This document shows, in pieces, positions 1 to 64,000 of a DNA stretch of 64,000 nucleotides (positions are counted from its first letter, which is position 1; every line of letters starts with the position of its first letter). The position numbers and the translations under genes were made by a program. The stretch covers positions 310,001 through 374,000 of the forward strand of contig JAGYIE010000002.1 in assembly GCA_018402765.1 (NCBI GenBank). Direction: 5' to 3'. Origin of the DNA: Vicingaceae bacterium (GTDB lineage Bacteria > Bacteroidota > Bacteroidia > Flavobacteriales_E > Vicingaceae). A model generated the notes under the pieces. That model had not been told where the DNA came from, searched no databases, and saw only the letters and a list, made by a program, of their open reading frames with translations.

Positions 1-804
1 TATACTGATTGGTTTAAACGATTAGAATTCGAGATTAAACAAGGCATTATCACGGTAAATGAAAGTGCTGAAATTTTGAGGTCTATAGTTTATAAACGAT
101 TCGAAGCCAAATACAAGGTTATTATTATGTGGCATGCAGAAATGCTACATACAGCAGCTGCAAATAAGCTATTAAAATTTATTGAAGAGCCTGCCGATAA
201 CACCTTAATAATATTACTAACAGATAGTTCTGAAGAATTGCTACGCACAATACTTTCTAGAACACAACAAATCAGATTTAATCCCATCAGTCAAGAAGCC
301 CTTTCTAGTTTCATAAATCAACACTACAAACTAGGTGAAGAAAAATCGGCACAAATAGCAGCATTTAGTAATGGTGACTATAATGCTGCTGTTCGATTAG
401 CAGAAGAAGGTGGCGAGTCCGACTATTTTGAACTATATAAAAACTGGATGCGCATGTGTTTCGCAGGAAAATTGCCTCCTATAATCGATTGGATAGAAAT
501 TATTAGTGGGAAAGAATATGGAAGAGAATACCGCAAAAATTTCATAGAGTACTGCCTTCGACTGTTAAGGGAAAGTATCATTAGCAATTACGCCGATGAT
601 AGTTTACTTAGATTAAGTGCCGGTGAAACGCAGTTTTTGACAAAATTTGCACCCTTTATTCATACGAATAATGTATTGCAAATGATCGACCTGTTTAATG
701 ATGCACATTATCATATTGAGCGAAATGCAAACCCTAAATTGGTATTTTTTCACCTTTCTACTAGAGTAACCAAACTATTAAGAACCAAAAATGTAAATTT
801 GTAA
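1..804 (+). CDS. holB: DNA polymerase III delta' subunit, 5'-truncated by window edge
   Basis: The frame is open from base 1, so the gene begins upstream of the window; 267 residues are visible of a family usually about 370 long. The delta' subunit is part of the clamp loader that places the beta sliding clamp on DNA. Visible are the end of the AAA+ ATPase domain, with 'NKLLKFIEEPADNT' and 'TILSRTQQIRF' (the SRx arginine-finger/sensor region), followed by the helical C-terminal collar domain. The Walker A part would lie upstream and cannot be checked. The first internal start, TTG at 76, is in mid-domain and is not the true start. A ricT-gldH-PBP1A series follows on the same strand, an order I know from other Bacteroidota. 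DnaX is an alternative from the AAA+ part alone, but the C-terminus fits delta' better. Confidence 0.85.
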   Translation, partial: YTDWFKRLEFEIKQGIITVNESAEILRSIVYKRFEAKYKVIIMWHAEMLHTAAANKLLKFIEEPADNTLIILLTDSSEELLRTILSRTQQIRFNPISQEALSSFINQHYKLGEEKSAQIAAFSNGDYNAAVRLAEEGGESDYFELYKNWMRMCFAGKLPPIIDWIEIISGKEYGREYRKNFIEYCLRLLRESIISNYADDSLLRLSAGETQFLTKFAPFIHTNNVLQMIDLFNDAHYHIERNANPKLVFFHLSTRVTKLLRTKNVNL

Positions 805-863
805 GATTGTATAAATGATTCGACCCTAATTTTAGGGCACTAGATATAAATTATAGAAGAGAT

Positions 864-2288
864 ATGGGATGTGGAAGTTGTTCTACTGGTGGAGATGGAA
901 CTCCAAGGGGATGTAAAAATAATGGCACTTGTAGCTCAGGTGGTTGCAATAAGCTAAATGTATTTAATTGGTTGGCAAACATGGAATTGCCTAACAACCA
1001 GACACCATTTGATATGGTGGAGATTCGGTTTAAAAATGGAAGAAAGGAATTCTTCAAAAATCATGAAAATTTACCAATTTACGTTGGAGATGTAGTAGCC
1101 GTAGAAGCCTCTACAGGACATGATATAGGGGTCGTTTCACTCACTGGAGAGTTAGTAAGAATTCAAATGCAAAAAAAGAAAACCTTTGGTAAAGCTGATG
1201 AAATTAAAAAAGTCTATCGCAAAGCCAAAGAAACGGATATTGAAAAATGGAAGGAAGGGCAGCAAAGAGAAACTGAGGGTATGCCTATAGCTAGACGCTT
1301 AGCTATTGAGCTAGGGCTTTCTATGAAAATAAGTGATATTGAGTTTCAGGGCGACTTATCTAAAGCTGTGTTTTATTACACAGCAGAAGAGCGAGTTGAC
1401 TTCAGAGAACTTATCAAAAAGTTAGCGGAATCTTTTAAGGTTCGTATTGAAATGCGTCAAATAGGTATGCGCCAAGAAGCTGGAAGATTAGGCGGAATTG
1501 GTTCATGCGGGCGTGAACTATGTTGTTCAACTTGGCTAACAGACTTTAGATCAGTTTCCACATCTGCTGCTCGTTATCAACAACTCTCATTAAACCCAAT
1601 GAAACTTGCCGGACAATGTGGTAAATTGAAATGTTGTTTAAATTTTGAATTAGATGCTTACATGGATGAGCTAAAAGGCTTTCCTGATATAAAAAAGAAA
1701 CTCAAAACAGCTAAGGGTGATGCTTTTTATCAAAAAATGGACATTTTCGGAAACAAGATGTGGTACTCGTATTTTGAAGAGCCAGGTAAGTTTATCGAGC
1801 TATCCCTAGACCGTGTTACCGAAATAATAGCTATGAATGCAGAAGGAGAAACACCTGCTGAATTAGTTGACCTTGAAAATATTGTAATAGAAGTAGCCCA
1901 GCCTGATTACGCAAATGTTGTTGGGCAAGATGATTTAACGCGATTTGATCGTCAGAAGAAAGCTAAGAAAAAGCGTAAAAAACGGTCTACAGGAAATAAG
2001 CCAACTCCGGAGGGCCTGACTACAAGTCAAAATACTAATCCAAAAGCAACATCAAATCAAGGTGATCAGGCAAGAAATAAACGCCCTAATCGGCCAAAAA
2101 GTAGACCTGATAATAAATCAGACCAGGGCATTGAACAATCAAATAAAACAGCAAGTTCAACTAAAGCAGAAAATACAAACCCTCGACCACAAAATAGCAA
2201 TAAGCCAAATGCAGATGGAGATCAGCCAAAAAGAAAAAAACGGCCTTTCAAGCGTAAACCAAAACCAAATAGTGACGATCCGAAATGA
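864..2288 (+). CDS. ricT: PSP1 domain protein, RicT (YaaT)-like
   Basis: A 474-residue cytoplasmic protein with a cysteine-rich N-terminus (CGSC, then three more Cys within the first 30 residues), a PSP1 core, and a long Lys/Asn/Pro-rich low-complexity tail after about residue 365. The core carries the paired signatures 'GSCGRELCC' and 'GQCGKLKCC', the cysteines that in RicT hold iron-sulfur clusters. In Bacillus, RicT works with RicA and RicF to promote RNase Y-dependent mRNA maturation; whether that role holds in Bacteroidota is inference. The basic tail (for example 'KKAKKKRKKR') suggests nucleic-acid binding. The last four bases overlap the gldH start (ATGA), so the two are translationally coupled. 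Confidence 0.85.
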   Translation: MGCGSCSTGGDGTPRGCKNNGTCSSGGCNKLNVFNWLANMELPNNQTPFDMVEIRFKNGRKEFFKNHENLPIYVGDVVAVEASTGHDIGVVSLTGELVRIQMQKKKTFGKADEIKKVYRKAKETDIEKWKEGQQRETEGMPIARRLAIELGLSMKISDIEFQGDLSKAVFYYTAEERVDFRELIKKLAESFKVRIEMRQIGMRQEAGRLGGIGSCGRELCCSTWLTDFRSVSTSAARYQQLSLNPMKLAGQCGKLKCCLNFELDAYMDELKGFPDIKKKLKTAKGDAFYQKMDIFGNKMWYSYFEEPGKFIELSLDRVTEIIAMNAEGETPAELVDLENIVIEVAQPDYANVVGQDDLTRFDRQKKAKKKRKKRSTGNKPTPEGLTTSQNTNPKATSNQGDQARNKRPNRPKSRPDNKSDQGIEQSNKTASSTKAENTNPRPQNSNKPNADGDQPKRKKRPFKRKPKPNSDDPK

Positions 2289-2758
2289 GAAATCAACTCT
2301 ATATAGCAGCTAGTTTTCTATTTATCATTCTTTTATCTGCTTGTGATCAAAATAGAGTGTTTGATAAAAGTCTGCCTTTAGAGAATGCTACATGGAATAG
2401 AACCCAACTAGCTAAATTTGATATTACTATTGAGGATACCACTGCATTCTATAATGTATTTATCAACCTTCGAAGTGCGGGACAATATCCCTATAGAAAC
2501 ATCTATTTGTTCACACAGATAAAAAGTCCTGATGGCAAATTTGCCAGAGATACAGCAGAATTTATGCTTGCAGATGGAAGAGGAAATTGGTTAGGTAAAG
2601 GAATCGGTGACCTATGGGAGTATCAATTCCCCTATAAACAATCGGTTATGTTTCCAAAGAAAGGCTCATACGTAATTGAATTAGAGCAAGCTATGAGAGA
2701 TAGTGAGTTGAAATACATAACCGATATTGGTGTTAGAATAGAAAAAATAGCAGATTAA
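2285..2758 (+). CDS. gldH: Gliding motility lipoprotein GldH
   Basis: A 157-residue lipoprotein whose signal peptide ends in the lipobox 'LLSAC' (Cys20). The body matches my recollection of GldH: 'FYNVFINLRSAGQYPYRNIYLF', split around a short variable stretch, then 'RGNWLGKGIGDLWEYQFPYK' near the middle and 'GSYVIELEQAMR' near the end. GldH is needed for gliding in Flavobacterium johnsoniae, where its loss also affects T9SS-dependent surface proteins. It overlaps the upstream ricT-like gene by four bases and lies four bases ahead of the penicillin-binding protein, so it sits within an operon. Its presence fits the SprB-repeat adhesin at 55240-60576. Confidence 0.9.
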   Translation: MRNQLYIAASFLFIILLSACDQNRVFDKSLPLENATWNRTQLAKFDITIEDTTAFYNVFINLRSAGQYPYRNIYLFTQIKSPDGKFARDTAEFMLADGRGNWLGKGIGDLWEYQFPYKQSVMFPKKGSYVIELEQAMRDSELKYITDIGVRIEKIAD

Positions 2759-2762
2759 TACC

Positions 2763-5225
2763 ATGGCAAAAAAATTAGATAAAGAAGAGAAGAAGGGGAA
2801 AAAAAGCCTGGGGTTTTGGATCCTTACGTTTTGGAGTGTTGTACTTATTCCTATGGGAATGTTTACACTCATTATCTATGGCACTGCTCATGAGTGGTTT
2901 GGAGAGCTTCCTAGTTTTGAAGAACTAGAAAATCCTAAAAGTAATCTTGCGTCAGAAGTATATACCTCTGATGGAAAAGTGTTGGGTAAATATTTTTATC
3001 AAAACAGAACAAATGCTCAATATGAAGAACTGTCTCCGTTTCTTTCTCAGGCACTGATTGCAACAGAAGATGAGCGATATGAAGACCACTCTGGAATTGA
3101 TTTTCGTTCATTAGGAAGGGTGTTTTTAGGATTAATAACAGGGCAAACCGGCAGTACAGGTGGCGGTAGTACAGTGACTCAACAATTAGCAAAAAACTTA
3201 TTCCCACGAACGGAACTCACTAAGGTCGAATTAGTGATGCGAAAATTCAAAGAGTGGGTTATTGCGGTAAGGTTAGAAAGACAGTACACGAAAGAAGAAA
3301 TTATAGCAATGTATTATAATACCTTCGATTTTGTAAATAATGCCGTTGGAATCAACTCAGCAGCAAATGTTTATTTTAATAAAAAACCGATTAAATTAAG
3401 TATTACCGAGTCTGCAATGCTTGTAGGAATGTTGAAAAATCCTGCATTATTTAACCCACTTCGTTTTTATGACACAACTCTACATAGACGAAACGTTGTT
3501 TTATCCCAAATGGTTAGGGCAGAACTAATTGATCAAACTGCTTTTGATAGCTTAAAAACTCAACCACTCGGTATAGAATTCCAAAAAGTAGACCACAAAG
3601 AAGGTATTGCTCCTTACTTCAGAGAGATTTTAAGAGCTGATCTTGGTCGTATTTTTAGTGAAATTGATTCTACTACAGGAGAATTAAGGTATAAAAAGCC
3701 AAATGGAAAACCTTATAACATTTATAAAGATGGCTTAAGAATATATACTACCATCAACTATGATATGCAACAGCATGCAGAATGGGCAATGAGTAAATAT
3801 CTTGGTGAGAAACTTCAAAAAGATTTTTTTAGAGACCTTAAAAAGAAGAAGAAAAACCCATTTGATTGGAGAATTACTGATGAGCAAGTAGATCAAATAA
3901 TTAAGTCATCAATAAAAAGAACAGACAGGTACAATGTGTTAAATGGAATACAATGCGCTAACTGCGGTCGAAGAGGTAAATATGTAAGTGAAATTACGGA
4001 AGAAGGTATTCAATATTTTGAATGTTCAGCAGAAGATTGCCACCATAAAAGTAGAGTAATAGCAAAAGACTCTATTGATATTATTTTTAACACTCCGGTT
4101 CCAATGACCGTTTTTTCATGGAGTGGTGAAATTGATACTGTCCTTTCGCCAATAGATAGTATAAAATACTACAAAAGCTTCTTGCAAAGCGGATTAATGT
4201 CAATGGATCCTGCAACGGGTTACATAAAAGCATGGGTAGGTGGAATAAATAGTAAATATTTTGCTTACGATCACGTAGCGCAAAGTAAACGACAAGTAGG
4301 TTCTACCTTTAAGCCATTTATGTATGCAGTAGCTATAGATGAGGGATATTCACCCTGCTACGAAGTACCAAACGTCCCTGTTAAATTTAAAAGAGGCGAA
4401 TTTGGATTATTAAAAGATTGGGAGCCTCAAAATAGTGATCCAAAAGACATAGGCTACAAAGTAACGCTTAAATATGGTTTAGCTAATTCTATGAATACCG
4501 TTTCTTCATTCTTAATGAAGAAGTTTGGTCCGGAAAGAGTGGTAAAAATGGCAAGGAATTTAGGAATTAAAAGCAATCTAGATCCTGTTCCATCTTTAGT
4601 ACTTGGTGTAGCAGACTTGTCTGTTTATGAAATGGTTGGAGCATTTAGCACATTTGCGAACAAAGGAATATACACCGAACCTGTTTATTTAACACGAATA
4701 GAAGATAAGGATGGAAACATTATTAAAGAATTTATTCCTGAAACGAAAGAAGTGATTAGTGAAGAAACGGCCTACACTATGGTCAATTTGATGGAAGGGG
4801 TAACTTCATATAATTACAACCAAGATAAAGGTAAAAAAACTGCAGGAACAGGAATTCGTTTGCGGTTTGAGAGCCACGAATACGGAGGATTTAGAGGACC
4901 AATTGCAGGAAAAACAGGAACTACTCAAAATAACTCTGATGGATGGTTTATTGGAATGATGCCAAACTTAGTTACAGGAGTTTGGGTAGGTGCAGAAGAT
5001 CGAAGTGTACGTTTTTCTAGAACAGCTGATGGACAAGGAGCAAATACAGCTTTACCCATATGGGGATACTATATGAATAAAGTAATCAAAGACACAACCC
5101 TTGGTGTAAAGAATGTAGCTTTTGAGAGGCCGCAAAATGAATTACGCATCGACCTCGATTGCGATAAAGTATCTAACGAGGCTAATTTTAATACTAATAC
5201 TTCAGAACCTGATTTTAATAACTAA
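2763..5225 (+). CDS. Class A penicillin-binding protein (PBP1A), bifunctional transglycosylase/transpeptidase
   Basis: An 820-residue inner-membrane enzyme that polymerises and cross-links peptidoglycan in the periplasm. After a basic cytoplasmic start and one membrane segment (about 19-42) comes the GT51 glycosyltransferase, with '[18 protein letters not shown]' near residue 101 and '[16 protein letters not shown]'. The transpeptidase has the nucleophile in 'GSTFKP' (Ser514), an SxN motif in 'NSMNTVSS', and 'KTGTT' at Lys717. Between the domains is a four-cysteine motif, C398-x2-C401-x19-C421-x4-C426, that looks like a zinc ribbon. The start is four bases after gldH and the stop overlaps the scoA start (TAATG), so all five plus-strand genes may be co-transcribed. 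Confidence 0.93.
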
Positions 5226-5920
5226 TGAAAAAAGTTGTAGCGAATGCCGAAGAGGCAATAAAAGGAATTGAAAGTGGAATGACGTTAATGCTAGGAGGTT
5301 TCGGATTATGCGGAATTCCAGAAAAATGCATTGAAGCATTGTCGAAAAAACCAATTATGAACCTGACTTGTATTTCTAATAATGCTGGTGTAGATGATTT
5401 TGGTCTAGGTTTTTTACTAAAAAACAGACAAATCAAAAAAATGATTTCTTCTTACGTAGGTGAGAATGATGAATTTGAACGTCAAATGCTTAGCGGAGAA
5501 TTAGAAGTTGAGTTAACTCCACAGGGGACGTTAGCTGAGAAGTGTAGAGCAGGTGGTGCAGGTATTCCTGCTTTTTATACACCCGCAGGATACGGCACAG
5601 AGGTAGCAGAGGGAAAAGAAACTAGGGAATACGACGGTAAGATGTACATCTTAGAAGAGAGCTTAGTTGCAGATTTTGCAATAGTGAAAGCATGGAAAGG
5701 GGATACCAAAGGAAACTTGGTATTTAAAGGAACTGCTAGAAATTTTAACCCTGTAATGGCTACTGCCGGAAAAATTACAATTGCAGAAGTAGAACACTTA
5801 GTAGAGCCAGGAGAGCTTCACCCAAATGAGATTCATACACCAGGAATATTTGTACACCGAATATTTGAAGGTAAAGATTATGAGAAGAGAATTGAACAAC
5901 GAACTATTTCTCAAAAATAG
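5225..5920 (+). CDS. scoA: 3-oxoacid (succinyl-CoA:acetoacetate) CoA-transferase subunit A
   Basis: A 231-residue alpha subunit of the two-subunit CoA-transferase that moves CoA between succinyl-CoA and acetoacetate, linking ketone-body or amino-acid breakdown to acetyl-CoA. Visible family features are '[19 protein letters not shown]' near residue 19, '[16 protein letters not shown]', '[23 protein letters not shown]' (split around the Pro/Tyr core), and the C-terminal '[15 protein letters not shown]'-like segment, here '[15 protein letters not shown]'. The start overlaps the stop of the upstream penicillin-binding protein by one base. The partner subunit scoB normally follows directly; here it is about 660 bases further on, behind a degenerate inserted gene. 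Confidence 0.92.
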
Positions 5921-6060
5921 TTTAATGTAACAACGACCTTAATGTAGCAATTTAACAATGGAATGAATTGCTTCGCAATTAATTTAATTAGTATATTAAA
6001 ACATTGGTACATTATTACATTGGAACATTAATGTATTAGCAAATTGGTAAATTAAAAAAG
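5921..6060 (+). repeat. AT-rich imperfect repeats upstream of the four-helix gene
   Basis: A non-coding AT-rich stretch made of short variations on 'acattggaacattaatg' and 'attagcaaattggtaaatta'. 'tggaacattaat' at 6021-6032 recurs at 6471-6482 on the far side of the inserted gene, and 'aattggtaaatta' recurs near 6548. Similar repeats accompany small four-helix-bundle genes in other Bacteroidota from memory; no search was done. Confidence 0.6.
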
Positions 6061-6413
6061 CACGGAAAGAGAAAATATTATAGTTTCGAAAACGAGTGCG
6101 TTTTCACTTGATATTATGCTCTTACGCTGAGTTACTTGAAGAAAAGAGAAAGTATATAATTGCAAGACAGCTTTTAAAAAGTGGAACCTCAATTGGGGCT
6201 AATGTTCATAGAGCGCAGAATAGTGAAAGTAGAGCAGATTTTATTCACAAAATTAAGATTGCTGCAAAAGAAGTAGAAGAAACCAAGTATTGGTTAACCC
6301 TTTGTAAACAAGCAGAGAGTTACCCATTTGAAGAAAATTTAGAACTACAAATAAATGAGATTGGTCTAATTATCTATACGATTCTATCAAGCTCAAAGAA
6401 GTTCATTAAATAA
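6056..6413 (+). pseudogene. Four-helix-bundle protein (23S rRNA intervening-sequence type), frameshifted remnant
   Basis: The longest open frame is 6096-6413 (105 codons from a GTG) and reads 'EEKRKYIIARQLLKSGTS' then 'IGANVHRAQNSESRADFI', the hallmark of the four-helix-bundle family named after proteins encoded in 23S rRNA intervening sequences (also related to bAvd). Full-length members begin with a segment like 'NIIVxKSFAFAxRIxxLY'. That segment is present here, but in another frame: bases 6071-6121 read 'ENIIVSKTSAFSLDIML', and the frame must shift near 6119-6123 to join the rest. No ATG precedes it in that frame. I therefore call it a decayed copy. It lies between scoA and scoB in the same direction, flanked by AT-rich repeats. 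A short functional protein from the GTG is possible but would lack helix 1. Confidence 0.7.
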
Positions 6414-6468
6414 TGAAGCAGTGAATATTTGTTAGATTAGTATTTTGATTCCATTACTAAATCAAAAC

Positions 6469-6565
6469 ACTGGAACATTAATAAATTGCTAGATTTCTAC
6501 ATTAACTAATTGATAGATTGGCAAATTAGCAAATTTCTACATTAACTAATTGGTAAATTATAAAA
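6469..6565 (+). repeat. 40-bp tandem AT-rich repeat downstream of the four-helix remnant
   Basis: Two copies of a unit close to 'tttctacattaactaattg' followed by an Rta-Ratt tail occur at 6491-6520 and 6531-6560, a 40-base spacing. They sit between the four-helix remnant and scoB, whose ATG is at 6582. Together with 5921-6060 they bracket the inserted gene, so the whole 5921-6581 block looks like one element. Confidence 0.6.
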
Positions 6566-6581
6566 TTGATATATTAAACAG

Positions 6582-7235
6582 ATGTTAGATAAAAACGGAA
6601 TAGCCAAAAGAATTGCACAAGAATTAGAAGACGGTTTTTACGTGAACTTAGGAATAGGAATACCTACATTGGTGGCTAATTATATACCTGAAGGAATAGA
6701 TGTAACTCTGCAGTCTGAAAACGGATTGTTAGGGATGGGACCTTTCCCTACTGAAGAAAATGTAGATGCAGATTTAATTAATGCAGGAAAACAAACCATT
6801 ACCACATTACCAGGATCGGTATTTTTTGACTCTGCAATGAGCTTTGCAATGATTAGAGGTGGGAAAGTTCAATTAACCGTTTTAGGTGCTATGGAAGTTT
6901 CTGAAAATGGGGATATCGCCAACTGGAAAATACCAGGCAAAATGGTAAAAGGTATGGGCGGTGCTATGGATTTAGTTGCCTCTGCTGACAATATTATCGT
7001 AGCAATGATGCATGCCAATAAAGCAGGAGAATCTAAATTATTAAAGAAATGCAGCTTACCGCTCACTGGTGTAGGATGCGTAAAAAAGATTGTAACTAAT
7101 CTAGCTGTAATTGATGTTACCGAAAGAGGTTTTGAATTGAAAGAACGTGCGCCTGGCGTAACCGTTGAAGAAATAATTTCTTTAACAGAAGGAACATTAA
7201 TCGTAGAAGGAGATATTCCTGAGATGGACGTTTAA
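6582..7235 (+). CDS. scoB: 3-oxoacid CoA-transferase subunit B
   Basis: A 217-residue beta subunit that carries the catalytic glutamate: 'SENGLLGMG' puts it at Glu46, the residue that forms the glutamyl-CoA thioester in this family. Other signatures are '[19 protein letters not shown]' and '[19 protein letters not shown]'. It pairs with scoA (5225-5920). The usual tight spacing is broken by an AT-rich repeat block with a four-helix remnant, so scoB may rely on readthrough across that block or on its own promoter. No clear TAnnTTTG element was found directly before its ATG. Confidence 0.92.
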
Positions 7236-7310
7236 TACATTCAATACTAGTATTTAATACTATATTTACTTCCACACGTTCACTTTTAATTACATCCATA
7301 AACTTAAATA

Positions 7311-8027
7311 ATGGACATGATCCTTTCCATATTAATCCCTGCATATAATGAGGAACGTACTATACGCCTAATATTAGATAGAGTAAGGGATGTTCAACTT
7401 GTTAATGATATTAAAAAAGAGATCATTATCGTAAATGACTGCTCTTCTGACAATACAGTTGGGGCATTGGAAACCTACATGGCTAAAAATCCGGAAATGG
7501 GAATCCAATTGTATAGCCAAGAGAAAAATCAAGGAAAAGGAGCAGCAATTCATAAGGCTATTTCATTAGCAACTGGTGATTACTTAATTGTGCAAGATGC
7601 CGACTTAGAGTATGACCCACGAGAATACAATGACCTATTGAAGCCTATAGTAGAAGGGAATGCAGATGTGGTATATGGCTCTCGATTTATTGGAGGCAAT
7701 CCACATCGAATTTTATTCTTTTGGCACTCCATCGGAAATAAATTCTTAACCCAACTATCAAACATGTTCACCAATCTGAACTTAACCGATATGGAAACAT
7801 GTTATAAATTGATAAAAACAGACATCGCCCAATCGTTAAAACTAAAAGAAAAGCGCTTTGGATTCGAGCCTGAATTAACTGCCAAATTAGCACGTGTTCC
7901 AAATATCAGAATCTATGAAGTAGGTATATCCTACTATGGTAGAACTTATGAGGAAGGCAAGAAAATAGGCTGGAGAGATGGATTTAGAGCTATTTATTGT
8001 ATTATTAAATATCGAATTAGTAGGTAG
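7311..8027 (+). CDS. Family 2 glycosyltransferase (dolichyl-phosphate mannosyltransferase-like)
   Basis: A 238-residue GT2 enzyme without membrane segments. The nucleotide-sugar fold shows '[16 protein letters not shown]' at the N-terminus, 'VNDCSSDNT' and the metal-binding DxD, '[10 protein letters not shown]' (Asp96/Asp98). The length and the 'YGSRF' motif place it with DPM1-like synthases that transfer a hexose to polyprenyl phosphate. The sugar and acceptor cannot be read from the sequence. It precedes the arylsulfotransferase-like/sulfotransferase set at 8091-10890 by 63 bases on the same strand, so a role in making a sulfated surface glycan is conceivable but is only inference. Confidence 0.85.
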
Positions 8028-8090
8028 ACTTGCAGTATTGTACCAAAAACAGAAGGTTATAAATTCCAAAAAGACTTATCTTCGCATTCT

Positions 8091-9365
8091 ATGAAAAAAG
8101 TAATTTCTACTATCTCATTTTTTATAATAAGCTTGTTTGTTCTATCAGTCTTTGGCTGGATGAGTGTAAATATTTCTAAAGGAGTAAAAGATTTTGGATT
8201 ATTAAATGAGCCTATTAAGTTTATGTACTCATTTTTAGATCAGTTTAAAGAATCTGTAGAGGAGGTTAAGAAAGAGTCTCCAACATTTTTAAAAACAGAG
8301 GTCAATTATAAATTAATTAATAATCTAAAAGAAGACTTAAATGTGTTAATGTCTTTTTCTGAATCTGACCATAGACGTTCGGTTGTAATAATGAATTTAA
8401 GGAATGATTCAATTCTCTTCAAATGGAACATAAAAGACACAGTAAATGAACACGACAGAATAAAAAATCCAATCGCATACCCAAATAGGGATTTGGTATA
8501 TTCATATACAATGAAATCAGGTATCAAAAGGATCGATTCAACAGGGAAAGTTCTCTGGAAGCAAGACGGTATAATTGGGCACCATTCATTAAATTTAGAT
8601 AGCTCGGGATACATTTGGGCTTGTACAAGAAAGGCACCTGAATGGTGGGATGCATCTGGTAAATATAAGCTATACGGGAGGACAGTGTATTTTGAAGATG
8701 ATTTCTTGACAAAATTAGACCCAAATACTGGTGAAATACTATACCATAAGTCTCTCGCTGAAGTATTTAAAGAAAATAAAATTGCTAATTATTTCCTTCA
8801 AACGCAAAGTGGTCAAGATCCTATGCATCTAAATGACATTCAGCCTGCTTTAAAAACAACAAAATACTACAGTGAGGGTGACTTATTCTTAAGCTTAAAA
8901 CAAATTTCATTGATTTTACATTTTAGGCCTTCAACCGGTGAAGTAATCAAAGTTATCAAAGGCCCGTTCTCAGCACAGCATGATGTGGACTTCTTAGATG
9001 ACAGCACACTAACCTGGTTCAATAACAGTTACTACGCTTTATGGACTGAGGACTCAAAACCTAAACCAAAAAATGCAGAACAATTGACTTTAACTGCAGA
9101 TTTCTTTTCTAACATAGTTCGTTATGACCTATCTTCTGAAGAGTTCTCTTACATAGGAGAAGAAATATTTAAGAAAAACTGGATATTTACCGGTAACGAA
9201 GGATTGCATGAATTTATAAACGACTCCACCTACTTTGTAGAACAGCAAAATCAAGGTTACCTTTGGGTTATTCAGAATGACCAAGTAATTTATAAAGGAG
9301 TTTTAGAGTCTCAAAAAGAAGGGTATCATCACCTTCCAAACTGGACACGTATAATAAAAAAATAA
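8091..9365 (+). CDS. Arylsulfotransferase (ASST)-like protein, membrane-anchored
   Basis: A 424-residue protein with one N-terminal membrane segment (about 7-28) and a predicted beta-propeller exported to the periplasm. Three motifs resemble ASST-family enzymes: 'GHHSLNLDSSGYIW' (His164-165), 'DPMHLNDIQP' (His246) followed by 'GDLFLSLKQIS', and 'QHDVDFLDDSTLTWFNN' (His297). Bacterial ASSTs move sulfate from a phenolic ester to another phenol through a histidine. Identity is far enough away that it could instead be a substrate-binding or structural propeller. Its stop overlaps the start of the following 45-residue membrane protein (TAATG), and a sulfotransferase comes next, which supports a shared sulfation or glycan role. 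A TATCTTCG box at 8077-8084 is close to the Bacteroidota -7 element. Confidence 0.65.
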   Translation: MKKVISTISFFIISLFVLSVFGWMSVNISKGVKDFGLLNEPIKFMYSFLDQFKESVEEVKKESPTFLKTEVNYKLINNLKEDLNVLMSFSESDHRRSVVIMNLRNDSILFKWNIKDTVNEHDRIKNPIAYPNRDLVYSYTMKSGIKRIDSTGKVLWKQDGIIGHHSLNLDSSGYIWACTRKAPEWWDASGKYKLYGRTVYFEDDFLTKLDPNTGEILYHKSLAEVFKENKIANYFLQTQSGQDPMHLNDIQPALKTTKYYSEGDLFLSLKQISLILHFRPSTGEVIKVIKGPFSAQHDVDFLDDSTLTWFNNSYYALWTEDSKPKPKNAEQLTLTADFFSNIVRYDLSSEEFSYIGEEIFKKNWIFTGNEGLHEFINDSTYFVEQQNQGYLWVIQNDQVIYKGVLESQKEGYHHLPNWTRIIKK

Positions 9366-9502
9366 TGGAGTTACTTTATATCGGCCCCGGAATGGGGATA
9401 GGAAGCATAATTTTAATTTTTTTAATTGCAGGGATTGTTTTATCCGCTTTCGGTTATATCATTTGGCATAAAGTCAAAACACTATTCAAAAAGAAGAAAT
9501 AA
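9365..9502 (+). CDS. Small single-pass membrane protein, 45 residues
   Basis: A short gene squeezed between its neighbours: its ATG overlaps the preceding stop by one base and its TAA ends two bases before the next GTG. The product begins 'MELLYIGPGMGIGSIIL', has one strongly hydrophobic segment (about 13-33) and ends in a basic tail 'KVKTLFKKKK', so the C-terminus should be cytoplasmic. The 'YIxPGxGxGS' start resembles tiny membrane proteins I recall near polysaccharide and sulfotransferase genes. The tight packing on both sides is the main evidence that it is real. Its function is unknown; a scaffold for the adjacent membrane sulfotransferase is a guess. Confidence 0.7.
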   Translation: MELLYIGPGMGIGSIILIFLIAGIVLSAFGYIIWHKVKTLFKKKK

Positions 9503-9504
9503 GC

Positions 9505-10890
9505 GTGATTATCTATTTTCTAGTTCTTACTGTTAGCTTCTTTTTATTAGCGCTATTCATAAAGTACTTCCGCAACCATTTTCATAGATTGGCGGAGAAC
9601 AGTTTACGATTGGTAGACTCTTTACTGCTTAAGATTGACGAAGAAGAGAAGGTAAAATTAGTACAGAAGCAAAATAATTTGCTGATACTAGCCCTGCTAA
9701 AAGTAGCTATTATTGCTATAGCAGCAGTACTTATCGGTAGCATACCGATCTACATGTATATGTTATATTTAGACATACCATATGCTGACATTAACTTTAC
9801 TTCTCTAGAAGCAATTATTGCCATTTCTATTGGATCTACAATGGGCTTAATTACTCCAATTAACAAATCCAAAACTGAAGGATACTCAGAGTTATCACAA
9901 CTATTGCATAGGCTTGTTTTAAATAATTATGCTGTTGCCTATCGGTTGTTTAAAATGGAATTAAAACAGTTAAAAAAATACAATTTAAACAAGGATAAGA
10001 AGTTTTTGATTGTATCAGGCTTAGCCAGAGCAGGAACAACTAGCGTAATGAATAAGCTATCAGAAAGTGCATACTACACCTCTCTGAACTATGCAAACAT
10101 GCCATTCATTACCTCTCCAAACAGCTGGAAAAAATTCTACTCACCAAATGACAATAAAAAGAAAGAGCGAAGCCACAAAGATGGAATTCAAATTGGTTTA
10201 TCCTCCAATGAGGCATTGGAAGAGTATTTTTTCAAAATGATTCTAAATGACTCTTTCATTTCAGATAAGTCATTAAACAAGCACAAAATTTCTCCTACAC
10301 AGTATGAAGATTACATCAACTACCAACAAGTGATACTAAATGGTGATAATAAATATTATTTGGCCAAAAATAACAATTTTGCACTTAGGTATCAATCTAT
10401 TAGAAAATACAATAAAGACTTTGTAATTGTATTTATGTTCAGAGATCCCGTTTCTCACGCAGCTTCACTCCTTGAAAAACATAAAGAATTTAGTCTACTG
10501 CAAACAAAGGATGATTTTGTATTGGAGTACATGAATTGGCTTGGCCATCACGAATTTGGAATGAATCAAAAGCCATTTCAATTTACCGATGATTCAGCCC
10601 CAGATTCCAAAGATAAAAACTCAATTGATTATTGGTTGCAGATTTGGATTAACTACTATACCTACTTACTTGAGGTAGACAGACAAAATACTCTATTTGT
10701 AAATTATAGTGATTACTGCGATTATCCTAATGAGGTTTTAAATAAGGTACAGCATCTTCTAGGCCTTGAACCTTGCTTTATGGATTTGCCTTCGTTCAAG
10801 AACCAAAGAACATCGATAGAGAATTGTTCGGAAGTATTAAAGAATAAAGCATATTTCGTCTTCAATCAATTAAAAGAGCTATCCTCTTGA
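9505..10890 (+). CDS. Membrane-anchored sulfotransferase domain protein
   Basis: A 461-residue protein starting at GTG, two bases after the small membrane gene. The N-terminal third has hydrophobic segments at about 1-20, 60-88 and 101-118; the rest is a soluble P-loop sulfotransferase. The 5'-phosphosulfate-binding loop is 'SGLARAGTTS' (171-180), and the 3'-phosphate site is 'FVIVFMFRDPVSHAASL'. Such enzymes use PAPS to sulfate sugars or lipids in the cytoplasm; the substrate is not readable. The preceding ASST-like and glycosyltransferase genes suggest a glycan or lipid target. The gene ends at a weak hairpin, facing the convergent ABC gene. Confidence 0.8.
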   Translation: MIIYFLVLTVSFFLLALFIKYFRNHFHRLAENSLRLVDSLLLKIDEEEKVKLVQKQNNLLILALLKVAIIAIAAVLIGSIPIYMYMLYLDIPYADINFTSLEAIIAISIGSTMGLITPINKSKTEGYSELSQLLHRLVLNNYAVAYRLFKMELKQLKKYNLNKDKKFLIVSGLARAGTTSVMNKLSESAYYTSLNYANMPFITSPNSWKKFYSPNDNKKKERSHKDGIQIGLSSNEALEEYFFKMILNDSFISDKSLNKHKISPTQYEDYINYQQVILNGDNKYYLAKNNNFALRYQSIRKYNKDFVIVFMFRDPVSHAASLLEKHKEFSLLQTKDDFVLEYMNWLGHHEFGMNQKPFQFTDDSAPDSKDKNSIDYWLQIWINYYTYLLEVDRQNTLFVNYSDYCDYPNEVLNKVQHLLGLEPCFMDLPSFKNQRTSIENCSEVLKNKAYFVFNQLKELSS

Positions 10891-10904
10891 GATTCTCATC
10901 TCAA
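10887..10904 (+). terminator. Weak hairpin after the sulfotransferase gene
   Basis: Perfect 7-bp arms 'ttgagat' and 'atctcaa' surround a TCTC loop, with the stop codon inside the left arm. The following 'tactctttattt' is only modestly T-rich, so termination is uncertain. It lies between two converging genes. Confidence 0.35.
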
Positions 10905-10928
10905 TACTCTTTATTTAAATAAGCAGTC

Positions 10929-12683
10929 TTATCCCTTTGGAATTGCGTCTATCAGCCGTTTAGTGTATTCCTTCTTTGGATGCTCATAGATATCATCAGC
11001 CATACCCATTTCTTCTATTTTTCCTTGATTCATAACTATCATTCTGTCAGACATATACTTAACTACAGATAAATCATGGGAAATAAAAATATAGGTAAAA
11101 CCAAAATCTTTTTTTAAGTCATTTAGTAAATTTAGCACTTGAGCTTGCACTGAAACATCTAAGGCAGAAACAGATTCATCACAAATTATGAAACGAGGGT
11201 TAACTGCTAATGCTCTTGCTATACAAACCCGCTGTCGCTGACCACCGCTAAACTCATGAGGATATCTGTTATACATCTCAGCGCTAAGTCCTACCTTGTC
11301 TAGTAATTCTTCTACTTTTTCTTTTCGTGCTTTGCTATCTATACCTATCCCATGCACATCCATCGGTTCTTTAATTGCAGCGCCTATTGTTATTCTAGGG
11401 TTTAAAGATGAGTAGGGGTCCTGAAATATAATCTGGAGATCCTTACGATATTCTCGCATTGCATTATCGTCCAATTTACATAGATTACTTCCTTTGTAAA
11501 TAACCTGTCCGTTAGTAGGTCTTATCAATTGTAATATAGCTCGTCCTAAAGTAGTTTTCCCACAACCCGACTCGCCAACTAATCCTAAAGTTTCTCCAGG
11601 AAAAACATCAAAACTAAGTGAATCAACTGCCTTTAAAACCTTAATAGTGTTACCTAGCCATCCCTTTTTAAGTGGATAGTGAACACTTAAATCTTTAATA
11701 GATAATAGAGGATTTTGACTATATATTACTTGTTGATGTTGATTTCGCTCAACTTTAGAAATCTCTAGTTGATTAATAATAGACGAAATGGATGTAGAAC
11801 GTTGAATTAGTTTACCATTGGTGTCGATTTCTAAAAAGTCATTTACTGTTGGTAGTTTTTTTAAAATTTTATCCATAGGTGGCCTACAAGCCAACAAACC
11901 TTTTGTGTAAGCGTGTTTTGGTTCATGAAAGACTTCTTTTACATTTCCTTCTTCAACAATATCTCCTCTGTACATTACAACTACCCGATCAGCTATCTCT
12001 GCTACTACTCCTAAATCATGAGTTATAAAAATTATACCCATTCCGAGGCGTAGCTGAAGGGATTTAAGAAGTTTCAAAATAGACTTTTGAACAGTTACGT
12101 CAAGTGCAGTAGTCGGTTCATCTGCGATAAGTATATCGGGATTACAAGAAATTGCCATAGCGATCATTACCCGTTGCTTCTGGCCTCCTGATATTTGATG
12201 AGGATAACTGTTATATATTTCTTCAGGGCGCGGCAGAAGCACCTCTTTAAACAGTTCTATCGTTCTTTTTTTTGCTTGTCTTTTTGTTAAGCCTAAATGT
12301 AAAATCAATGCCTCATCAACTTGGTCTCCACAAGTAAATACAGGATTTAAGGAAGTCATAGGCTCTTGAAAGATCATCGCAATTCTATTTCCCCTGTACT
12401 TTCTCATATCACTATCTTCTAGTGAAATAAAATTGACCGGTTCTTGCTTACTATGAAAAATCACTTGACTTTCTGGGCTAATTCTTCCTGGTTTTTTTAT
12501 TAATCCCATAGCAGAAAGAGAAGTGACAGATTTACCTGACCCAGACTCTCCTACAATAGCTAAAATTTCTCCTCTTCTAAGCTCAAAACTAATCCCTTTT
12601 ACGGCTTTGGTAATGTTACCTTCAGAAGAAAACTCAGTAGTTAAATTAATTACTTCTAGTAAAGGTTCACTCATGATTTTCAA
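10929..12683 (-). CDS. Dipeptide/oligopeptide ABC transporter, fused twin ATPase (DppD-DppF/YejF type)
   Basis: A 584-residue cytoplasmic protein containing two complete ABC ATPase domains. The first has Walker A 'GESGSGKS' and signature 'ISGGQKQR'; the second has Walker A 'GESGCGKT' and signature 'FSGGQRQR'. Each has the peptide-importer '[12 protein letters not shown]'- or '[12 protein letters not shown]'-type Walker B region. Such fusions power peptide import together with permeases, which are not in this window. The codon 'MSEPLLEV' at 12674 is a better start than the ATG at 12683, giving an 8-base ATGAGTGA overlap with the upstream GH5-like gene; co-translation with a glycosidase-like lipoprotein is unexpected for this family. 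Confidence 0.9.
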
Positions 12684-14355
12684 AATCTAGAGGAAAAAGC
12701 ATCTTGGTGCCTATGGGACCAGAAAATATAAACTGATCAAATAGACTAGGATTAACATTAAATATTATTGTACTATCTTGAGCACCTTCTATGGATAGAA
12801 GAGAGTCTGATGGTTGTTCTTTTAAATAATTTTGATAATGAATCGAATGGTATTCTAGTCCTTTGTTATTCAAAGTAGTAAACTGACTAACATTCTTTTC
12901 TCTGTGAGTATATTTTATGCGTTGATCAAATTTTATTTTACTAAATCCTGGAGCTGATATTTCGAAGTGAATAAACTCATCATTGGAGTATAAATTAAAT
13001 ACACCTTCATGATTGGTAAATGTGTTACTTGCAATATTCCAGTAGTTTGTCCAGCCACGAATAACTGCGCCTTCTATAGGCACTCCTGTGTTTCCATCAA
13101 CAATTCGACCTGTAATCTTAATATTTTTATACCCAAGCATATTATAATAGTTAGGAGCACAATCGCACTTATATGTTGGAACATAATTTACCAAATTCTT
13201 AATTGCTAATGCAGCAGGCTTTGGTGTTCCGTAAATAAAATCATTACTATCATTATAAAACGTTACTCCATTGTGATCAATTAAAGAAGTATAATTATGC
13301 TCAAAATTATCTCCCCAATCTACATCTTGAAATTGCCACCAACCAAAACCACTTCCACCACAATTAACTGTGCGTTTAAATGATTCGTACATAAACTGTC
13401 TTTGTTCGTTATATGAAATAGAATCGTTATCGGATGGAAGAGAAACTTCGGTGATCATCCAGGGCTTATTAATATACTTACTCCACCAGTAAATTTCATT
13501 TGGCACCCTAAGCGGATGATAGGTATGGAATGAAACAAAATCCACAGGAAGAAGAGATGCATCCCATTCAAAAACTTCTATAGGCTCCCCAAATCCAATA
13601 GTTGAAAGTTGGTTCGGTGCATAATTTTTCATTAAATTATCCCAGGATTTAACTACATTATATGCGCTCTCTTTTGATCTTTGTCTGATTTTGTAATCAT
13701 TACTCTCTGAATTATCGAAATATAGCGGCTCATTAAAAAAGTCATAGGAAAAAACGGTATTTTCGTCTTTAAACAATGATAAAATATCTTTTATAAAAGA
13801 GATTCTGGATTCATTTTCTTTCTCATCCAATCGATGAGTTGGAAGTAAAATCATAACCTTTAATCCATTGCTTTTAGCTAATTCGATAATCTTAACTACT
13901 GCAGCAATATAATCGGCCTTAATTACAGAATAAGGAAAAGAATTAAATTCTCCAGAAGAATTGTACAACTTTATTGTAACATCTGAATTCTCATTGTAAT
14001 CTAGTCCTCCTAATCCTACTAGTCGAATGGAGTTGAGACCCAATTTTTTAATCAATTTAAAATGGGCATCAATTCTTTTACTATATGAGTCAACATCTGT
14101 TCCTTCATGACCTTGAGTAGAATCATATTGTATATTGGGGACAGGAATTAGCTGATCATCTACTTTCATAAATTCAACTAAATAATTGACCAAAATAGGA
14201 AAGTAAACGCTGTCGTTAAGCATAAATTTATTTCCATCGAGGTATATAAAATCACCTTCATTTGCCAAGGTATTCACTACCTTTCCTTCTTGACAAGCTG
14301 TAATAAGCTGAAAGAAAATAACTACTATCGTACCTATTATAAAGCTCTTCTTCAT
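12667..14355 (-). CDS. GH5-like glycoside hydrolase lipoprotein with carboxypeptidase-regulatory-like domain
   Basis: A 562-residue exported lipoprotein (lipobox 'LITAC', Cys21). The body is a (beta/alpha)8 barrel like GH5/cellulase-clan enzymes: 'YDFFNEPLYF' supplies a likely acid/base Glu209 and 'KPWMITEVSLPSDN' a likely nucleophile Glu303, with 'SFHTYHPLR' between them. After about residue 415 a beta-sandwich begins, 'ITGRIVDGNTGVPIEGAVIRG', typical of a carboxypeptidase regulatory-like domain. The substrate is unknown; no CBM or sorting domain is seen. The stop overlaps the start of the peptide ABC ATPase, and the PolB-type exonuclease is four bases upstream, so the three could be one transcript, though their functions do not obviously match. 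Confidence 0.75.
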   Translation of the reverse strand: MKKSFIIGTIVVIFFQLITACQEGKVVNTLANEGDFIYLDGNKFMLNDSVYFPILVNYLVEFMKVDDQLIPVPNIQYDSTQGHEGTDVDSYSKRIDAHFKLIKKLGLNSIRLVGLGGLDYNENSDVTIKLYNSSGEFNSFPYSVIKADYIAAVVKIIELAKSNGLKVMILLPTHRLDEKENESRISFIKDILSLFKDENTVFSYDFFNEPLYFDNSESNDYKIRQRSKESAYNVVKSWDNLMKNYAPNQLSTIGFGEPIEVFEWDASLLPVDFVSFHTYHPLRVPNEIYWWSKYINKPWMITEVSLPSDNDSISYNEQRQFMYESFKRTVNCGGSGFGWWQFQDVDWGDNFEHNYTSLIDHNGVTFYNDSNDFIYGTPKPAALAIKNLVNYVPTYKCDCAPNYYNMLGYKNIKITGRIVDGNTGVPIEGAVIRGWTNYWNIASNTFTNHEGVFNLYSNDEFIHFEISAPGFSKIKFDQRIKYTHREKNVSQFTTLNNKGLEYHSIHYQNYLKEQPSDSLLSIEGAQDSTIIFNVNPSLFDQFIFSGPIGTKMLFPLDFENHE

Positions 14356-14359
14356 CTAT

Positions 14360-15100
14360 CTATGCTACTATTACCGATTTAGGATCTAATAGTTCCTCAC
14401 CCTTATATTTTAAAATCAATTGCGCTACAGCTACTACATCTCTTTGGCAATACTCAACTATTTTTAATAAATTATTTTCTTCCCAATACACTCTTGCCAC
14501 ATCACTGCCATCCATATCTGATTTCGGTGTGGGGATACTAAATAAAGTGGTCAATACATCTAAGGATGTATAGTGTTTATAATCGCCAAACTTCCATAAT
14601 TGGAGCGTATCCAAATGCTGTATTTCCCATGGCTTTCTCCCTGCCGTATCAAGTAAATATGGAATTTTAAGGCCATTAACTAGAATTCTTCTTGCTATAT
14701 AAGGAAAGTCAAATTCTTTCCCATTGTGTGCACAAAGTAAATAGTCGGAAGCTTTAAAGTGGTTTTTTAATAAAGCTGAAAAATCGACTAATAATGATTT
14801 TTCATCATCTCCATAAAATGATTTTACACGTAAAACTCTTTTGCCTTCTATCTCTCGAATAATTCCTATAGAAATACAGATGATTTTACCAAATTCAGCG
14901 TATATACCAGCACGATTGTAGAGCACTTCGGGTGATTGATTTTCTGTACCGATAAAACTTGATTTTCTTTCCCAGAGTGATTTCCACTTTTCCGATAACA
15001 AATCGTGAGTTGGGAACAGTGGAACAGTTTCAATATCTATAAATATTACTTTATCAAGTTTAATTTGGTCTAGCATACACCTTACTGTTTCACTATACAT
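14360..15100 (-). CDS. Predicted 3'-5' exonuclease, PolB exonuclease-like (DEDDy)
   Basis: A 246-residue RNase H-fold protein. The DEDDy metal ligands can be placed: 'IFIDIETV' (Asp22, Glu24), 'CAHNGKEFDFPYI' (second Asp), and 'YCQRDVVAV', the Y-x3-D motif. It matches the small Bacteroidota family described as a predicted 3'-5' exonuclease related to the PolB proofreading domain; no polymerase domain is present. The role in DNA or RNA processing is unknown. Met9 ('MLDQIKLDKV') is an alternative start. It is followed after four bases by the GH5-like gene. Confidence 0.8.
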   Translation of the reverse strand: MYSETVRCMLDQIKLDKVIFIDIETVPLFPTHDLLSEKWKSLWERKSSFIGTENQSPEVLYNRAGIYAEFGKIICISIGIIREIEGKRVLRVKSFYGDDEKSLLVDFSALLKNHFKASDYLLCAHNGKEFDFPYIARRILVNGLKIPYLLDTAGRKPWEIQHLDTLQLWKFGDYKHYTSLDVLTTLFSIPTPKSDMDGSDVARVYWEENNLLKIVEYCQRDVVAVAQLILKYKGEELLDPKSVIVA

Positions 15101-15142
15101 ATTAAAAATGTATAATGCTTTGATTAATAATCGAACACTGCT

Positions 15143-15544
15143 TTAACTAATTAGCACTCCTTGTTTACCAACTAAAGGAACCTCTGTAAAGTTCTTATTT
15201 TGTATTGATTCTGGTAAAAATATATATTTCTTATCATACATTTTACCTTCCATTTGAAAACTAACCCAATATTGGTTATTAAGATGAAATATCTCTTCCA
15301 TAATAGATTCAACTCTTGCACAACTATCTGGAGGTAAATCTGCAATCATATGCCTTAAAACAGAGGTCTTGATAATCTCATTTCCATCTTTTATATAACC
15401 ACTGGAGCTTACAATTACATTCTTAAGATAGCTCTTATTTTGATTAATTAAATAAACATACCATCCCTCTGATCCATCAATCTCTTCTTTAATAATAGCG
15501 ACTGATACATTTTTCACTTTAGGTATTTCAAAATCTTTTCTCAT
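15143..15544 (-). CDS. Conserved Bacteroidota protein of unknown function, 133 residues
   Basis: A small cytoplasmic protein, 'RKDFEIPKVKNVSVAIIKEE' at the start and 'PVPLVGKQGVLIS'-like at the end (here 'VPLVGKQGVLIS'). I recall relatives in Flavobacteriia that are often mislabelled as a phenylalanyl-tRNA synthetase subunit; nothing here resembles a synthetase. It looks like a single beta-rich domain with no signal peptide and no catalytic motif. It lies six bases downstream of the SpoIIE phosphatase gene on the same strand, so it may be co-transcribed with the signalling set. Confidence 0.75.
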   Translation of the reverse strand: MRKDFEIPKVKNVSVAIIKEEIDGSEGWYVYLINQNKSYLKNVIVSSSGYIKDGNEIIKTSVLRHMIADLPPDSCARVESIMEEIFHLNNQYWVSFQMEGKMYDKKYIFLPESIQNKNFTEVPLVGKQGVLIS

Positions 15545-15550
15545 CTGAGT

Positions 15551-17338
15551 TTAAACTTTCACTCCCATAACGATAATGTCATCTACTTGCTCTTCATCCC
15601 CCATCCACGACAATAAAAAATTGTCTAACTCTTTGCACTGCTCATCCATTGACAAATGTTGTATAGATATAAGTAAATCCCTAAATCTTCTATACATCAT
15701 TTTTTTTGCCTTTGCCCCACCAAATTGGTCTGCATATCCGTCTGAAAATACATATAGAACATCTCCCATTTGAAGTTGAATTTTGTTATTCGTAAATTGG
15801 TCATCACGACCATCTAAGAACGATCCTATAGGAAATTTATTGGCTTTAATTTGTTCTATTTCTCCATCTCTTAAAAGATACAACGGATTAAAAGCTCCTG
15901 CATACTCTAACTCCAATGTTTCATAGTTTAATGCACAGCAAGCGATATCCATTCCATCTTTACTTGATGAGCCTTCTTCTTTTTGATGTAAAGTTTCAGA
16001 CACACCCCTATTCAACTCATCTAGTACCATTGCAGGACTAGACCCGTTCGTTTTATGCAGTGCATTTTTTAAGTTACTATGTCCTACAATACTCATAAAA
16101 GCACCAGGAACCCCGTGTCCGGTACAATCTACAGCAGCAAAAAATACTTTATTGTTCGCTTTTTCTACCCAATAAAAATCCCCACTTACAATATCCTTTG
16201 GTTTAAAAAGAATAAATGAGTTAGGAAGCAATTCTTTAGTAAGTCTTTCTGGAGGCAAAATTGCATCTTGTATGCGCTTAGCATAATTTATACTATCTGT
16301 TACTTGAGCATAATATTCTTCTATTTGAAGCTTTTGTTGCTCAATTTCTTCCTTTTGTTGAACTACTTCCGCTGTGCGAAGTCGTACTTTTTCTTCAAGC
16401 ATGCGTTCATTTTCGGCTAAATCCTCACGCATTTTTAACAATGCGTGGCCTAATTGATCGCTATTACTTAATGGGGTGTATACAGAATCGAAATTACCGA
16501 CTCCTACTTCATTTGCAAAATCTTTTGTGCGTTTTAATCCCTCAACAACGTTATTCATTGCTTGAATCATATCTCCAATTTCATCATTCCCTTCTTTAAT
16601 TTTACGCTTCGGAAAAACTCCCTTGCCAAGTCTTACTAAAACTTCCCGAAGATTTTGAATTGGTTTTACAATACTTCTTGTTGTGTAAATAGCAATAGCT
16701 ACACCTCCCAAAACCAAGAACAAGCCAAGGTACTTTACGAGATTTTGTAACGATTGAAATGAACTCGTCATAAAATCAATCTGAGACTTCAACTGCTTTC
16801 GTTGAAGAGAAATTAAATTATCTAATTCATTCTGAAGCTTTCTGCTTTTTATATCAATATCCCCGCCTTCGGCAAGTAAGTAGTCGGCTAAAAAATTGTT
16901 CTGTAAATCTCCATAACTTTCAAAAGAATTAAAGATATCTTTCAGTTCTTGATATGAGCTGAATAAGGCGTTAATATCTTCGTATATAACCTCTAAACTA
17001 TCCTTTTCTGGCCCAACCTGCTCATCAAAAAGGCTTTGCAATCTTAGCTTTAATGCTGGATAATCCTCGTCCATTATATGATTCAACCTAATCTTAAATG
17101 GTTCATCAGATTTTGGCTCAGAAGGCCATTTTGCAATTAGGGAGGTAGACTCTAAAATCATAAACCTTAACTCTTGAAGGCTAGCGGTTGTGGGACTGTA
17201 AACGCTGTTAATTCTATCGTTTAATGTTCTTGATTCCTGAAGCCTAAAGTGTGTAATTGTAAAAATGATTAATGTCAGGATGATTAAAATCCCAAAACCA
17301 AACCCAATTTTCCTACCGATTGTAAATCTAAAATTCAT
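15551..17338 (-). CDS. HAMP-domain SpoIIE-type PP2C serine phosphatase
   Basis: A 595-residue inner-membrane signalling protein. The order is: membrane segment (8-28), a roughly 175-residue periplasmic helical sensor, second membrane segment (about 203-222), HAMP (about 222-280), a coiled coil rich in Glu/Gln ('VQQKEEIEQQKLQIEEYYAQ'), and a PP2C/SpoIIE phosphatase. The phosphatase shows 'DIVSGDFYWVEK', 'FAAVDCTGHGVPGAFMSIVG' (split around DCTGHGVPGA), and the late 'LYVFSDGYADQFGG', the expected metal-binding aspartates. Such enzymes dephosphorylate anti-sigma-antagonist-like partners; no partner is in the window. It follows a YfiR-like and a TPR gene on the same strand, which probably feed it a signal. 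Confidence 0.88.
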   Translation of the reverse strand: MNFRFTIGRKIGFGFGILIILTLIIFTITHFRLQESRTLNDRINSVYSPTTASLQELRFMILESTSLIAKWPSEPKSDEPFKIRLNHIMDEDYPALKLRLQSLFDEQVGPEKDSLEVIYEDINALFSSYQELKDIFNSFESYGDLQNNFLADYLLAEGGDIDIKSRKLQNELDNLISLQRKQLKSQIDFMTSSFQSLQNLVKYLGLFLVLGGVAIAIYTTRSIVKPIQNLREVLVRLGKGVFPKRKIKEGNDEIGDMIQAMNNVVEGLKRTKDFANEVGVGNFDSVYTPLSNSDQLGHALLKMREDLAENERMLEEKVRLRTAEVVQQKEEIEQQKLQIEEYYAQVTDSINYAKRIQDAILPPERLTKELLPNSFILFKPKDIVSGDFYWVEKANNKVFFAAVDCTGHGVPGAFMSIVGHSNLKNALHKTNGSSPAMVLDELNRGVSETLHQKEEGSSSKDGMDIACCALNYETLELEYAGAFNPLYLLRDGEIEQIKANKFPIGSFLDGRDDQFTNNKIQLQMGDVLYVFSDGYADQFGGAKAKKMMYRRFRDLLISIQHLSMDEQCKELDNFLLSWMGDEEQVDDIIVMGVKV

Positions 17339-17360
17339 TCTTTTGATTGAATTTGGGTGG

Positions 17361-18251
17361 CTATTTATTTTCTTGAACTTTCAACTCCTCAAGCTCTTTT
17401 TTATAAGCTTCGGACTTTTCCATATCATTCATACTGTAATAAATCCCTTGCAAACCAATTAATGTCTCTTCTTTATTCGGATTTAAGTCATAGGCTTTTT
17501 TCATAAAAGGAAGAGACTTTTTAAAGATAACATAAAGTTCCTCTTGGATTCTGTTCAATTCTTCTAGGTCAAGGCTATAATCCATATTATTAACCATATC
17601 AGCTCCTTGATTGTAATAAAGAATTCCCATATTATAATTAGCACTTACATTATTAGAATCAAGAATTAAAACCTCTTTATATAGAGCTTTAACTTTTTCT
17701 AAGAATGAATCTTTATTGGTACTATCTTTTGAAGATAAAACCGTGTAAGTAGTTGCAAGGGCAAGCTTAAATTGGATATCTCTCTCTTTAAAATCCGCTT
17801 CCGGTTCTAAGTAGTGCATTATCTCTTTGTAGCTATTGTAGTTTTCAATAGCTAACAAATAGTTCTCGGTATCAAAAGATGTAGCCGCATCATTAAAAAT
17901 AGTGGATGCTAAATACTTTAAATTCTTCTGAGAACTAATGCTTATTTCTGTTCCATTATCAAGTTCGTAGCTTTTCTTAAAAGAGGAAATTGCTGTTACT
18001 CTAAAAGGAGATTGCTTATTATCAAACTCCATCTTTTTAAACAACTCTTTATAAATATTGCCTCTATAATACCATGTTCTTGAATCATTTTTTAATAAAG
18101 TATCAACAATGGCAGTGTCAATTAGCCTCTGTGCTTTCTCTAGCTCTTCGTTTTGCAACGCGTAAATCGCATTGCTCAATTTGTTTTGAGCAATTAACTC
18201 GGGCGTGCATGCCATGAGAAGAAAAACTAATATGTAAAATAGTTTCTTCAT
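17361..18251 (-). CDS. Exported TPR-repeat protein
   Basis: A 296-residue protein with an N-terminal signal sequence ('KKLFYILVFLLMACTPELIA') and helical TPR-type repeats, for example 'RTWYYRGNIYKELFKKM' and 'VSANYNMGILYYNQGADMV'. The signal could be cleaved after 'LIAQ' or processed as a lipoprotein at Cys15; the latter site is imperfect. It should act in the periplasm as a protein-binding scaffold. It lies two bases downstream of the YfiR-like gene and 22 bases upstream of the SpoIIE phosphatase, so the three are likely an operon with a periplasmic sensing role. Ligand unknown. Confidence 0.75.
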   Translation of the reverse strand: MKKLFYILVFLLMACTPELIAQNKLSNAIYALQNEELEKAQRLIDTAIVDTLLKNDSRTWYYRGNIYKELFKKMEFDNKQSPFRVTAISSFKKSYELDNGTEISISSQKNLKYLASTIFNDAATSFDTENYLLAIENYNSYKEIMHYLEPEADFKERDIQFKLALATTYTVLSSKDSTNKDSFLEKVKALYKEVLILDSNNVSANYNMGILYYNQGADMVNNMDYSLDLEELNRIQEELYVIFKKSLPFMKKAYDLNPNKEETLIGLQGIYYSMNDMEKSEAYKKELEELKVQENK

Positions 18252-18253
18252 AA

Positions 18254-18808
18254 TTACTTAACTACTAACGCCAAATCTTCAAGACTCTTACTAACCTTAA
18301 GGTTATGGCCTTCAACATTGGACTTGTTTAATTCAAACTTTTGACGATTCGCTACAATAACAAAATTTATCCCTGACCCTTGAACAGACATTCCTGGTGT
18401 TTCAGTTACGATGAGTGTGCTTTTCCCTTTAAGTTTGTTTACGGCCACATTAAGGCTGTTGGCAGCAGCATCAGGAATATAAAGCATATGAACTTTATCT
18501 TGAATTTCTTCAGCAGATGAATAAATTTTTATTTCAAAATCCTGACTAGCAACTTTCTTAGTTTTGGACATAAGCGATAGCTCTTTATACAATGCTGTGC
18601 TATTTCCTAAAATTCCAACAACAAAATTACCATTCTTATATTCACTTGGCCACTCTATATACTTCGTGAAATTGTATAAAAAAACAGCCTTAATCTTAGA
18701 ATTCGTATCTATTTTAGATGACTGAGGTTCAGTGAATCCAAAACAAATAAGAATTAAAACTAAACTGATATAATTAAACTTTCTCAACTTATTATTTACC
18801 ATACACAT
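18254..18808 (-). CDS. YfiR-family (DUF4154) periplasmic protein
   Basis: A 184-residue exported protein with an N-terminal signal segment. It matches the YfiR/DUF4154 family: 'KIKAVFLYNFTKYIEWPSE' after the signal, 'VVGILGNSTALYKEL', 'VHMLYIPDAA', 'GKSTLIVTETPGMS', and 'INFVIVANRQKFELN'. In Pseudomonas YfiR holds a diguanylate cyclase inactive from the periplasm; in Bacteroidota the family often sits next to sensor proteins. Here the likely target is the HAMP-SpoIIE phosphatase encoded two genes downstream. Met3 is an alternative start. Confidence 0.85.
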   Translation of the reverse strand: MCMVNNKLRKFNYISLVLILICFGFTEPQSSKIDTNSKIKAVFLYNFTKYIEWPSEYKNGNFVVGILGNSTALYKELSLMSKTKKVASQDFEIKIYSSAEEIQDKVHMLYIPDAAANSLNVAVNKLKGKSTLIVTETPGMSVQGSGINFVIVANRQKFELNKSNVEGHNLKVSKSLEDLALVVK

Positions 18809-18862
18809 TAAGACCTCTAAAGTAGCATTTTTTATTGTATAGACAATTGAATTTTAATCTCA

Positions 18863-19267
18863 TTATTTCTTTCTAGTCTTAAATAGGCTGTTATTCTTTC
18901 GAGAGCTACCGCCCTTACTACTTCTCTTATAGTTGCTACCCGATGATTTTAACCTACTCTTCTTAACAGTTCGTTTTTTACTAAACTTACTCTTAGGTCC
19001 CTTAATGAGTTTTCCTTTTCGCTTAAATAGACGTCTATTTTTCTTTTTCTTATATTTTTGTAAAGCTGCTCGGCTTCCACCTTTAAAGGGGTTGCTATAG
19101 TATCCTTTTTTAGAGGTCTCATCCTTACCTGTGCTTGCAGACTTGTAAGCGATCTTTTTAGCTCTGCTAGGTGTATTAAACCCCTTATGGCATGATGTAG
19201 TTAATATAACTAAAGCGAAAAAGAAAAGGAATAAAGGCCCTTTAAAGCTTTTGGTAAACGTTTTCAC
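18863..19267 (-). CDS. Very basic lipoprotein of unknown function, 134 residues
   Basis: A signal peptide ending at the lipobox 'LTTSC' (Cys26) is followed by about 110 residues dominated by Lys, Arg, Ser and Gly ('KKKKNRRLFKRKGKLIKGPK' in the middle). There is no fold I recognise and the mature part is probably disordered. The positive charge suggests binding to an acidic partner such as lipopolysaccharide, polysaccharide, or extracellular DNA, but this is only inference. It stands alone between the YfiR-like gene and the universal stress protein gene on the same strand. Confidence 0.65.
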   Translation of the reverse strand: MKTFTKSFKGPLFLFFFALVILTTSCHKGFNTPSRAKKIAYKSASTGKDETSKKGYYSNPFKGGSRAALQKYKKKKNRRLFKRKGKLIKGPKSKFSKKRTVKKSRLKSSGSNYKRSSKGGSSRKNNSLFKTRKK

Positions 19268-19303
19268 AAATTAGAATAATTTTAAGTAAAGCTACTAAAG
19301 TGC

Positions 19304-19327
19304 ATTAGACTATGCGAGAAGTCTAAT
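19304..19327 (-). terminator. Hairpin after the universal stress protein gene
   Basis: Eight-base perfect arms 'attagact'/'agtctaat' flank an 8-base loop and touch the stop codon of the minus-strand stress-protein gene. The following minus-strand sequence is not T-rich, so it is a weak terminator candidate or an mRNA 3'-end stabiliser. Confidence 0.35.
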
Positions 19328-20157
19328 TAATTTATCTCTGGAAGCACAAGTAAAGGTATCGCTGTTTTTAGTGCTACAGTTTTAGTATTTGACGAAGAAA
19401 ATAAGCGCTTAAATAGTCCATGTTTTCTTGAAACCATCGCCAAAAGAACGTTATTACTTAATTTTGAAAAATTTACCAATTCATTACTTGATTTCGAATG
19501 ACCTACATAAACATCTTTTATCTGAAGTGGTAACAAATAATTCTCAATTGCTTTTAATTCTATTTTTTGCTCTTTCTCTAAAGTATTTCTTTTATCTAAA
19601 TGCATATGGAGTAATTGAACACTATTGACAAACTTTTCTGCTAGTTGCTTTAATGGAGCTAAACTGTCCATTGTATTCAAAGGAACTAAATCCGATGCAA
19701 AGGTAATTTCATCTATTGAAGAATAGTTTGCTCCTAATGGAATGGCCAAAATTGGCAATTTTATTTCATTGATCAATTTCGTGGTATTACTCCCAACAAA
19801 GATTTCTTCCAAAGCTGACATTCCTTTTGTACCCATTATAACAAAATCAACCTCCCACTGAGAAGAGATTTCCTGAACTGTTGAGTTTAACTCACCAACA
19901 CTAGACAACATCTCTATTGTTAATGATGAATATTTATTCTGATTATTGATTTCTTCTTGTAAATCATTCAACCCTTTTTCAGCGTCTTGTTTTAAAATAT
20001 CCAGTATAGATACCACTAGATTTGATTTGCTATGTGGTACACTAACACAATTCAAGACTTTTACAGTTGCGTCGCTTTCTATCGCAAAATCTAGCCCAAA
20101 GAATAGTGCATTCTTAGCGGTATCTGAAAAATCTGTTAAAACTAATATGTTCATCAA
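19327..20157 (-). CDS. Universal stress protein, two UspA domains
   Basis: A 276-residue cytoplasmic protein built from two UspA units. The first starts 'MNILVLTDFSDTAKNALFFG' and ends with the nucleotide-binding style 'VIMGTKGMSALEEIFVGSNT' and 'LPILAIPLG'; the second runs from 'DEITFASDLVPLN' to 'KTAIPLLVLPEIN' and its G-x9-G loop is degenerate ('LLAMVSRKHGLFKRLF'). UspA proteins respond to stress and may bind ATP or AMP. It starts four bases after the response-regulator gene on the same strand, so its expression is probably tied to the two-component system upstream. Confidence 0.9.
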   Translation of the reverse strand: MMNILVLTDFSDTAKNALFFGLDFAIESDATVKVLNCVSVPHSKSNLVVSILDILKQDAEKGLNDLQEEINNQNKYSSLTIEMLSSVGELNSTVQEISSQWEVDFVIMGTKGMSALEEIFVGSNTTKLINEIKLPILAIPLGANYSSIDEITFASDLVPLNTMDSLAPLKQLAEKFVNSVQLLHMHLDKRNTLEKEQKIELKAIENYLLPLQIKDVYVGHSKSSNELVNFSKLSNNVLLAMVSRKHGLFKRLFSSSNTKTVALKTAIPLLVLPEIN

Positions 20158-20161
20158 TTTA

Positions 20162-20872
20162 TTATTTATTTTCTTCTTTTCTTATATACAACTTAAACCC
20201 CTTTCCATGAATATTAATTATTTCAATATTCTCATCAGCCTTTAAATACTTTCGAAGTTTTGTTATGTAAACATCCATACTTCTAGAGTTAAAATAGTTA
20301 TCATCTCCCCAAATTAGCATTAAAGCTGCTTTTCTTTCTAAAGTTTTACCATCACTCATGGCTAAAAGCTTAAGTAAATCGTTTTCTTTTGATGTCAACT
20401 TTTCTTCTTTGCCTTCTCGCGACAAAACTCTTCTCTCAGAATCAAACAAATAACTACCTACCTCGAATTTTGTTTTATCTTTAGGAATACCGCCATCTAC
20501 TGATCTTCTAAGAATAGCTTTAATTCTCATTAATAAAACTTCCATACTAAAAGGCTTCGTAATATAATCATCAGCCCCTAATGTAAACCCCTCTATCGCA
20601 TCATCTTTCATGCTTTTAGCAGTTAAAAATACGATCGGAATTTCAGTATTTATTTCGCGTATTTCTTTTGCTAATGTAAACCCATCCTTTACAGGCATCA
20701 TAACATCTAATATACACATATCAAATGATTGATTTAAGAACTTTCTTAATCCTTTTTCACCATCATTTGCTAAAGTTGTTTCATAGCCTTTTGAATTTAG
20801 GTACTCACTTAACAAAGTTCCTAAATTTTCATCATCTTCAACTAATAAGATGTTTCCATTAATTTCTCGCAT
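20162..20872 (-). CDS. OmpR-family response regulator (RprY-like)
   Basis: A 236-residue DNA-binding regulator: receiver domain with acidic pocket 'LLVEDDE', phosphoacceptor Asp56 in 'CILDVMMPVKDGF' and the Thr/Lys switch 'VFLTAKS...DYITKPFS', then a winged helix ('LTSKENDLLKLLAMSDGK' and 'SRSMDVYITKLRKYLK'). Size and sequence style resemble RprY of Bacteroides. It lies three bases downstream of the histidine kinase at 20876-22447, its evident partner, and four bases before a universal stress protein gene. Confidence 0.92.
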   Translation of the reverse strand: MREINGNILLVEDDENLGTLLSEYLNSKGYETTLANDGEKGLRKFLNQSFDMCILDVMMPVKDGFTLAKEIREINTEIPIVFLTAKSMKDDAIEGFTLGADDYITKPFSMEVLLMRIKAILRRSVDGGIPKDKTKFEVGSYLFDSERRVLSREGKEEKLTSKENDLLKLLAMSDGKTLERKAALMLIWGDDNYFNSRSMDVYITKLRKYLKADENIEIINIHGKGFKLYIRKEENK

Positions 20873-20875
20873 ATC

Positions 20876-22447
20876 CTATTTAATTAGTGGGAAGTAAACA
20901 GTAAACTTACTACCATGACCTAATTTACTTGAAAAGGTCAATTTACCTCCGTGTTTTTGTACTATTTCTTTAACGTAGTTTAACCCCAATCCAAAACCTT
21001 TCACATTGTGAATATTTCCTGTGGGAACTCTATAAAATTTTTCAAATATTTTTTTCTGATCAATTTTTGATATCCCTATTCCGTTATCTTCAATGGCTAA
21101 ACCAATATTTGTGCCGATTATCTCAGTTGACACATGAATTTCTGGAGATTCTTTAGAATATTTAATCGCATTATCTAGTAGATTAAAAACGAGATTGGTG
21201 ATATGCACTTTGTCGCCTTCAATCGTGTCGTCTAAGCTTACAAACGATGTAGTTATTATTCCGCCTCGTCTTTTTACTTGTATTTCTATGCTATTAATTA
21301 CATCATTCACAATAGTATTTAGTTTAATCTTTTTGCGCTTTAAATCAAAATCACCTGAATCCCAAACAGCACTTTTCAATACATTCTCTACTAATAAACC
21401 CAACCGCGAATTCTCCTGATTAATCATTCTAACATAATTTATACGTCGCTTTTCATCAACATTTAAGTCCTTGTCTAAAAGCGCCTCACAAGCTAACGAG
21501 ATGGTGGAAATTGGAGTTTTTAACTCATGAGTCATATTGTTTATAAAATCATTCTTGATTATCGATATTCTTTTTTGCTTGAAAATTGTACTCAACGTAA
21601 AATAGAAGATTCCAATTAGTATAGAAATCAAAATAATGGATGCTACTAATATTTGCCAAACCTTTTTGAGTAGGTATTTCGCTCTATTGGGAAATAAAAT
21701 CAACAATAAATCTGACTCCATTAAATAATCATTAGGAAAAAGTTCAACTCTGTAACTTGAGTTTAACAACTCATTTGCCCATTCGCTTTCTTGATTAGCG
21801 AGCAGCTCTTTGTTGTTCGCACTATAAACGTCTATAATTGCCTCTGCACGAATTCCGTGCACCTTTAATTCGTCTCTAACTAATGTATCTAGTGTGTTAA
21901 TATCAATCCTTTCTACTGCACTTTTATTAATACTTATAAATGCCAATTCATTGACAATGTCATTGACCAATACCGATTTACTTTTTATCTGATCCGGAGT
22001 TAACCCTTTGTTTAACGAACTTGGTAAATTTTCAGACCTCAACACTCTTTTTTGTGTCTTTCGAATAATAAATGTGTTAGAATCCTTAAAAGAAGGCCCT
22101 GGAAATTCTATTTTAAACTGTTCTCGATTGGGGTTTCGTCCTGAAGAATCGAGGCTTACTATTGGACTTTTTAGCCCATTAACTTGCATCCCTTCTTCAG
22201 TTTCATCTTGTAGATAAACGCTTAAATCAGATGAATTTGCTTGATTAAACTTTTTACTTACCTGAGTAATTGCTTCTTTTTTTTCTAACTTAAATATTGC
22301 CCTATCAAGACTTTCCATTACAGCCTGATCAAACTTCTCACGGCGTAATTCAATGGCATTTTCTATCCAATACAATTGAATAAGAAGGATACCAAAGAGG
22401 ACTATTGAAGTAACCGAAATAAGCAGTAAAAAGTTAGATTTTTTCAC
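20876..22447 (-). CDS. Membrane sensor histidine kinase (RprX-like)
   Basis: A 523-residue kinase. Membrane segments are at about 6-26 and 266-288, enclosing a roughly 240-residue periplasmic sensor. The H-box is 'FINNMTHELKTPISTIS' (His307), followed by the N-box 'NLLDNAIKYS', G1 'DNGIGISK', F 'FEKFYRVP' and G2 'KGFGLGLNYV'. It should autophosphorylate and pass phosphate to the adjacent OmpR-type regulator. A TATCTTCG box on the minus strand at 22459-22452, just upstream of the ATG, is close to the Bacteroidota -7 consensus and also occurs before the ASST-like gene. Confidence 0.92.
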   Translation of the reverse strand: MKKSNFLLLISVTSIVLFGILLIQLYWIENAIELRREKFDQAVMESLDRAIFKLEKKEAITQVSKKFNQANSSDLSVYLQDETEEGMQVNGLKSPIVSLDSSGRNPNREQFKIEFPGPSFKDSNTFIIRKTQKRVLRSENLPSSLNKGLTPDQIKSKSVLVNDIVNELAFISINKSAVERIDINTLDTLVRDELKVHGIRAEAIIDVYSANNKELLANQESEWANELLNSSYRVELFPNDYLMESDLLLILFPNRAKYLLKKVWQILVASIILISILIGIFYFTLSTIFKQKRISIIKNDFINNMTHELKTPISTISLACEALLDKDLNVDEKRRINYVRMINQENSRLGLLVENVLKSAVWDSGDFDLKRKKIKLNTIVNDVINSIEIQVKRRGGIITTSFVSLDDTIEGDKVHITNLVFNLLDNAIKYSKESPEIHVSTEIIGTNIGLAIEDNGIGISKIDQKKIFEKFYRVPTGNIHNVKGFGLGLNYVKEIVQKHGGKLTFSSKLGHGSKFTVYFPLIK

Positions 22448-22620
22448 ATTACGAAGATACCTACTGAAATGAAATTACACATTCTGTTTAACTATTATTA
22501 ACACGCCTTAACGCTTGCTTAACAACTCATTATAATAATCAGGTTTAACTTGGCCACAAGTAAGATTTTAAAGTAAATTATATAGTTCCATTTATGTTAA
22601 CATCTTAAAACTACAGTCAA

Positions 22621-22652
22621 GAGATACCCTTATGGGTATCTCTTTGTTTTTT
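22621..22652 (+). terminator. Strong intrinsic terminator with no protein gene upstream
   Basis: Nine-base perfect arms 'gagataccc'/'gggtatctc' with a TTAT loop are followed by 'tttgtttttt'. The orientation is plus, yet the only upstream neighbour is the minus-strand histidine kinase starting at 22447, so any RNA ending here begins within 22448-22620. The aldehyde dehydrogenase ATG is 44 bases beyond. It may end a small RNA or act as a leader attenuator. Confidence 0.8.
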
Positions 22653-22696
22653 AAGTCCCTTATTGCTTACATTTATCTCATTAATTTTTCAACTAA

Positions 22697-24142
22697 ATGA
22701 TACTATTACAAAACTATATAAATGGCGAGTTAATTGCTCCAAAAAGTAATTTATACATCGATAATTACGATCCTGCAACAGGAAACATATATTCTCAAAT
22801 ACCTGATTCTGATTATACTGATGTAAATAATGCTGTAGAGGCAGCAGAAGCTGCTTTTAATTCATGGAGCAATACGACAAAAGATGAAAGATCAAGAATA
22901 CTTTATAAAATTGCTGATTTAATAGAAGCTAATTTAGACCGATTAGCTGCTGCAGAATCAATGGATAATGGCAAACCATTAAGTTTAGCAAAACGTGTAG
23001 ATATTCCTAGAGCTGCGCATAACTTTAGATTCTATGCAACCGCTATTATTCATTACAGCTCTGAGTCTCATAGTATGGAGGACAAAGCGATTAACTTCAC
23101 ACACAGAGATCCTGTAGGTGTGGCAGGATGTATATCGCCTTGGAATCTCCCACTTTATTTATTTTCTTGGAAAATAGCACCAGCCTTAGCCGTAGGAAAC
23201 TGTGTAGTTGCTAAGCCTTCTGAAATTACTCCTATGACTGCATTTTTACTCTCAGAATTATGTATTGAGGCAGGACTTCCTAAAGGCGTTTTAAATATTG
23301 TACACGGATTAGGCCCTAAAGTTGGTGAAGCAATTGTTTCTCATCCAAATGTGCCATTAATTTCATTCACAGGAGGCACTCAAACGGGAAAACACATAGC
23401 ACGAATTGCAGCTCCTATGTTCAAAAAATTATCTTTAGAATTAGGTGGAAAAAATCCAACTATCATCTTTGAAGACTGCGATTTTGAGCGTATGCTAAAC
23501 ACTGTTATCGCTTCATCTTTTGACAATCAAGGACAAATATGCTTATGTGGGTCAAGAATTTTTATTGAGAAATCATTATACGATAAATTCAAAACTGCAT
23601 TTGTTAATCGAGTAAATGCTCTAAAAGTTGGTGACCCTAATGATGAATCAACTAACCTTGGTGCGGTGGTGTCAAAATCTCACATGGAAAAAGTGCTTTC
23701 GTATGTAACACTTGCGCAAGAAGAAGGGGGAACAGTCCTAACCGGAGGCTATCAAATTCAATTGGAAGGCCGGCTAAAAGACGGCTACTACATTGCTCCT
23801 GCTGTAATTGAAGGACTTGATTATACCTGCAGAACGAATCAAGAAGAGATTTTTGGACCAATTGTTACCATCACACCTTTCTCTAGCACTGAAGAAGTTC
23901 TAAAAATGGCTAACAGCACAAAATATGGCTTAGCAAGTAGTGTATGGACAAGCAATATTAGCAAAGCCAATATAGTAGCCAAAAAGCTTCATGCAGGAAT
24001 TGTTTGGATTAACTGTTGGCTTTTAAGAGATTTAAGAACTCCATTTGGTGGAGTAAAACAAAGTGGTGTAGGCAGAGAAGGAGGTAATGAGGCACTGCAA
24101 TTCTTCACTGAACCAAAAAATGTATGCATCCAGTATCAATAA
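22697..24142 (+). CDS. Aldehyde dehydrogenase, 2-aminomuconate/2-hydroxymuconate semialdehyde type
   Basis: A 481-residue NAD-dependent dehydrogenase. The catalytic general base is Glu248 in 'LSLELGGKNP' and the nucleophile Cys282 in 'NQGQICLCGSRIF'. The C-terminal 'CWLLRDLRTPFGGVKQSG' and 'FFTEPKNVCIQY' are typical of the muconic semialdehyde subgroup (ALDH8/DmpC/AmnC), which oxidises aminomuconate semialdehyde in the kynurenine branch of tryptophan breakdown. That substrate is an inference from the motif, supported by the RidA-type aminomuconate deaminase-like protein at 49595. Upstream is a plus-strand terminator hairpin, so the gene may have a regulated leader. Confidence 0.88.
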   Translation: MILLQNYINGELIAPKSNLYIDNYDPATGNIYSQIPDSDYTDVNNAVEAAEAAFNSWSNTTKDERSRILYKIADLIEANLDRLAAAESMDNGKPLSLAKRVDIPRAAHNFRFYATAIIHYSSESHSMEDKAINFTHRDPVGVAGCISPWNLPLYLFSWKIAPALAVGNCVVAKPSEITPMTAFLLSELCIEAGLPKGVLNIVHGLGPKVGEAIVSHPNVPLISFTGGTQTGKHIARIAAPMFKKLSLELGGKNPTIIFEDCDFERMLNTVIASSFDNQGQICLCGSRIFIEKSLYDKFKTAFVNRVNALKVGDPNDESTNLGAVVSKSHMEKVLSYVTLAQEEGGTVLTGGYQIQLEGRLKDGYYIAPAVIEGLDYTCRTNQEEIFGPIVTITPFSSTEEVLKMANSTKYGLASSVWTSNISKANIVAKKLHAGIVWINCWLLRDLRTPFGGVKQSGVGREGGNEALQFFTEPKNVCIQYQ

Positions 24143-24169
24143 AATATAGACCCTAAAATCGACCATGAG

Positions 24170-24664
24170 ATGCAGAGCCTTTTTTTACAAATTTTGCTGA
24201 TTCCCATAAGCTTAATCTTTTCATTACAAGGATTAGCGCAGCAATCCTTTAATATTGATAAAAGAGGAAAAGTAAAACGGATAAAATATTATGTTGGTCA
24301 AGACATAAATCTACATTATAGCAATACCAAACTTTATGGTCACTTAACTGCATTAAACGATTCATCAATTACAGTAGAAGGAGTTGTTATTCCTATTTCT
24401 ACAATTAAATATGTTGTTCACCCTAGACAAGCATTCATTTGGGTATTTATAAGAAAAGTAGGTTATAGGGCAGGTATTGGTTATTTTATTTTAGATGCAG
24501 GAAATAGATTAATTAACAGTGAAAGCCCCGCAGTAGACGCCCATACTTTAAATGTTAGCATACCTCTAATTGGGCTAGGAGCGATAGGATCGTTAATAAA
24601 GAATAAACGATTTAAAAATAAAGGCTATAATATGGGTGTAAATGACTTGAGCATTAATAACTAA
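24170..24664 (+). CDS. Exported protein of unknown function, 164 residues
   Basis: An N-terminal signal peptide ('LISLIFSLQGLAQ'-like) precedes a compact domain: 'YYVGQDINLHYSNTKLYGHL', then 'LNDSSITVEGVVIPISTIKYVVHPR', an SH3-like beta pattern I have seen in Bacteroidota secreted proteins of unknown role. A hydrophobic stretch follows ('VGYRAGIGYFILDAGNRL' and 'LIGLGAIGSLI'), perhaps a hairpin in the membrane. It begins 27 bases after the aldehyde dehydrogenase, but there is no evident functional link. Confidence 0.65.
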   Translation: MQSLFLQILLIPISLIFSLQGLAQQSFNIDKRGKVKRIKYYVGQDINLHYSNTKLYGHLTALNDSSITVEGVVIPISTIKYVVHPRQAFIWVFIRKVGYRAGIGYFILDAGNRLINSESPAVDAHTLNVSIPLIGLGAIGSLIKNKRFKNKGYNMGVNDLSINN

Positions 24665-24736
24665 TTTTATGAGTTTTGAACAGTAAAAGTGTTAATAGAA
24701 AGGAGTAGTTAAATAAAATAGCCGCAAAGAATAAAA

Positions 24737-24744
24737 TATATTTG
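24737..24744 (+). promoter_or_regulatory. Bacteroidota -7 promoter element (TATATTTG)
   Basis: TATATTTG exactly matches TAnnTTTG and lies 17 bases before the ATG of the first SPOR-like gene. A -33 TTTG was not clear. Confidence 0.55.
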
Positions 24745-24760
24745 CCTTAAAGAGAATAGT

Positions 24761-26002
24761 ATGCAATTAAGAACCTTAATTACCATCCTACTACTACCCA
24801 TATTTTTTTTTGTAAAAGCTCAATCCAGCGAAAAGGAGTTTCAATTTAAATTCAATTTGGCAAAACATGAGCTATCTCATAGAAAAATGAAGCAGGCTCT
24901 ACCCTCATTATTAGATTTATATGAAATGGATAGCACAAATGCTAATATTAACTATCTAATTGGGGTTTGCTTCGTTGAAGGAAACATTGTTTCAGAAAAA
25001 TCGATTTACCACCTATTAAAAGCAAAAAAAGATATAGAAGTCGACTATAATTCAGATAGTTATTCAGAAAGAAATGCTCCAATATATGTGTATTATTATC
25101 TCTCTATAGCCTACAGTCAGAATAAGTTATGCGACAATGCAACGAGTGCTAGAAATTCTTTTATGGAGATCTATACGTTCGAAGATCAATATTACCCTAC
25201 TGAATTAAAAAGATGGTTAGATAAATGTATACAAACTGATGAAGTAGTTATTACTAACCTTGATTTTCTGAAGAAAAACGAAGAAAAGATAGAAGAAAAA
25301 AATTTGGCTATTGCCTCTAAATCGATAGCACAAGCAAAAGAAAACACTTTGCCTCCTCAAAAAAGTGAAATAACAACAAACCTTCCAAAAAGATCTTCAA
25401 AAGTAATTACAAAAGATATAGAATACACAACTACAATGCCGCTATATGGAGTCCAAGTTGGTGCTTTTAAAGAAATTATGCCAGTTAGACGCTTCCCTGA
25501 CTTAAAAAATGTGGATGCATTTATCGATAAGGATGGCTGGGTTAGATATGTTATCGGTCACTTTTCATATAGATCCCAAGCGGAATCGCTAAAGGATGTA
25601 ATTATAAGTGCAGGTTATCCTGATGTATTTATTGTAAATGTAAATAATGAGAAAAAATATACCGAATCAGTAGTTAGTATTGATGATTTAAGCTTACGAT
25701 CTGTTATTTCAGGACCTATCGAATTTAAGGTACAGCTAGGAGCTTTTAAATCTAAAATTCCGAAAAATATGGCAGAAAGCTATTTAAAAATTAGCCATAT
25801 AGAAGAATCCCAGGGTGATGATTTTACATACATTACCTCTACATCATTTCCCAGTTATTCTCAAGCTATTCGTGCTAAAGATCAATATGTAAAAATTGGT
25901 GTTGCTGATGCCTTTATTGTTGCCTTTAACAAAAAGAAGAAAATTCCACTAATCGAAGCCCTTAACTATACGCACGAAAACCCAATTTCAATCCTCCAAT
26001 GA
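24761..26002 (+). CDS. Exported TPR protein with two SPOR-like domains (copy 1)
   Basis: A 413-residue protein with a signal peptide ending near 'FVKAQSSE', TPR-like helices (about 25-160), a Lys/Glu-rich linker, then two tandem SPOR-like domains: 'LYGVQVGAFKEIMPVRRFPD' with 'VIGHFSYRSQAESLKDVI', and 'FKVQLGAFKSKIPKNMAESY'. SPOR domains bind denuded peptidoglycan glycans or act as structural modules, so a cell-wall location in the periplasm is likely. The last four bases overlap the start of a clear paralogue, which shows tandem duplication. Confidence 0.75.
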   Translation: MQLRTLITILLLPIFFFVKAQSSEKEFQFKFNLAKHELSHRKMKQALPSLLDLYEMDSTNANINYLIGVCFVEGNIVSEKSIYHLLKAKKDIEVDYNSDSYSERNAPIYVYYYLSIAYSQNKLCDNATSARNSFMEIYTFEDQYYPTELKRWLDKCIQTDEVVITNLDFLKKNEEKIEEKNLAIASKSIAQAKENTLPPQKSEITTNLPKRSSKVITKDIEYTTTMPLYGVQVGAFKEIMPVRRFPDLKNVDAFIDKDGWVRYVIGHFSYRSQAESLKDVIISAGYPDVFIVNVNNEKKYTESVVSIDDLSLRSVISGPIEFKVQLGAFKSKIPKNMAESYLKISHIEESQGDDFTYITSTSFPSYSQAIRAKDQYVKIGVADAFIVAFNKKKKIPLIEALNYTHENPISILQ

Positions 26003-27171
26003 TGAAGAACTCAATTATAACGGCGATGTTCGCAGTTGTCCTTTTTACACAAATAGGTGCTATAAATGCTCAAAACACAGAAGAAAAGTTATTCAATCAG
26101 GCTAGGCAATTATTAGCAATGAGGCAGATAAAAGAGGCAATCCCTAGCCTTGAAACTCTATACAATACCAACCCTAATAACTGTAATTATAATTTTTTAT
26201 TAGGAGCGGCCTATAGGGAACTTGGAACAAACAAAGAATCGGCAATCTTTCATTTAAAGAAAGCTGTGGTTGAAATTACAGAAGACTATGATGCTTCAAC
26301 ATACACTGAATTAAAAGCTCCAATACTTACCTATTACTATTTAGCCACAGCTCAAGTTGATAACGATTTGTGTCTAGAAGCAGAAAAGTCATTAGAGAAT
26401 TTAAAAGGATTTGGAGAAAAGATTGATAGCTATTTCGTCAGAGAAATTGAACGAAATCTGCAAAAATGTGATTACGAAGCAATCCCTGAAGCAGTAAAAG
26501 AAGAGGATGTTCCTTTGGCAGAAATTATAAAAGAAAAACCTATTGTAAACAAGCGTACTAAAGATGTTAGTCTGAAAAAAAAGGATCCATTGGCAGGTAT
26601 GGTAACAAAAACAATTAGCTATACAACAAAATCTCCTTTATGGGGAGTGCAAGTTGGTGCATTCAAAGAGGTTATCCCAACTAGCAGATTTGATCAAATC
26701 AAGAATGTTGATGCTTTTATAGATGAGAAAGGTTTAATTAGGTATGTTGTAGGACACTTTGCTTATAAACAGCAAGCGGAATCACTATTGGAAGTTATTA
26801 GAAATTCAGGAGTACCTGATGCTTTCATTGTGGATGTCAACAACCCAAATAAATTTAACCAGTCAGTAGTTAGCGTTAATAACATCAACATAAAGAATGG
26901 CATAGTCGGTAAAGTAATATATAAAGTCCAAGTTGGTGCATTTAAGAATGAAATCCCAAGTGAAGTGGCAGCTACCTATTTAACAGTAGAAGGTATCGAG
27001 GAAACAAACTATGAAGGATTAACTTTACTATTAGTTGGGCAGTTTTCTACTTATGAGGATGCAGACAAACACAAAGGGAATTTAAAAGAAAATGGGATTA
27101 ACGATTGTTTTGTTGTCGCATTTAATAATAGGAAAAAAATATCTATAAAAGAAGCCAAAAGAAATGAGTAG
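25999..27171 (+). CDS. Exported TPR protein with two SPOR-like domains (copy 2)
   Basis: A 390-residue paralogue of the preceding gene, same order: signal peptide ('FTQIGAINAQ'), helical repeats, charged linker, 'LWGVQVGAFKEVIPTSRFDQ' and 'YKVQVGAFKNEIPSEVAATY'. Both copies keep 'VGHFxYxxQAESL' and end in 'AFNxKKKI-x-I-EA'. It begins inside the previous stop (ATGA overlap). Divergence is high, so this is an old duplication, and the two products may form a complex or a length-variable scaffold. Predicted periplasmic. Confidence 0.75.
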   Translation: MMKNSIITAMFAVVLFTQIGAINAQNTEEKLFNQARQLLAMRQIKEAIPSLETLYNTNPNNCNYNFLLGAAYRELGTNKESAIFHLKKAVVEITEDYDASTYTELKAPILTYYYLATAQVDNDLCLEAEKSLENLKGFGEKIDSYFVREIERNLQKCDYEAIPEAVKEEDVPLAEIIKEKPIVNKRTKDVSLKKKDPLAGMVTKTISYTTKSPLWGVQVGAFKEVIPTSRFDQIKNVDAFIDEKGLIRYVVGHFAYKQQAESLLEVIRNSGVPDAFIVDVNNPNKFNQSVVSVNNINIKNGIVGKVIYKVQVGAFKNEIPSEVAATYLTVEGIEETNYEGLTLLLVGQFSTYEDADKHKGNLKENGINDCFVVAFNNRKKISIKEAKRNE

Positions 27172-27224
27172 TGTAGTTTAAAGAATCCCTAAAGAGTTAT
27201 CAAACACATAAATTAGTTATGCGC

Positions 27225-27259
27225 AAAAAAAAGGCTCTGTAAGAAATCTTGCAGAGTCC
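27225..27259 (-). terminator. Terminator after the Omp28-type gene
   Basis: On the minus strand the sequence reads 'ggactctg', a loop of about twelve bases, then 'cagagcc' and eight T residues. The stem pairs apart from one bulged A. It ends the convergent omp28-like gene at 27270. Confidence 0.8.
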
Positions 27260-27269
27260 ATTGACACTT

Positions 27270-28211
27270 TTATTTAATATCTACTTCAACAGCATTTAAT
27301 ATATCCGAATTCCCTCTAGTAATAAATACGACTATATCCATTTCTGATTTAACAATAGGACCACCACCATCAGGGCCAGATCCATTATAATCAGCAGGTA
27401 AAGTGTAAGAAAAGTTCTCTGTGATTTTTGAACCCTTATCTGTTGCTTTAGTTATCTCAGATCCCCATTGACCTGTAATCAAGTCTCTAAGAACGTGATT
27501 TTGGATATATCCTTCTTGAGGACTACCACCAGACTGCTTAGATGAAATACCAGACTGTAATAATGCTATATTTATATTGTTTGTCATCGTTTCAGCATTC
27601 GTGTAATATAGATCTACTTTTACAGAAATTTCTGTTGAATCTGAACTCCAAGTTGCTTTTACTCCAACATTAACAGGTGCAGGCATTTGAATTACTGCTT
27701 CAGCAGCTGATTTCCAAGCGCCTCTACCCATCGCCATACCATTTTGTTGAGGAGTTGCCCCTAAGTCTGAAGCCAGAATTCTATTTACTTGACCTGCGGG
27801 ATATCCTGAAACTTGAGCTTGGCTAATTAACTGAGATGCATAAGGTGTCGTAAAATCCATCCACCCTGGTGAAGGCTGAGCATAACTGCCTCCATGAACG
27901 GCTATAACAATAAACTTATCTCCTAACTGCTGTTTAATATCTTTAGCAACATCATGACCGTCAGGACAAAATCCACACCTAACACCTGTAAAATCTTCTA
28001 AGACCGCAACTCTACCTGTTGAATCTGTTGAAGCTAAAAAACTAGTATTTCCACCACCAGTTCCGCCACCACCAGTTCCGCCGCCAGTACCACCACTGGT
28101 TCCACCGTCAACATAAGCAGGGTTTGGAGTTAGAGTAGGATCATCTTCACAACTAACAAACGTAAACGATAGAGCTACAAATGCCGCAATAAATAACTTA
28201 TTTTTTTTCAT
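27270..28211 (-). CDS. Omp28-family lipoprotein with thioredoxin-like CxxC
   Basis: I place the start at 28211 ('MKKNKLFIAAFVALSFTF', lipobox 'FVSC', Cys21), eight codons inside the longest frame, because the extension would mask the signal peptide. A Gly/Thr-rich linker ('GGTSGGTGGGTGGGGTGGG') tethers a domain beginning 'RVAVLEDFTGVRCGFCPDGH'; the CGFC motif and 'FIVIAVHGG' fold indicate a thioredoxin-like module of the Omp28-related outer-membrane family. A beta-sandwich follows. Surface or periplasmic location is likely; a redox role is unproven. The gene is separated from its upstream neighbour by 138 bases. Confidence 0.88.
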   Translation of the reverse strand: MKKNKLFIAAFVALSFTFVSCEDDPTLTPNPAYVDGGTSGGTGGGTGGGGTGGGNTSFLASTDSTGRVAVLEDFTGVRCGFCPDGHDVAKDIKQQLGDKFIVIAVHGGSYAQPSPGWMDFTTPYASQLISQAQVSGYPAGQVNRILASDLGATPQQNGMAMGRGAWKSAAEAVIQMPAPVNVGVKATWSSDSTEISVKVDLYYTNAETMTNNINIALLQSGISSKQSGGSPQEGYIQNHVLRDLITGQWGSEITKATDKGSKITENFSYTLPADYNGSGPDGGGPIVKSEMDIVVFITRGNSDILNAVEVDIK

Positions 28212-28333
28212 GATAAACGTTTTTAGATATTTCATATAGTTTAGAACGGCCTAATTTAACCTTTTTTTAGTAAATAATTTACTTTATTTGACAATTAAGT
28301 CGTGAACCAATAATCGATTCTTGAATAAACTTC

Positions 28334-28341
28334 TACTTTTG
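28334..28341 (+). promoter_or_regulatory. -7 promoter element (TACTTTTG) before the YdcF-like gene
   Basis: TACTTTTG matches TAnnTTTG, 8 bases before the ATG at 28350, which would imply a nearly leaderless transcript. No clear -33 element. Confidence 0.45.
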
Positions 28342-28349
28342 TAACGATT

Positions 28350-29036
28350 ATGGGGAGTAAAATACATTCTATTTTTAGTTTCATCTTAAAACTTTTTGGA
28401 GTTCTTTTCGCACTAATTCTCTTGATTAGCCTTACTTCAATTCCTTACTATGCCTACCATCAGTTAGCCGCTCTAGATATAACTTTAGAAAAAAAACCTA
28501 GCGCGATAATCGTGTTAAGCGGCGTTGGAATGCCAAGTCCTGATGCCTTAATTAAACTCTACTTTGCAGGTGAGGCTGCTAATCAATTTCCAAATTCATC
28601 AATTTATCTTGCGCTTCCTGAAAAAGCCGCTCAAGATTCAATTACACCTCTTGGACTAATGAGGACCGAGCTTATTAAGAATGATATTAATTCAAAAAGA
28701 ATTCATTTAGCACCAAAAGGTTACAATACTTATACCCAACTATTAGATTTATCAAAAAAAATCGATAAATCCGCTTCAGTTCTAATAGTTACATCACCAG
28801 AACACATGCTAAGAAGTATATTAACACTTAAAAAGTTAGGGTTTTCTGATGTTGGAGGCTTACCCACATTTGAAGAGCCCAGTGAAGAAGTTTTATTGCG
28901 GTCTCATTCTTCAAAAAGAGATGAAATAGAGAATTTAACAATTAGATATAATATGTGGAGCTACCTTCAATATGAAGTAAAAGTGATGCGGGAATATTTT
29001 GCTCTTAGTTATTATTGGCTGAAAGGTTGGATATGA
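28350..29036 (+). CDS. YdcF/SanA/ElyC-family (DUF218) membrane protein
   Basis: A 228-residue protein with one N-terminal membrane anchor (about 10-33) and a DUF218 domain. Family-like features are 'KPSAIIVLSGVGMPSPDAL', 'AGEAANQFPNSSIYLALP', 'NTYTQLLDL' and 'VLIVTSPEHMLRSILTLKK'. Relatives affect envelope permeability and peptidoglycan precursor metabolism in Gram-negative bacteria, but their chemistry is unclear. It sits between the omp28-like gene and a tRNA gene, apparently as a single transcription unit. Confidence 0.82.
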   Translation: MGSKIHSIFSFILKLFGVLFALILLISLTSIPYYAYHQLAALDITLEKKPSAIIVLSGVGMPSPDALIKLYFAGEAANQFPNSSIYLALPEKAAQDSITPLGLMRTELIKNDINSKRIHLAPKGYNTYTQLLDLSKKIDKSASVLIVTSPEHMLRSILTLKKLGFSDVGGLPTFEEPSEEVLLRSHSSKRDEIENLTIRYNMWSYLQYEVKVMREYFALSYYWLKGWI

Positions 29037-29041
29037 AAAAG

Positions 29042-29116
<75 letters not shown>

Positions 29117-29259
29117 TAATAGTGTGGCAAGAAACAAATGTATGGATTATATTAATAATTATATCTGTGAAGGCGAGAATTAAATGTTTCCATTTAGAAT
29201 CTTTTTGGTTTAAGATATCTTAATTTCGCAACCCCAACCTTTCGAGAACCTTTTGATAG

Positions 29260-30144
29260 ATGCTTTTACAACAACCCTTTATCCAACACTTAGAAATTCA
29301 ACTAAGTAAATATGAAAACCAACCCATTACAATAAACAAAGTGGAGAAAGTTTCAGGTGGTTCTGTAAATAATGCCTATCGGCTTAAGACTGAAAAACAA
29401 TCTTACTTTATTAAGGTTAATAATGAAGACACCTTTCCGGGCCTATTTGAATCAGAGGCTATTGGTTTACAAACCCTACGTATTAAGAGTAACTTCCGTA
29501 TTCCTGAAGTGCTTTTAAAAAGCAACTACCATAACAATGGATATTTGATACTTCGATACGTGCAACAAGAAATACCAAGTCAAAAGTTTTGGATGAAATT
29601 CGGTGAAAATTTAGCCCAATTACATCAGCAGTCTGCCGACTATTTTGGATTGGACGAGAATAATTACAACGGATCACTTATTCAAGTTAATTCTAAAAAG
29701 CTAAGATGGGCAGATTTTTTCGTTGAAAATAGACTGATGTTTCAATGTAAGTTAGCAAGAGATAACCAAAGAGTAGATTCCTTCTTTGTGAACAAAGTAG
29801 AAAAAATATATCCTAAAATAGAACACTTATTTCCAATCGAAAAACCTGCATTACTGCACGGAGACTTATGGAGAGGCAACTTCTTAGTAGGTATAAATGA
29901 CCAACCTTTATTAATAGACCCTGCGGTATACTATGGACATCGGGAAGTAGATATTGCAATGAGTTTACTCTTTGGTGGGTTTAATAAACAATTGTACAAT
30001 CGATATAACGAAGTATTTCCGTTAGAAGCCGGATGGGAAAGCCGAGTAGACATCGCGAACCTCTATCCTTTATTAGTGCATGTAAATTTATTCGGTTCTA
30101 ATTATGCTAAGCGCGTAAGCTCCGTGCTAAACCCGTTTATTTAA
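29260..30144 (+). CDS. Fructosamine kinase-family protein
   Basis: A 294-residue soluble kinase of the fructosamine-3-kinase/ketosamine-3-kinase fold. It shows 'KVSGGSVNNAYRL' with Lys nearby ('SYFIKVN'), the catalytic-loop-like 'LLHGDLWRGNFLV' (Asp/Asn), and the metal-binding 'LIDPAVYYGHREVDIAMS'. Eukaryotic relatives remove sugar from glycated proteins; bacterial ones act on ribulosamines or small substrates. It is convergent with the XRE/S24 regulator, stop codons abutting at 30144/30145. Confidence 0.88.
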   Translation: MLLQQPFIQHLEIQLSKYENQPITINKVEKVSGGSVNNAYRLKTEKQSYFIKVNNEDTFPGLFESEAIGLQTLRIKSNFRIPEVLLKSNYHNNGYLILRYVQQEIPSQKFWMKFGENLAQLHQQSADYFGLDENNYNGSLIQVNSKKLRWADFFVENRLMFQCKLARDNQRVDSFFVNKVEKIYPKIEHLFPIEKPALLHGDLWRGNFLVGINDQPLLIDPAVYYGHREVDIAMSLLFGGFNKQLYNRYNEVFPLEAGWESRVDIANLYPLLVHVNLFGSNYAKRVSSVLNPFI

Positions 30145-30927
30145 CTATTGATTTTTTAGCTTCAACATTTCTTGTTGAAGTTGTAGAAGTATAGTATTCA
30201 TTTGGTTAATTTGAGTTGCAGAATCGTTAGTCTCTGGTATTTCAAAACTAATAATTCCTTTGGCCTGCCACACTTCTAAAACCTCTTCAATTGATATTTC
30301 AAATGGCGAATATAGCTGATTGTCAGAATTCAACACCAATGACTGTTTTGTGCTAATCGTATTAACAACCCGCTTAAAAACTACTCCATCATTAACAGAA
30401 ACGACTATACAAGGCGATTGATTCTGAATAGTGGACCAGTTTTGAACATACTCTGCAATAATATATGAACCAGAAACAACAGGCAACATAGAATCGCCTT
30501 GTATTTGAAATATGCGATAAGTTCTGTCAGTACTTAACTCTGCTAATGGGAGGTTCAATGTTGGTAGTTTTTCTATATACTCTACATCAGCATAACCACT
30601 AAGGTAACTAGCCATTGCTTTTACTGGAACAATGCTAATTTTTTCTTGATTCAATTCGTTAACGATAATAGGCAAAACTCTTAATGCCGAACCTGATACG
30701 TCCTTTTCCTTTGGCACTTCTTTAGATAAATCAATCGAAAGTAAGTCATCTATGTTTACCTTATAATAATGAGCTATCCGCTGTATAATCGTTAACTTAG
30801 GCTCTGCCCGTCCCTCTTCATAAGATCCTATTTTAGGCCGATTAATACCTAACTTATTTGCTAAATCTGACTGAGTTATTCCCTTCTGCTTGCGAAGATA
30901 TTTGATGTTATTTGCAAAAAAATTCAT
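30145..30927 (-). CDS. XRE-family regulator with S24 (LexA/CI-like) domain
   Basis: A 260-residue repressor-type protein. The N-terminal helix-turn-helix reads 'LRKQKGITQSDLANKLGI' and 'YEEGRAEPKL'; the C-terminal half is an S24 peptidase-like fold with 'FQIQGDSMLPV' (candidate Ser) and 'VVFKRVVN' (candidate Lys). The Ser-Lys pair looks intact, so regulated autocleavage as in LexA or CI is possible, though no obvious Ala-Gly cleavage site was identified. Similar single genes are common in Bacteroidota chromosomes without a phage, and no phage genes surround it. It is divergent from a DUF1883-like gene with palindromic sites between them. Confidence 0.88.
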   Translation of the reverse strand: MNFFANNIKYLRKQKGITQSDLANKLGINRPKIGSYEEGRAEPKLTIIQRIAHYYKVNIDDLLSIDLSKEVPKEKDVSGSALRVLPIIVNELNQEKISIVPVKAMASYLSGYADVEYIEKLPTLNLPLAELSTDRTYRIFQIQGDSMLPVVSGSYIIAEYVQNWSTIQNQSPCIVVSVNDGVVFKRVVNTISTKQSLVLNSDNQLYSPFEISIEEVLEVWQAKGIISFEIPETNDSATQINQMNTILLQLQQEMLKLKNQ

Positions 30928-30934
30928 TATTTAT

Positions 30935-31009
30935 TTTGCTAAAAATATTAGTAAACTAATTTTTTGAGTAAGTTTGAGGTGTAAATTTATAGAATACTAA
31001 TTAATTTAG
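30935..31009. promoter_or_regulatory. Palindromic CTAA-N5-TTAG sites between divergent genes
   Basis: CTAA-N5-TTAG occurs at 30939-30951, extended by flanking TTT/AAA into a 21-base imperfect palindrome at 30935-30955, and again at 30997-31009. A third symmetric site, TTAGTAAACTAA, overlaps the first (30948-30959). They are probably operators for the adjacent XRE/S24 regulator. Confidence 0.5.
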
Positions 31010-31013
31010 CAAG

Positions 31014-31280
31014 ATGAAACATATATATCATAAAATTAGGGGGAGTCATCCAGGATACATCGGGATAGAGTTACCGGATGAAGCCGATGTCTTTTTACTC
31101 GATGAAGAAAATTTCAACCGCTTGCGCAGGTCTGCTAATTACAATGGCACACGGATCCTCATTAAAGATCATTATTGTCATTTTCAAAAACCAGTAAATG
31201 GCTCTTGGCATATTGTTATAGAAGGCAAATCGGCGAACTTTAAACCAGATTCAATTAACATTACCTACAGAGCAGCTTAA
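31014..31280 (+). CDS. DUF1883-like small protein, 88 residues
   Basis: A short cytoplasmic protein starting 'MKHIYHKIRGSHPGYIGIEL' with 'ADVFLLDEENFNRL' and the late 'PVNGSWHIVIEGKS', which resemble the DUF1883 pattern (phase 'HWYVTVD' near the C-terminus). Known relatives are often linked with TIR-domain proteins, but none is present. It is divergent from the XRE/S24 gene and shares its palindrome-rich intergenic region, so it is the likely target of that regulator. Function unknown. Confidence 0.7.
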   Translation: MKHIYHKIRGSHPGYIGIELPDEADVFLLDEENFNRLRRSANYNGTRILIKDHYCHFQKPVNGSWHIVIEGKSANFKPDSINITYRAA

Positions 31281-31292
31281 TTAAACATGTTA

Positions 31293-31856
31293 CTACCTAA
31301 TTTTACCTACTAGTTTAAAGTAATCTTTTAACGTTTTATTTAGTGACTTTCGCTGATCCTCTGAAAATATTAATTCCTGTTTAACTCCATCATCATTCAG
31401 ATAGTAAAATTTTGATTCAGCCGCTAGCTGCTCATAAAAAGTGGCTGCAAAAATATAGTTGCTCTCAACATCTTTATTGTTCAATTCAATCACTCCGGAA
31501 CTGTCCTTACTCTGCCACATAATTCCTAAATTTAGTAACTCATTTGGCCAAGGTTCTGCAATAATATAATTCTCATCTTGCAACCAATTACTAACTAACA
31601 TAAAATTAATTGTTGGAACAAGGGTATCTTTTTCTCGAGTTTTAATTCTGTATAAAATAAAACGAGCCTCTTCGTTTTCCTCTCGTTCATAGGAAAAGGA
31701 ACGAATATTTTTGAAATAAAGCTCTGCAGATTCCGTGCTGTAAAAGTTAATCGACTTTAAATCAATTTTTTTAACTTTAGTCCCAAAAACAATGAACAAT
31801 ACTACAACGCCAAGCATTCCGCCCAGCCAATAAAGAAAATACTTTTTTAAATCCAT
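31293..31856 (-). CDS. Membrane-anchored protein of unknown function, 187 residues
   Basis: One N-terminal membrane segment ('FLYWLGGMLGVVVLFIVFG') and a soluble domain of about 155 residues rich in aromatic and charged residues, with 'SFSYEREENEEARFILYRIK', 'VSNWLQDENYIIAEPWPNEL' and 'NYIFAATFYEQLAAESKFYY'. I do not recognise the family. The predicted topology places the domain in the periplasm. It lies convergent to the DUF1883-like gene and divergent from crtZ (42 bases between the ATG here and the longest crtZ frame). Confidence 0.65.
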   Translation of the reverse strand: MDLKKYFLYWLGGMLGVVVLFIVFGTKVKKIDLKSINFYSTESAELYFKNIRSFSYEREENEEARFILYRIKTREKDTLVPTINFMLVSNWLQDENYIIAEPWPNELLNLGIMWQSKDSSGVIELNNKDVESNYIFAATFYEQLAAESKFYYLNDDGVKQELIFSEDQRKSLNKTLKDYFKLVGKIR

Positions 31857-31925
31857 CGATTACGTTCTATTCTGTGCTATAAACATTCATCTTTAATATG
31901 TGTTTAAAAGAAACGAAAAACTGCT

Positions 31926-31933
31926 TAATTTTG
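31926..31933 (+). promoter_or_regulatory. -7 promoter element (TAATTTTG) before crtZ
   Basis: TAATTTTG matches TAnnTTTG and lies within the extended N-terminus of the longest crtZ frame, which argues for the later start at 31940 or 31946. Confidence 0.4.
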
Positions 31934-31939
31934 CGTTCA

Positions 31940-32404
31940 ATGCAAATGATTCTATACATATTATCTACAGTCGCGACTTTTTCTATAATGGAGTTTATGG
32001 CTTGGTTTTCTCATAAATACATCATGCATGGGTTTGGGTGGTATTTACATGAAGATCACCATCAACCGCATAAAGGGTGGTTCGAGAAAAATGATACCTA
32101 TTTTATTTTTTATGCCGTAATCAGTACAGGTTTAATAATTTTATGGGCAGAAGGATACTTTACTTACGGATTATCGATTGGACTAGGAATTTTATTTTAT
32201 GGCATTGCCTATTTTCTAGTACATGACGTATTTATTCACCGAAGATTTAATTGGTTAAAAAATACTGATAATGTTTACTTCAGAGCCATACGAAAGGCGC
32301 ATAAAGTTCATCATAAGCACCAAGGTAAAGAGGATGGAGAATGTTTCGGTATGCTACTCGTCCCAATGAAATACTTTAAAGAAGCTGCTCGGTCGAACAA
32401 ATAA
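31940..32404 (+). CDS. crtZ: Beta-carotene hydroxylase-like di-iron hydroxylase
   Basis: A fatty-acid-hydroxylase superfamily membrane enzyme of about 154 residues. Its histidine clusters are the di-iron ligands: 'HKYIMHGFGWYLHEDHH' near residue 15, 'VHDVFIHRRF' in the middle and 'RKAHKVHHKHQG' near the end. With hydrophobic segments between, this is a strong match to CrtZ, which hydroxylates the beta-ionone ring to make zeaxanthin. The start at 31940 is chosen over 31898 because the longer frame crosses a promoter-like TAATTTTG. It is followed after 41 bases by an FeS photolyase on the same strand. Confidence 0.88.
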   Translation: MQMILYILSTVATFSIMEFMAWFSHKYIMHGFGWYLHEDHHQPHKGWFEKNDTYFIFYAVISTGLIILWAEGYFTYGLSIGLGILFYGIAYFLVHDVFIHRRFNWLKNTDNVYFRAIRKAHKVHHKHQGKEDGECFGMLLVPMKYFKEAARSNK

Positions 32405-32445
32405 GTTTTTTTGAGCGTTGACACTATTTTTAACTTAATGTCGAC

Positions 32446-33981
32446 ATGCCAGATATTCTTCGATTAATTCTAGGAGATCAATTAAATAAAAATCATTCTT
32501 GGTTTTCCAAAGTTGATTCAACAGTCCTTTACTGTCTTTTTGAAATGAGACAAGAAACGGATTATGCACCTCATCATATTCAAAAGGTAGTTGGTTTTTT
32601 TGCCGCTATGCGTTCTTTTGCCGCTCTATTAAAAGAAAGTGGACATCGAATTATCTATTTCCAACTTGATGACTTAAACAATCAGCAGGACTTAGAGAAG
32701 AATATAAAACAGCTGATTAAAGAATACCAAATAGAAAAATTTGAATATCAACTACCCGATGAATATCGATTAGATGAGCAATTAAAGGTAATTTGTCAAG
32801 AAATAAGTATTGAATCAGCAGCAGTTGACTCATCGCATTTTTATACGACAAGAGAAGAGTTAGGCAATCATTTTAAAGGGAAAAAGCAATGGCTAATGGA
32901 AAACTTCTATCGCATGATGCGCCAACAGCATAGAGTCCTTATGGATGGAAAAAATCCTGAAGGTGGAAAATGGAATTATGATGCTAGCAACCGAAAAAAA
33001 TTACCTGCCAAGCATAAACCAACTTCTCCCTTTGTTTTTAATCGTGATGTCTCTGCTATTTATGACATGATTAAATCAAAAGGTGTTAAAACTGTAGGAA
33101 ATATTGACCCTAAGCATTTTCTATGGCCAATTAATCGAGAAGAGAGCTTAAAACAACTCGATTTCTTTTTAGAAAATTGTCTTCACTTATTTGGTGATTT
33201 TCAAGATGCTATGGCTGTAAGCGAATGGAGTATGTATCATGCTAGAATTTCATTCTCATTAAATACTAAAATGCTTTCTGCCAAAGAGGTAATTGATAAA
33301 TCAATTCAATACTATCAAGAGAATTCTAACAAAATAGATATTTCTCAAATTGAAGGATTTGTACGTCAAATTATTGGTTGGAGAGAATATATGCGTGGCA
33401 TATATTGGGCAAAAATGCCTGAGTATAGTCAGCTTAATGAGTTAAATCACCAACGCAAACTACCTGAGTTTTATTGGACAGGTAAAACAAAAATGAATTG
33501 CCTAAAGTCAGCAATTCAACAGTCATTAGAATTTGCTTATGCTCATCACATACAACGACTAATGGTAACAGGAAACTTTGCTTTATTAGCAAATGTAAAT
33601 CCTGACGAAGTAGATGAATGGTATTTAGGAATATACATAGATGCAATTGAGTGGGTAGAAATGCCCAACACTAGAGGAATGAGCCAGTTTGCTGACGGCG
33701 GTATCATTGCTACCAAACCGTACATTTCTTCAGCCAATTATATTGATAAGATGAGCAACTATTGTGGTTCTTGCTTCTATGATAAAAAGAGAAAGACAGG
33801 AGATAAAGCCTGTCCATTTAATAGTTTGTATTGGAATTTTATCTCCCAACATGAAAATTATCTTTCATCAAACCCACGTATGGGCATGATGTTGAATTTG
33901 TGGAGAAAAATGAATGGTGATCAAAAAGCAGAATTGTTAGAACAAGCCAACTACTATTTAGAACACATTAATGAATTATAA
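32446..33981 (+). CDS. FeS-containing bacterial photolyase/cryptochrome-related protein
   Basis: A 511-residue flavoprotein of the FeS-BCP type ((6-4) photolyases such as PhrB). It begins 'ILRLILGDQLNKNHSWF', the family's Rossmann start. Four cysteines match the [4Fe-4S] ligands: one in 'MNCLKSAIQQ' and three in 'NYCGSCFYDKKRKTGDKACP'. The FAD region contains 'GFVRQIIGWREYMRGIYW' and 'GNFALLANVNPDEVDEWYLG'. It should use light to repair pyrimidine dimers, with an 8-ribityllumazine antenna in known relatives. It lies directly after crtZ, so both likely serve light protection. The stop overlaps the convergent gene by 6 bases. Confidence 0.92.
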   Translation: MPDILRLILGDQLNKNHSWFSKVDSTVLYCLFEMRQETDYAPHHIQKVVGFFAAMRSFAALLKESGHRIIYFQLDDLNNQQDLEKNIKQLIKEYQIEKFEYQLPDEYRLDEQLKVICQEISIESAAVDSSHFYTTREELGNHFKGKKQWLMENFYRMMRQQHRVLMDGKNPEGGKWNYDASNRKKLPAKHKPTSPFVFNRDVSAIYDMIKSKGVKTVGNIDPKHFLWPINREESLKQLDFFLENCLHLFGDFQDAMAVSEWSMYHARISFSLNTKMLSAKEVIDKSIQYYQENSNKIDISQIEGFVRQIIGWREYMRGIYWAKMPEYSQLNELNHQRKLPEFYWTGKTKMNCLKSAIQQSLEFAYAHHIQRLMVTGNFALLANVNPDEVDEWYLGIYIDAIEWVEMPNTRGMSQFADGGIIATKPYISSANYIDKMSNYCGSCFYDKKRKTGDKACPFNSLYWNFISQHENYLSSNPRMGMMLNLWRKMNGDQKAELLEQANYYLEHINEL

Positions 33982-34365
33982 TACTAATCGACTTAATTGA
34001 TCCTGAAGACGCTGCGTCGTCATACTAACAATACGCTTGTTCAGTTCATTTAGCTCATTTAAATATTCCGAATATTCATTTACAGTAAAAAAAGCAGTAA
34101 TAATTGCTATAAATTGATTCTTTATTCGTTGGTCTTTTTTTAGTGTATCACGAATAATTTCTAATTGTACTTTTTGGTTTAATGCTGAAAATGTTCGATG
34201 GTTTTTTTTAAGGTATTCTTTAAATATTTCTAAAATCAATGCATTTTGAAACTTAAGAATTGGTCGCAACACTTTATTTTGAAATAACTCTATAGCTAAG
34301 GTTTCTTGCTCAGGCAATTCTATATTGACTCTTATTTCTTGTAAAACTTCATCTCTCTCTTTCAT
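33976..34365 (-). CDS. Conserved helical protein of unknown function, 129 residues
   Basis: An all-helical cytoplasmic protein without signal or metal motifs: 'LRPILKFQNALILEIFKEYL' and 'IKNQFIAIITAFFTVNEYSE'. I recall a Flavobacteriia family of this kind, sometimes labelled glyoxalase; no glyoxalase motif is visible and I do not accept that name. Its 3' end overlaps the photolyase stop tail-to-tail by six bases. Confidence 0.7.
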   Translation of the reverse strand: MKERDEVLQEIRVNIELPEQETLAIELFQNKVLRPILKFQNALILEIFKEYLKKNHRTFSALNQKVQLEIIRDTLKKDQRIKNQFIAIITAFFTVNEYSEYLNELNELNKRIVSMTTQRLQDQLSRLVL

Positions 34366-34487
34366 ACTAATAAAACAACCGTCTTCTATACTATGTTTTT
34401 GCTGAATCGCTTTATTTACCTCCTTTTGATAACGTAAAATTTACGTTGAAGGATCAGGTTTAATTAATTCATAACTTAAAACTAAAC

Positions 34488-34515
34488 TTGGCGGTTGGTA
34501 GTTTCAATAGATTTG
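34488..34515 (+). promoter_or_regulatory. Bacteroidota promoter (TTG-N17-TAGATTTG) before the anchor-I gene
   Basis: TTG at 34488-34490 and TAGATTTG at 34508-34515 are separated by 17 bases, a good match to the -33/-7 pattern. The ATG follows at 34542. Confidence 0.6.
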
Positions 34516-34541
34516 CAACATAAAACTAAAAAGAAACTGGT

Positions 34542-36713
34542 ATGAAAAAAACAACTACTTTATTATCAGGCATTTTATTAAGTGCTGGTTTGTATGCACA
34601 AAGCTTCCAAATGTCTGCTATTGGAACATACAACACAGGAATTTTTGATGACGGAGCAGCTGAAATAACCGCATACGATTCAACAACACAACGATTATTT
34701 TTTGTTAATGCATCTAACTCCAGCGTTCAAGTATTAGATATTAGCAATCCTGCTATTCCTCTTTTACAAAATACCATCTCACTCGCGCCCTATGGAGCTA
34801 GCGCAAATAGTGTTGCATTCAAAAATGGTATTTTAGCAGCAGCGGTAGAAGATACCAATAAACAAGCCAATGGAAAGGTTGTGTTTTTTGATGCAGCAGG
34901 CCTTTATTTAAATGATGTAGCAGTTGGCGCTTTGCCAGACATGTTGCTTTTTACACCTGATGGCAATAAAGTGATCGTTGCGAATGAAGGAGAACCCAAT
35001 GACGATTACACAGTAGATCCTGAAGGGTCAGTTAGTATTATTGATATTAGTGCCGGAGTGTCCCAAGCAACAGTTTCTAATGTCTTTTTTACTTCTTATA
35101 ACAATGTGGTAGATAGCTTAGAATCAGGTATGCCTGCTGGCTGGTTAAACGCAGGAGGATATTTTAACACAAACAGTGCCAATTCAGGAAATGGCAAAGC
35201 AGGATTAAATACAACAGGAGATATCATCAGAACTGCAAAGTATCCTGCAGTTCAAGAATTAACCTTTTTTGCTAAAATATCGAGTGCAGGAGCAAATTGG
35301 CAAACCGCTATTGAGGTATCTCAAGATAGTATCAGCTGGATCGCAATCGATACTCTAGTAGCAGACGGAAATAATACAGGTGATGTGGTTGATTCAGTAT
35401 ACAGAAAATTTAACTACAATGTAGGATCTAACTTACCACATTATGTGCGTTTCAATATGTACAACAGATCAGGTGGAAGTCTCTATTTTGATGACGTAGA
35501 AGTAAGAACTATTTCAAAAGACGTACGCATATTTGGACCAAATGCCACCGTAGCAATGGATTTAGAACCTGAATACATTACTGTTGATCAAAACAATGCT
35601 TTTGCATATGTAAGTTGCCAAGAAAACAATGCATTTGTAAAAGTTGATCTTGTCACTGCAACAGCAGTTGAAATTATGCCACTTGGGTTTAAAGATTGGT
35701 CAGCAGCTGGTAATACATTAGATGCAAGTGATAAAGATGGAGCAATTAATATGCGCAATTATCCAGTAAAGGGTATGTATATGCCTGATGCGATTGATGG
35801 TCATTTAATAGGAAATAACTTCTATATTTTCACAGCAAACGAAGGTGACTCTAGAGATTATGACGGATTCTCAGAAGAAAGTAGAGTAAAAGATTTACTA
35901 CTAGATACTATTGCGTTCCCAAATTATGCAGGTTTGCAAGATAAAGATAGTTTAGGCAGATTAAAGATTACAACCACGCTCGGCGATATTGATAATGATG
36001 GTGATTATGATGAATTATACGCTTATGGAGCTCGTTCGTTCTCAATATTTTCAACTTCGGGGGCTTTAATTTATGATAGTGGAGATGATTTTGAAAGTTA
36101 TATCGCCGCTAATCATGCTGCTAATTTTAACTCAAATAATGATGATAACGACTCATTTGATAAAAGAAGTGACGATAAAGGCGCTGAGCCTAAAGCAATC
36201 ATTGTAGAAGAAATTAGAGGAAAGCAATATGCCTTTATTGGATTAGAACGAATGGGCGGTATCATGGTTTATGATGTTAGCAATGTAAATTCTCCAACAT
36301 TTGAGCAGTATTTTTTAAACAGAGATTTCTCAGTTGTAGCCACTGACTCTGCGGCAGGAGATTTAGGTCCTGAAGGACTACTCTTTATTCCAGCTAGTGT
36401 TTCTCCAAATGGATTAGATCTATTGGTTACTTCTAATGGAGTCAGTGGTAATGTATCTATTTATAGTCTTTCTTTCACTACTTCTTTAGGAGAAAATGGG
36501 AAAAAAGGAGTTGAGTTGAATGTTTATCCAAACCCATCGAATGGGAATACAATCAATATGAATAAAGTGGCAACTGGTTCTATTTTCAATATGATTGGAA
36601 AAGAAGTTGCTCGTTTTAACAACACCAATACAATTGACATCTCTTCATTAACTGAAGGTATGTATATCATAAAAACTCAATTATGCGAAAGTAAAAAGCT
36701 AATTGTACGATAA
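34542..36713 (+). CDS. Secreted choice-of-anchor-I protein with T9SS sorting domain
   Basis: A 723-residue exported protein. After the signal peptide comes a beta-propeller of the choice-of-anchor-I type ('VAFKNGILAAAVEDTNKQANG', split after EDTNK; 'PDGNKVIVANEGEPNDDYTVD', split after NEGEP; 'EGSVSIIDISAGV'). At about residues 180-325 the propeller is interrupted by a jelly-roll-like insert ('SGMPAGWLNAGGYF', then 'YVRFNMYNRSGGSLYFDDVE'), after which the propeller continues ('ATVAMDLEPEYITVDQNNAF'). The end is a T9SS type A sorting domain, 'VYPNPSNGN' to 'KLIVR'. So it is exported by the type IX system and probably lipid-anchored or released. A strong terminator follows. Confidence 0.85.
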   Translation: MKKTTTLLSGILLSAGLYAQSFQMSAIGTYNTGIFDDGAAEITAYDSTTQRLFFVNASNSSVQVLDISNPAIPLLQNTISLAPYGASANSVAFKNGILAAAVEDTNKQANGKVVFFDAAGLYLNDVAVGALPDMLLFTPDGNKVIVANEGEPNDDYTVDPEGSVSIIDISAGVSQATVSNVFFTSYNNVVDSLESGMPAGWLNAGGYFNTNSANSGNGKAGLNTTGDIIRTAKYPAVQELTFFAKISSAGANWQTAIEVSQDSISWIAIDTLVADGNNTGDVVDSVYRKFNYNVGSNLPHYVRFNMYNRSGGSLYFDDVEVRTISKDVRIFGPNATVAMDLEPEYITVDQNNAFAYVSCQENNAFVKVDLVTATAVEIMPLGFKDWSAAGNTLDASDKDGAINMRNYPVKGMYMPDAIDGHLIGNNFYIFTANEGDSRDYDGFSEESRVKDLLLDTIAFPNYAGLQDKDSLGRLKITTTLGDIDNDGDYDELYAYGARSFSIFSTSGALIYDSGDDFESYIAANHAANFNSNNDDNDSFDKRSDDKGAEPKAIIVEEIRGKQYAFIGLERMGGIMVYDVSNVNSPTFEQYFLNRDFSVVATDSAAGDLGPEGLLFIPASVSPNGLDLLVTSNGVSGNVSIYSLSFTTSLGENGKKGVELNVYPNPSNGNTINMNKVATGSIFNMIGKEVARFNNTNTIDISSLTEGMYIIKTQLCESKKLIVR

Positions 36714-36740
36714 AAGAAAAGTGTTAGTTAGTGTTTAAAA

Positions 36741-36776
36741 AGCCTTGTATAGCTGTGCGCTGTGCAGGGCTTTTTT
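36741..36776 (+). terminator. Strong terminator after the anchor-I gene
   Basis: A 13-bp stem, counting G-U pairs (left 36741-36753, loop 36754-36758, right 36759-36771), is followed by T residues at 36771-36776. 'aaaa' precedes it, so it may also work on the minus strand. Confidence 0.82.
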
Positions 36777-36777
36777 A

Positions 36778-37022
36778 TTTGACCATTAGAACCTAAATAA
36801 TCATCTGCCTTCATACACTTTACCTTACACTTAGTGATTAAAATTGGAGCTGTAATTAAACCGAGGCTAAACACATGGCATTCCGAAAGTACACAAAACG
36901 CCATGCGATCAAAACTAATCGCTAGGTCGACAGCTTCAATAAAAAAAATATGGTCATATAACTGAAGGAACCTTGAACAAGTTAACTACAATGTTTCTTC
37001 TCCTTTTTTATTAAAAAAATAT
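36778..37022. other. Intergenic region, no gene seen
   Basis: I see no open frame of useful length. A loose inverted repeat, 'catggc' at about 36875 and 'gccatg' about 25 bases on, is the only structure noted. It separates two converging genes. Confidence 0.5.
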
Positions 37023-39638
37023 TTACAACCTACCTCCTAACACAAAAGTCTCTTTAAATTTTTCCGTGCTTCCACTTTCGGTAAAAGCTTCAAATAGTAA
37101 AATATATGGGCCGATAGCTGCTTTAGCGTTATTCTCATTTAAGCCATTCCAAATAAATCTACCAGAAGCACCTACAACCTCATTATTGGCAATCTCTTTT
37201 ACCAATCTCCCCTTAGCATCATAAATACGTGCAGTAACAATAAATCCAGCTTGATCAAAATTATAATTAAAACTTACCAAATCCTCAAATCCATCATTAT
37301 CAGGAGAGAATACTTCCGGAAAAATTGTTAGTTCACTACTCGAATTTTCAATAGCAAAATATTGAGAGTTTTTGTATGTCGGAGTGGCATATCCTATACT
37401 TTTTGCGGCCGAGTGCCATGTGCCTTCCTGATTTGTTGGCCTATTAAAATCGATTCGTTCGAGAGAAATTCCATTCAAGTCTGTTAACAAGGATAAATGC
37501 ATATTGTCAGAATATACAAAATAGTCTGAAACGACAGAGTCAGGCATTAATAGATAAATATTTCCTTCACTATCATTCATAGAAGGTAATGAGCCCATTT
37601 CTAAAAATCGATCAGGGAGACTCAACGGGTACTCTTTTTTTATGTTTTCAGGATCAGTTGTTAATACGGTATATTCTCCGGGAAATATTACATAAGATTC
37701 TGTGCTAATTTCTTTAACATTTTTAACCCCTACATTATCGCTATTAGCCAATTTCCAACCTTGTAAACTAATCGCTTTCTGACTGTTGTTATAAACCTCA
37801 ATAAAATCAACTCCCCCAGAACGTGGGTTAAATAATACTTCATTAAGTATAATATCTGCAACTTTTGGAGATTCAGGCAAAACAAAATCTAGGCTATTTG
37901 CTAACCCTATTTGATTTCCTGGACAATCAGTAATACCAGTCACTGTTATCGTTTCTAGTTCCCCTTCAGTCAACTGAGCTGATAACCCAATTAAAACTCG
38001 TGTGTAACTAGGTGCTACATTTGCAACAAAAGCTGCTGTTTTTCCACTAGAAAAAGAATAATTGGCTATTAAAACTGAAACACTATCGAGTAGTTCATTA
38101 AATTCCAAAATCAAGGTGTCAGGAGACTGTATCAATACCTTTACTAAACTTGGCCCAACAGTATCTGTTAAATTACTGAATACACTATTTTGGATACCTG
38201 GAGTTCCTCCAATAACAGCATTTGAAGCGATCCAGTTTTCAGAACCTGAACATGGTGTAGTCGGGTTTATCAATTCTAAGGAATAGCCACCTGCACTCTT
38301 AGCAGCATCTTGATACCAGCTATCAGTATAGGTAACATCATCAATTATTAAATTGGTATTACTCTTAAGGGTAATCCGGTCAGTAGAATTATTTAAGATA
38401 GGAAATCCGGAAACACCGATTACTGTTCCAAATGACTGAAATAATGAGCTATTGGCAGCTGCACAAATTATTACATATTCATTTGGACCTAAAACTTGTG
38501 AAGGTAAAGTTGCTGTTGAACTTCCATCAGAAATAGACCAGTTTTCCAAATCGAATATTTTATTAGACGGATTATAAAGCTCCAAATACTCTTGTTCCGG
38601 CAATCCTACAATGGGAGAAGGATCAGGAAAAAGCTCATTAATTACTACCTCTTTGGGGTTTACAACCGCCGGAATAAAATATAAGAATGACACTGACTTT
38701 GTGTTCATAACATTTGCAGAAGGGTCCTGAACATTGCTAACTGTTATTGAATAGCTTTGTCCGTTTGTAAATGGGGTTGAAAAAGCTAGTTTCACTTTGG
38801 AACTATCCTGGGTGTCCATTCTTGCAGTTTGCGGATTCCCAATCCCTAAATCCACGAAATAATTAGCCGAAATTTCTGCTGTCGAGGCGGTAACTTTTTC
38901 AGAAAAATTCACCATCAATTCAGTAGATGAGACAATTGTAACCGAATTAAAAATTGGCCTTTGAGTGTCTTGCAAGGCTGTACCTGTAACAATAAAATCA
39001 TCAAAGAAAAATTTGTCTGATCGCGTAGAAGTATAAATACACTCTATTCCAAAATAAGAAGATTGATTGTAGGTGCTATCTAAACTAGCTCCTTGGGAAA
39101 TATAATTCATACCTCCCACTGCATTCGGATCAACATACAACTCCCAATTTCCTATACTATCCCGAGTAACTAGTACTTTCAGTGCAGGGTTAGTAGCAGC
39201 AATTCCATCTACTCCATCTATAATCTTTGTTGATGAAACTCCGTCATTTCTATAAAGAGAAACGTCATCTACTGTTCCAGTCTCGCCGCCAATTTGCACA
39301 AAATATCCATCAAATGATGCTGTAATGTCTTGGCTATTTGACACTAAAGCAACTTTAGCATAATTGGATGTAGAAGGAGCAAAATCCAATCGAACATAAA
39401 ACTCCCAACTTGCCTTATAAATAGCACTTGATGAAGTGCTTAAATAAGCAGGATTGCTCGCAGTTATATCATTTAATTGAAGTCGGTTCTGAGCATCAAT
39501 TTGAAATTTAATGGATTGTCCGGTCCATGCAGGATTAACTGTAAAATTTCCATCAGAAAAATCATCTGTAAACTGTCCAAAAATAGTTAATTGCACGCTT
39601 AAGAATAGTGTAATAAAAAAGACAAATTGAATTCTCAT
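37023..39638 (-). CDS. Large secreted protein with lamin-tail domains and FlgD-type C-terminus
   Basis: About 871 residues from the start at 39638 ('MRIQFVFFITLFLSVQ'), chosen because it opens a normal signal peptide; the longest frame adds seven codons. The N-terminal domain ('DDFSDGNFTVNPAWTGQ') is a jelly-roll of the carbohydrate-binding style, followed by an Ig-like SbsA-type domain ('FSEKVTASTAEI'), a lamin-tail domain ('KEVVINELFPDPSPIVGLP', 'EYLELYNPSNKIFDLEN'), another Ig-like domain, and a second lamin-tail domain ('DIILNEVLFNPRSGGVDFIE'). The end ('PDNDGFEDLVSFNYNF' to 'VLGGRL') is a FlgD/gliding-associated Ig module. A surface or extracellular structural role, perhaps extracellular DNA or surface binding, is inferred. 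Confidence 0.82.
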   Translation of the reverse strand: MRIQFVFFITLFLSVQLTIFGQFTDDFSDGNFTVNPAWTGQSIKFQIDAQNRLQLNDITASNPAYLSTSSSAIYKASWEFYVRLDFAPSTSNYAKVALVSNSQDITASFDGYFVQIGGETGTVDDVSLYRNDGVSSTKIIDGVDGIAATNPALKVLVTRDSIGNWELYVDPNAVGGMNYISQGASLDSTYNQSSYFGIECIYTSTRSDKFFFDDFIVTGTALQDTQRPIFNSVTIVSSTELMVNFSEKVTASTAEISANYFVDLGIGNPQTARMDTQDSSKVKLAFSTPFTNGQSYSITVSNVQDPSANVMNTKSVSFLYFIPAVVNPKEVVINELFPDPSPIVGLPEQEYLELYNPSNKIFDLENWSISDGSSTATLPSQVLGPNEYVIICAAANSSLFQSFGTVIGVSGFPILNNSTDRITLKSNTNLIIDDVTYTDSWYQDAAKSAGGYSLELINPTTPCSGSENWIASNAVIGGTPGIQNSVFSNLTDTVGPSLVKVLIQSPDTLILEFNELLDSVSVLIANYSFSSGKTAAFVANVAPSYTRVLIGLSAQLTEGELETITVTGITDCPGNQIGLANSLDFVLPESPKVADIILNEVLFNPRSGGVDFIEVYNNSQKAISLQGWKLANSDNVGVKNVKEISTESYVIFPGEYTVLTTDPENIKKEYPLSLPDRFLEMGSLPSMNDSEGNIYLLMPDSVVSDYFVYSDNMHLSLLTDLNGISLERIDFNRPTNQEGTWHSAAKSIGYATPTYKNSQYFAIENSSSELTIFPEVFSPDNDGFEDLVSFNYNFDQAGFIVTARIYDAKGRLVKEIANNEVVGASGRFIWNGLNENNAKAAIGPYILLFEAFTESGSTEKFKETFVLGGRL

Positions 39639-39643
39639 AGCTT

Positions 39644-39677
39644 TTGATATCTCTAGCACGTAAATATAGTACTTTTG
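39644..39677 (+). promoter_or_regulatory. Bacteroidota promoter before asd
   Basis: TTG at 39644-39646 and TACTTTTG at 39670-39677 (23-base gap). The ATG is at 39716. On the other strand a near -7 box, TATATTTA, sits a few bases away, serving the divergent lamin-tail gene, so the two promoters overlap. Confidence 0.6.
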
Positions 39678-39715
39678 TTTCCCTTGATAGTTAATGAATC
39701 GTTAAATCAACCCTT

Positions 39716-40705
39716 ATGAAAATTGCAATTGTAGGCGCTACCGGCTTGGTAGGCAACGTAATGCTTAGTCTATTGGAAGAAAGAAATTTCCCGGTAACAG
39801 AATTAATTCCTGTTGCATCTGAGAAATCTGTAGGTCATGAAATTGATTTTCAAGGAAAGAAATATACCATCAAATCAATAGATGAAGCGATAAAATTACA
39901 CCCTTCAATTGCTATTTTTTCAGCAGGTGGTGACATCTCACTACAGTATGCACCTAAATTTGCAGAAATAGGCACAACAGTTATTGATAATTCTTCTGCT
40001 TGGAGAATGGATCCTGACAAGAAGCTAATTGTACCTGAAATAAATGCATGGTCATTACGGGCTGCTGATAAAATAATTGCGAACCCTAATTGCTCCACCA
40101 TTCAGATGGTAATGGCGCTAAACCCTCTTCACAAGAAGTATGGTGTAAAACGAGTAATTGTTTCTACTTACCAATCCATTACAGGAACAGGAGTAAAAGC
40201 TGTAGAGCAATTAGCAAATGAAAGTGCGGGAATAAAAGGTGAAATGGCCTATCCTTATCAAATTCACCAAAATTGCATACCCCATTGTGATGTATTTTTA
40301 GAAAATGGATACACAAAAGAGGAAATGAAGCTAATTAAAGAAACAAATAAAATATTAGGAGATGACAGCATAAAAGTAAGTGCAACTGCTGTTAGAGTGC
40401 CTGTTATGGGAGGGCATTCTGAGTCTGTAAACGTGGAACTCAACTCACCGTTTGAGTTAACTGACATTCGTAGACTGCTTTCAGAAACGGAAGGAATAAC
40501 ACTTCAAGACCAACCTGAAGTAAATAACTACCCAATGCCTTTTTATTCAAAAGATAAAGATGCCGTGTTTGTTGGTAGAATTAGAAGAGATGAAAGTAGA
40601 GAGAACACCCTAAATATGTGGATAGTTTCTGATAATCTAAGAAAGGGAGCTGCGACAAATGCGCTTCAAATAGCTGAGTACTTAATAAAGAACAAGCTCG
40701 TTTAA
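39716..40705 (+). CDS. asd: Aspartate-semialdehyde dehydrogenase
   Basis: A 329-residue NADPH enzyme making aspartate semialdehyde for lysine, threonine, methionine and diaminopimelate synthesis. The N-terminal nucleotide fold has 'IVGATGLVGNVMLSLL'; the catalytic Cys is Cys126 in 'NPNCSTIQM', and the family signature 'VIDNSSAWRMD' precedes it. 'VPVMGGHSESVNVEL' carries the substrate-site histidine region. Length is normal. It has its own promoter and is followed by an ECF sigma gene. Confidence 0.96.
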   Translation: MKIAIVGATGLVGNVMLSLLEERNFPVTELIPVASEKSVGHEIDFQGKKYTIKSIDEAIKLHPSIAIFSAGGDISLQYAPKFAEIGTTVIDNSSAWRMDPDKKLIVPEINAWSLRAADKIIANPNCSTIQMVMALNPLHKKYGVKRVIVSTYQSITGTGVKAVEQLANESAGIKGEMAYPYQIHQNCIPHCDVFLENGYTKEEMKLIKETNKILGDDSIKVSATAVRVPVMGGHSESVNVELNSPFELTDIRRLLSETEGITLQDQPEVNNYPMPFYSKDKDAVFVGRIRRDESRENTLNMWIVSDNLRKGAATNALQIAEYLIKNKLV

Positions 40706-40801
40706 AATTAACTTTTACTGAATTTTATTTTCTATTTTCCGTAACTTAAGGCAACAGAAATAATCATTAGCGTGTCTAATTGGACAACTGCCATATAGAT
40801 A

Positions 40802-41341
40802 ATGGAAGAAAGAGAACTCATAAAAGGATGTATAAACGAAGATAAAGTGTACCAACGTGCGTTGTATGATCGTTATAGCGGACTTATGTTTTCTGTTTGT
40901 CTTCGGTATGCTAAACACAAAGCTGAAGCTCAAGATATGATGCAAGATGGCTTCATTAAGGTCTTTGATAACATCTCTAAGTTCGCCTTTAATGGTTCAT
41001 TTGAAGGCTGGGTGCGAAGGATTATGGTAAACACTGCATTAAATTATTATCGAAAAAGCAGTTCTCAGCGCGAACAGTTAGGTATAGAGGGTTATCAAGA
41101 AGGATCAATGGAACCTAAAGCAGAAAGCAATATGGGTGAGAAGGAGTTGATGTCAATTATTCAACGTCTTCCGGATGGATATAGAGTAGTGTTCAACCTA
41201 TATGCTATAGAAGGATATAGTCATAAGGAAATCGGTGAAGTACTGGGAATTACTGAAAGCACATCTCGGTCTCAGTTATCGAAGGCTAGAAAGTGGATAC
41301 AAAATGTATTAATAAAATATAATCAAGAGACGAATGTATAA
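40802..41341 (+). CDS. ECF RNA polymerase sigma factor
   Basis: A 179-residue sigma-70 family protein with only regions 2 and 4. Region 2 is 'FSVCLRYAKHKAEAQDMMQD' to 'FEGWVRRIMVNTALNYYRKS', region 4 is 'LPDGYRVVFNLYAIEGYSHK' with the HTH 'EIGEVLGITESTSRSQLSKA'. It is immediately followed by a membrane/barrel gene that overlaps it by 8 bases and begins with an anti-sigma-like segment, so the pair probably senses the envelope state. Confidence 0.93.
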   Translation: MEERELIKGCINEDKVYQRALYDRYSGLMFSVCLRYAKHKAEAQDMMQDGFIKVFDNISKFAFNGSFEGWVRRIMVNTALNYYRKSSSQREQLGIEGYQEGSMEPKAESNMGEKELMSIIQRLPDGYRVVFNLYAIEGYSHKEIGEVLGITESTSRSQLSKARKWIQNVLIKYNQETNV

Positions 41342-42857
41342 CAAGGGAGATAATCATATCGACGAACTGTTTCGTTCTGCCTTCATGGGTCATGAAGAGA
41401 TACCACCTGCATCTGCTTGGAAAAACATCGTTGAAAAACGAAGTTTTGGCCATATACTCTTAAACCAAATTGCTCTGAATTGGAAAAATTTCCTTTTCAT
41501 GACAATTGGCTTTATGGGCATTGGAGCAGCAATAGTGAGCATCGGCACACCCAATAAAAAAGAAGCAACTGCCTACCAAAGTATGAATACGCACTACAAT
41601 TTATACAACGGCCATGAATATGGAGGAATGTTACTAGCTTATAATGAACCTAATGGAGAAGTAGTTAAAGAAAGTATAAGTTCTTATTATAATAATGCAT
41701 TAACCTCTCCTTTTAATAGTAAAACAACAACTAAACTAGCTTCTCCTTCGAAGCGAAGTTCAAGAAACGGTAAAAAACAATATACAAACAACACTCACAA
41801 AGTAATAGGTCCTTTCAATTCTATTGAAACAGATAACACAGGAGCCAATGATAATGTTACAAATTACGCTACCGCAAATACTCAAAAACACAGCAATAAA
41901 GTAGCAAAAAATTATGCTGAAGCTCAGAGAGAAATTAATCACTCATCAGAAGTGCTTACTAGTGCAATTGATGATCAATCATCTTTGTCTACTAAATTAA
42001 ACTTGGGTGTTGTACAAAAACTCACCTCTTTTAAAACACGTCGTATTCGTGAAGAATTAGACTATGAAATGATTGCAGTCGATTCATTGTATTTCAACAA
42101 AACAATGAAAAAACGATTTCCACTAAAAAATCACTTGTCTGCTAGTTTTAAATTTGGACCTGAGTTTATGAATAAGGAGCTTACAAATGCAACTGATGAA
42201 AGTGCTGCGTATTTAAATAGAAGAATACAATCAGAGTCTACTCTTATTGGGGGTAATATTCAGGCCAACCTTGCTTACTATTTTTACAATAATGTTTTTG
42301 TAGAAACGGGCTTTAGATATAGCCAATTAAGAGAACAAGTAAACTATAGTCAAACAAGAATACTATCAGAGACAACCGTTTACGACTCTACCGTGGCTGG
42401 ATTTATAGTAGGCCCGACGGGCGAACCAATTCCAATATATGATATCAATTCTCGCATAGAATACGATAAAGAGTTTATTCAGAGAAATAATACGAATGCG
42501 TATCATATGTTAGCTATACCAATATTATTAGGGTACCAAGTAGATTTCTATAAAATTTCTGTACACCTAAAATCAGGTGTAAGTGCAAATGTGTTTACAA
42601 AAAACACTGGATCTATTCTTAGTGAAGATACAGATAACGAAATAGCGTTGGGAAGTAATAACGACCCTTTTAAGCCAGGAATATCGCTTAACCTGGAGTT
42701 AGCAGGTGGTGTAAGTTATCAAATAGATGAGAACTTTAGCCTATTAGTAGAACCTAGTTTTCGCTCTAGTTTGAGCAATTTATATAAAGGTGATTATCCA
42801 CTTATTGAAAAACGAAAAATAATTGGAATTAATACAGGAATTAGGATTCGATTATAA
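41334..42857 (+). CDS. Anti-sigma-like inner-membrane protein fused to an outer-membrane-type barrel
   Basis: A 507-residue product: a short cytoplasmic N-terminus ('DELFRSAFMGHEEIPPASAW', residues 11-30), one membrane segment (about 53-71), about 190 Asn/Thr/Ser-rich residues, then a beta-rich domain (about 265-507) with alternating patterns such as 'YYFYNNVFVETGFRYSQLRE', 'AIPILLGYQVDFYKISVHLK', 'NTGIRIRL', typical of PorT-type outer-membrane barrels. The start lies within the sigma factor gene. One protein would span both membranes, relaying an outer-membrane signal to the sigma factor; the barrel function is inferred. Confidence 0.75.
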   Translation: MYNKGDNHIDELFRSAFMGHEEIPPASAWKNIVEKRSFGHILLNQIALNWKNFLFMTIGFMGIGAAIVSIGTPNKKEATAYQSMNTHYNLYNGHEYGGMLLAYNEPNGEVVKESISSYYNNALTSPFNSKTTTKLASPSKRSSRNGKKQYTNNTHKVIGPFNSIETDNTGANDNVTNYATANTQKHSNKVAKNYAEAQREINHSSEVLTSAIDDQSSLSTKLNLGVVQKLTSFKTRRIREELDYEMIAVDSLYFNKTMKKRFPLKNHLSASFKFGPEFMNKELTNATDESAAYLNRRIQSESTLIGGNIQANLAYYFYNNVFVETGFRYSQLREQVNYSQTRILSETTVYDSTVAGFIVGPTGEPIPIYDINSRIEYDKEFIQRNNTNAYHMLAIPILLGYQVDFYKISVHLKSGVSANVFTKNTGSILSEDTDNEIALGSNNDPFKPGISLNLELAGGVSYQIDENFSLLVEPSFRSSLSNLYKGDYPLIEKRKIIGINTGIRIRL

Positions 42858-42908
42858 TTTTTTGTAATTTAATTTTCCTTAATTGCTTTAGTAGTCAATT
42901 AATTACAA

Positions 42909-44519
42909 ATGAAAAAGGTAAGAAATACAGTATTTACTGGTCTTGTACTAAGCTTTCATGTGCTTTTTTCACAATCCATTTACCAGGGAATAGAAGTAGG
43001 AAATGTGAATACAAGGATATATGCAGATGGTAAATTATTTAATGATTTTTGCAATTCAAAAGCCCAATTTTTTATTCCAAAAAACTCCCAAACAAGCGCT
43101 ATCTATATGGCTGGTTTTTGAGTAGGTGGTTTAATCGATTTAAATTTTCCTTCACAACCAGATTTACTCAGACTGTCAAAGGTATTCTATATTGATAGTG
43201 ATTTTATTCAAGGCCCTATTCGGTTAAATAATAGAACAGGAGCTGATCCATCTTATTGGAATAAAACATGGAAAATTACTCGATCAGTAATTCAAAATCA
43301 TATTAATAAATTTAATACTACTGACTATATAGTACCAAGGGAACTACTTGATTGGCCTGCGCATGGAAAAGAAGGCACAGCTGAAATATTGGCTCCTTTT
43401 ATTGACCTAAATGGAAATTCAAGATACGAACCAGAAAAAGGAGATTATCCTGATATAAAAGGAGATGAAGCGATGTATTTCATTTGTAATGATGCAAGAA
43501 AAGGAAATCAGCCTGAGGCAATGGAAATAGAAGTTCATGGAATGGTATACGGATTCAACTCTACAGATGAACAACTTAGCAATACCATTTTTATCAATTT
43601 AAAATTCATAAATCGCTCTCTATTCAACTATCGAAACGTCTATTTTGGTATGTACAATGATTACGATTTAGGTGACCCTTATGATGACTATGTCGGAACG
43701 GATACAACATTAGATATGGTTTACGCTTACAATGGAGAGCGAGTAGATGGCCCAAGAAAGGGAATTCCATCGTATGGTGCTTCTCCTCCTGCAATAGGAA
43801 TGATGTTGCTTAATCAAAAGCTAACTAACTCTATGTATTATGAATTAACCACTAATGGGAATGGAGAGCCTGAAAATTCTTCAGACTTTTATGACTGCAT
43901 GCAATCTAAGTTTAAAGATGGATCTAGTCTAAAGTATGGAGGCACGGGATATCATAGATCCAATGGAGCTACAAATCAGAATGCTGATTACTTGTTCCCT
44001 GGCGACCCCACTTATTTTGATGCTACCTCTTGGACAGAATCAAACACATTTTCTATTCCTAACGCACCCGGAGACAGAAGAATAATTGGCTCAACTAAGA
44101 TTGATACACTAACGATTGGTAGTTTTTTTGAAGTTGATCTCGCATACGTTTTCGCTGAAAATAGTTTGAAAGATGAAACAAATACCCGATCAGTAATTGA
44201 TTTAAAAAATCTCGGTCATAAAATCAAAGCGTTATATGATTCTGGGCAGATCAATCAAACCATAAAGCCAATACCTACTCTTAATAAAAGTTATGGACCT
44301 ATTTATCCAAATCCGATTGGTGAAGGACAATCTATATTGATAGAAGATATTAATATAAATAAGGTGGAAATCTATACTATTCAAGGAAAGTTGATTTATA
44401 GAAAAGAGAAGAACAATACATCTATTAGAATAGAAAGAGAAGACCTTGCAAAAGGAATATACGTTATACGTCTTTTAGGACCAAGTGATTCAAGAAGCGA
44501 AAAGCTAATTGTTAAATAG
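42909..44519 (+). pseudogene. T9SS-exported protein gene interrupted by an in-frame TGA
   Basis: The same frame runs 42909-44519 (536 codons) with a single TGA at 43119-43121. It has a signal peptide ('VLSFHVLFSQS'), then 'SAIYMAGF', stop, 'VGGLIDLNFPSQ', which matches the common 'AGxWxGG' pattern of secreted Bacteroidota proteins: the stop replaces Trp (TGG to TGA). Downstream come 'LDWPAHGKEGTAEILAPFID', 'LNGNSRYEPEKGDYPDIKGD', and a T9SS C-terminal sorting domain ('YPNPIGEGQSI' to 'KLIVK'). The rest is intact, so the loss is recent, an error, or readthrough. It follows the ECF/barrel pair. Confidence 0.85.
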
Positions 44520-44622
44520 CTAGGCAATGATTAACAACTACTAGGTGTCTAAGCATAAACCTTTATCTCTAGTAAGATTATTTTTTATTAATTGGTTTTA
44601 AATTCTAACTACAAGAGATCTT

Positions 44623-44653
44623 ACCCTTTCAGCCTTCTGAAAGGGTTTTTTTA
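44623..44653 (+). terminator. Terminator after the T9SS pseudogene
   Basis: Perfect 10-base arms 'accctttcag'/'ctgaaagggt' with a CCTT loop, followed by a run of T residues. It reaches the stop codon of the convergent lspA gene. Confidence 0.85.
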
Positions 44654-45271
44654 TCCTAGATTTTTGAAAAATTTTCTTTGAAATAATAATAGACTTGCAA
44701 TACCTACTGAAATAGCAGCATCTGCCACGTTAAAGACAGGTCTAAAGAACACAAAGTGCTCTCCTCCCCAAATTGGTAACCAATCAGGAAAAAAGCCATC
44801 AATCAACGGAAAGTATAGCATGTCTACAACTTTGCCATAAAAAAGAGATGCATATCCTCCGCTATCAGGCAAAAATGATGCGATCTGATTGTAACTCTCA
44901 TCAAAAACAATCCCGTAAAAAACACTATCTATGATATTGCCTACCGCCCCTGCAAAAATAAGTGAGCCTGTTACTAGTAACCCGCTCGAAGTAGATTTTC
45001 TTGGTAACCTAAAAAGATAAACCCCAATAATCGCAACAACAACAATTCGGAATAAGGTTAAAAAAAGTTTTCCATATTCAAAACCAAACTCAATCCCAAA
45101 TGCCATTCCGTTATTCTCTGTGAAATGTATTATAAACCAATCACCAAAGACAGGAAACTCTTCACCTAAAAACATATTGGTTTTTATCCAAAATTTAGAC
45201 CACTGGTCAATTGTTAAAACAACTAATACGATTAATATTGGTGAAGTTAAAAAACGTGCTATCTTATTCAT
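44651..45271 (-). CDS. lspA: Lipoprotein signal peptidase (signal peptidase II)
   Basis: About 206 residues, four membrane segments. The catalytic aspartates are in 'GAVGNIIDSVFYG' and 'VFNVADAAISVG'. It cleaves the signal peptide of prolipoproteins such as GldH, Omp28 and others in this window. The longest frame begins at a TTG (45286); 'MNKIARFLTSPI' at 45271 is the better start because the TTG codons are next to a hairpin. It is slightly longer than E. coli LspA, with an insertion between the aspartates, common in Bacteroidota. Confidence 0.93.
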   Translation of the reverse strand: MNKIARFLTSPILIVLVVLTIDQWSKFWIKTNMFLGEEFPVFGDWFIIHFTENNGMAFGIEFGFEYGKLFLTLFRIVVVAIIGVYLFRLPRKSTSSGLLVTGSLIFAGAVGNIIDSVFYGIVFDESYNQIASFLPDSGGYASLFYGKVVDMLYFPLIDGFFPDWLPIWGGEHFVFFRPVFNVADAAISVGIASLLLFQRKFFKNLG

Positions 45272-45292
45272 ATCGTCAACGTACAAGCATAA

Positions 45293-45313
45293 AAAAAGGA
45301 CTTTCGTCCTTTT
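45293..45313 (-). terminator. Hairpin with GAAA loop between the DksA-like gene and lspA
   Basis: On the minus strand: 'aaaaaggac', GAAA loop, 'gtccttttt', followed by more T residues. It ends just after the DksA-like stop and about 20 bases before the lspA start, so it may only partly terminate. Confidence 0.75.
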
Positions 45314-45316
45314 TAA

Positions 45317-45703
45317 TTATCGGTTATTTTGAGCTTCCTTGGCTTCAATTGAAAGCGTTGCATGAGGTACTGCTCTTAATCGCTCTTTAGGGATTAATTT
45401 ACCGGTTTCTCTACAAACGCCGTATGTCTTATTTTCAATTCTAATTAACGCATTCTCGAGGTGAGAAATAAATTTCTCTTGTCGAATAGCTAACTGAGAA
45501 ACCTCTTCTCTTGATAGTGTTTCAGAACCATCTTCCATCATCTTAAAAGTAGGAGATGTATCATCTGTTCCGTGATCATCCTTATAAGAAAGCGTATCTC
45601 TTAAGTTTTTTAAATCAACTTTCGCCTCTGCTAACTTTCCTTGAATTAACTCTTTAAACTCTATTAATTCTGCGTCTGAATATTTTGTTTTCTCTTCACT
45701 CAT
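45317..45703 (-). CDS. DksA/TraR-family protein lacking the zinc-finger cysteines
   Basis: A 128-residue protein of the DksA/TraR family: helical coiled N-terminus ('EFKELIQGKLAEAKVDLKNL'), then the finger region 'YGVCRETGKLIPKERLRAVP' followed by 'HATLSIEAKE'. The canonical finger has four Cys; here only one remains ('GVC'), with the others replaced by T, H and E-like residues. This cysteine-poor version recurs in Bacteroidota from memory. DksA binds RNA polymerase with ppGpp. It lies four bases downstream of ileS, so the two are co-transcribed. Confidence 0.88.
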   Translation of the reverse strand: MSEEKTKYSDAELIEFKELIQGKLAEAKVDLKNLRDTLSYKDDHGTDDTSPTFKMMEDGSETLSREEVSQLAIRQEKFISHLENALIRIENKTYGVCRETGKLIPKERLRAVPHATLSIEAKEAQNNR

Positions 45704-45707
45704 CTTA

Positions 45708-48700
45708 TTATATTTTTGCTAATGAAACATTCGTTTCTAAATTAGTATCTAATTCTATTTTTTCTGAATTATTGGCTATTTGGTCGACTAAAGTAATATC
45801 TGCAGCCAAAGTTTCCAAACAAATATACTGTTTATTCGCTTCTATTGCTGCATCTAACATAGGGTGTTTTTGAACAGTTATACTTATTTTATCTGTCACT
45901 TCGAACCCTGTATCTTTTCTTAAATTCTGAATTCGATTCACCAACTCTCTGGCTATTCCTTCTTGCTTTAATTCATTAGAAATGTTAATATCCAAGGCGA
46001 CTGTATATGGGCCTTCAGCAGCTACTAACCAACCTGGTATGTCATCTGTTGAAATTTCGACATCATCAGTAGTTATAGACAGCTCATTCCCATCAACAAC
46101 AATAGTATACGTTAGGTTCTGCTCTAATTCAGCTATTGCATCTTGATCCATTGCTGTAATTGCTCCAGCTACTTGTTTCATCTGCTTACCGAACTTTGGT
46201 CCTAACTTTTTAAAATCTGCTTTGATACGCTTAACTAAAACGTCAGTAGTATCTTCTAGGTATTCAATTTCCTTAACATTTACTTCTGAAAGAATTAAAT
46301 CCTGTACTTCTGTCAGTTGTCTTTTAAAAGTAGGATCTAAAACAGGCACCATAATACGCTGCAATGGCTGTCGAACCTTAATTTGCTCCTTCTTTCTCAA
46401 TGCTAAAATCATTGAAGTCACTTTCTGGGCAATCCCCATCCGTTGCTCTAAGTCAAGATCTATTAAAGAATCATTGGCATACGCGAAAAGTGCTAAGTGA
46501 ACTGAAGTATTTTTGTCTTTTCCACTAATTGTATTCAAGTCATTGAATAAACGATCCATAAAAAATGGAGCAACAGGAGCTGATAATCTAGCCACAGTTT
46601 CTAAACAAGTATATAATGTTTGATAAGCAGATATTTTATCGGTAGAATAATCTCCTTTCCAGAACCGTCTTCTACATAATCTTACATACCAGTTACTTAG
46701 ATTCTCTGTTACAAAATCTTGAATTAAACGAGTCGCTTTTGTTGGTTCAAAATCAGCATAAAGTGTATCCACATCTTTTACTAAAGAATTCAATTTAGAA
46801 AGCACCCAACGATCAATTTCTGGACGATCTTCTGTTGCAATCTCATCTTCTTTGTAACTAAACCCATCTATATTCGCATACAATGCAAAGAAGTTATACG
46901 TGTTGTATAATGTTCCGAAAAATTTGCGTTGAACTTCAGTAATTCCTTCTAAATCAAATTTTAAGTTATCCCAGGGCTGAGCATTGCTAATCATATACCA
47001 TCGCGTAGCATCAGGACCAAATTTATCAAGCGTAGTAAATGGATCTATTGCATTACCCAGTCGCTTAGACATCTTTTGCCCATTTTTATCCAACACTAAT
47101 CCGTTAGACACGACATTTTTAAACGCAACAGAATCAAAACATAATGTTGCAATCGCATGAAGTGTAAAAAACCATCCTCTTGTTTGGTCGACACCTTCTG
47201 CGATAAAATCAGCTGGATAAAATTTATTTTGCTCAATTAATTCTTTGTTTTCAAAAGGATAATGCCATTGTGCATAAGGCATTGAACCTGAATCGAACCA
47301 TACATCAATTAAGTCAGACTCCCTTTTCATCGGTTTTCCAGATGCAGAGACCAACGTAATTTCGTCTACAAATGGACGGTGAAAGTCAAATGAGTTGTAA
47401 TTCGCTTTCGAGAAATCTCCTGGTGTAAACTCTGCCATTGGATTTTTATCCATAACGCCTGCAGCAACTGCTTTTTCACAAGCTACTTTTAACTCTTCAG
47501 CAGATTCTATTAATACTTCCTCCTCCCCATCTTCTGTTCTCCAGATAGGTAATGGAATACCCCAATATCGCGAACGAGATAAGTTCCAATCTTGAAGGTT
47601 TTCTAACCAATTCCCAAATCGACCAGTTCCGGTACTTTCTGGTTTCCAATTGATAGTTTTATTATTTGCTATTAACTCCGGCTTCATGGCCGTAGTTTTT
47701 ACAAACCAAGAATCTAATGGAAAGTATAAAACAGGCTTATCCGTTCTCCAGCAATGTGGATAACTGTGCTCGTATTTTTGTACATCAAAAGCGCGATTTG
47801 CTTGTTTTAACATTATCGATATACGCACATCGGCCGACTTATAATCATCTGGCATAGTTGCTGCGTCTTCATATTGTTCTTTTACATATACACCTGCAAA
47901 GTCGGTTACTTCAGGCACAAATCTTCCTTGCATGTCCACTAAATGAAGCGCACCAATACCATTGGCTTTAGCTACCCGAAAGTCATCTGCTCCATAACTT
48001 GGCGCTAAATGAACAATACCAGTACCGTCTTCTGTAGTAACAAAATCCCCTAAAATTACACGAAATGCATCTCCTTCTTCAGGCTGAACATAGGGCATTA
48101 ACTGCTCATATCGCATGCCTTCCAAATCAGCTCCAAGCAATTCGCCTACTATTTCAAAAGGAATCTTTTTATCGCCAGCTTTATATTCTTCTAGCCTTAG
48201 CTCGGCCTCTTTTGGTGAAAACCACTTGTTCACCAAGTCTTTGGCTAAAAGAACTGTTATCGGCTCAAACGTATATTTATTAAACGTTTTTACTTTTACG
48301 TAAGTAATTTTTGGACCTACCCCTAGAGCCGTATTTGATGGCAACGTCCATGGGGTAGTCGTCCAAGCAATGAAAAACAAATCGCCATGTAAATCTGAAA
48401 ATAATGAAGCAGATTGCTCATTATTAATCACCTTAAATTGAGCAACAGCAGAAGTATCTTTTACATTTTTATAGCATCCTGGCTGATTCAATTCGTGGGT
48501 ACTTAAGCCAGTTCCCGCAGCAGGAGAATATGGCTGAATGGTATATCCTTTATAAATCAACCCTTTCTTGTATAACTTTGATAAGAGGTACCAAACGCTT
48601 TCAATGTACTTATTATCGTAAGTTACATACGGGTCTTTCATATCTACCCAATACCCCATTTGTTTGGTCAAATTGTTCCAAACATCGGTGTAGCGCATTA

Positions 48701-49073
48701 CCGCTTCCCGACATTTTTGGTTGTATTCTTCTACAGTTATGGTTTTACCAATGTCTTCTTTGGTAATTCCCAATTCTTTCTCCACGCCCAATTCTACGGG
48801 TAATCCGTGCGTATCCCACCCTGCTTTTCGTTTTACCTGAAAGCCTTTCTGAGTTTTGTAGCGACAAAAAATATCCTTAATCGTTCGCCCCATTACATGG
48901 TGAATACCTGGCAATCCATTGGCAGAGGGGGGGCCTTCATAAAACACGAAAGAGGATCCATCTTCCCTTGAATCAATACTTTGTTGAAAAGTGTTCTCTT
49001 CTTCCCATTTATTTAAAACTTCAGAAGCTATCTCTGGCAAATTCAATTGCTTATATTCTTTGTACTTACTCAT
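45708..49073 (-). CDS. ileS: Isoleucyl-tRNA synthetase
   Basis: A large class I synthetase, 1121 residues from 'MSKYKEYKQLNLPEIASEVL' at 49073. I prefer this to the longest frame (49148): a TAAATTTG promoter element lies inside that extension. The signature regions are 'PPSANGLPGIHHVMGRTIKD' (HIGH-type, here in the HHVM form of clade 2) and 'GQKMSKRLGNAIDP' (KMSKR). The editing domain with 'WTTTPWTLPSNTALGVGP' is intact. It charges tRNA-Ile. The gene runs into a DksA-like gene. Confidence 0.96.
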   Translation of the reverse strand: MSKYKEYKQLNLPEIASEVLNKWEEENTFQQSIDSREDGSSFVFYEGPPSANGLPGIHHVMGRTIKDIFCRYKTQKGFQVKRKAGWDTHGLPVELGVEKELGITKEDIGKTITVEEYNQKCREAVMRYTDVWNNLTKQMGYWVDMKDPYVTYDNKYIESVWYLLSKLYKKGLIYKGYTIQPYSPAAGTGLSTHELNQPGCYKNVKDTSAVAQFKVINNEQSASLFSDLHGDLFFIAWTTTPWTLPSNTALGVGPKITYVKVKTFNKYTFEPITVLLAKDLVNKWFSPKEAELRLEEYKAGDKKIPFEIVGELLGADLEGMRYEQLMPYVQPEEGDAFRVILGDFVTTEDGTGIVHLAPSYGADDFRVAKANGIGALHLVDMQGRFVPEVTDFAGVYVKEQYEDAATMPDDYKSADVRISIMLKQANRAFDVQKYEHSYPHCWRTDKPVLYFPLDSWFVKTTAMKPELIANNKTINWKPESTGTGRFGNWLENLQDWNLSRSRYWGIPLPIWRTEDGEEEVLIESAEELKVACEKAVAAGVMDKNPMAEFTPGDFSKANYNSFDFHRPFVDEITLVSASGKPMKRESDLIDVWFDSGSMPYAQWHYPFENKELIEQNKFYPADFIAEGVDQTRGWFFTLHAIATLCFDSVAFKNVVSNGLVLDKNGQKMSKRLGNAIDPFTTLDKFGPDATRWYMISNAQPWDNLKFDLEGITEVQRKFFGTLYNTYNFFALYANIDGFSYKEDEIATEDRPEIDRWVLSKLNSLVKDVDTLYADFEPTKATRLIQDFVTENLSNWYVRLCRRRFWKGDYSTDKISAYQTLYTCLETVARLSAPVAPFFMDRLFNDLNTISGKDKNTSVHLALFAYANDSLIDLDLEQRMGIAQKVTSMILALRKKEQIKVRQPLQRIMVPVLDPTFKRQLTEVQDLILSEVNVKEIEYLEDTTDVLVKRIKADFKKLGPKFGKQMKQVAGAITAMDQDAIAELEQNLTYTIVVDGNELSITTDDVEISTDDIPGWLVAAEGPYTVALDINISNELKQEGIARELVNRIQNLRKDTGFEVTDKISITVQKHPMLDAAIEANKQYICLETLAADITLVDQIANNSEKIELDTNLETNVSLAKI

Positions 49074-49111
49074 GCTGAATAATAACCTTTTGGCGACAAT
49101 TTTAGTGGCCG

Positions 49112-49119
49112 CAAATTTA
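49112..49119 (-). promoter_or_regulatory. -7 promoter element (TAAATTTG) before ileS
   Basis: On the minus strand TAAATTTG is 38 bases before the ATG at 49073. A TTTTG about 26 bases upstream is a possible -33 element, slightly far. Confidence 0.5.
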
Positions 49120-49148
49120 ACAATTCTGAAGCAGATGAGAATCATCAA

Positions 49149-49594
49149 AATTTAGGCTTAAAAAAAGATCCGATTGAGTCTTCAACCAGCTGCTTGGTGT
49201 TTCTTTTTAATATGGTTATTAACTGTTGTCGGACAAAGGGGAAATGTGAATTAAATTATATATTAAAAACTTATCTAATTTGTATTCAACATACAATTCT
49301 TTAAAAATTCGTTTAGTTCATGTCAAATAGGAGCTTACTTTTTTTGATTTATATTTTCATTTTTTTGTCCGCCAAAAAAACGAAACAAAAAAAGCTCGTC
49401 CTTTGAATTTTTATTTCCTCCAAATTTTATAAATCCTAAGTTCAGCCGGGTGATCTCCTATCACAGATTGGAGCTTCCCGGTTTCTCTAAGGATTCATTT
49501 TATTTTCCAAAAACAAAATTTCAAGGGACAACATCAATATTAGCATTCATTTACAATTCGATATGTTAATTGGACTACACTAATGCTCCAATAA
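49149..49594. other. Structured AT-rich intergenic region between ileS and ridA-like gene
   Basis: No convincing gene. It holds A/T runs with an inverted feature ('tttttttg' at 49359 area and 'caaaaaaa' at about 49386) surrounding 'tccgccaaaaaaacgaaac', and a stem-rich segment at 49432-49495 with outer arms AATCCT/AGGATT and inner arms CCGGG/CCCGG. It may be a repeated intergenic element or RNA. Confidence 0.5.
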
Positions 49595-50011
49595 CTAAAT
49601 CGTAGCAATTACTTTAAGTTCAATACCGATTGGCGTAGGTAAACTTTTAATTTCTACAGTGGTACGACATGGTTGATTCTCAGCAAAATACTCAGCATAA
49701 ATACGGTTATACGTTTTAAAATCTGCCTTCATATTGGTTAAAAAAACCGTAACATCAACAACATTAGCCCAAGATGCTCCTGCATCCTCTACTATTGCGC
49801 GTACATTTTTAAATACTGAATGGCATTGCTTTTCTATATCATAAGACAAAATTTCACCATTTTCATCGAGCTCTACACCAGGTATTATTTTAGTTCCTCG
49901 CTCTCTTGGACCTACACCTGAAAGAAATAATAAGTTCCCTACTTTTCTTGCATGAGGATATGCTCCAACTGGTTCTGGAGCTTTATGTGAATCAAATTTT
50001 TCGCTTGACAT
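49595..50011 (-). CDS. RidA-family protein, 2-aminomuconate deaminase-like
   Basis: About 138 residues from 'MSSEKFDSHKAPEPVGAYPH' at 50011, chosen over the longest frame because the extension is low-complexity Lys/Ile. The RidA signatures are 'LFLSGVGPRERGT' and 'ASWANVVDVTVFLTNM', then 'PCRTTVEIKSLP' with the catalytic Arg-containing segment. The 'PxGAYPHARK' start and 'GVELDENG' are like 2-aminomuconate deaminase (AmnD) rather than the classical RidA imine hydrolase. It is the next step after the aldehyde dehydrogenase at 22697 in the kynurenine branch, though far away. A TACCTTTG element at 50060-50053 precedes it. Confidence 0.8.
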   Translation of the reverse strand: MSSEKFDSHKAPEPVGAYPHARKVGNLLFLSGVGPRERGTKIIPGVELDENGEILSYDIEKQCHSVFKNVRAIVEDAGASWANVVDVTVFLTNMKADFKTYNRIYAEYFAENQPCRTTVEIKSLPTPIGIELKVIATI

Positions 50012-50052
50012 GATTGAATATCTTTTAATTTTTATTTTCAATGATTGAACCT

Positions 50053-50060
50053 CAAAGGTA
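50053..50060 (-). promoter_or_regulatory. -7 promoter element (TACCTTTG) before the RidA-like gene
   Basis: TACCTTTG on the minus strand matches TAnnTTTG, about 41 bases before the ATG at 50011. No clear -33. Confidence 0.5.
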
Positions 50061-50135
50061 CTATTTATGGAATTGAAGGAATTAGTATATTGGAAAGAAA
50101 AAAACAGAGTTTACACTTCTTTGTTTAACCGATAG

Positions 50136-51161
50136 ATGAAACTATTAGAATTTACGGACAAAGGAATTTATTGCGCCAAAGCCGATGTATATATAGATCC
50201 GTGGAAACCGGTGAAGAATGCTATTATTACGCACGGTCATGCCGATCACTCTCGGTTCGGGAACACCAATTACCTCTGTCATGAGTTATCAAAACCCATT
50301 ATTGCACATCGCTTAGGTGATATTTCTATTGAAACGTTAGCTTATGGCGAAAAAAGAGTCATTAATGGCGTTTCATTTTCATTGCATCCTGCAGGGCATA
50401 TTATCGGATCTGCACAAGTGCGTGTTGCATACAAAGGAGAGGTTTGGGTAGCTTCAGGCGATTATAAATTAGAAAATGATGGGATTTCTACCCCTTTTGA
50501 ACCCATAAAGTGTGATGTATTTATTACCGAATGTACTTTCGGCCTGCCCGTCTTTAATTGGCGACCTCAAAAAGAGGTTTTTGACGATATTAATGATTGG
50601 TGGAAAAAAAATCAATCGGAAGGAAAAATTAGTTTATTAAGCGGCTATTCATTAGGAAAGGCGCAGCGAATCATTGCCAATGTAAACCCTGAAATTGGAA
50701 AAATATACACCCACGGGGCCATCGAGAATATGAATGATGTGATTCGAGAAATGGGAATATACTTACTTCCTACTGAACGAATTACAGCAGAAACTACAAA
50801 AGAGGAATTATCTAATAGCTTAGTAATAGCGCCACCAGGAGCTATCGGCTCTAATTGGACAAAGCGATTACAGCCATTCGAAGTAGGAATTTGCTCCGGA
50901 TGGATGGGCATACGTGGAGCTCGAAAACGACAAACCGTGGATCGTGGTTTTATTCTCTCTGACCATGCCGATTGGAAAGGATTAAATGAGGCCATAAGCG
51001 CAACAGGTGCTCAAAAAGTAATCTGCACACATGGCTACACCGCTATTTTCAGTAAATGGCTGCAAGAAAAAGGAATAGATGCGACGGTAGAAACCACGGA
51101 ATTTGAAGGTGAGCTATCTGAAATAAGTGAACAAAAAGTGAAAGAGGAGGCGGTAAAATGA
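50136..51161 (+). CDS. Ligase-associated MBL-fold DNA exonuclease
   Basis: A 341-residue metallo-beta-lactamase fold nuclease of the CPSF/Snm1 type. The metal motif is 'ITHGHADHSRFG', followed by 'SLHPAGHIIGSAQVRV' and 'VASGDYK', then the later 'FILSDHADWKGLNEAI' and 'CTHGYT'. It matches the ligase-associated exonuclease in the Lhr-Core/ligase repair cluster. The stop overlaps the DNA ligase start by four bases. Confidence 0.9.
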   Translation: MKLLEFTDKGIYCAKADVYIDPWKPVKNAIITHGHADHSRFGNTNYLCHELSKPIIAHRLGDISIETLAYGEKRVINGVSFSLHPAGHIIGSAQVRVAYKGEVWVASGDYKLENDGISTPFEPIKCDVFITECTFGLPVFNWRPQKEVFDDINDWWKKNQSEGKISLLSGYSLGKAQRIIANVNPEIGKIYTHGAIENMNDVIREMGIYLLPTERITAETTKEELSNSLVIAPPGAIGSNWTKRLQPFEVGICSGWMGIRGARKRQTVDRGFILSDHADWKGLNEAISATGAQKVICTHGYTAIFSKWLQEKGIDATVETTEFEGELSEISEQKVKEEAVK

Positions 51162-52747
51162 AACAATTCGCTCACTTAATTACCCAATTGGATCAGACCA
51201 ATAAAACACTTAAAAAAGTAACCGCCTTAAAAATCTACTTTGATGAGGCGAGTGATGATGATAAATTATGGACCATTGCAATTTTAAGCCATAAACGACC
51301 AAAAAGAACTGTAAAAACGTCAGAACTGAAGCTTTGGGCGTCAGAAATGGCGAAAATTCCACTTTGGCTTTTTGAAGAAACATATCATATTGTTGGTGAT
51401 TTGGCAGAAACCTTGGCAAAAATTCATCCCAACCTCAACGCTACATCTGATTATTCTTTAACGTATTGGATTGAATACATTAAAAACTTTTCAACCTTAG
51501 AAGAAGCAGCTAAAAAAGCTGCTGTTCTAAAAGCGTGGAATACATTAGACCCTACCGAGCGATTTATATTTAACAAACTAATTACGGGCGGATGGCGAAT
51601 AGGTTTGTCTCAAAAGTTAATGACAAGAGCGTTAGCTGAACACACAGGCATTGAAGAAAATATTCTTTCTCATCGACTAATGGGAAAGTGGAGTCCTGAT
51701 ACCACTAATTATCATCAGTTAGTTATAGAGCCTGATCCTTTAGAGCAAGTTTCTCAGCCTTATCCTTTTTATTTGGCCAATGCAGTCGATGGAAAACCAG
51801 AAGATTTAGGAGCAGTTGAAAATTGGCAGGCAGAATATAAGTGGGATGGGATTCGTGGACAGTTAATCAAGCGAAAAGGGGACGTGTTTATTTGGTCGCG
51901 TGGAGAAGAGTTGGTGACAGATAAGTTTCCTGAATTAGCCGCATTAGTCGATCATTTGCCTGATGGTGTAGTAATCGATGGCGAAATTATGGGATATAAA
52001 GATGGCTCTCCATTAAATTTCAATGATTTACAAACTCGGATTGGCAGAAAAAATGTAACAAAAGCCATCTTAACAAAAGTGCCAGTAATTTTAATGGCCT
52101 ATGATTTATTGGAGTGCAATCAAATTGATATACGACAACAACCACTTTTTAAGCGAAGGGAATTGTTAGAACAATTAGTGAAAACGACCGATAATGAACA
52201 TCTAAAGATTTCCCAAGTAGTAACGGCTAAAAAATGGGAAGATCTTGCAAAAGCGCGCGCTATTTCTAGAGAAAATCAGGCAGAAGGATTAATGCTAAAA
52301 GCCAAAAATTCAACCTATAAAGTAGGCCGTAAAAAAGGCGATTGGTGGAAATGGAAAGTGGATCCGTTAAGTATAGATGCTGTGCTCATATATGCCATGA
52401 GAGGCCACGGACAGCGTGCAAACTTATATAGCGATTATACTTTTGCTGTTTGGGATGGAGAGGAATTGGTTTCGTTTACTAAGGCCTATTCAGGATTGAC
52501 CATGGCTGAAATTAAAGCTGTAGATAAATATGTAAAGGCCAACACCATTGATCGGTTTGGACCAGTAAGGAGTGTTACGCCAAAGTTGGTTTTTGAAATT
52601 GGTTTTGAGGGAATAGCTGCATCTAAGCGCCATAAATCTGGCGTAGCTTTACGTTTTCCACGAATTTTAAGATGGAGAGAGGATAAACCAATGGAAGAGG
52701 CAAATACCTTGGATGATTTAAAAGATTTATTGAAGATTTACAGCTAA
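51158..52747 (+). CDS. ATP-dependent DNA ligase of the ligase-associated repair cluster
   Basis: A 529-residue ligase. The catalytic lysine is Lys228 in 'EYKWDGIRGQ' (KxDG). Before it is an N-terminal helical domain (about 1-200), after it motifs 'VIDGEIMGYKDG', 'AEGLMLKAKNSTYKVGRKKG' and the OB-fold. It joins nicks in double-stranded DNA, likely in a repair pathway with the adjacent exonuclease and helicase. It begins in the exonuclease stop and ends seven bases before the helicase. Confidence 0.95.
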   Translation: MKQFAHLITQLDQTNKTLKKVTALKIYFDEASDDDKLWTIAILSHKRPKRTVKTSELKLWASEMAKIPLWLFEETYHIVGDLAETLAKIHPNLNATSDYSLTYWIEYIKNFSTLEEAAKKAAVLKAWNTLDPTERFIFNKLITGGWRIGLSQKLMTRALAEHTGIEENILSHRLMGKWSPDTTNYHQLVIEPDPLEQVSQPYPFYLANAVDGKPEDLGAVENWQAEYKWDGIRGQLIKRKGDVFIWSRGEELVTDKFPELAALVDHLPDGVVIDGEIMGYKDGSPLNFNDLQTRIGRKNVTKAILTKVPVILMAYDLLECNQIDIRQQPLFKRRELLEQLVKTTDNEHLKISQVVTAKKWEDLAKARAISRENQAEGLMLKAKNSTYKVGRKKGDWWKWKVDPLSIDAVLIYAMRGHGQRANLYSDYTFAVWDGEELVSFTKAYSGLTMAEIKAVDKYVKANTIDRFGPVRSVTPKLVFEIGFEGIAASKRHKSGVALRFPRILRWREDKPMEEANTLDDLKDLLKIYS

Positions 52748-52754
52748 TCAACGC

Positions 52755-55181
52755 ATGACAAAAGGAGAAAAAAAAGTACTCGATTGGTTTCAATCTAAAG
52801 GTTGGGAAGCGCATGATTTTCAACAGGAAGCTTGGAGTGCTTATTTGTCTGGTAAAAACGGATTGCTCAATGCTCCAACTGGTTCTGGAAAAACATATGG
52901 CATGGGACTGGGAATTTTAGCTGAACATATTAATTCCAATAAGAAAGCATTTGGTTTACAAGCCATTTGGATTACACCAATTAGAGCCTTGGCAAAAGAA
53001 ATACAGCAATCGCTTCAGCGAGCCTCTGAAGAATTAGATTTAGGATGGCGAGTAGGAAATAGAACAGGTGATACTTCTTCAAGTGATCGTGCTAAACAAA
53101 AAAAGAATGTACCCGAAATCTTAATTACCACGCCCGAGAGTTTGCAATTATTGCTAGCTTCAAAAGGCAGTGAGGCTTTTTTCAGCAACTTAAAATGCAT
53201 TGTAAATGACGAATGGCACGAACTGATGGGTTCAAAACGGGCCGTTCAAATGGAGCTAGCCCACTCTCGGTTAATTGCATTAGCACCACAACTGAAAATA
53301 TGGGGAATCTCAGCAACCATTGGCAATATGGAAGAAGCTGTGGAGGTGTTGGTAGGCGAAGAGCGAAAAAAAGAAGCCGTAATTATTCGTTCAACCATTC
53401 AAAAAGAGATTGTAGTCGAATCTATTTTACCTGATGAGATTGAACAATTTTCATGGGGTGGGCATTTGGGAATTCAATTATTAGATAAGGTAATTCCACT
53501 CATTTATGCGAATAAAACCACCCTAATTTTTACCAATACACGAGCACAAGCTGAAATTTGGTATCAAAAACTGCTAGAGGCAGATCCGAATTTAGCCGGC
53601 CAATTAGCCATGCACCATGGTTCCATTAGTCGTGAGCTTCGAGACTGGGTAGAAGATGCACTACATTCCGCTACTATTAAAGCAGTTGTTTGCACTTCTA
53701 GTTTAGATTTAGGAGTTGACTTTAGGCCTGTTGATACGATTATACAAATTGGCAGTCCGAAAGGAGTTGCTCGTTTTGTGCAGCGAGCCGGCAGAAGTGG
53801 CCATCAACCGGGAGCAACAAGTAGGATATTTTTTGTCCCTACCAATTCACTAGAACTCATAGAAGCTGCGGCATTGCGTGAAGCAATCAATGAAGGAATT
53901 ATGGAAAAGAGAAATCCTTATTTCCGTTCGTTTGATGTGTTGGTGCAGTACTTAATGACACTTGCTGTAGGTGATGGATTTGAATCAGAGATGATTAAAA
54001 ATGAAGTGCAATCTACCTTTAGTTTTAGTTCCATGAGTGATAATGAATGGAATTGGGTGATGCAATTTTTGGTACTTGGAGGAGAATCATTACAAGCTTA
54101 CGATGAATATAAGAAAGTTGTTTTTTATGAAGGCTTATACCGTGTTTTAGATCGCAAAACTGCTATGCGTCATCGATTATCTATTGGCACAATAGTAAGT
54201 GAAGGATTACTTAATGTAAAGTTTATGAAAGGTGGGTTTATAGGAACTATAGAGGAATGGTTTATTTCTAAACTCAACCCAGGTGATGTATTTTGGTTTT
54301 CAGGCAGAAATTTAGAGCTGATTAAAATCAAAGAAATGCAGGTAATTGTAAAACTGAGTAAAGCTAAAAATGGCAAAGTTCCATCTTGGCAAGGTGGACG
54401 AATGCCGCTCTCTTCAAAGCTTTCTGCTGTTTTACGTAAAAAAGTAAATGAAGCTAAGTTGGGCAATAGCACTGATATTGAATTACACACTATTCAACCC
54501 ATTTTTGAGACACAAGCTAAACGATCAATTGTACCTGCAACGGATGAGTTTCTAATTGAATCCTTTAAAAGTAAAGAAGGGCATCATTTGTATTTTTATC
54601 CCTTTGAAGGCAGAGGAGTTCATGAAGGAATGGCTGCGCTTATCGCTTATCGGATTGGCTTACTTACGCCGATTACATTTTCTATTGCTTACAATGATTA
54701 CGGTTTTGAATTACTTTCTGATCAGGAAATCCCGTTAGAAATGACTTTAGACAGTGATATTTTATCCACCGATCACTTACATGACGATGTATTTGCAAGT
54801 ATTAATTCGGCTGAAATGGCCAGAAGAAAGTTTCGGGACATTGCCTCCATTTCAGGTTTGATTTTTAAAGGATATCCTGGGAAAAGCAAAAAAGACCGAC
54901 ACTTACAGGCTTCATCACAGCTATTCTTTGATGTATTTCAAGAACACGAAGAAACCAATTTACTCTATTTGCAAGCTTATGAAGAAGTAATGGCGTTTCA
55001 GCTAGAAGAAAGCCGACTTTATGAAGCTATGGAGCGCATACAGCAGCAAAAAATAGTTTTGGTAACTATAGACAAACCAACCCCATTCTCTTTCCCTATT
55101 TTAGTAGATCGATTAAGAGGAAAACTAACCACTGAAAAGTTAACCGATCGGATTAAACGAATGCAGCTGGTGGTGGAGTAA
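52755..55181 (+). CDS. Ligase-associated Lhr-type DEXH-box helicase
   Basis: An 808-residue SF2 helicase: Walker A 'NAPTGSGKTYGMG', DExH as 'CIVNDEWHEL', motif III 'WGISATIGNME', motif VI 'QRAGRSGHQPG', followed by the winged-helix and Lhr-specific C-terminal regions. It belongs to the Lhr-Core family, 3'-5' translocases that work with a ligase and MBL exonuclease. No metallophosphoesterase partner (PdeM) is in the window. Downstream is a perfect hairpin, oriented for the convergent adhesin gene. Confidence 0.92.
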   Translation: MTKGEKKVLDWFQSKGWEAHDFQQEAWSAYLSGKNGLLNAPTGSGKTYGMGLGILAEHINSNKKAFGLQAIWITPIRALAKEIQQSLQRASEELDLGWRVGNRTGDTSSSDRAKQKKNVPEILITTPESLQLLLASKGSEAFFSNLKCIVNDEWHELMGSKRAVQMELAHSRLIALAPQLKIWGISATIGNMEEAVEVLVGEERKKEAVIIRSTIQKEIVVESILPDEIEQFSWGGHLGIQLLDKVIPLIYANKTTLIFTNTRAQAEIWYQKLLEADPNLAGQLAMHHGSISRELRDWVEDALHSATIKAVVCTSSLDLGVDFRPVDTIIQIGSPKGVARFVQRAGRSGHQPGATSRIFFVPTNSLELIEAAALREAINEGIMEKRNPYFRSFDVLVQYLMTLAVGDGFESEMIKNEVQSTFSFSSMSDNEWNWVMQFLVLGGESLQAYDEYKKVVFYEGLYRVLDRKTAMRHRLSIGTIVSEGLLNVKFMKGGFIGTIEEWFISKLNPGDVFWFSGRNLELIKIKEMQVIVKLSKAKNGKVPSWQGGRMPLSSKLSAVLRKKVNEAKLGNSTDIELHTIQPIFETQAKRSIVPATDEFLIESFKSKEGHHLYFYPFEGRGVHEGMAALIAYRIGLLTPITFSIAYNDYGFELLSDQEIPLEMTLDSDILSTDHLHDDVFASINSAEMARRKFRDIASISGLIFKGYPGKSKKDRHLQASSQLFFDVFQEHEETNLLYLQAYEEVMAFQLEESRLYEAMERIQQQKIVLVTIDKPTPFSFPILVDRLRGKLTTEKLTDRIKRMQLVVE

Positions 55182-55212
55182 AAAAAGCCGGCTTCAATAA
55201 TTGAAGCCGGCC
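55181..55212 (-). terminator. Terminator after the large adhesin gene
   Basis: Perfect arms 'gccggcttcaa'/'ttgaagccggc' around a TAA loop, and on the minus strand a run of seven T's follows. It terminates the adhesin transcript ending at 55240. Confidence 0.9.
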
Positions 55213-55239
55213 TATATAGATATTAAATGTTGCAGTTAC

Positions 55240-58200
55240 TTATCTCGTCAATACAACTTTCTTGATCGTTTGACCATATTTCACCAAGTATACTCCTCTC
55301 TCCAACTCATTCATTCGAATCATTGTTTTAGCAGCATTCACTTGTTGAACTTGTATCAATTGACCTGTCAAACTGTATAGCTCAATCATATTGCCCATCG
55401 CTACGTCTCCTGTAATCTCCACATAAACATCTCCCCTAGTTGGGTTCGGATAAATAACGAAGCTGTTTTGCTTGTTGTACTCGCTTATCGAATTAATTAG
55501 CACATTCTGACATGCTGAAGTATCTGTACATGCTCCTTTGGTCAAGATAACTGCATAGTTCCCATTATTCGATGGGCGGAAGCTTGCAGTCGTTGCTCCG
55601 ACGATAATTGCATTATTACTATCACAGTTAATCCATTGATAAGCAGTTGCACTTGCATCATTCGCTACTAATGAATCATTGAATTTAGCAATTGTTAAGT
55701 CTAACGTATCGATCGTTAAGTCTAACGTTACAATAGAATCACATCCTAAACTTGTTTGTACGGTATCAGCATAAACACCGCTTGTGCTGTACATCATGTT
55801 GTTGTGCATCCACGTGTAGCTGTCGCAGGCTGTTACTGTATCTATAGTTGTAATTGAGTTGTTAATCGTTAAATCCAATGTTACAATTGAGTCACATCCT
55901 AAACTTGTTTGTACGGTATCAGCATAAATTCCGCTTGTGCTGTACATCATGTTGTTGTGCATCCATGTGTAGCTGTCGCAGGCTGTTACTGTATCTATAG
56001 TTGTAATTGAGTTGTTAATCGTTAAATCCAATGTTACAATTGAGTCACATCCTAAACTTGTTTGTACGGTATCAGCATAAATTCCGCTTGTGCTGTACAT
56101 CATGTTGTTGTGCATCCACGTGTAGCTGTCGCAGGCTGTTACTGTATCAATAGTTGTAATTGAGTTGTTAATCGTTAAATCCAATGTTACAATTGAGTCA
56201 CATCCTAAACTTGTTTGTACGGTATCAGCATAAATTCCGCTTGTGCTGTACATCATGTTGTTGTGCATCCATGTGTAGCTGTCGCAGGCTGTTACTGTAT
56301 CTATAGTTGTAATTGAGTTGTTAATCGTTAAATCCAATGTTACAATTGAGTCACATCCTAAACTTGTTTGTACGGTATCAGCATAAATTCCGCTTGTGCT
56401 GTACATCATGTTGTTGTGCATCCATGTGTAGCTGTCGCAGGCTGTTACTGTATCTATAGTTGTAATTGAGTTGTTAATCGTTAAATCCAATGTTACAATT
56501 GAGTCACATCCTAAACTTGTTTGTACGGTATCAGCATAAATTCCGCTTGTGCTGTACATCATGTTGTTGTGCATCCACGTGTAGCTGTCGCAGGCTGTTA
56601 CCGTATCGGTGGTAACTACTGAATTGTTAATGGTCACGTTCAATGTAATTACAGAATCACATCCTAAACTTGTTTGGACTGTATCGTTGTATGCACCACT
56701 CATGGTATACGTAGCATTGTTTTGTGCCCATACATAGCTATCACATGCAGTAATGCTTACACTTGAAGTTGGAGTAGCCGGTTGAGTTATACTAACACTT
56801 GAGGTGGTTATACAGTTATTCGCATCGGTTACTGTTGCGGTATACGTTCCTGCGGTTAAACCAGTAATGCTTGCAGTGGTTGCTGCGTTGCTCCACAAAT
56901 AAGTATATGCAGTTGTCCCACCTGTCGCTGTTACCGTTGCTGTTCCATCAGCACCGCCATTACAACTTACGTTTGTATTGCTTGAAGTTGCTGATAATGC
57001 CGTTGGCTCTGTTACGGTTGCACTTGATGTAGTTGTACATCCGTTGGCATCGGTTACTGTTGCGGTATAGGTTCCTGCTGTTAAACCAGTAACGCTTGCA
57101 GTGGTTGCTGCATTGCTCCATAAGTAAGTATAAGCTGTTGTTCCGCCTGTCGCTGTTACCGTTGCTGTTCCGTCGGCACCGCCATTACAACTTACGTTTG
57201 TATTGCTTGAAGTTGCTGATAATGCCGTTGGTTCTGTTACGGTTGCACTTGATGTAGTTGTACATCCGTTTGCATCGGTTACTGTTGCGGTATACGTTCC
57301 TGCTGTTAAACCAGTAATGCTTGCTGTGGTTGCTGCGTTGCTCCACAAATAAGTATACGCTGTTGTTCCGCCTGTTGCTGTTACCGTTGCTGTTCCGTCG
57401 GCACCGCCGTTACAACTTACGTTTGTATTGCTTGAAGTTGCTGATAATGCCGTTGGCTCTGTTACGGTTGCACTTGATGTAGTTGTACATCCGTTGGCAT
57501 CGGTTACTGTTGCGGTATAGGTTCCTGCGGTTAAACCAGTGATGCTTGCTGTGGTTGCTGCGTTGCTCCACAAATAAGTATACGCTGTTGTTCCGCCTGT
57601 CGCTGTTACCGTTGCTGTTCCATCATTACCTCCATTACAACTTACGTTTGTATTGCTTGAAGTTGCTGATAAGGCCGTAGGCTCTGTTACGGTTGCACTT
57701 GATGTTGTCGTACATCCGTTGGCATCGGTTACTGTTGCGGTATACGTTCCTGCGGTTAAACCAGTGATGCTTGCTGTGGTTGCTGCGTTGCTCCACAAAT
57801 AAGTATACGCTGTTGTTCCGCCTGTCGCGGTTACCGTTGCTGTTCCGTCGGCACCGCCATTACAACTTACGTTTGTATTGCTTGAAGTTGCTGATAAGGC
57901 CGTTTGCTCTGTTACGGTTGCACTTGATGTAGTTGTACATCCGTTGGCATCGGTTACTGTTGCGGTATATGTTCCTGCTGATAGCCCATTTGCTGTGGCT
58001 GTTGTAGAAGCATTACTCCATAAGAACGTGTAAGGTGCTGTTCCACCGGTTGCAGTTACTGTTGCTGTTCCATCAGCACCGCCATTACAACTTACGTTTG
58101 TATTGCTTGAAGTTGCTGATAATGCCGTAGGCTCTGTTACGGTTGCACTTGATGTAGTTGTACATCCGTTGGCATCGGTTACTGTTGCGGTATAGGTTCC

Positions 58201-60576
58201 TGCGGTTAAACCAGTAATGCTTGCTGTGGTTGCTGCGTTGCTCCACAAATAAGTATATGCTGTTGTTCCGCCTGTCGCTGTTACCGTTGCTGATCCATCA
58301 GCACCGCCATTACAACTTACGTTTGTATTGCTTGAAGTTGCTGATAAGGCCGTTGGCTCTGTTACGGTTGCACTTGATGTAGTTGTACATCCGTTTGCAT
58401 CGGTTACTGTTGCGGTATACGTTCCTGCGGTTAAACCAGTAATGCTTGCTGTGGTTGCTGCGTTGCTCCACAAATAAGTATACGCTGTTGTTCCGCCTGT
58501 TGCTGTTACCGTTGCTGTTCCGTCGGCACCGCCGTTACAACTTACGTTTGTATTGCTTGAAGTTGCTGATAATGCTGTTGGCTCTGTTACGGTTGCACTT
58601 GATGTTGTTGTACATCCGTTGGCATCGGTTACTGTTGCGGTATAGGTTCCTGCGGTTAAACCAGTAATGCTTGCTGTGGTTGCTGCGTTGCTCCACAAAT
58701 AAGTATATGCTGTTGTTCCGCCTGTCGCTGTTACCGTTGCTGTTCCATCAGCACCGCCATTACAACTTACGTTTGTATTGCTTGAAGTTGCTGATAATGC
58801 TGTCGGCTCTGTTACGGTTGCACTTGATGTTGTCGTACATCCGTTTGCATCGGTTACTGTTGCGGTATACGTTCCTGCGGTTAAACCAGTAATGCTTGCT
58901 GTGGTTGCTGCGTTGCTCCACAAATAAGTATACGCTGTTGTTCCGCCTGTTGCTGTTACCGTTGCTGTTCCGTCGGCACCGCCGTTACAACTTACGTTTG
59001 TATTGCTTGAAGTTGCTGATAATGCCGTTGGCTCTGTTACGGTTGCACTTGCCGTTTTTGTACAGTTATTCGCGTCAGACACCGTTACAGTGTAGGTTCC
59101 TGCTGTTACGCTTGTGATGCTTGCAGTGGTTGCTGCATTGCTCCACGCGTAGGTGTAGGGACTAGCGCCACCAGTTACACTAACATTAGCGGCTCCATCT
59201 GACAATCCATTGCATGAAACTGCATTCGTAACAGATGCAGATATGGACATCCCTGTAGGCTGAGTTATTGTAACACTTGATGTACTTGTACAGTTGTTGG
59301 CATCGGTTACTGTTACGGTATATGTTCCTGCTGAAAGGCCGGTTATGGATGCTGTGGTTGCCGTATTATTCCAAACATAGGAATAAGGTGATGTTCCACC
59401 GGTTGCAGTTGCTGTGGCTGATCCATCGCTTCCGCCGTTACAAAATACGTTAGAAGAAACTGTTGAAGATGCTGCTAATACTGCAGGTTCTGTTAAAACA
59501 TAGCTACTGCTTGTTGTTATATTATTTTGATCGGTTATCGTTACCGTATAAGTTCCTGCTGATAAGTTAGAAATACTTGAGGTGGTAGCTGATGTGCTCC
59601 AAGCGAATGTATAAGGAGTAGCACCTCCATTACCGACAGCTGATAAAGCTCCGTCTGACAATCCATTACAAGATATGGAAGCCGTTTCTGAAATTGTTAC
59701 TGAATATAATTGAGTAATTCGCGCATAACCATTTCCCGACTTTCCGATCATTGTGCCTCCTGATGGATTAGGCATGGATGCATTTCCAGCGATTAATGAT
59801 GTGTTTATCATATTGAAGCTAGATGGGACCGAATAACCTGAAGGTTTATATGAAGATGAACTAAGCACATAGGCTGAACCTCCACTACCTCCCGAATTGC
59901 CTCCACTTCGTGCACCACCGCCATACCAGCCGCCGCCGCCGCCATTTCCGCCACCTGAACCCCCTTGTCCTCGGCCACCATAACCAAAAGATCCGTTATA
60001 TTGGCAATTACCTCCACTAGTTTGTGTAGCAGGACAACTACCAACACTAGATGATCCGCCACCTGCATATGTACCATTTTGCCAATTTCCATTACCGGCT
60101 CCTCCCCCTGCAACTATTATTCGACTATTATAAGAAGCAAGACTTCGTCGATAAGATAAATCTGTTAATGTCATGGGGCTTGAAGTAAGAGCAATGTCTG
60201 TCGCACCGCCACCTGATCCATGTGAGGCCATTGAGTTATTTACACCACCACCTCCATTCCATCCGCCGACTGTATTCACAGCGGTGCTATGAACAGTTAA
60301 TCCATAGGTAAAATATCTGCCTTGTTGACCTACATATATGTAAAAAGTAGTAGGGACAGAAATAGATAGCTCTCCTTTGGCATAACCCCCTTTAGAGGTA
60401 GTAGAATAAGACTCACCTGTACCACCTTGAGCACCCCACGTTTCAAACCTGTAATTTCCAGGCTGAAGAGTAATAGATTGTTGGTTTCCTATGTAAGCAA
60501 AGTTCCATATTTGTTGGCCAAAACTTGTTGCGACAACAAGTAAAGCAAGTGAGATAGAGAGTAATAATTTTTTCAT
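55240..60576 (-). CDS. Giant T9SS adhesin with SprB repeats
   Basis: A 1778-residue secreted protein. Signal peptide ('LLSISLALLVVATSFGQ'), then a glycine-rich domain (about 25-290, 'GGGGGWYGGGARSGGNSGGS' in the middle), then 13 SprB repeats of 75 residues (about 292-1267) with the pattern 'VSCNGGADGTATVTATGG' and 'YTYLWSNAATTASITGL', then seven 51-residue repeats ('TACDSYTWMHNNMMYSTSG' and 'QTSLGCDSIVTLDLTINNS', about 1268-1625), and a T9SS sorting domain ('VIYPNPTRGDVYVEI' to 'KKVVLTR'). SprB is the mobile gliding adhesin of F. johnsoniae; this is a shorter relative. Each 75-residue unit has one Cys; the 51-residue units have two. It should be exposed on the cell surface. Confidence 0.92.
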   Translation of the reverse strand: MKKLLLSISLALLVVATSFGQQIWNFAYIGNQQSITLQPGNYRFETWGAQGGTGESYSTTSKGGYAKGELSISVPTTFYIYVGQQGRYFTYGLTVHSTAVNTVGGWNGGGGVNNSMASHGSGGGATDIALTSSPMTLTDLSYRRSLASYNSRIIVAGGGAGNGNWQNGTYAGGGSSSVGSCPATQTSGGNCQYNGSFGYGGRGQGGSGGGNGGGGGWYGGGARSGGNSGGSGGSAYVLSSSSYKPSGYSVPSSFNMINTSLIAGNASMPNPSGGTMIGKSGNGYARITQLYSVTISETASISCNGLSDGALSAVGNGGATPYTFAWSTSATTSSISNLSAGTYTVTITDQNNITTSSSYVLTEPAVLAASSTVSSNVFCNGGSDGSATATATGGTSPYSYVWNNTATTASITGLSAGTYTVTVTDANNCTSTSSVTITQPTGMSISASVTNAVSCNGLSDGAANVSVTGGASPYTYAWSNAATTASITSVTAGTYTVTVSDANNCTKTASATVTEPTALSATSSNTNVSCNGGADGTATVTATGGTTAYTYLWSNAATTASITGLTAGTYTATVTDANGCTTTSSATVTEPTALSATSSNTNVSCNGGADGTATVTATGGTTAYTYLWSNAATTASITGLTAGTYTATVTDANGCTTTSSATVTEPTALSATSSNTNVSCNGGADGTATVTATGGTTAYTYLWSNAATTASITGLTAGTYTATVTDANGCTTTSSATVTEPTALSATSSNTNVSCNGGADGSATVTATGGTTAYTYLWSNAATTASITGLTAGTYTATVTDANGCTTTSSATVTEPTALSATSSNTNVSCNGGADGTATVTATGGTAPYTFLWSNASTTATANGLSAGTYTATVTDANGCTTTSSATVTEQTALSATSSNTNVSCNGGADGTATVTATGGTTAYTYLWSNAATTASITGLTAGTYTATVTDANGCTTTSSATVTEPTALSATSSNTNVSCNGGNDGTATVTATGGTTAYTYLWSNAATTASITGLTAGTYTATVTDANGCTTTSSATVTEPTALSATSSNTNVSCNGGADGTATVTATGGTTAYTYLWSNAATTASITGLTAGTYTATVTDANGCTTTSSATVTEPTALSATSSNTNVSCNGGADGTATVTATGGTTAYTYLWSNAATTASVTGLTAGTYTATVTDANGCTTTSSATVTEPTALSATSSNTNVSCNGGADGTATVTATGGTTAYTYLWSNAATTASITGLTAGTYTATVTDANNCITTSSVSITQPATPTSSVSITACDSYVWAQNNATYTMSGAYNDTVQTSLGCDSVITLNVTINNSVVTTDTVTACDSYTWMHNNMMYSTSGIYADTVQTSLGCDSIVTLDLTINNSITTIDTVTACDSYTWMHNNMMYSTSGIYADTVQTSLGCDSIVTLDLTINNSITTIDTVTACDSYTWMHNNMMYSTSGIYADTVQTSLGCDSIVTLDLTINNSITTIDTVTACDSYTWMHNNMMYSTSGIYADTVQTSLGCDSIVTLDLTINNSITTIDTVTACDSYTWMHNNMMYSTSGIYADTVQTSLGCDSIVTLDLTINNSITTIDTVTACDSYTWMHNNMMYSTSGVYADTVQTSLGCDSIVTLDLTIDTLDLTIAKFNDSLVANDASATAYQWINCDSNNAIIVGATTASFRPSNNGNYAVILTKGACTDTSACQNVLINSISEYNKQNSFVIYPNPTRGDVYVEITGDVAMGNMIELYSLTGQLIQVQQVNAAKTMIRMNELERGVYLVKYGQTIKKVVLTR
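55701..56766 (-). repeat. Seven 153-bp tandem repeats (51 residues each) in the adhesin
   Basis: Period 153 bases measured between successive 'gtagctgtcgcag' (55816, 55969, and onward). Six copies are nearly identical; the one nearest the SprB block is more diverged ('TACDSYVWAQNNATYTMSG'). Confidence 0.9.
56767..59702 (-). repeat. Thirteen 225-bp SprB tandem repeats in the adhesin
   Basis: Period 225 bases measured between 'gtttgtattg' copies at 56971 and 57196. Ten copies are almost identical in protein and DNA; the three at the N-terminal side are older and divergent, and one copy ('TAPYTFLWSNASTTATANGL') differs in the middle. Confidence 0.9.
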
Positions 60577-60605
60577 AGGGTTGTTTTTTTGTTTTAATTC
60601 AACTA

Positions 60606-60613
60606 CAAATTTA
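60606..60613 (-). promoter_or_regulatory. -7 promoter element (TAAATTTG) before the adhesin gene
   Basis: Minus-strand TAAATTTG matches TAnnTTTG, about 30 bases before the ATG at 60576. The -33 is not clear. Confidence 0.5.
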
Positions 60614-60791
60614 ATAGCCTTGTATTAAAATCAGGTTACAATAATCTATTGAAAAAAAAATGTAACAAATAAAACACAAATAAAAAAAACAGTTGTTGAA
60701 TAGTAGTTAGTTGGATAAATCAAAAAGTAGGTTACAAATTTTAACTTACCCATTTTGTAACCGCTTAGAAAGAATTAAAACTACTTTACTG

Positions 60792-60799
60792 TATCTTTG
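60792..60799 (+). promoter_or_regulatory. -7 promoter element (TATCTTTG) before the TPR-AraC gene
   Basis: TATCTTTG matches TAnnTTTG, 25 bases before the ATG at 60825. No clear -33 element was found at normal spacing. Confidence 0.55.
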
Positions 60800-60824
60800 A
60801 ATTGAAAACCTACTTTACCCAATT

Positions 60825-62444
60825 ATGAAATTCACACACCTAATTGTACTAATCTTTACTATAAACACTACTCTATTAGGTCAACAGCAATTATCTGATA
60901 TAAAAAAGGTAGATTCCCTAATGTCGATAGACATAAAAGATGCCGACAAGGTATTTAACTCACTGAAAAAAAAGTATTTAGTTATTGAAATTGATTCCAT
61001 CTATGCAGAGTTTTATTACAGAGGAGGGGTTATTAACTATTATCTTGAAAATTATTTATTAGCTGAAAAATATTACCATTTTGCACTTATTACTGAATAT
61101 GCCCATAAGTATGCTCATTTTGAAGCAAAAATTCACAACAACCTAGGAATAGTTTATGAACTCCTTTTGAAATTTGACGAGGCATTAGTAGCTTATAATC
61201 GGTCCATTAACATTGAAAAAAAGCTAAAAAATAGGCAGGGTGAAATGAAAACGCTTCTGAATATCGGCTTATTAAACATCAAAACAAAGCAATATAAAAT
61301 CGCAGAAAAACAATTAACAACTGCGTATGCTTATTTTGATTCGATTAAGGATGAGCAACAAATTGGATTATTCTTTCAAAATCTAGGCGTTTTATATTTT
61401 AATAGAGGGGATTATAAGCGAGCAGACAGCTTAGCCGTTCTCGCTAACGAACAATTCAGAAAAATTAATGATATATATGGTTTGTGTAGGACTTTTAACA
61501 ATATATCATTGAGCAATTTAAAGTTAGGAAAATTGAAACAAGCAAATAAATTTAAAGACAGCCTAATTATTAACTGCGATACAAACAGTAGTTTTTACTT
61601 TGAAAACATTCCATTTTTACAAGCAGAAATACTAATTGCCAAGAAAGATTACAATCAAAGCCTTCAACTACTTAACAACTTGATTAAAAAGAACATTACT
61701 AAACCAAGTTCACTTAAATATATAGAAGAACTAAAAATGCGTGCTTATGCCCATATTGGCAAAGGTCAACTATATGACTCTGCGTTTAATAAATTTCGTC
61801 TTTTGAGTGATTCAATTGCTAGAATAAATAATATTAAGCAGGTTGCACAATTAGAAGCTATCTATAAAACGAATGAAATGCAACAAGAATTATCTGCAAG
61901 CAAGAAATTACTACTAAAAGAAAGAAATAGAAATATTATCATTTTCGCCGCTTTGTTTGTTATTATCAGCTTACTATCAGGAGTTTTGTTATTTAGACAA
62001 AAGCTGTTACGCCTTAGAAAGTATATCGTTAACAATGCACAGGGAAAACAACTAAAGATAAACGACCAAGAATTAGAAATACGTTATGAACATCGAAGCA
62101 TTAAAGCACTTTATATTAAATGTATTAGGTTTCTCAAAGCAGATCAAACTTTCCTGCAACCAGAGTTAACAATAGACCTATTAGCAGAAAAGCTGGATGT
62201 AAATGCAAATCAGCTTTCAAAAAGTATAAATGAAACGGCAGGCATGAACTTTAACCAATTCATCAACCAGCTTAGGATTAAGCACTCTGAAAAACTACTT
62301 GCTGAAAATAAATACTCTATCAGCGAAATTGCTGAAATAGTAGGATTTTCTAACCGAATTAGTTTTTATCGATCTTTTAAGCACATTACAGGCATGTCTC
62401 CTAAAGAATTTAGAGAGAATGTAATAAATAATATATTGGAATAA
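60825..62444 (+). CDS. TPR-repeat, membrane-spanning AraC-type regulator (copy 1)
   Basis: A 539-residue protein: signal segment, TPR helices (about 50-330, 'YAHFEAKIHNNLGIVYELLL', 'GEMKTLLNIGLLNIKTKQYK'), one membrane segment (about 366-388, 'NIIIFAALFVIISLLSGVLL'), and a C-terminal AraC-type HTH ('IDLLAEKLDVNANQLSKSIN', 'YSISEIAEIVGFSNRISFYR', 'HITGMSPKEFREN'). It would sense a periplasmic signal through the TPRs and bind DNA in the cytoplasm, a one-protein signalling design common in Bacteroidota. It is divergent from the adhesin gene and followed by a paralogue. Confidence 0.85.
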   Translation: MKFTHLIVLIFTINTTLLGQQQLSDIKKVDSLMSIDIKDADKVFNSLKKKYLVIEIDSIYAEFYYRGGVINYYLENYLLAEKYYHFALITEYAHKYAHFEAKIHNNLGIVYELLLKFDEALVAYNRSINIEKKLKNRQGEMKTLLNIGLLNIKTKQYKIAEKQLTTAYAYFDSIKDEQQIGLFFQNLGVLYFNRGDYKRADSLAVLANEQFRKINDIYGLCRTFNNISLSNLKLGKLKQANKFKDSLIINCDTNSSFYFENIPFLQAEILIAKKDYNQSLQLLNNLIKKNITKPSSLKYIEELKMRAYAHIGKGQLYDSAFNKFRLLSDSIARINNIKQVAQLEAIYKTNEMQQELSASKKLLLKERNRNIIIFAALFVIISLLSGVLLFRQKLLRLRKYIVNNAQGKQLKINDQELEIRYEHRSIKALYIKCIRFLKADQTFLQPELTIDLLAEKLDVNANQLSKSINETAGMNFNQFINQLRIKHSEKLLAENKYSISEIAEIVGFSNRISFYRSFKHITGMSPKEFRENVINNILE

Positions 62445-62485
62445 ATTTTATTCTGACCTATAGAAATCTTTACAATTATCGAAAA

Positions 62486-64000
62486 ATGAATAAACTAAAG
62501 TTCATCTTATTTTATCTTCTACTTATTATAGCAACATCAGATAAACTAATTGCTCAACAAATTGAATCAGATATCAATCTATTAAGTTTTTATTTAAATA
62601 CTGACCTATCCAAAGCGGATAGTTTATTTAATGAGCTTGAACCTCAATACCTCTCTAATGATATAGATTCTCTATACGCAAAGTATTACTTCTTTGGAGG
62701 AATATTAAACTACTATAAAGAGAATTACATTTTATCAGAGTTATATTACAAAAAAGCATTTTATACTGCCTATTGCGCTAACAATTTAGCGTTTAAAACT
62801 AGAATTTACAATAACCTTGGTATAACTTATGAGCTCTCTCAGTATTTAGACAGTGCTTATTTAGCCTACTCTAATTCTTTGACTATTGAAAAAAAGCTCA
62901 ACAATACATATGGCGAAATGACCACCTTGCTAAACATTGGGTTGCTAAGAATCAAAATGAAGCAATACAAACTTGCTGATAGCCTTCTTTACCACTGCTT
63001 AACTTACTTTATTAAACAAAAAGACTCTGCCAAAATAGGCCTTTGCTATCTGAATATTGGAAGTCTCTATGAAAATACGGGGAACTTAACTAAATCAAAC
63101 GTAGCTGCTGATCAAGCTTTATTTTACTTTAAAACAACAAATGATACGTATAGTATAGGAAAAGTATACTATAACTTATTCAGCAATTATACATTGGCCA
63201 AAAACTCTACCTTGGCAAGAAAAATGCTCGACAGCTGCAGAAAATATATCGATCCAAATGGCTCTATAGCTTTAGTACGTTTGCCACTGGATGAGGCCTT
63301 GTTAATTAGTAATGAAGGAAATGAGCTAGAGGCTATTCAATTAATAGAAACGCTATCAAATAAAGTATATCACGACTTAGAAGCAATGAAGTTAATTGCT
63401 GCAACTAAGATGGACATATTCTCAAAAACTGGTAATCAAGAAAGACACAGAGCGGCTTTTAAAGAATATTCCATTTACTCCGATTCTCTAGATTTAATAA
63501 ATAATAAGAAACAAATTACCCAATTAGAAATAATTAACAAAACGAAAGAAATTTCAAAAAAACTAGAAGTTCAAAAACTATTAGTTCAAAAAGCAAATTT
63601 AGAAAAGGGGTATATTATTATTACTTCCATAACACTACTCGTGATTTTTTTGTTGATCGTAATTTTTAAACGTCGGTTTACGAAAATGCGTTCTTTCTTA
63701 GTTAACAATGCTAGAAGTAGACAATTAGAAACACTAGAACAAACAGGCCAATTTATTGAAAATGAACTCTACATTAGAGCTGTTGATTTTCTTAAAAAAA
63801 GCGAACTATATCTGCAAACAGAATTGAAATTAGAAACCTTAGCGCAAGAGTTAGGCACAAATATTTCAACTTTATCAAAGAGTATAAACGAAGCGTCAGG
63901 CGATAATTTTAATCAATTAATTAATCGATTAAGAGTAAGACATGCTGAAGTTCTTTTACTCAAAAATGAACATTCTATTGGTGAGATAGCTGAAAGGGTT
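62486..64000 (+). CDS. TPR-repeat, membrane-spanning AraC-type regulator (copy 2), truncated by window edge
   Basis: An open frame from the ATG at 62486 to the last base, 505 codons without a stop, so the gene continues beyond the window. It is a paralogue of the preceding gene with the same plan: signal segment ('YLLLIIATSDKLIAQ'), TPRs ('TRIYNNLGITYELSQYLD', 'GEMTTLLNIGLLRIKMKQYK'), a membrane segment ('YIIITSITLLVIFLLIVIF'), and the first part of the AraC HTH ('LAQELGTNISTLSKSINEAS', 'HSIGEIAERV'). It starts 41 bases after copy 1. Only a few dozen residues should be missing. Confidence 0.9.
   Translation, partial: MNKLKFILFYLLLIIATSDKLIAQQIESDINLLSFYLNTDLSKADSLFNELEPQYLSNDIDSLYAKYYFFGGILNYYKENYILSELYYKKAFYTAYCANNLAFKTRIYNNLGITYELSQYLDSAYLAYSNSLTIEKKLNNTYGEMTTLLNIGLLRIKMKQYKLADSLLYHCLTYFIKQKDSAKIGLCYLNIGSLYENTGNLTKSNVAADQALFYFKTTNDTYSIGKVYYNLFSNYTLAKNSTLARKMLDSCRKYIDPNGSIALVRLPLDEALLISNEGNELEAIQLIETLSNKVYHDLEAMKLIAATKMDIFSKTGNQERHRAAFKEYSIYSDSLDLINNKKQITQLEIINKTKEISKKLEVQKLLVQKANLEKGYIIITSITLLVIFLLIVIFKRRFTKMRSFLVNNARSRQLETLEQTGQFIENELYIRAVDFLKKSELYLQTELKLETLAQELGTNISTLSKSINEASGDNFNQLINRLRVRHAEVLLLKNEHSIGEIAERV

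Follow-up and report, generated by a model that had tools for sequence, protein, structure and literature searches.

The stretch 5921-6581, which separates scoA from scoB in the Vicingaceae genome studied here, is probably a copy, now decaying, of a composite element for which we propose the name “operon intervening sequence”: a relative, lodged at an mRNA junction, of the intervening sequences (IVSs) of 23S rRNA, which would be cleaved in the host transcript and would move between junctions. The unit to which this copy belongs, built on a four-helix-bundle (FHB) gene, is composite; it lies in sense orientation inside operons, exists also in hairpin-only forms, and has been gained and lost repeatedly.

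The junction between scoA and scoB

The genes scoA and scoB normally touch each other. In the window, i.e. the whole stretch of 64,000 nucleotides that was analysed, they stand 661 nt apart, all the features described here lying on the + strand: scoA (CoA-transferase alpha subunit, the upstream host gene, 5225..5920, PF01144 1.5e-78) ends with its TAG stop codon at 5918-5920, and scoB (beta subunit, the downstream host gene, 6582..7235, PF01144 4.3e-50) starts at 6582. The earlier note had described this split of about 660 bases, filled by AT-rich repeats and a co-directional four-helix gene fragment, and our analysis agrees: the repeats are 8-nt arrays and the fragment is an ORF of PF05635/TIGR02436.

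This FHB gene, of the S23/IVP family, spans 6062..6413 according to the two profiles and to the alignment with the intact gene of a sister species. Its remaining ORF (6096-6413, 105 aa, GTG start) matches PF05635 at 1.5e-16 (61 bits, cut-off 33.8) and TIGR02436 at 6.6e-19 (68 bits, cut-off 24), thus above the curated cut-off of both profiles despite the absence of the N-terminus. It is the sole ORF of at least 50 aa in 5921-6581, where no transposase gene of a transposon or insertion sequence is thus found. A search of Rfam with 5225-7300 returned no RNA family, so that a known structured RNA is rejected; phage or plasmid cargo is rejected as well, with just two weak phage matches and plasmid matches below 60% identity.

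The sister species (G001, scoA 97% identical) carries an intact FHB gene of 118 aa at the same place. Relative to this gene, the start-codon position of the window copy (6062-6064) reads ACG and a net +1 shift occurs near 6118; the frame that remains opens at GTG 6096, without the N-terminal part. The loss of the start codon together with the frameshift indicates that the window copy is decaying, and as the substitutions between both genes still give a dN/dS of 0.07, the inactivation must be recent. The FHB gene at the sco junction of G058 is likewise broken.

Repeats of the window copy

The upstream repeats are of AATGTARC type and the downstream ones, of ATTGCTAC type, are complementary to them, both with a period of 8 nt. 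The upstream arm (5921..5966), an AATG-type array (AATGTAAC/AATGTAGC), begins at the scoA stop codon and is complementary to 6485-6505, 6531-6545 and 6566-6579. A second upstream array, of ATTG type (5995..6053; family D1 of the direct repeats, I1 of the inverted pairs), is in addition paired locally with 5936-5960, which gives the window copy an extra hairpin. The downstream arm (6461..6577), identified from the sequence, the repeat analysis and TRF, is again an ATTG-type array of 8-nt period (ATTGCTAG, ATTTCTAC, ATTGGTAA and further units) and stops just short of scoB; TRF scores 6517-6577 as period 16/32.

The flanking 12-nt word tggaacattaat is present at 6021 and again at 6471, where the earlier note had located it; the 40-base repeat of the note is tttctacattaactaattg, with two occurrences near 6496/6536 spaced by 40 nt. 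Both repeats are registers of a single 8-nt-period array, with 12 ungapped copies at multiples of 8 bar the gap across the FHB gene. The direct repeat of 12 nt being an array register, we reject its reading as a target-site duplication. The comparison of filled and empty junctions (sufC-sufD; thioesterase-thiolase and car of Chryseobacterium) revealed no clear target-site duplication.

The inverted pairing between the flanks, which like the broken 5' end of the FHB gene had escaped the earlier note, joins 5939-5959 with 6485-6505 (86%), 5939-5953 with 6531-6545 (93%) and, as the outermost pair, 5920-5933 with 6566-6579 (86%). Over the whole flanks the complementarity of the window copy scores 20, vs a mean of 17.8 and a maximum of 28 for shuffles; the whole RNA folds with z = -1.45, and the arms fold no better than shuffled flanks. 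The window copy thus does not exceed the shuffles, and it is only in the relatives that the inverted architecture is well established.

Elsewhere in the window, 55712-59146 contains two tandem repeats with long units (153 bp, 6.4 copies, 95% match; 225 bp, 10.3 copies, 91%), in which a large surface protein probably has its recurrent domains. Among the inverted pairs listed for the window, there is no solo hairpin elsewhere with the array motif of the sco copy. For the rest of the genome, the earlier note had made its reading depend on the existence of further repeat copies, and array tracts do exist: one-sided ATTGNNNN arrays with no FHB gene nearby lie at G000 C1:630712-630787, C1:677752-677787 and C1:276168-276203 (L174-L187), one of them just upstream of an apparent mnmE. 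They are possible relics. The single other FHB gene of the genome (G000 C10:513876-514226, L062) is intact and lies at the 3' end of a gene; its inverted arms have another motif (AATTGTGAATT / TTGCTCCGCAATT).

An old unit at the sco junction

The arrangement scoA-FHB-scoB is widespread in Flavobacteriales and occurs also in Chitinophagaceae and Cytophagales. Within the own family, it was found, among the matches listed, in G001, G004, G005, G018, G024, G041, G042, G044, G045, G048, G055, G060 and G061, a few of these matches being reported with one stop. Outside the family, where the named loci were picked by similarity to sco-FHBs, it is present in Flavobacterium, Muricauda, Arenibacter, Kordia, Tenacibaculum, Psychroflexus, Polaribacter, Tamlana, Chitinophaga and Cytophagales. 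A contig labelled Saccharospirillaceae (L075) also has scoA-FHB-scoB of Bacteroidota type, which probably reflects wrong binning of that MAG.

On the FHB tree the sco-linked genes cluster (4 label changes vs 34 when shuffled), and those of the own family fall mostly into groups by genus. FHB presence is patchy on the sco tree, with 12 changes, a figure to be taken as a guide only since part of the rows were chosen for FHB presence. Close pairs of sco-FHBs display a dN/dS of 0.05-0.11, i.e. purifying selection. Conservation, selection and patchy presence together indicate that the sco unit has a long history in Flavobacteriales, during which its protein has been under selection and the unit has frequently disappeared; its inheritance was mostly vertical, with repeated losses.

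The sco junctions of relatives lacking the FHB gene measure mostly 5-40 nt and have no arrays, apart from a single AATGTAGCAAT unit kept in G009, whereas the earlier note would have been contradicted by relatives that retain the repeats without the gene. In G014 (L021) the junction is filled by a near-perfect palindrome (CGTCATTGCGAGGAACGAAGCAATCT and its complement) while its close relative G055 has an FHB gene, which shows a fast turnover. The junction of G007 (L007:2260-3440) contains instead an unrelated lipoprotein-like gene of ~390 aa.

The earlier note had seen in this locus a small dispersed element without transposase. The dispersal stands, as far as a repeat-bracketed FHB unit devoid of a transposase is found across many operons, with arrays that co-vary with the FHB family; a recent insertion at sco does not, and we reject it, as scoA-FHB-scoB is usual in many Flavobacteriales, the sco-FHBs cluster on the tree and the window copy is a decaying remnant.

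FHB genes in operons of Bacteroidota

Our survey of the fetched loci covered 219 FHB genes with products of 85 aa or longer. Most are co-directional with both neighbours (186/213, vs 444/667 for the other genes of the same loci, a baseline itself enriched for operons; p = 1e-9), from which they are separated by median gaps of 50 and 51.5 nt. According to Pfam, the neighbour pairs comprise carA/carB (Chryseobacterium), sufB/sufC (Flavobacterium, Capnocytophaga, Lutibacter) and sdhA/sdhB (Chitinophagaceae), as well as etfB/etfA, oxoacid oxidoreductase beta/gamma, 49/20-kDa hydrogenase-like subunits, Mur ligase/mraY and arsenic genes; in a Prolixibacteraceae MAG (L114:3381-5392) cas4 and cas1 are separated by an FHB gene, and a published table for F. 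columnare contains gmk-FHB-nadD (PMC5524665). Several operons have FHB genes in successive junctions, like L109 (around sufB/sufC), L235 and L197. In G005 two such neighbours are 87.5% identical; G018 has an FHB gene in the first of the same two junctions only, and another gene in the second. One FHB family thus occupies many junctions, and different families occupy the same junction in different lineages. No recently moved identical FHB pair and no movement intermediate was seen, these 87.5% identical genes being the closest within-genome pair.

In most relatives, arrays of 7-9-nt repeats stand on both sides of the FHB gene, inverted with respect to each other. The inverted complementarity of a gene's own flanks has a mean score of 17.4, vs 9.8 for mismatched pairs (Wilcoxon 5e-34), 11.5 for the direct orientation and 9.9 for dinucleotide shuffles. 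A score of at least 16 is reached by 62% of FHB genes vs 5.8% of 328 control genes with longer flanks, so that ~38% of FHB genes are without clear arms at this threshold; in the MFE folds, 66% of cases have 12 bp or more between the flanks, vs 42% when one flank is reversed. The arm motifs vary among FHBs (AATGTAAC, AATTTGAAAATTTG, AAGTTTAAAGTTT, AGTCTTCAGTCTTC, TTAGGTGTTAGG and others), and the arrays can be aligned only ambiguously. Between different junctions, the similarity of the arms tracks that of the FHBs (rho 0.49, permuted sd 0.036), and this persists when the host families differ (rho 0.29, permuted maximum 0.14). By contrast, for distant FHBs the arm similarity is 0.149 in the same genome against 0.130, and 0.132 at the same junction, the arms being unrelated in both cases. 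The array motif thus follows the FHB family, and neither the genome nor the junction, so that arrays and gene form one unit.

Two junctions display this unit in several states. At sufC-sufD of Flavobacterium we found the empty state with 1 nt (L119, L127), a bare hairpin (L121, L124) and the hairpin with FHB (L109, L120, L132), the solo hairpin of L124 and the FHB-containing L120 having arm sequence in common. At the thioesterase-thiolase junction of Chryseobacterium, two C. jejuense strains have an FHB gene with arms, C. lathyri a decayed FHB gene, C. indologenes an FHB remnant with duplicated arms, and L296 and L300 the arms alone. The carA-carB junction of C. jejuense CC143 contains an unrelated FHB gene with other arms, of AGACTTCAGATA type. 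The relocation of one FHB gene from car to thioesterase-thiolase in C. jejuense is too simple a scenario: C. lathyri has an intact car copy together with a decayed thioesterase-thiolase copy, so that copy gain and differential loss fit better.

Possible behaviour of the unit and other explanations

In the operon transcript, the arms would pair into a long stem with the FHB gene in its loop, and this stem would be a substrate of a double-strand-specific RNase such as RNase III. The cut would separate the cistrons harmlessly, as for the IVSs in 23S rRNA, which are excised by RNase III without religation. The unit would tolerate, and even prefer, intra-operon junctions because it needs a host transcript and breaks no coding sequence there. 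Its spread might be self-promoted, and the most economical guess is that new copies would arise by an RNA route with the pentameric FHB protein as an RNA-binding helper; the FHB proteins have a median pI of 6.9 and are not generally basic, which does not favour simple RNA binding. The selection acting on the protein could serve the element or the host. A wider scheme, to which we give only tentative credit, is that of selfish RNA-level elements, the “operon intervening sequences”, spreading through the operon transcripts of Bacteroidota: they would consist of hairpin arms and an FHB protein promoting its own copying into new junctions, RNase III would make them harmless, the gene-less hairpins would be derivatives, and the 23S rRNA IVSs would be just one special habitat.

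One could alternatively consider the FHB gene as a resident of the operon with a host function, e.g. mRNA tuning or subunit assembly, and the repeats as AT-rich intergenic microsatellites, in which case nothing moves. The strong purifying selection (dN/dS 0.05-0.11), the stability of scoA-FHB-scoB across Flavobacteriaceae and the fact that many flanking genes encode partner subunits are all in this direction. Yet we hold it unlikely: a resident gene does not account for one family in many unrelated junctions and different families at one junction, nor for repeated losses with no evident replacement, nor for an array motif that goes with the FHB family and inverted arms about genes in 62% of cases vs 5.8% of controls.

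The gene-less solo hairpins at a junction that elsewhere houses the gene, and the unrelated palindromic repeat in the sco junction of G014, could rather evoke a miniature inverted-repeat element acting at the DNA level (MITE or REP type), moved by a transposase or RAYT supplied in trans, with the FHB gene as a passenger. This appears improbable given the consistent sense orientation between co-directional genes (186/213), the lack of a visible target-site duplication, and arms which are degenerate arrays differing per FHB family rather than fixed ends recognised by a transposase. It is hardly probable, finally, that the arms are secondary, i.e. that FHB genes enter junctions by ordinary recombination and that template-switching at short quasi-palindromes and slippage later grow the arrays. 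Array length and register do change fast between close relatives, and additional array units and one more hairpin are present in the window copy; but slippage alone does not predict a motif common to related FHBs in different junctions and host families. The composite, transcript-borne unit proposed above is thus the reading that we retain for 5921-6581.

Significance and comparison with known systems

Ever since its discovery in the intervening sequences of 23S rRNA, the S23/four-helix-bundle family has posed a puzzle. The present layout, an S23-type gene with a stem-loop, is common throughout Bacteroidota as an insertion in central operons (sco, car, suf, sdh, etf, cas); it offers an explanation of why so many proteins of these genomes are annotated as “four helix bundle protein”, as well as of their AT-rich arrays, and the origin, spread and RNA processing of the units are directly testable in culturable Flavobacterium and Chryseobacterium. 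In the open-access literature we found no paper joining FHB genes, inverted arrays and operon junctions, an absence which is not proof.

REP/REPIN and MITE-type elements resemble the FHB units by their short inverted repeats in intergenic sites and their gene-less forms; they differ in that the FHB units have arms made of variable 7-9-nt arrays and, when complete, a conserved gene. The Avd/bAvd proteins of diversity-generating retroelements have a homologous pentameric four-helix-bundle fold (PMC10053308), and the nearest solved structure by sequence, 2rld, was deposited with 5 chains. Unlike in these retroelements, however, neither a reverse transcriptase nor template/variable repeats are found among the genes adjoining the window FHB (scoA, scoB), and the neighbours examined in the relatives are ordinary metabolic, transport or CRISPR adaptation genes, without an adjacent reverse transcriptase.

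The closest likeness is with the 23S rRNA IVS of Coxiella burnetii that contains an S23p ORF (PMC4990558): the same protein family (PF05635, 23S_rRNA_IVP), the sense orientation inside the host transcript, and an ORF in the loop of a stem made by terminal complementary sequences. There, heptameric tandem repeats (GACAGAT) lie upstream of a decaying S23 ORF (PMC4990558). The decay is shared with the window copy, whereas the FHBs of operon junctions are mostly under purifying selection. RNase III excision at the stem was shown for the Coxiella IVS (PMC4990558), and for the units of operon junctions it would take place by analogy. The Coxiella IVS is in helix 45 of 23S rRNA and the FHB units are in protein-coding operon junctions; at sco, the S23-family ORF is indeed in sense orientation, and complementary ends that would form a stem are present for the FHB family and weak in the window copy, but the flanks are scoA and scoB and not a 23S rRNA gene, a location by which the unit fails as a 23S rRNA IVS proper. 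The intact units of operon junctions look like the protein-coding counterpart of the rRNA IVSs.
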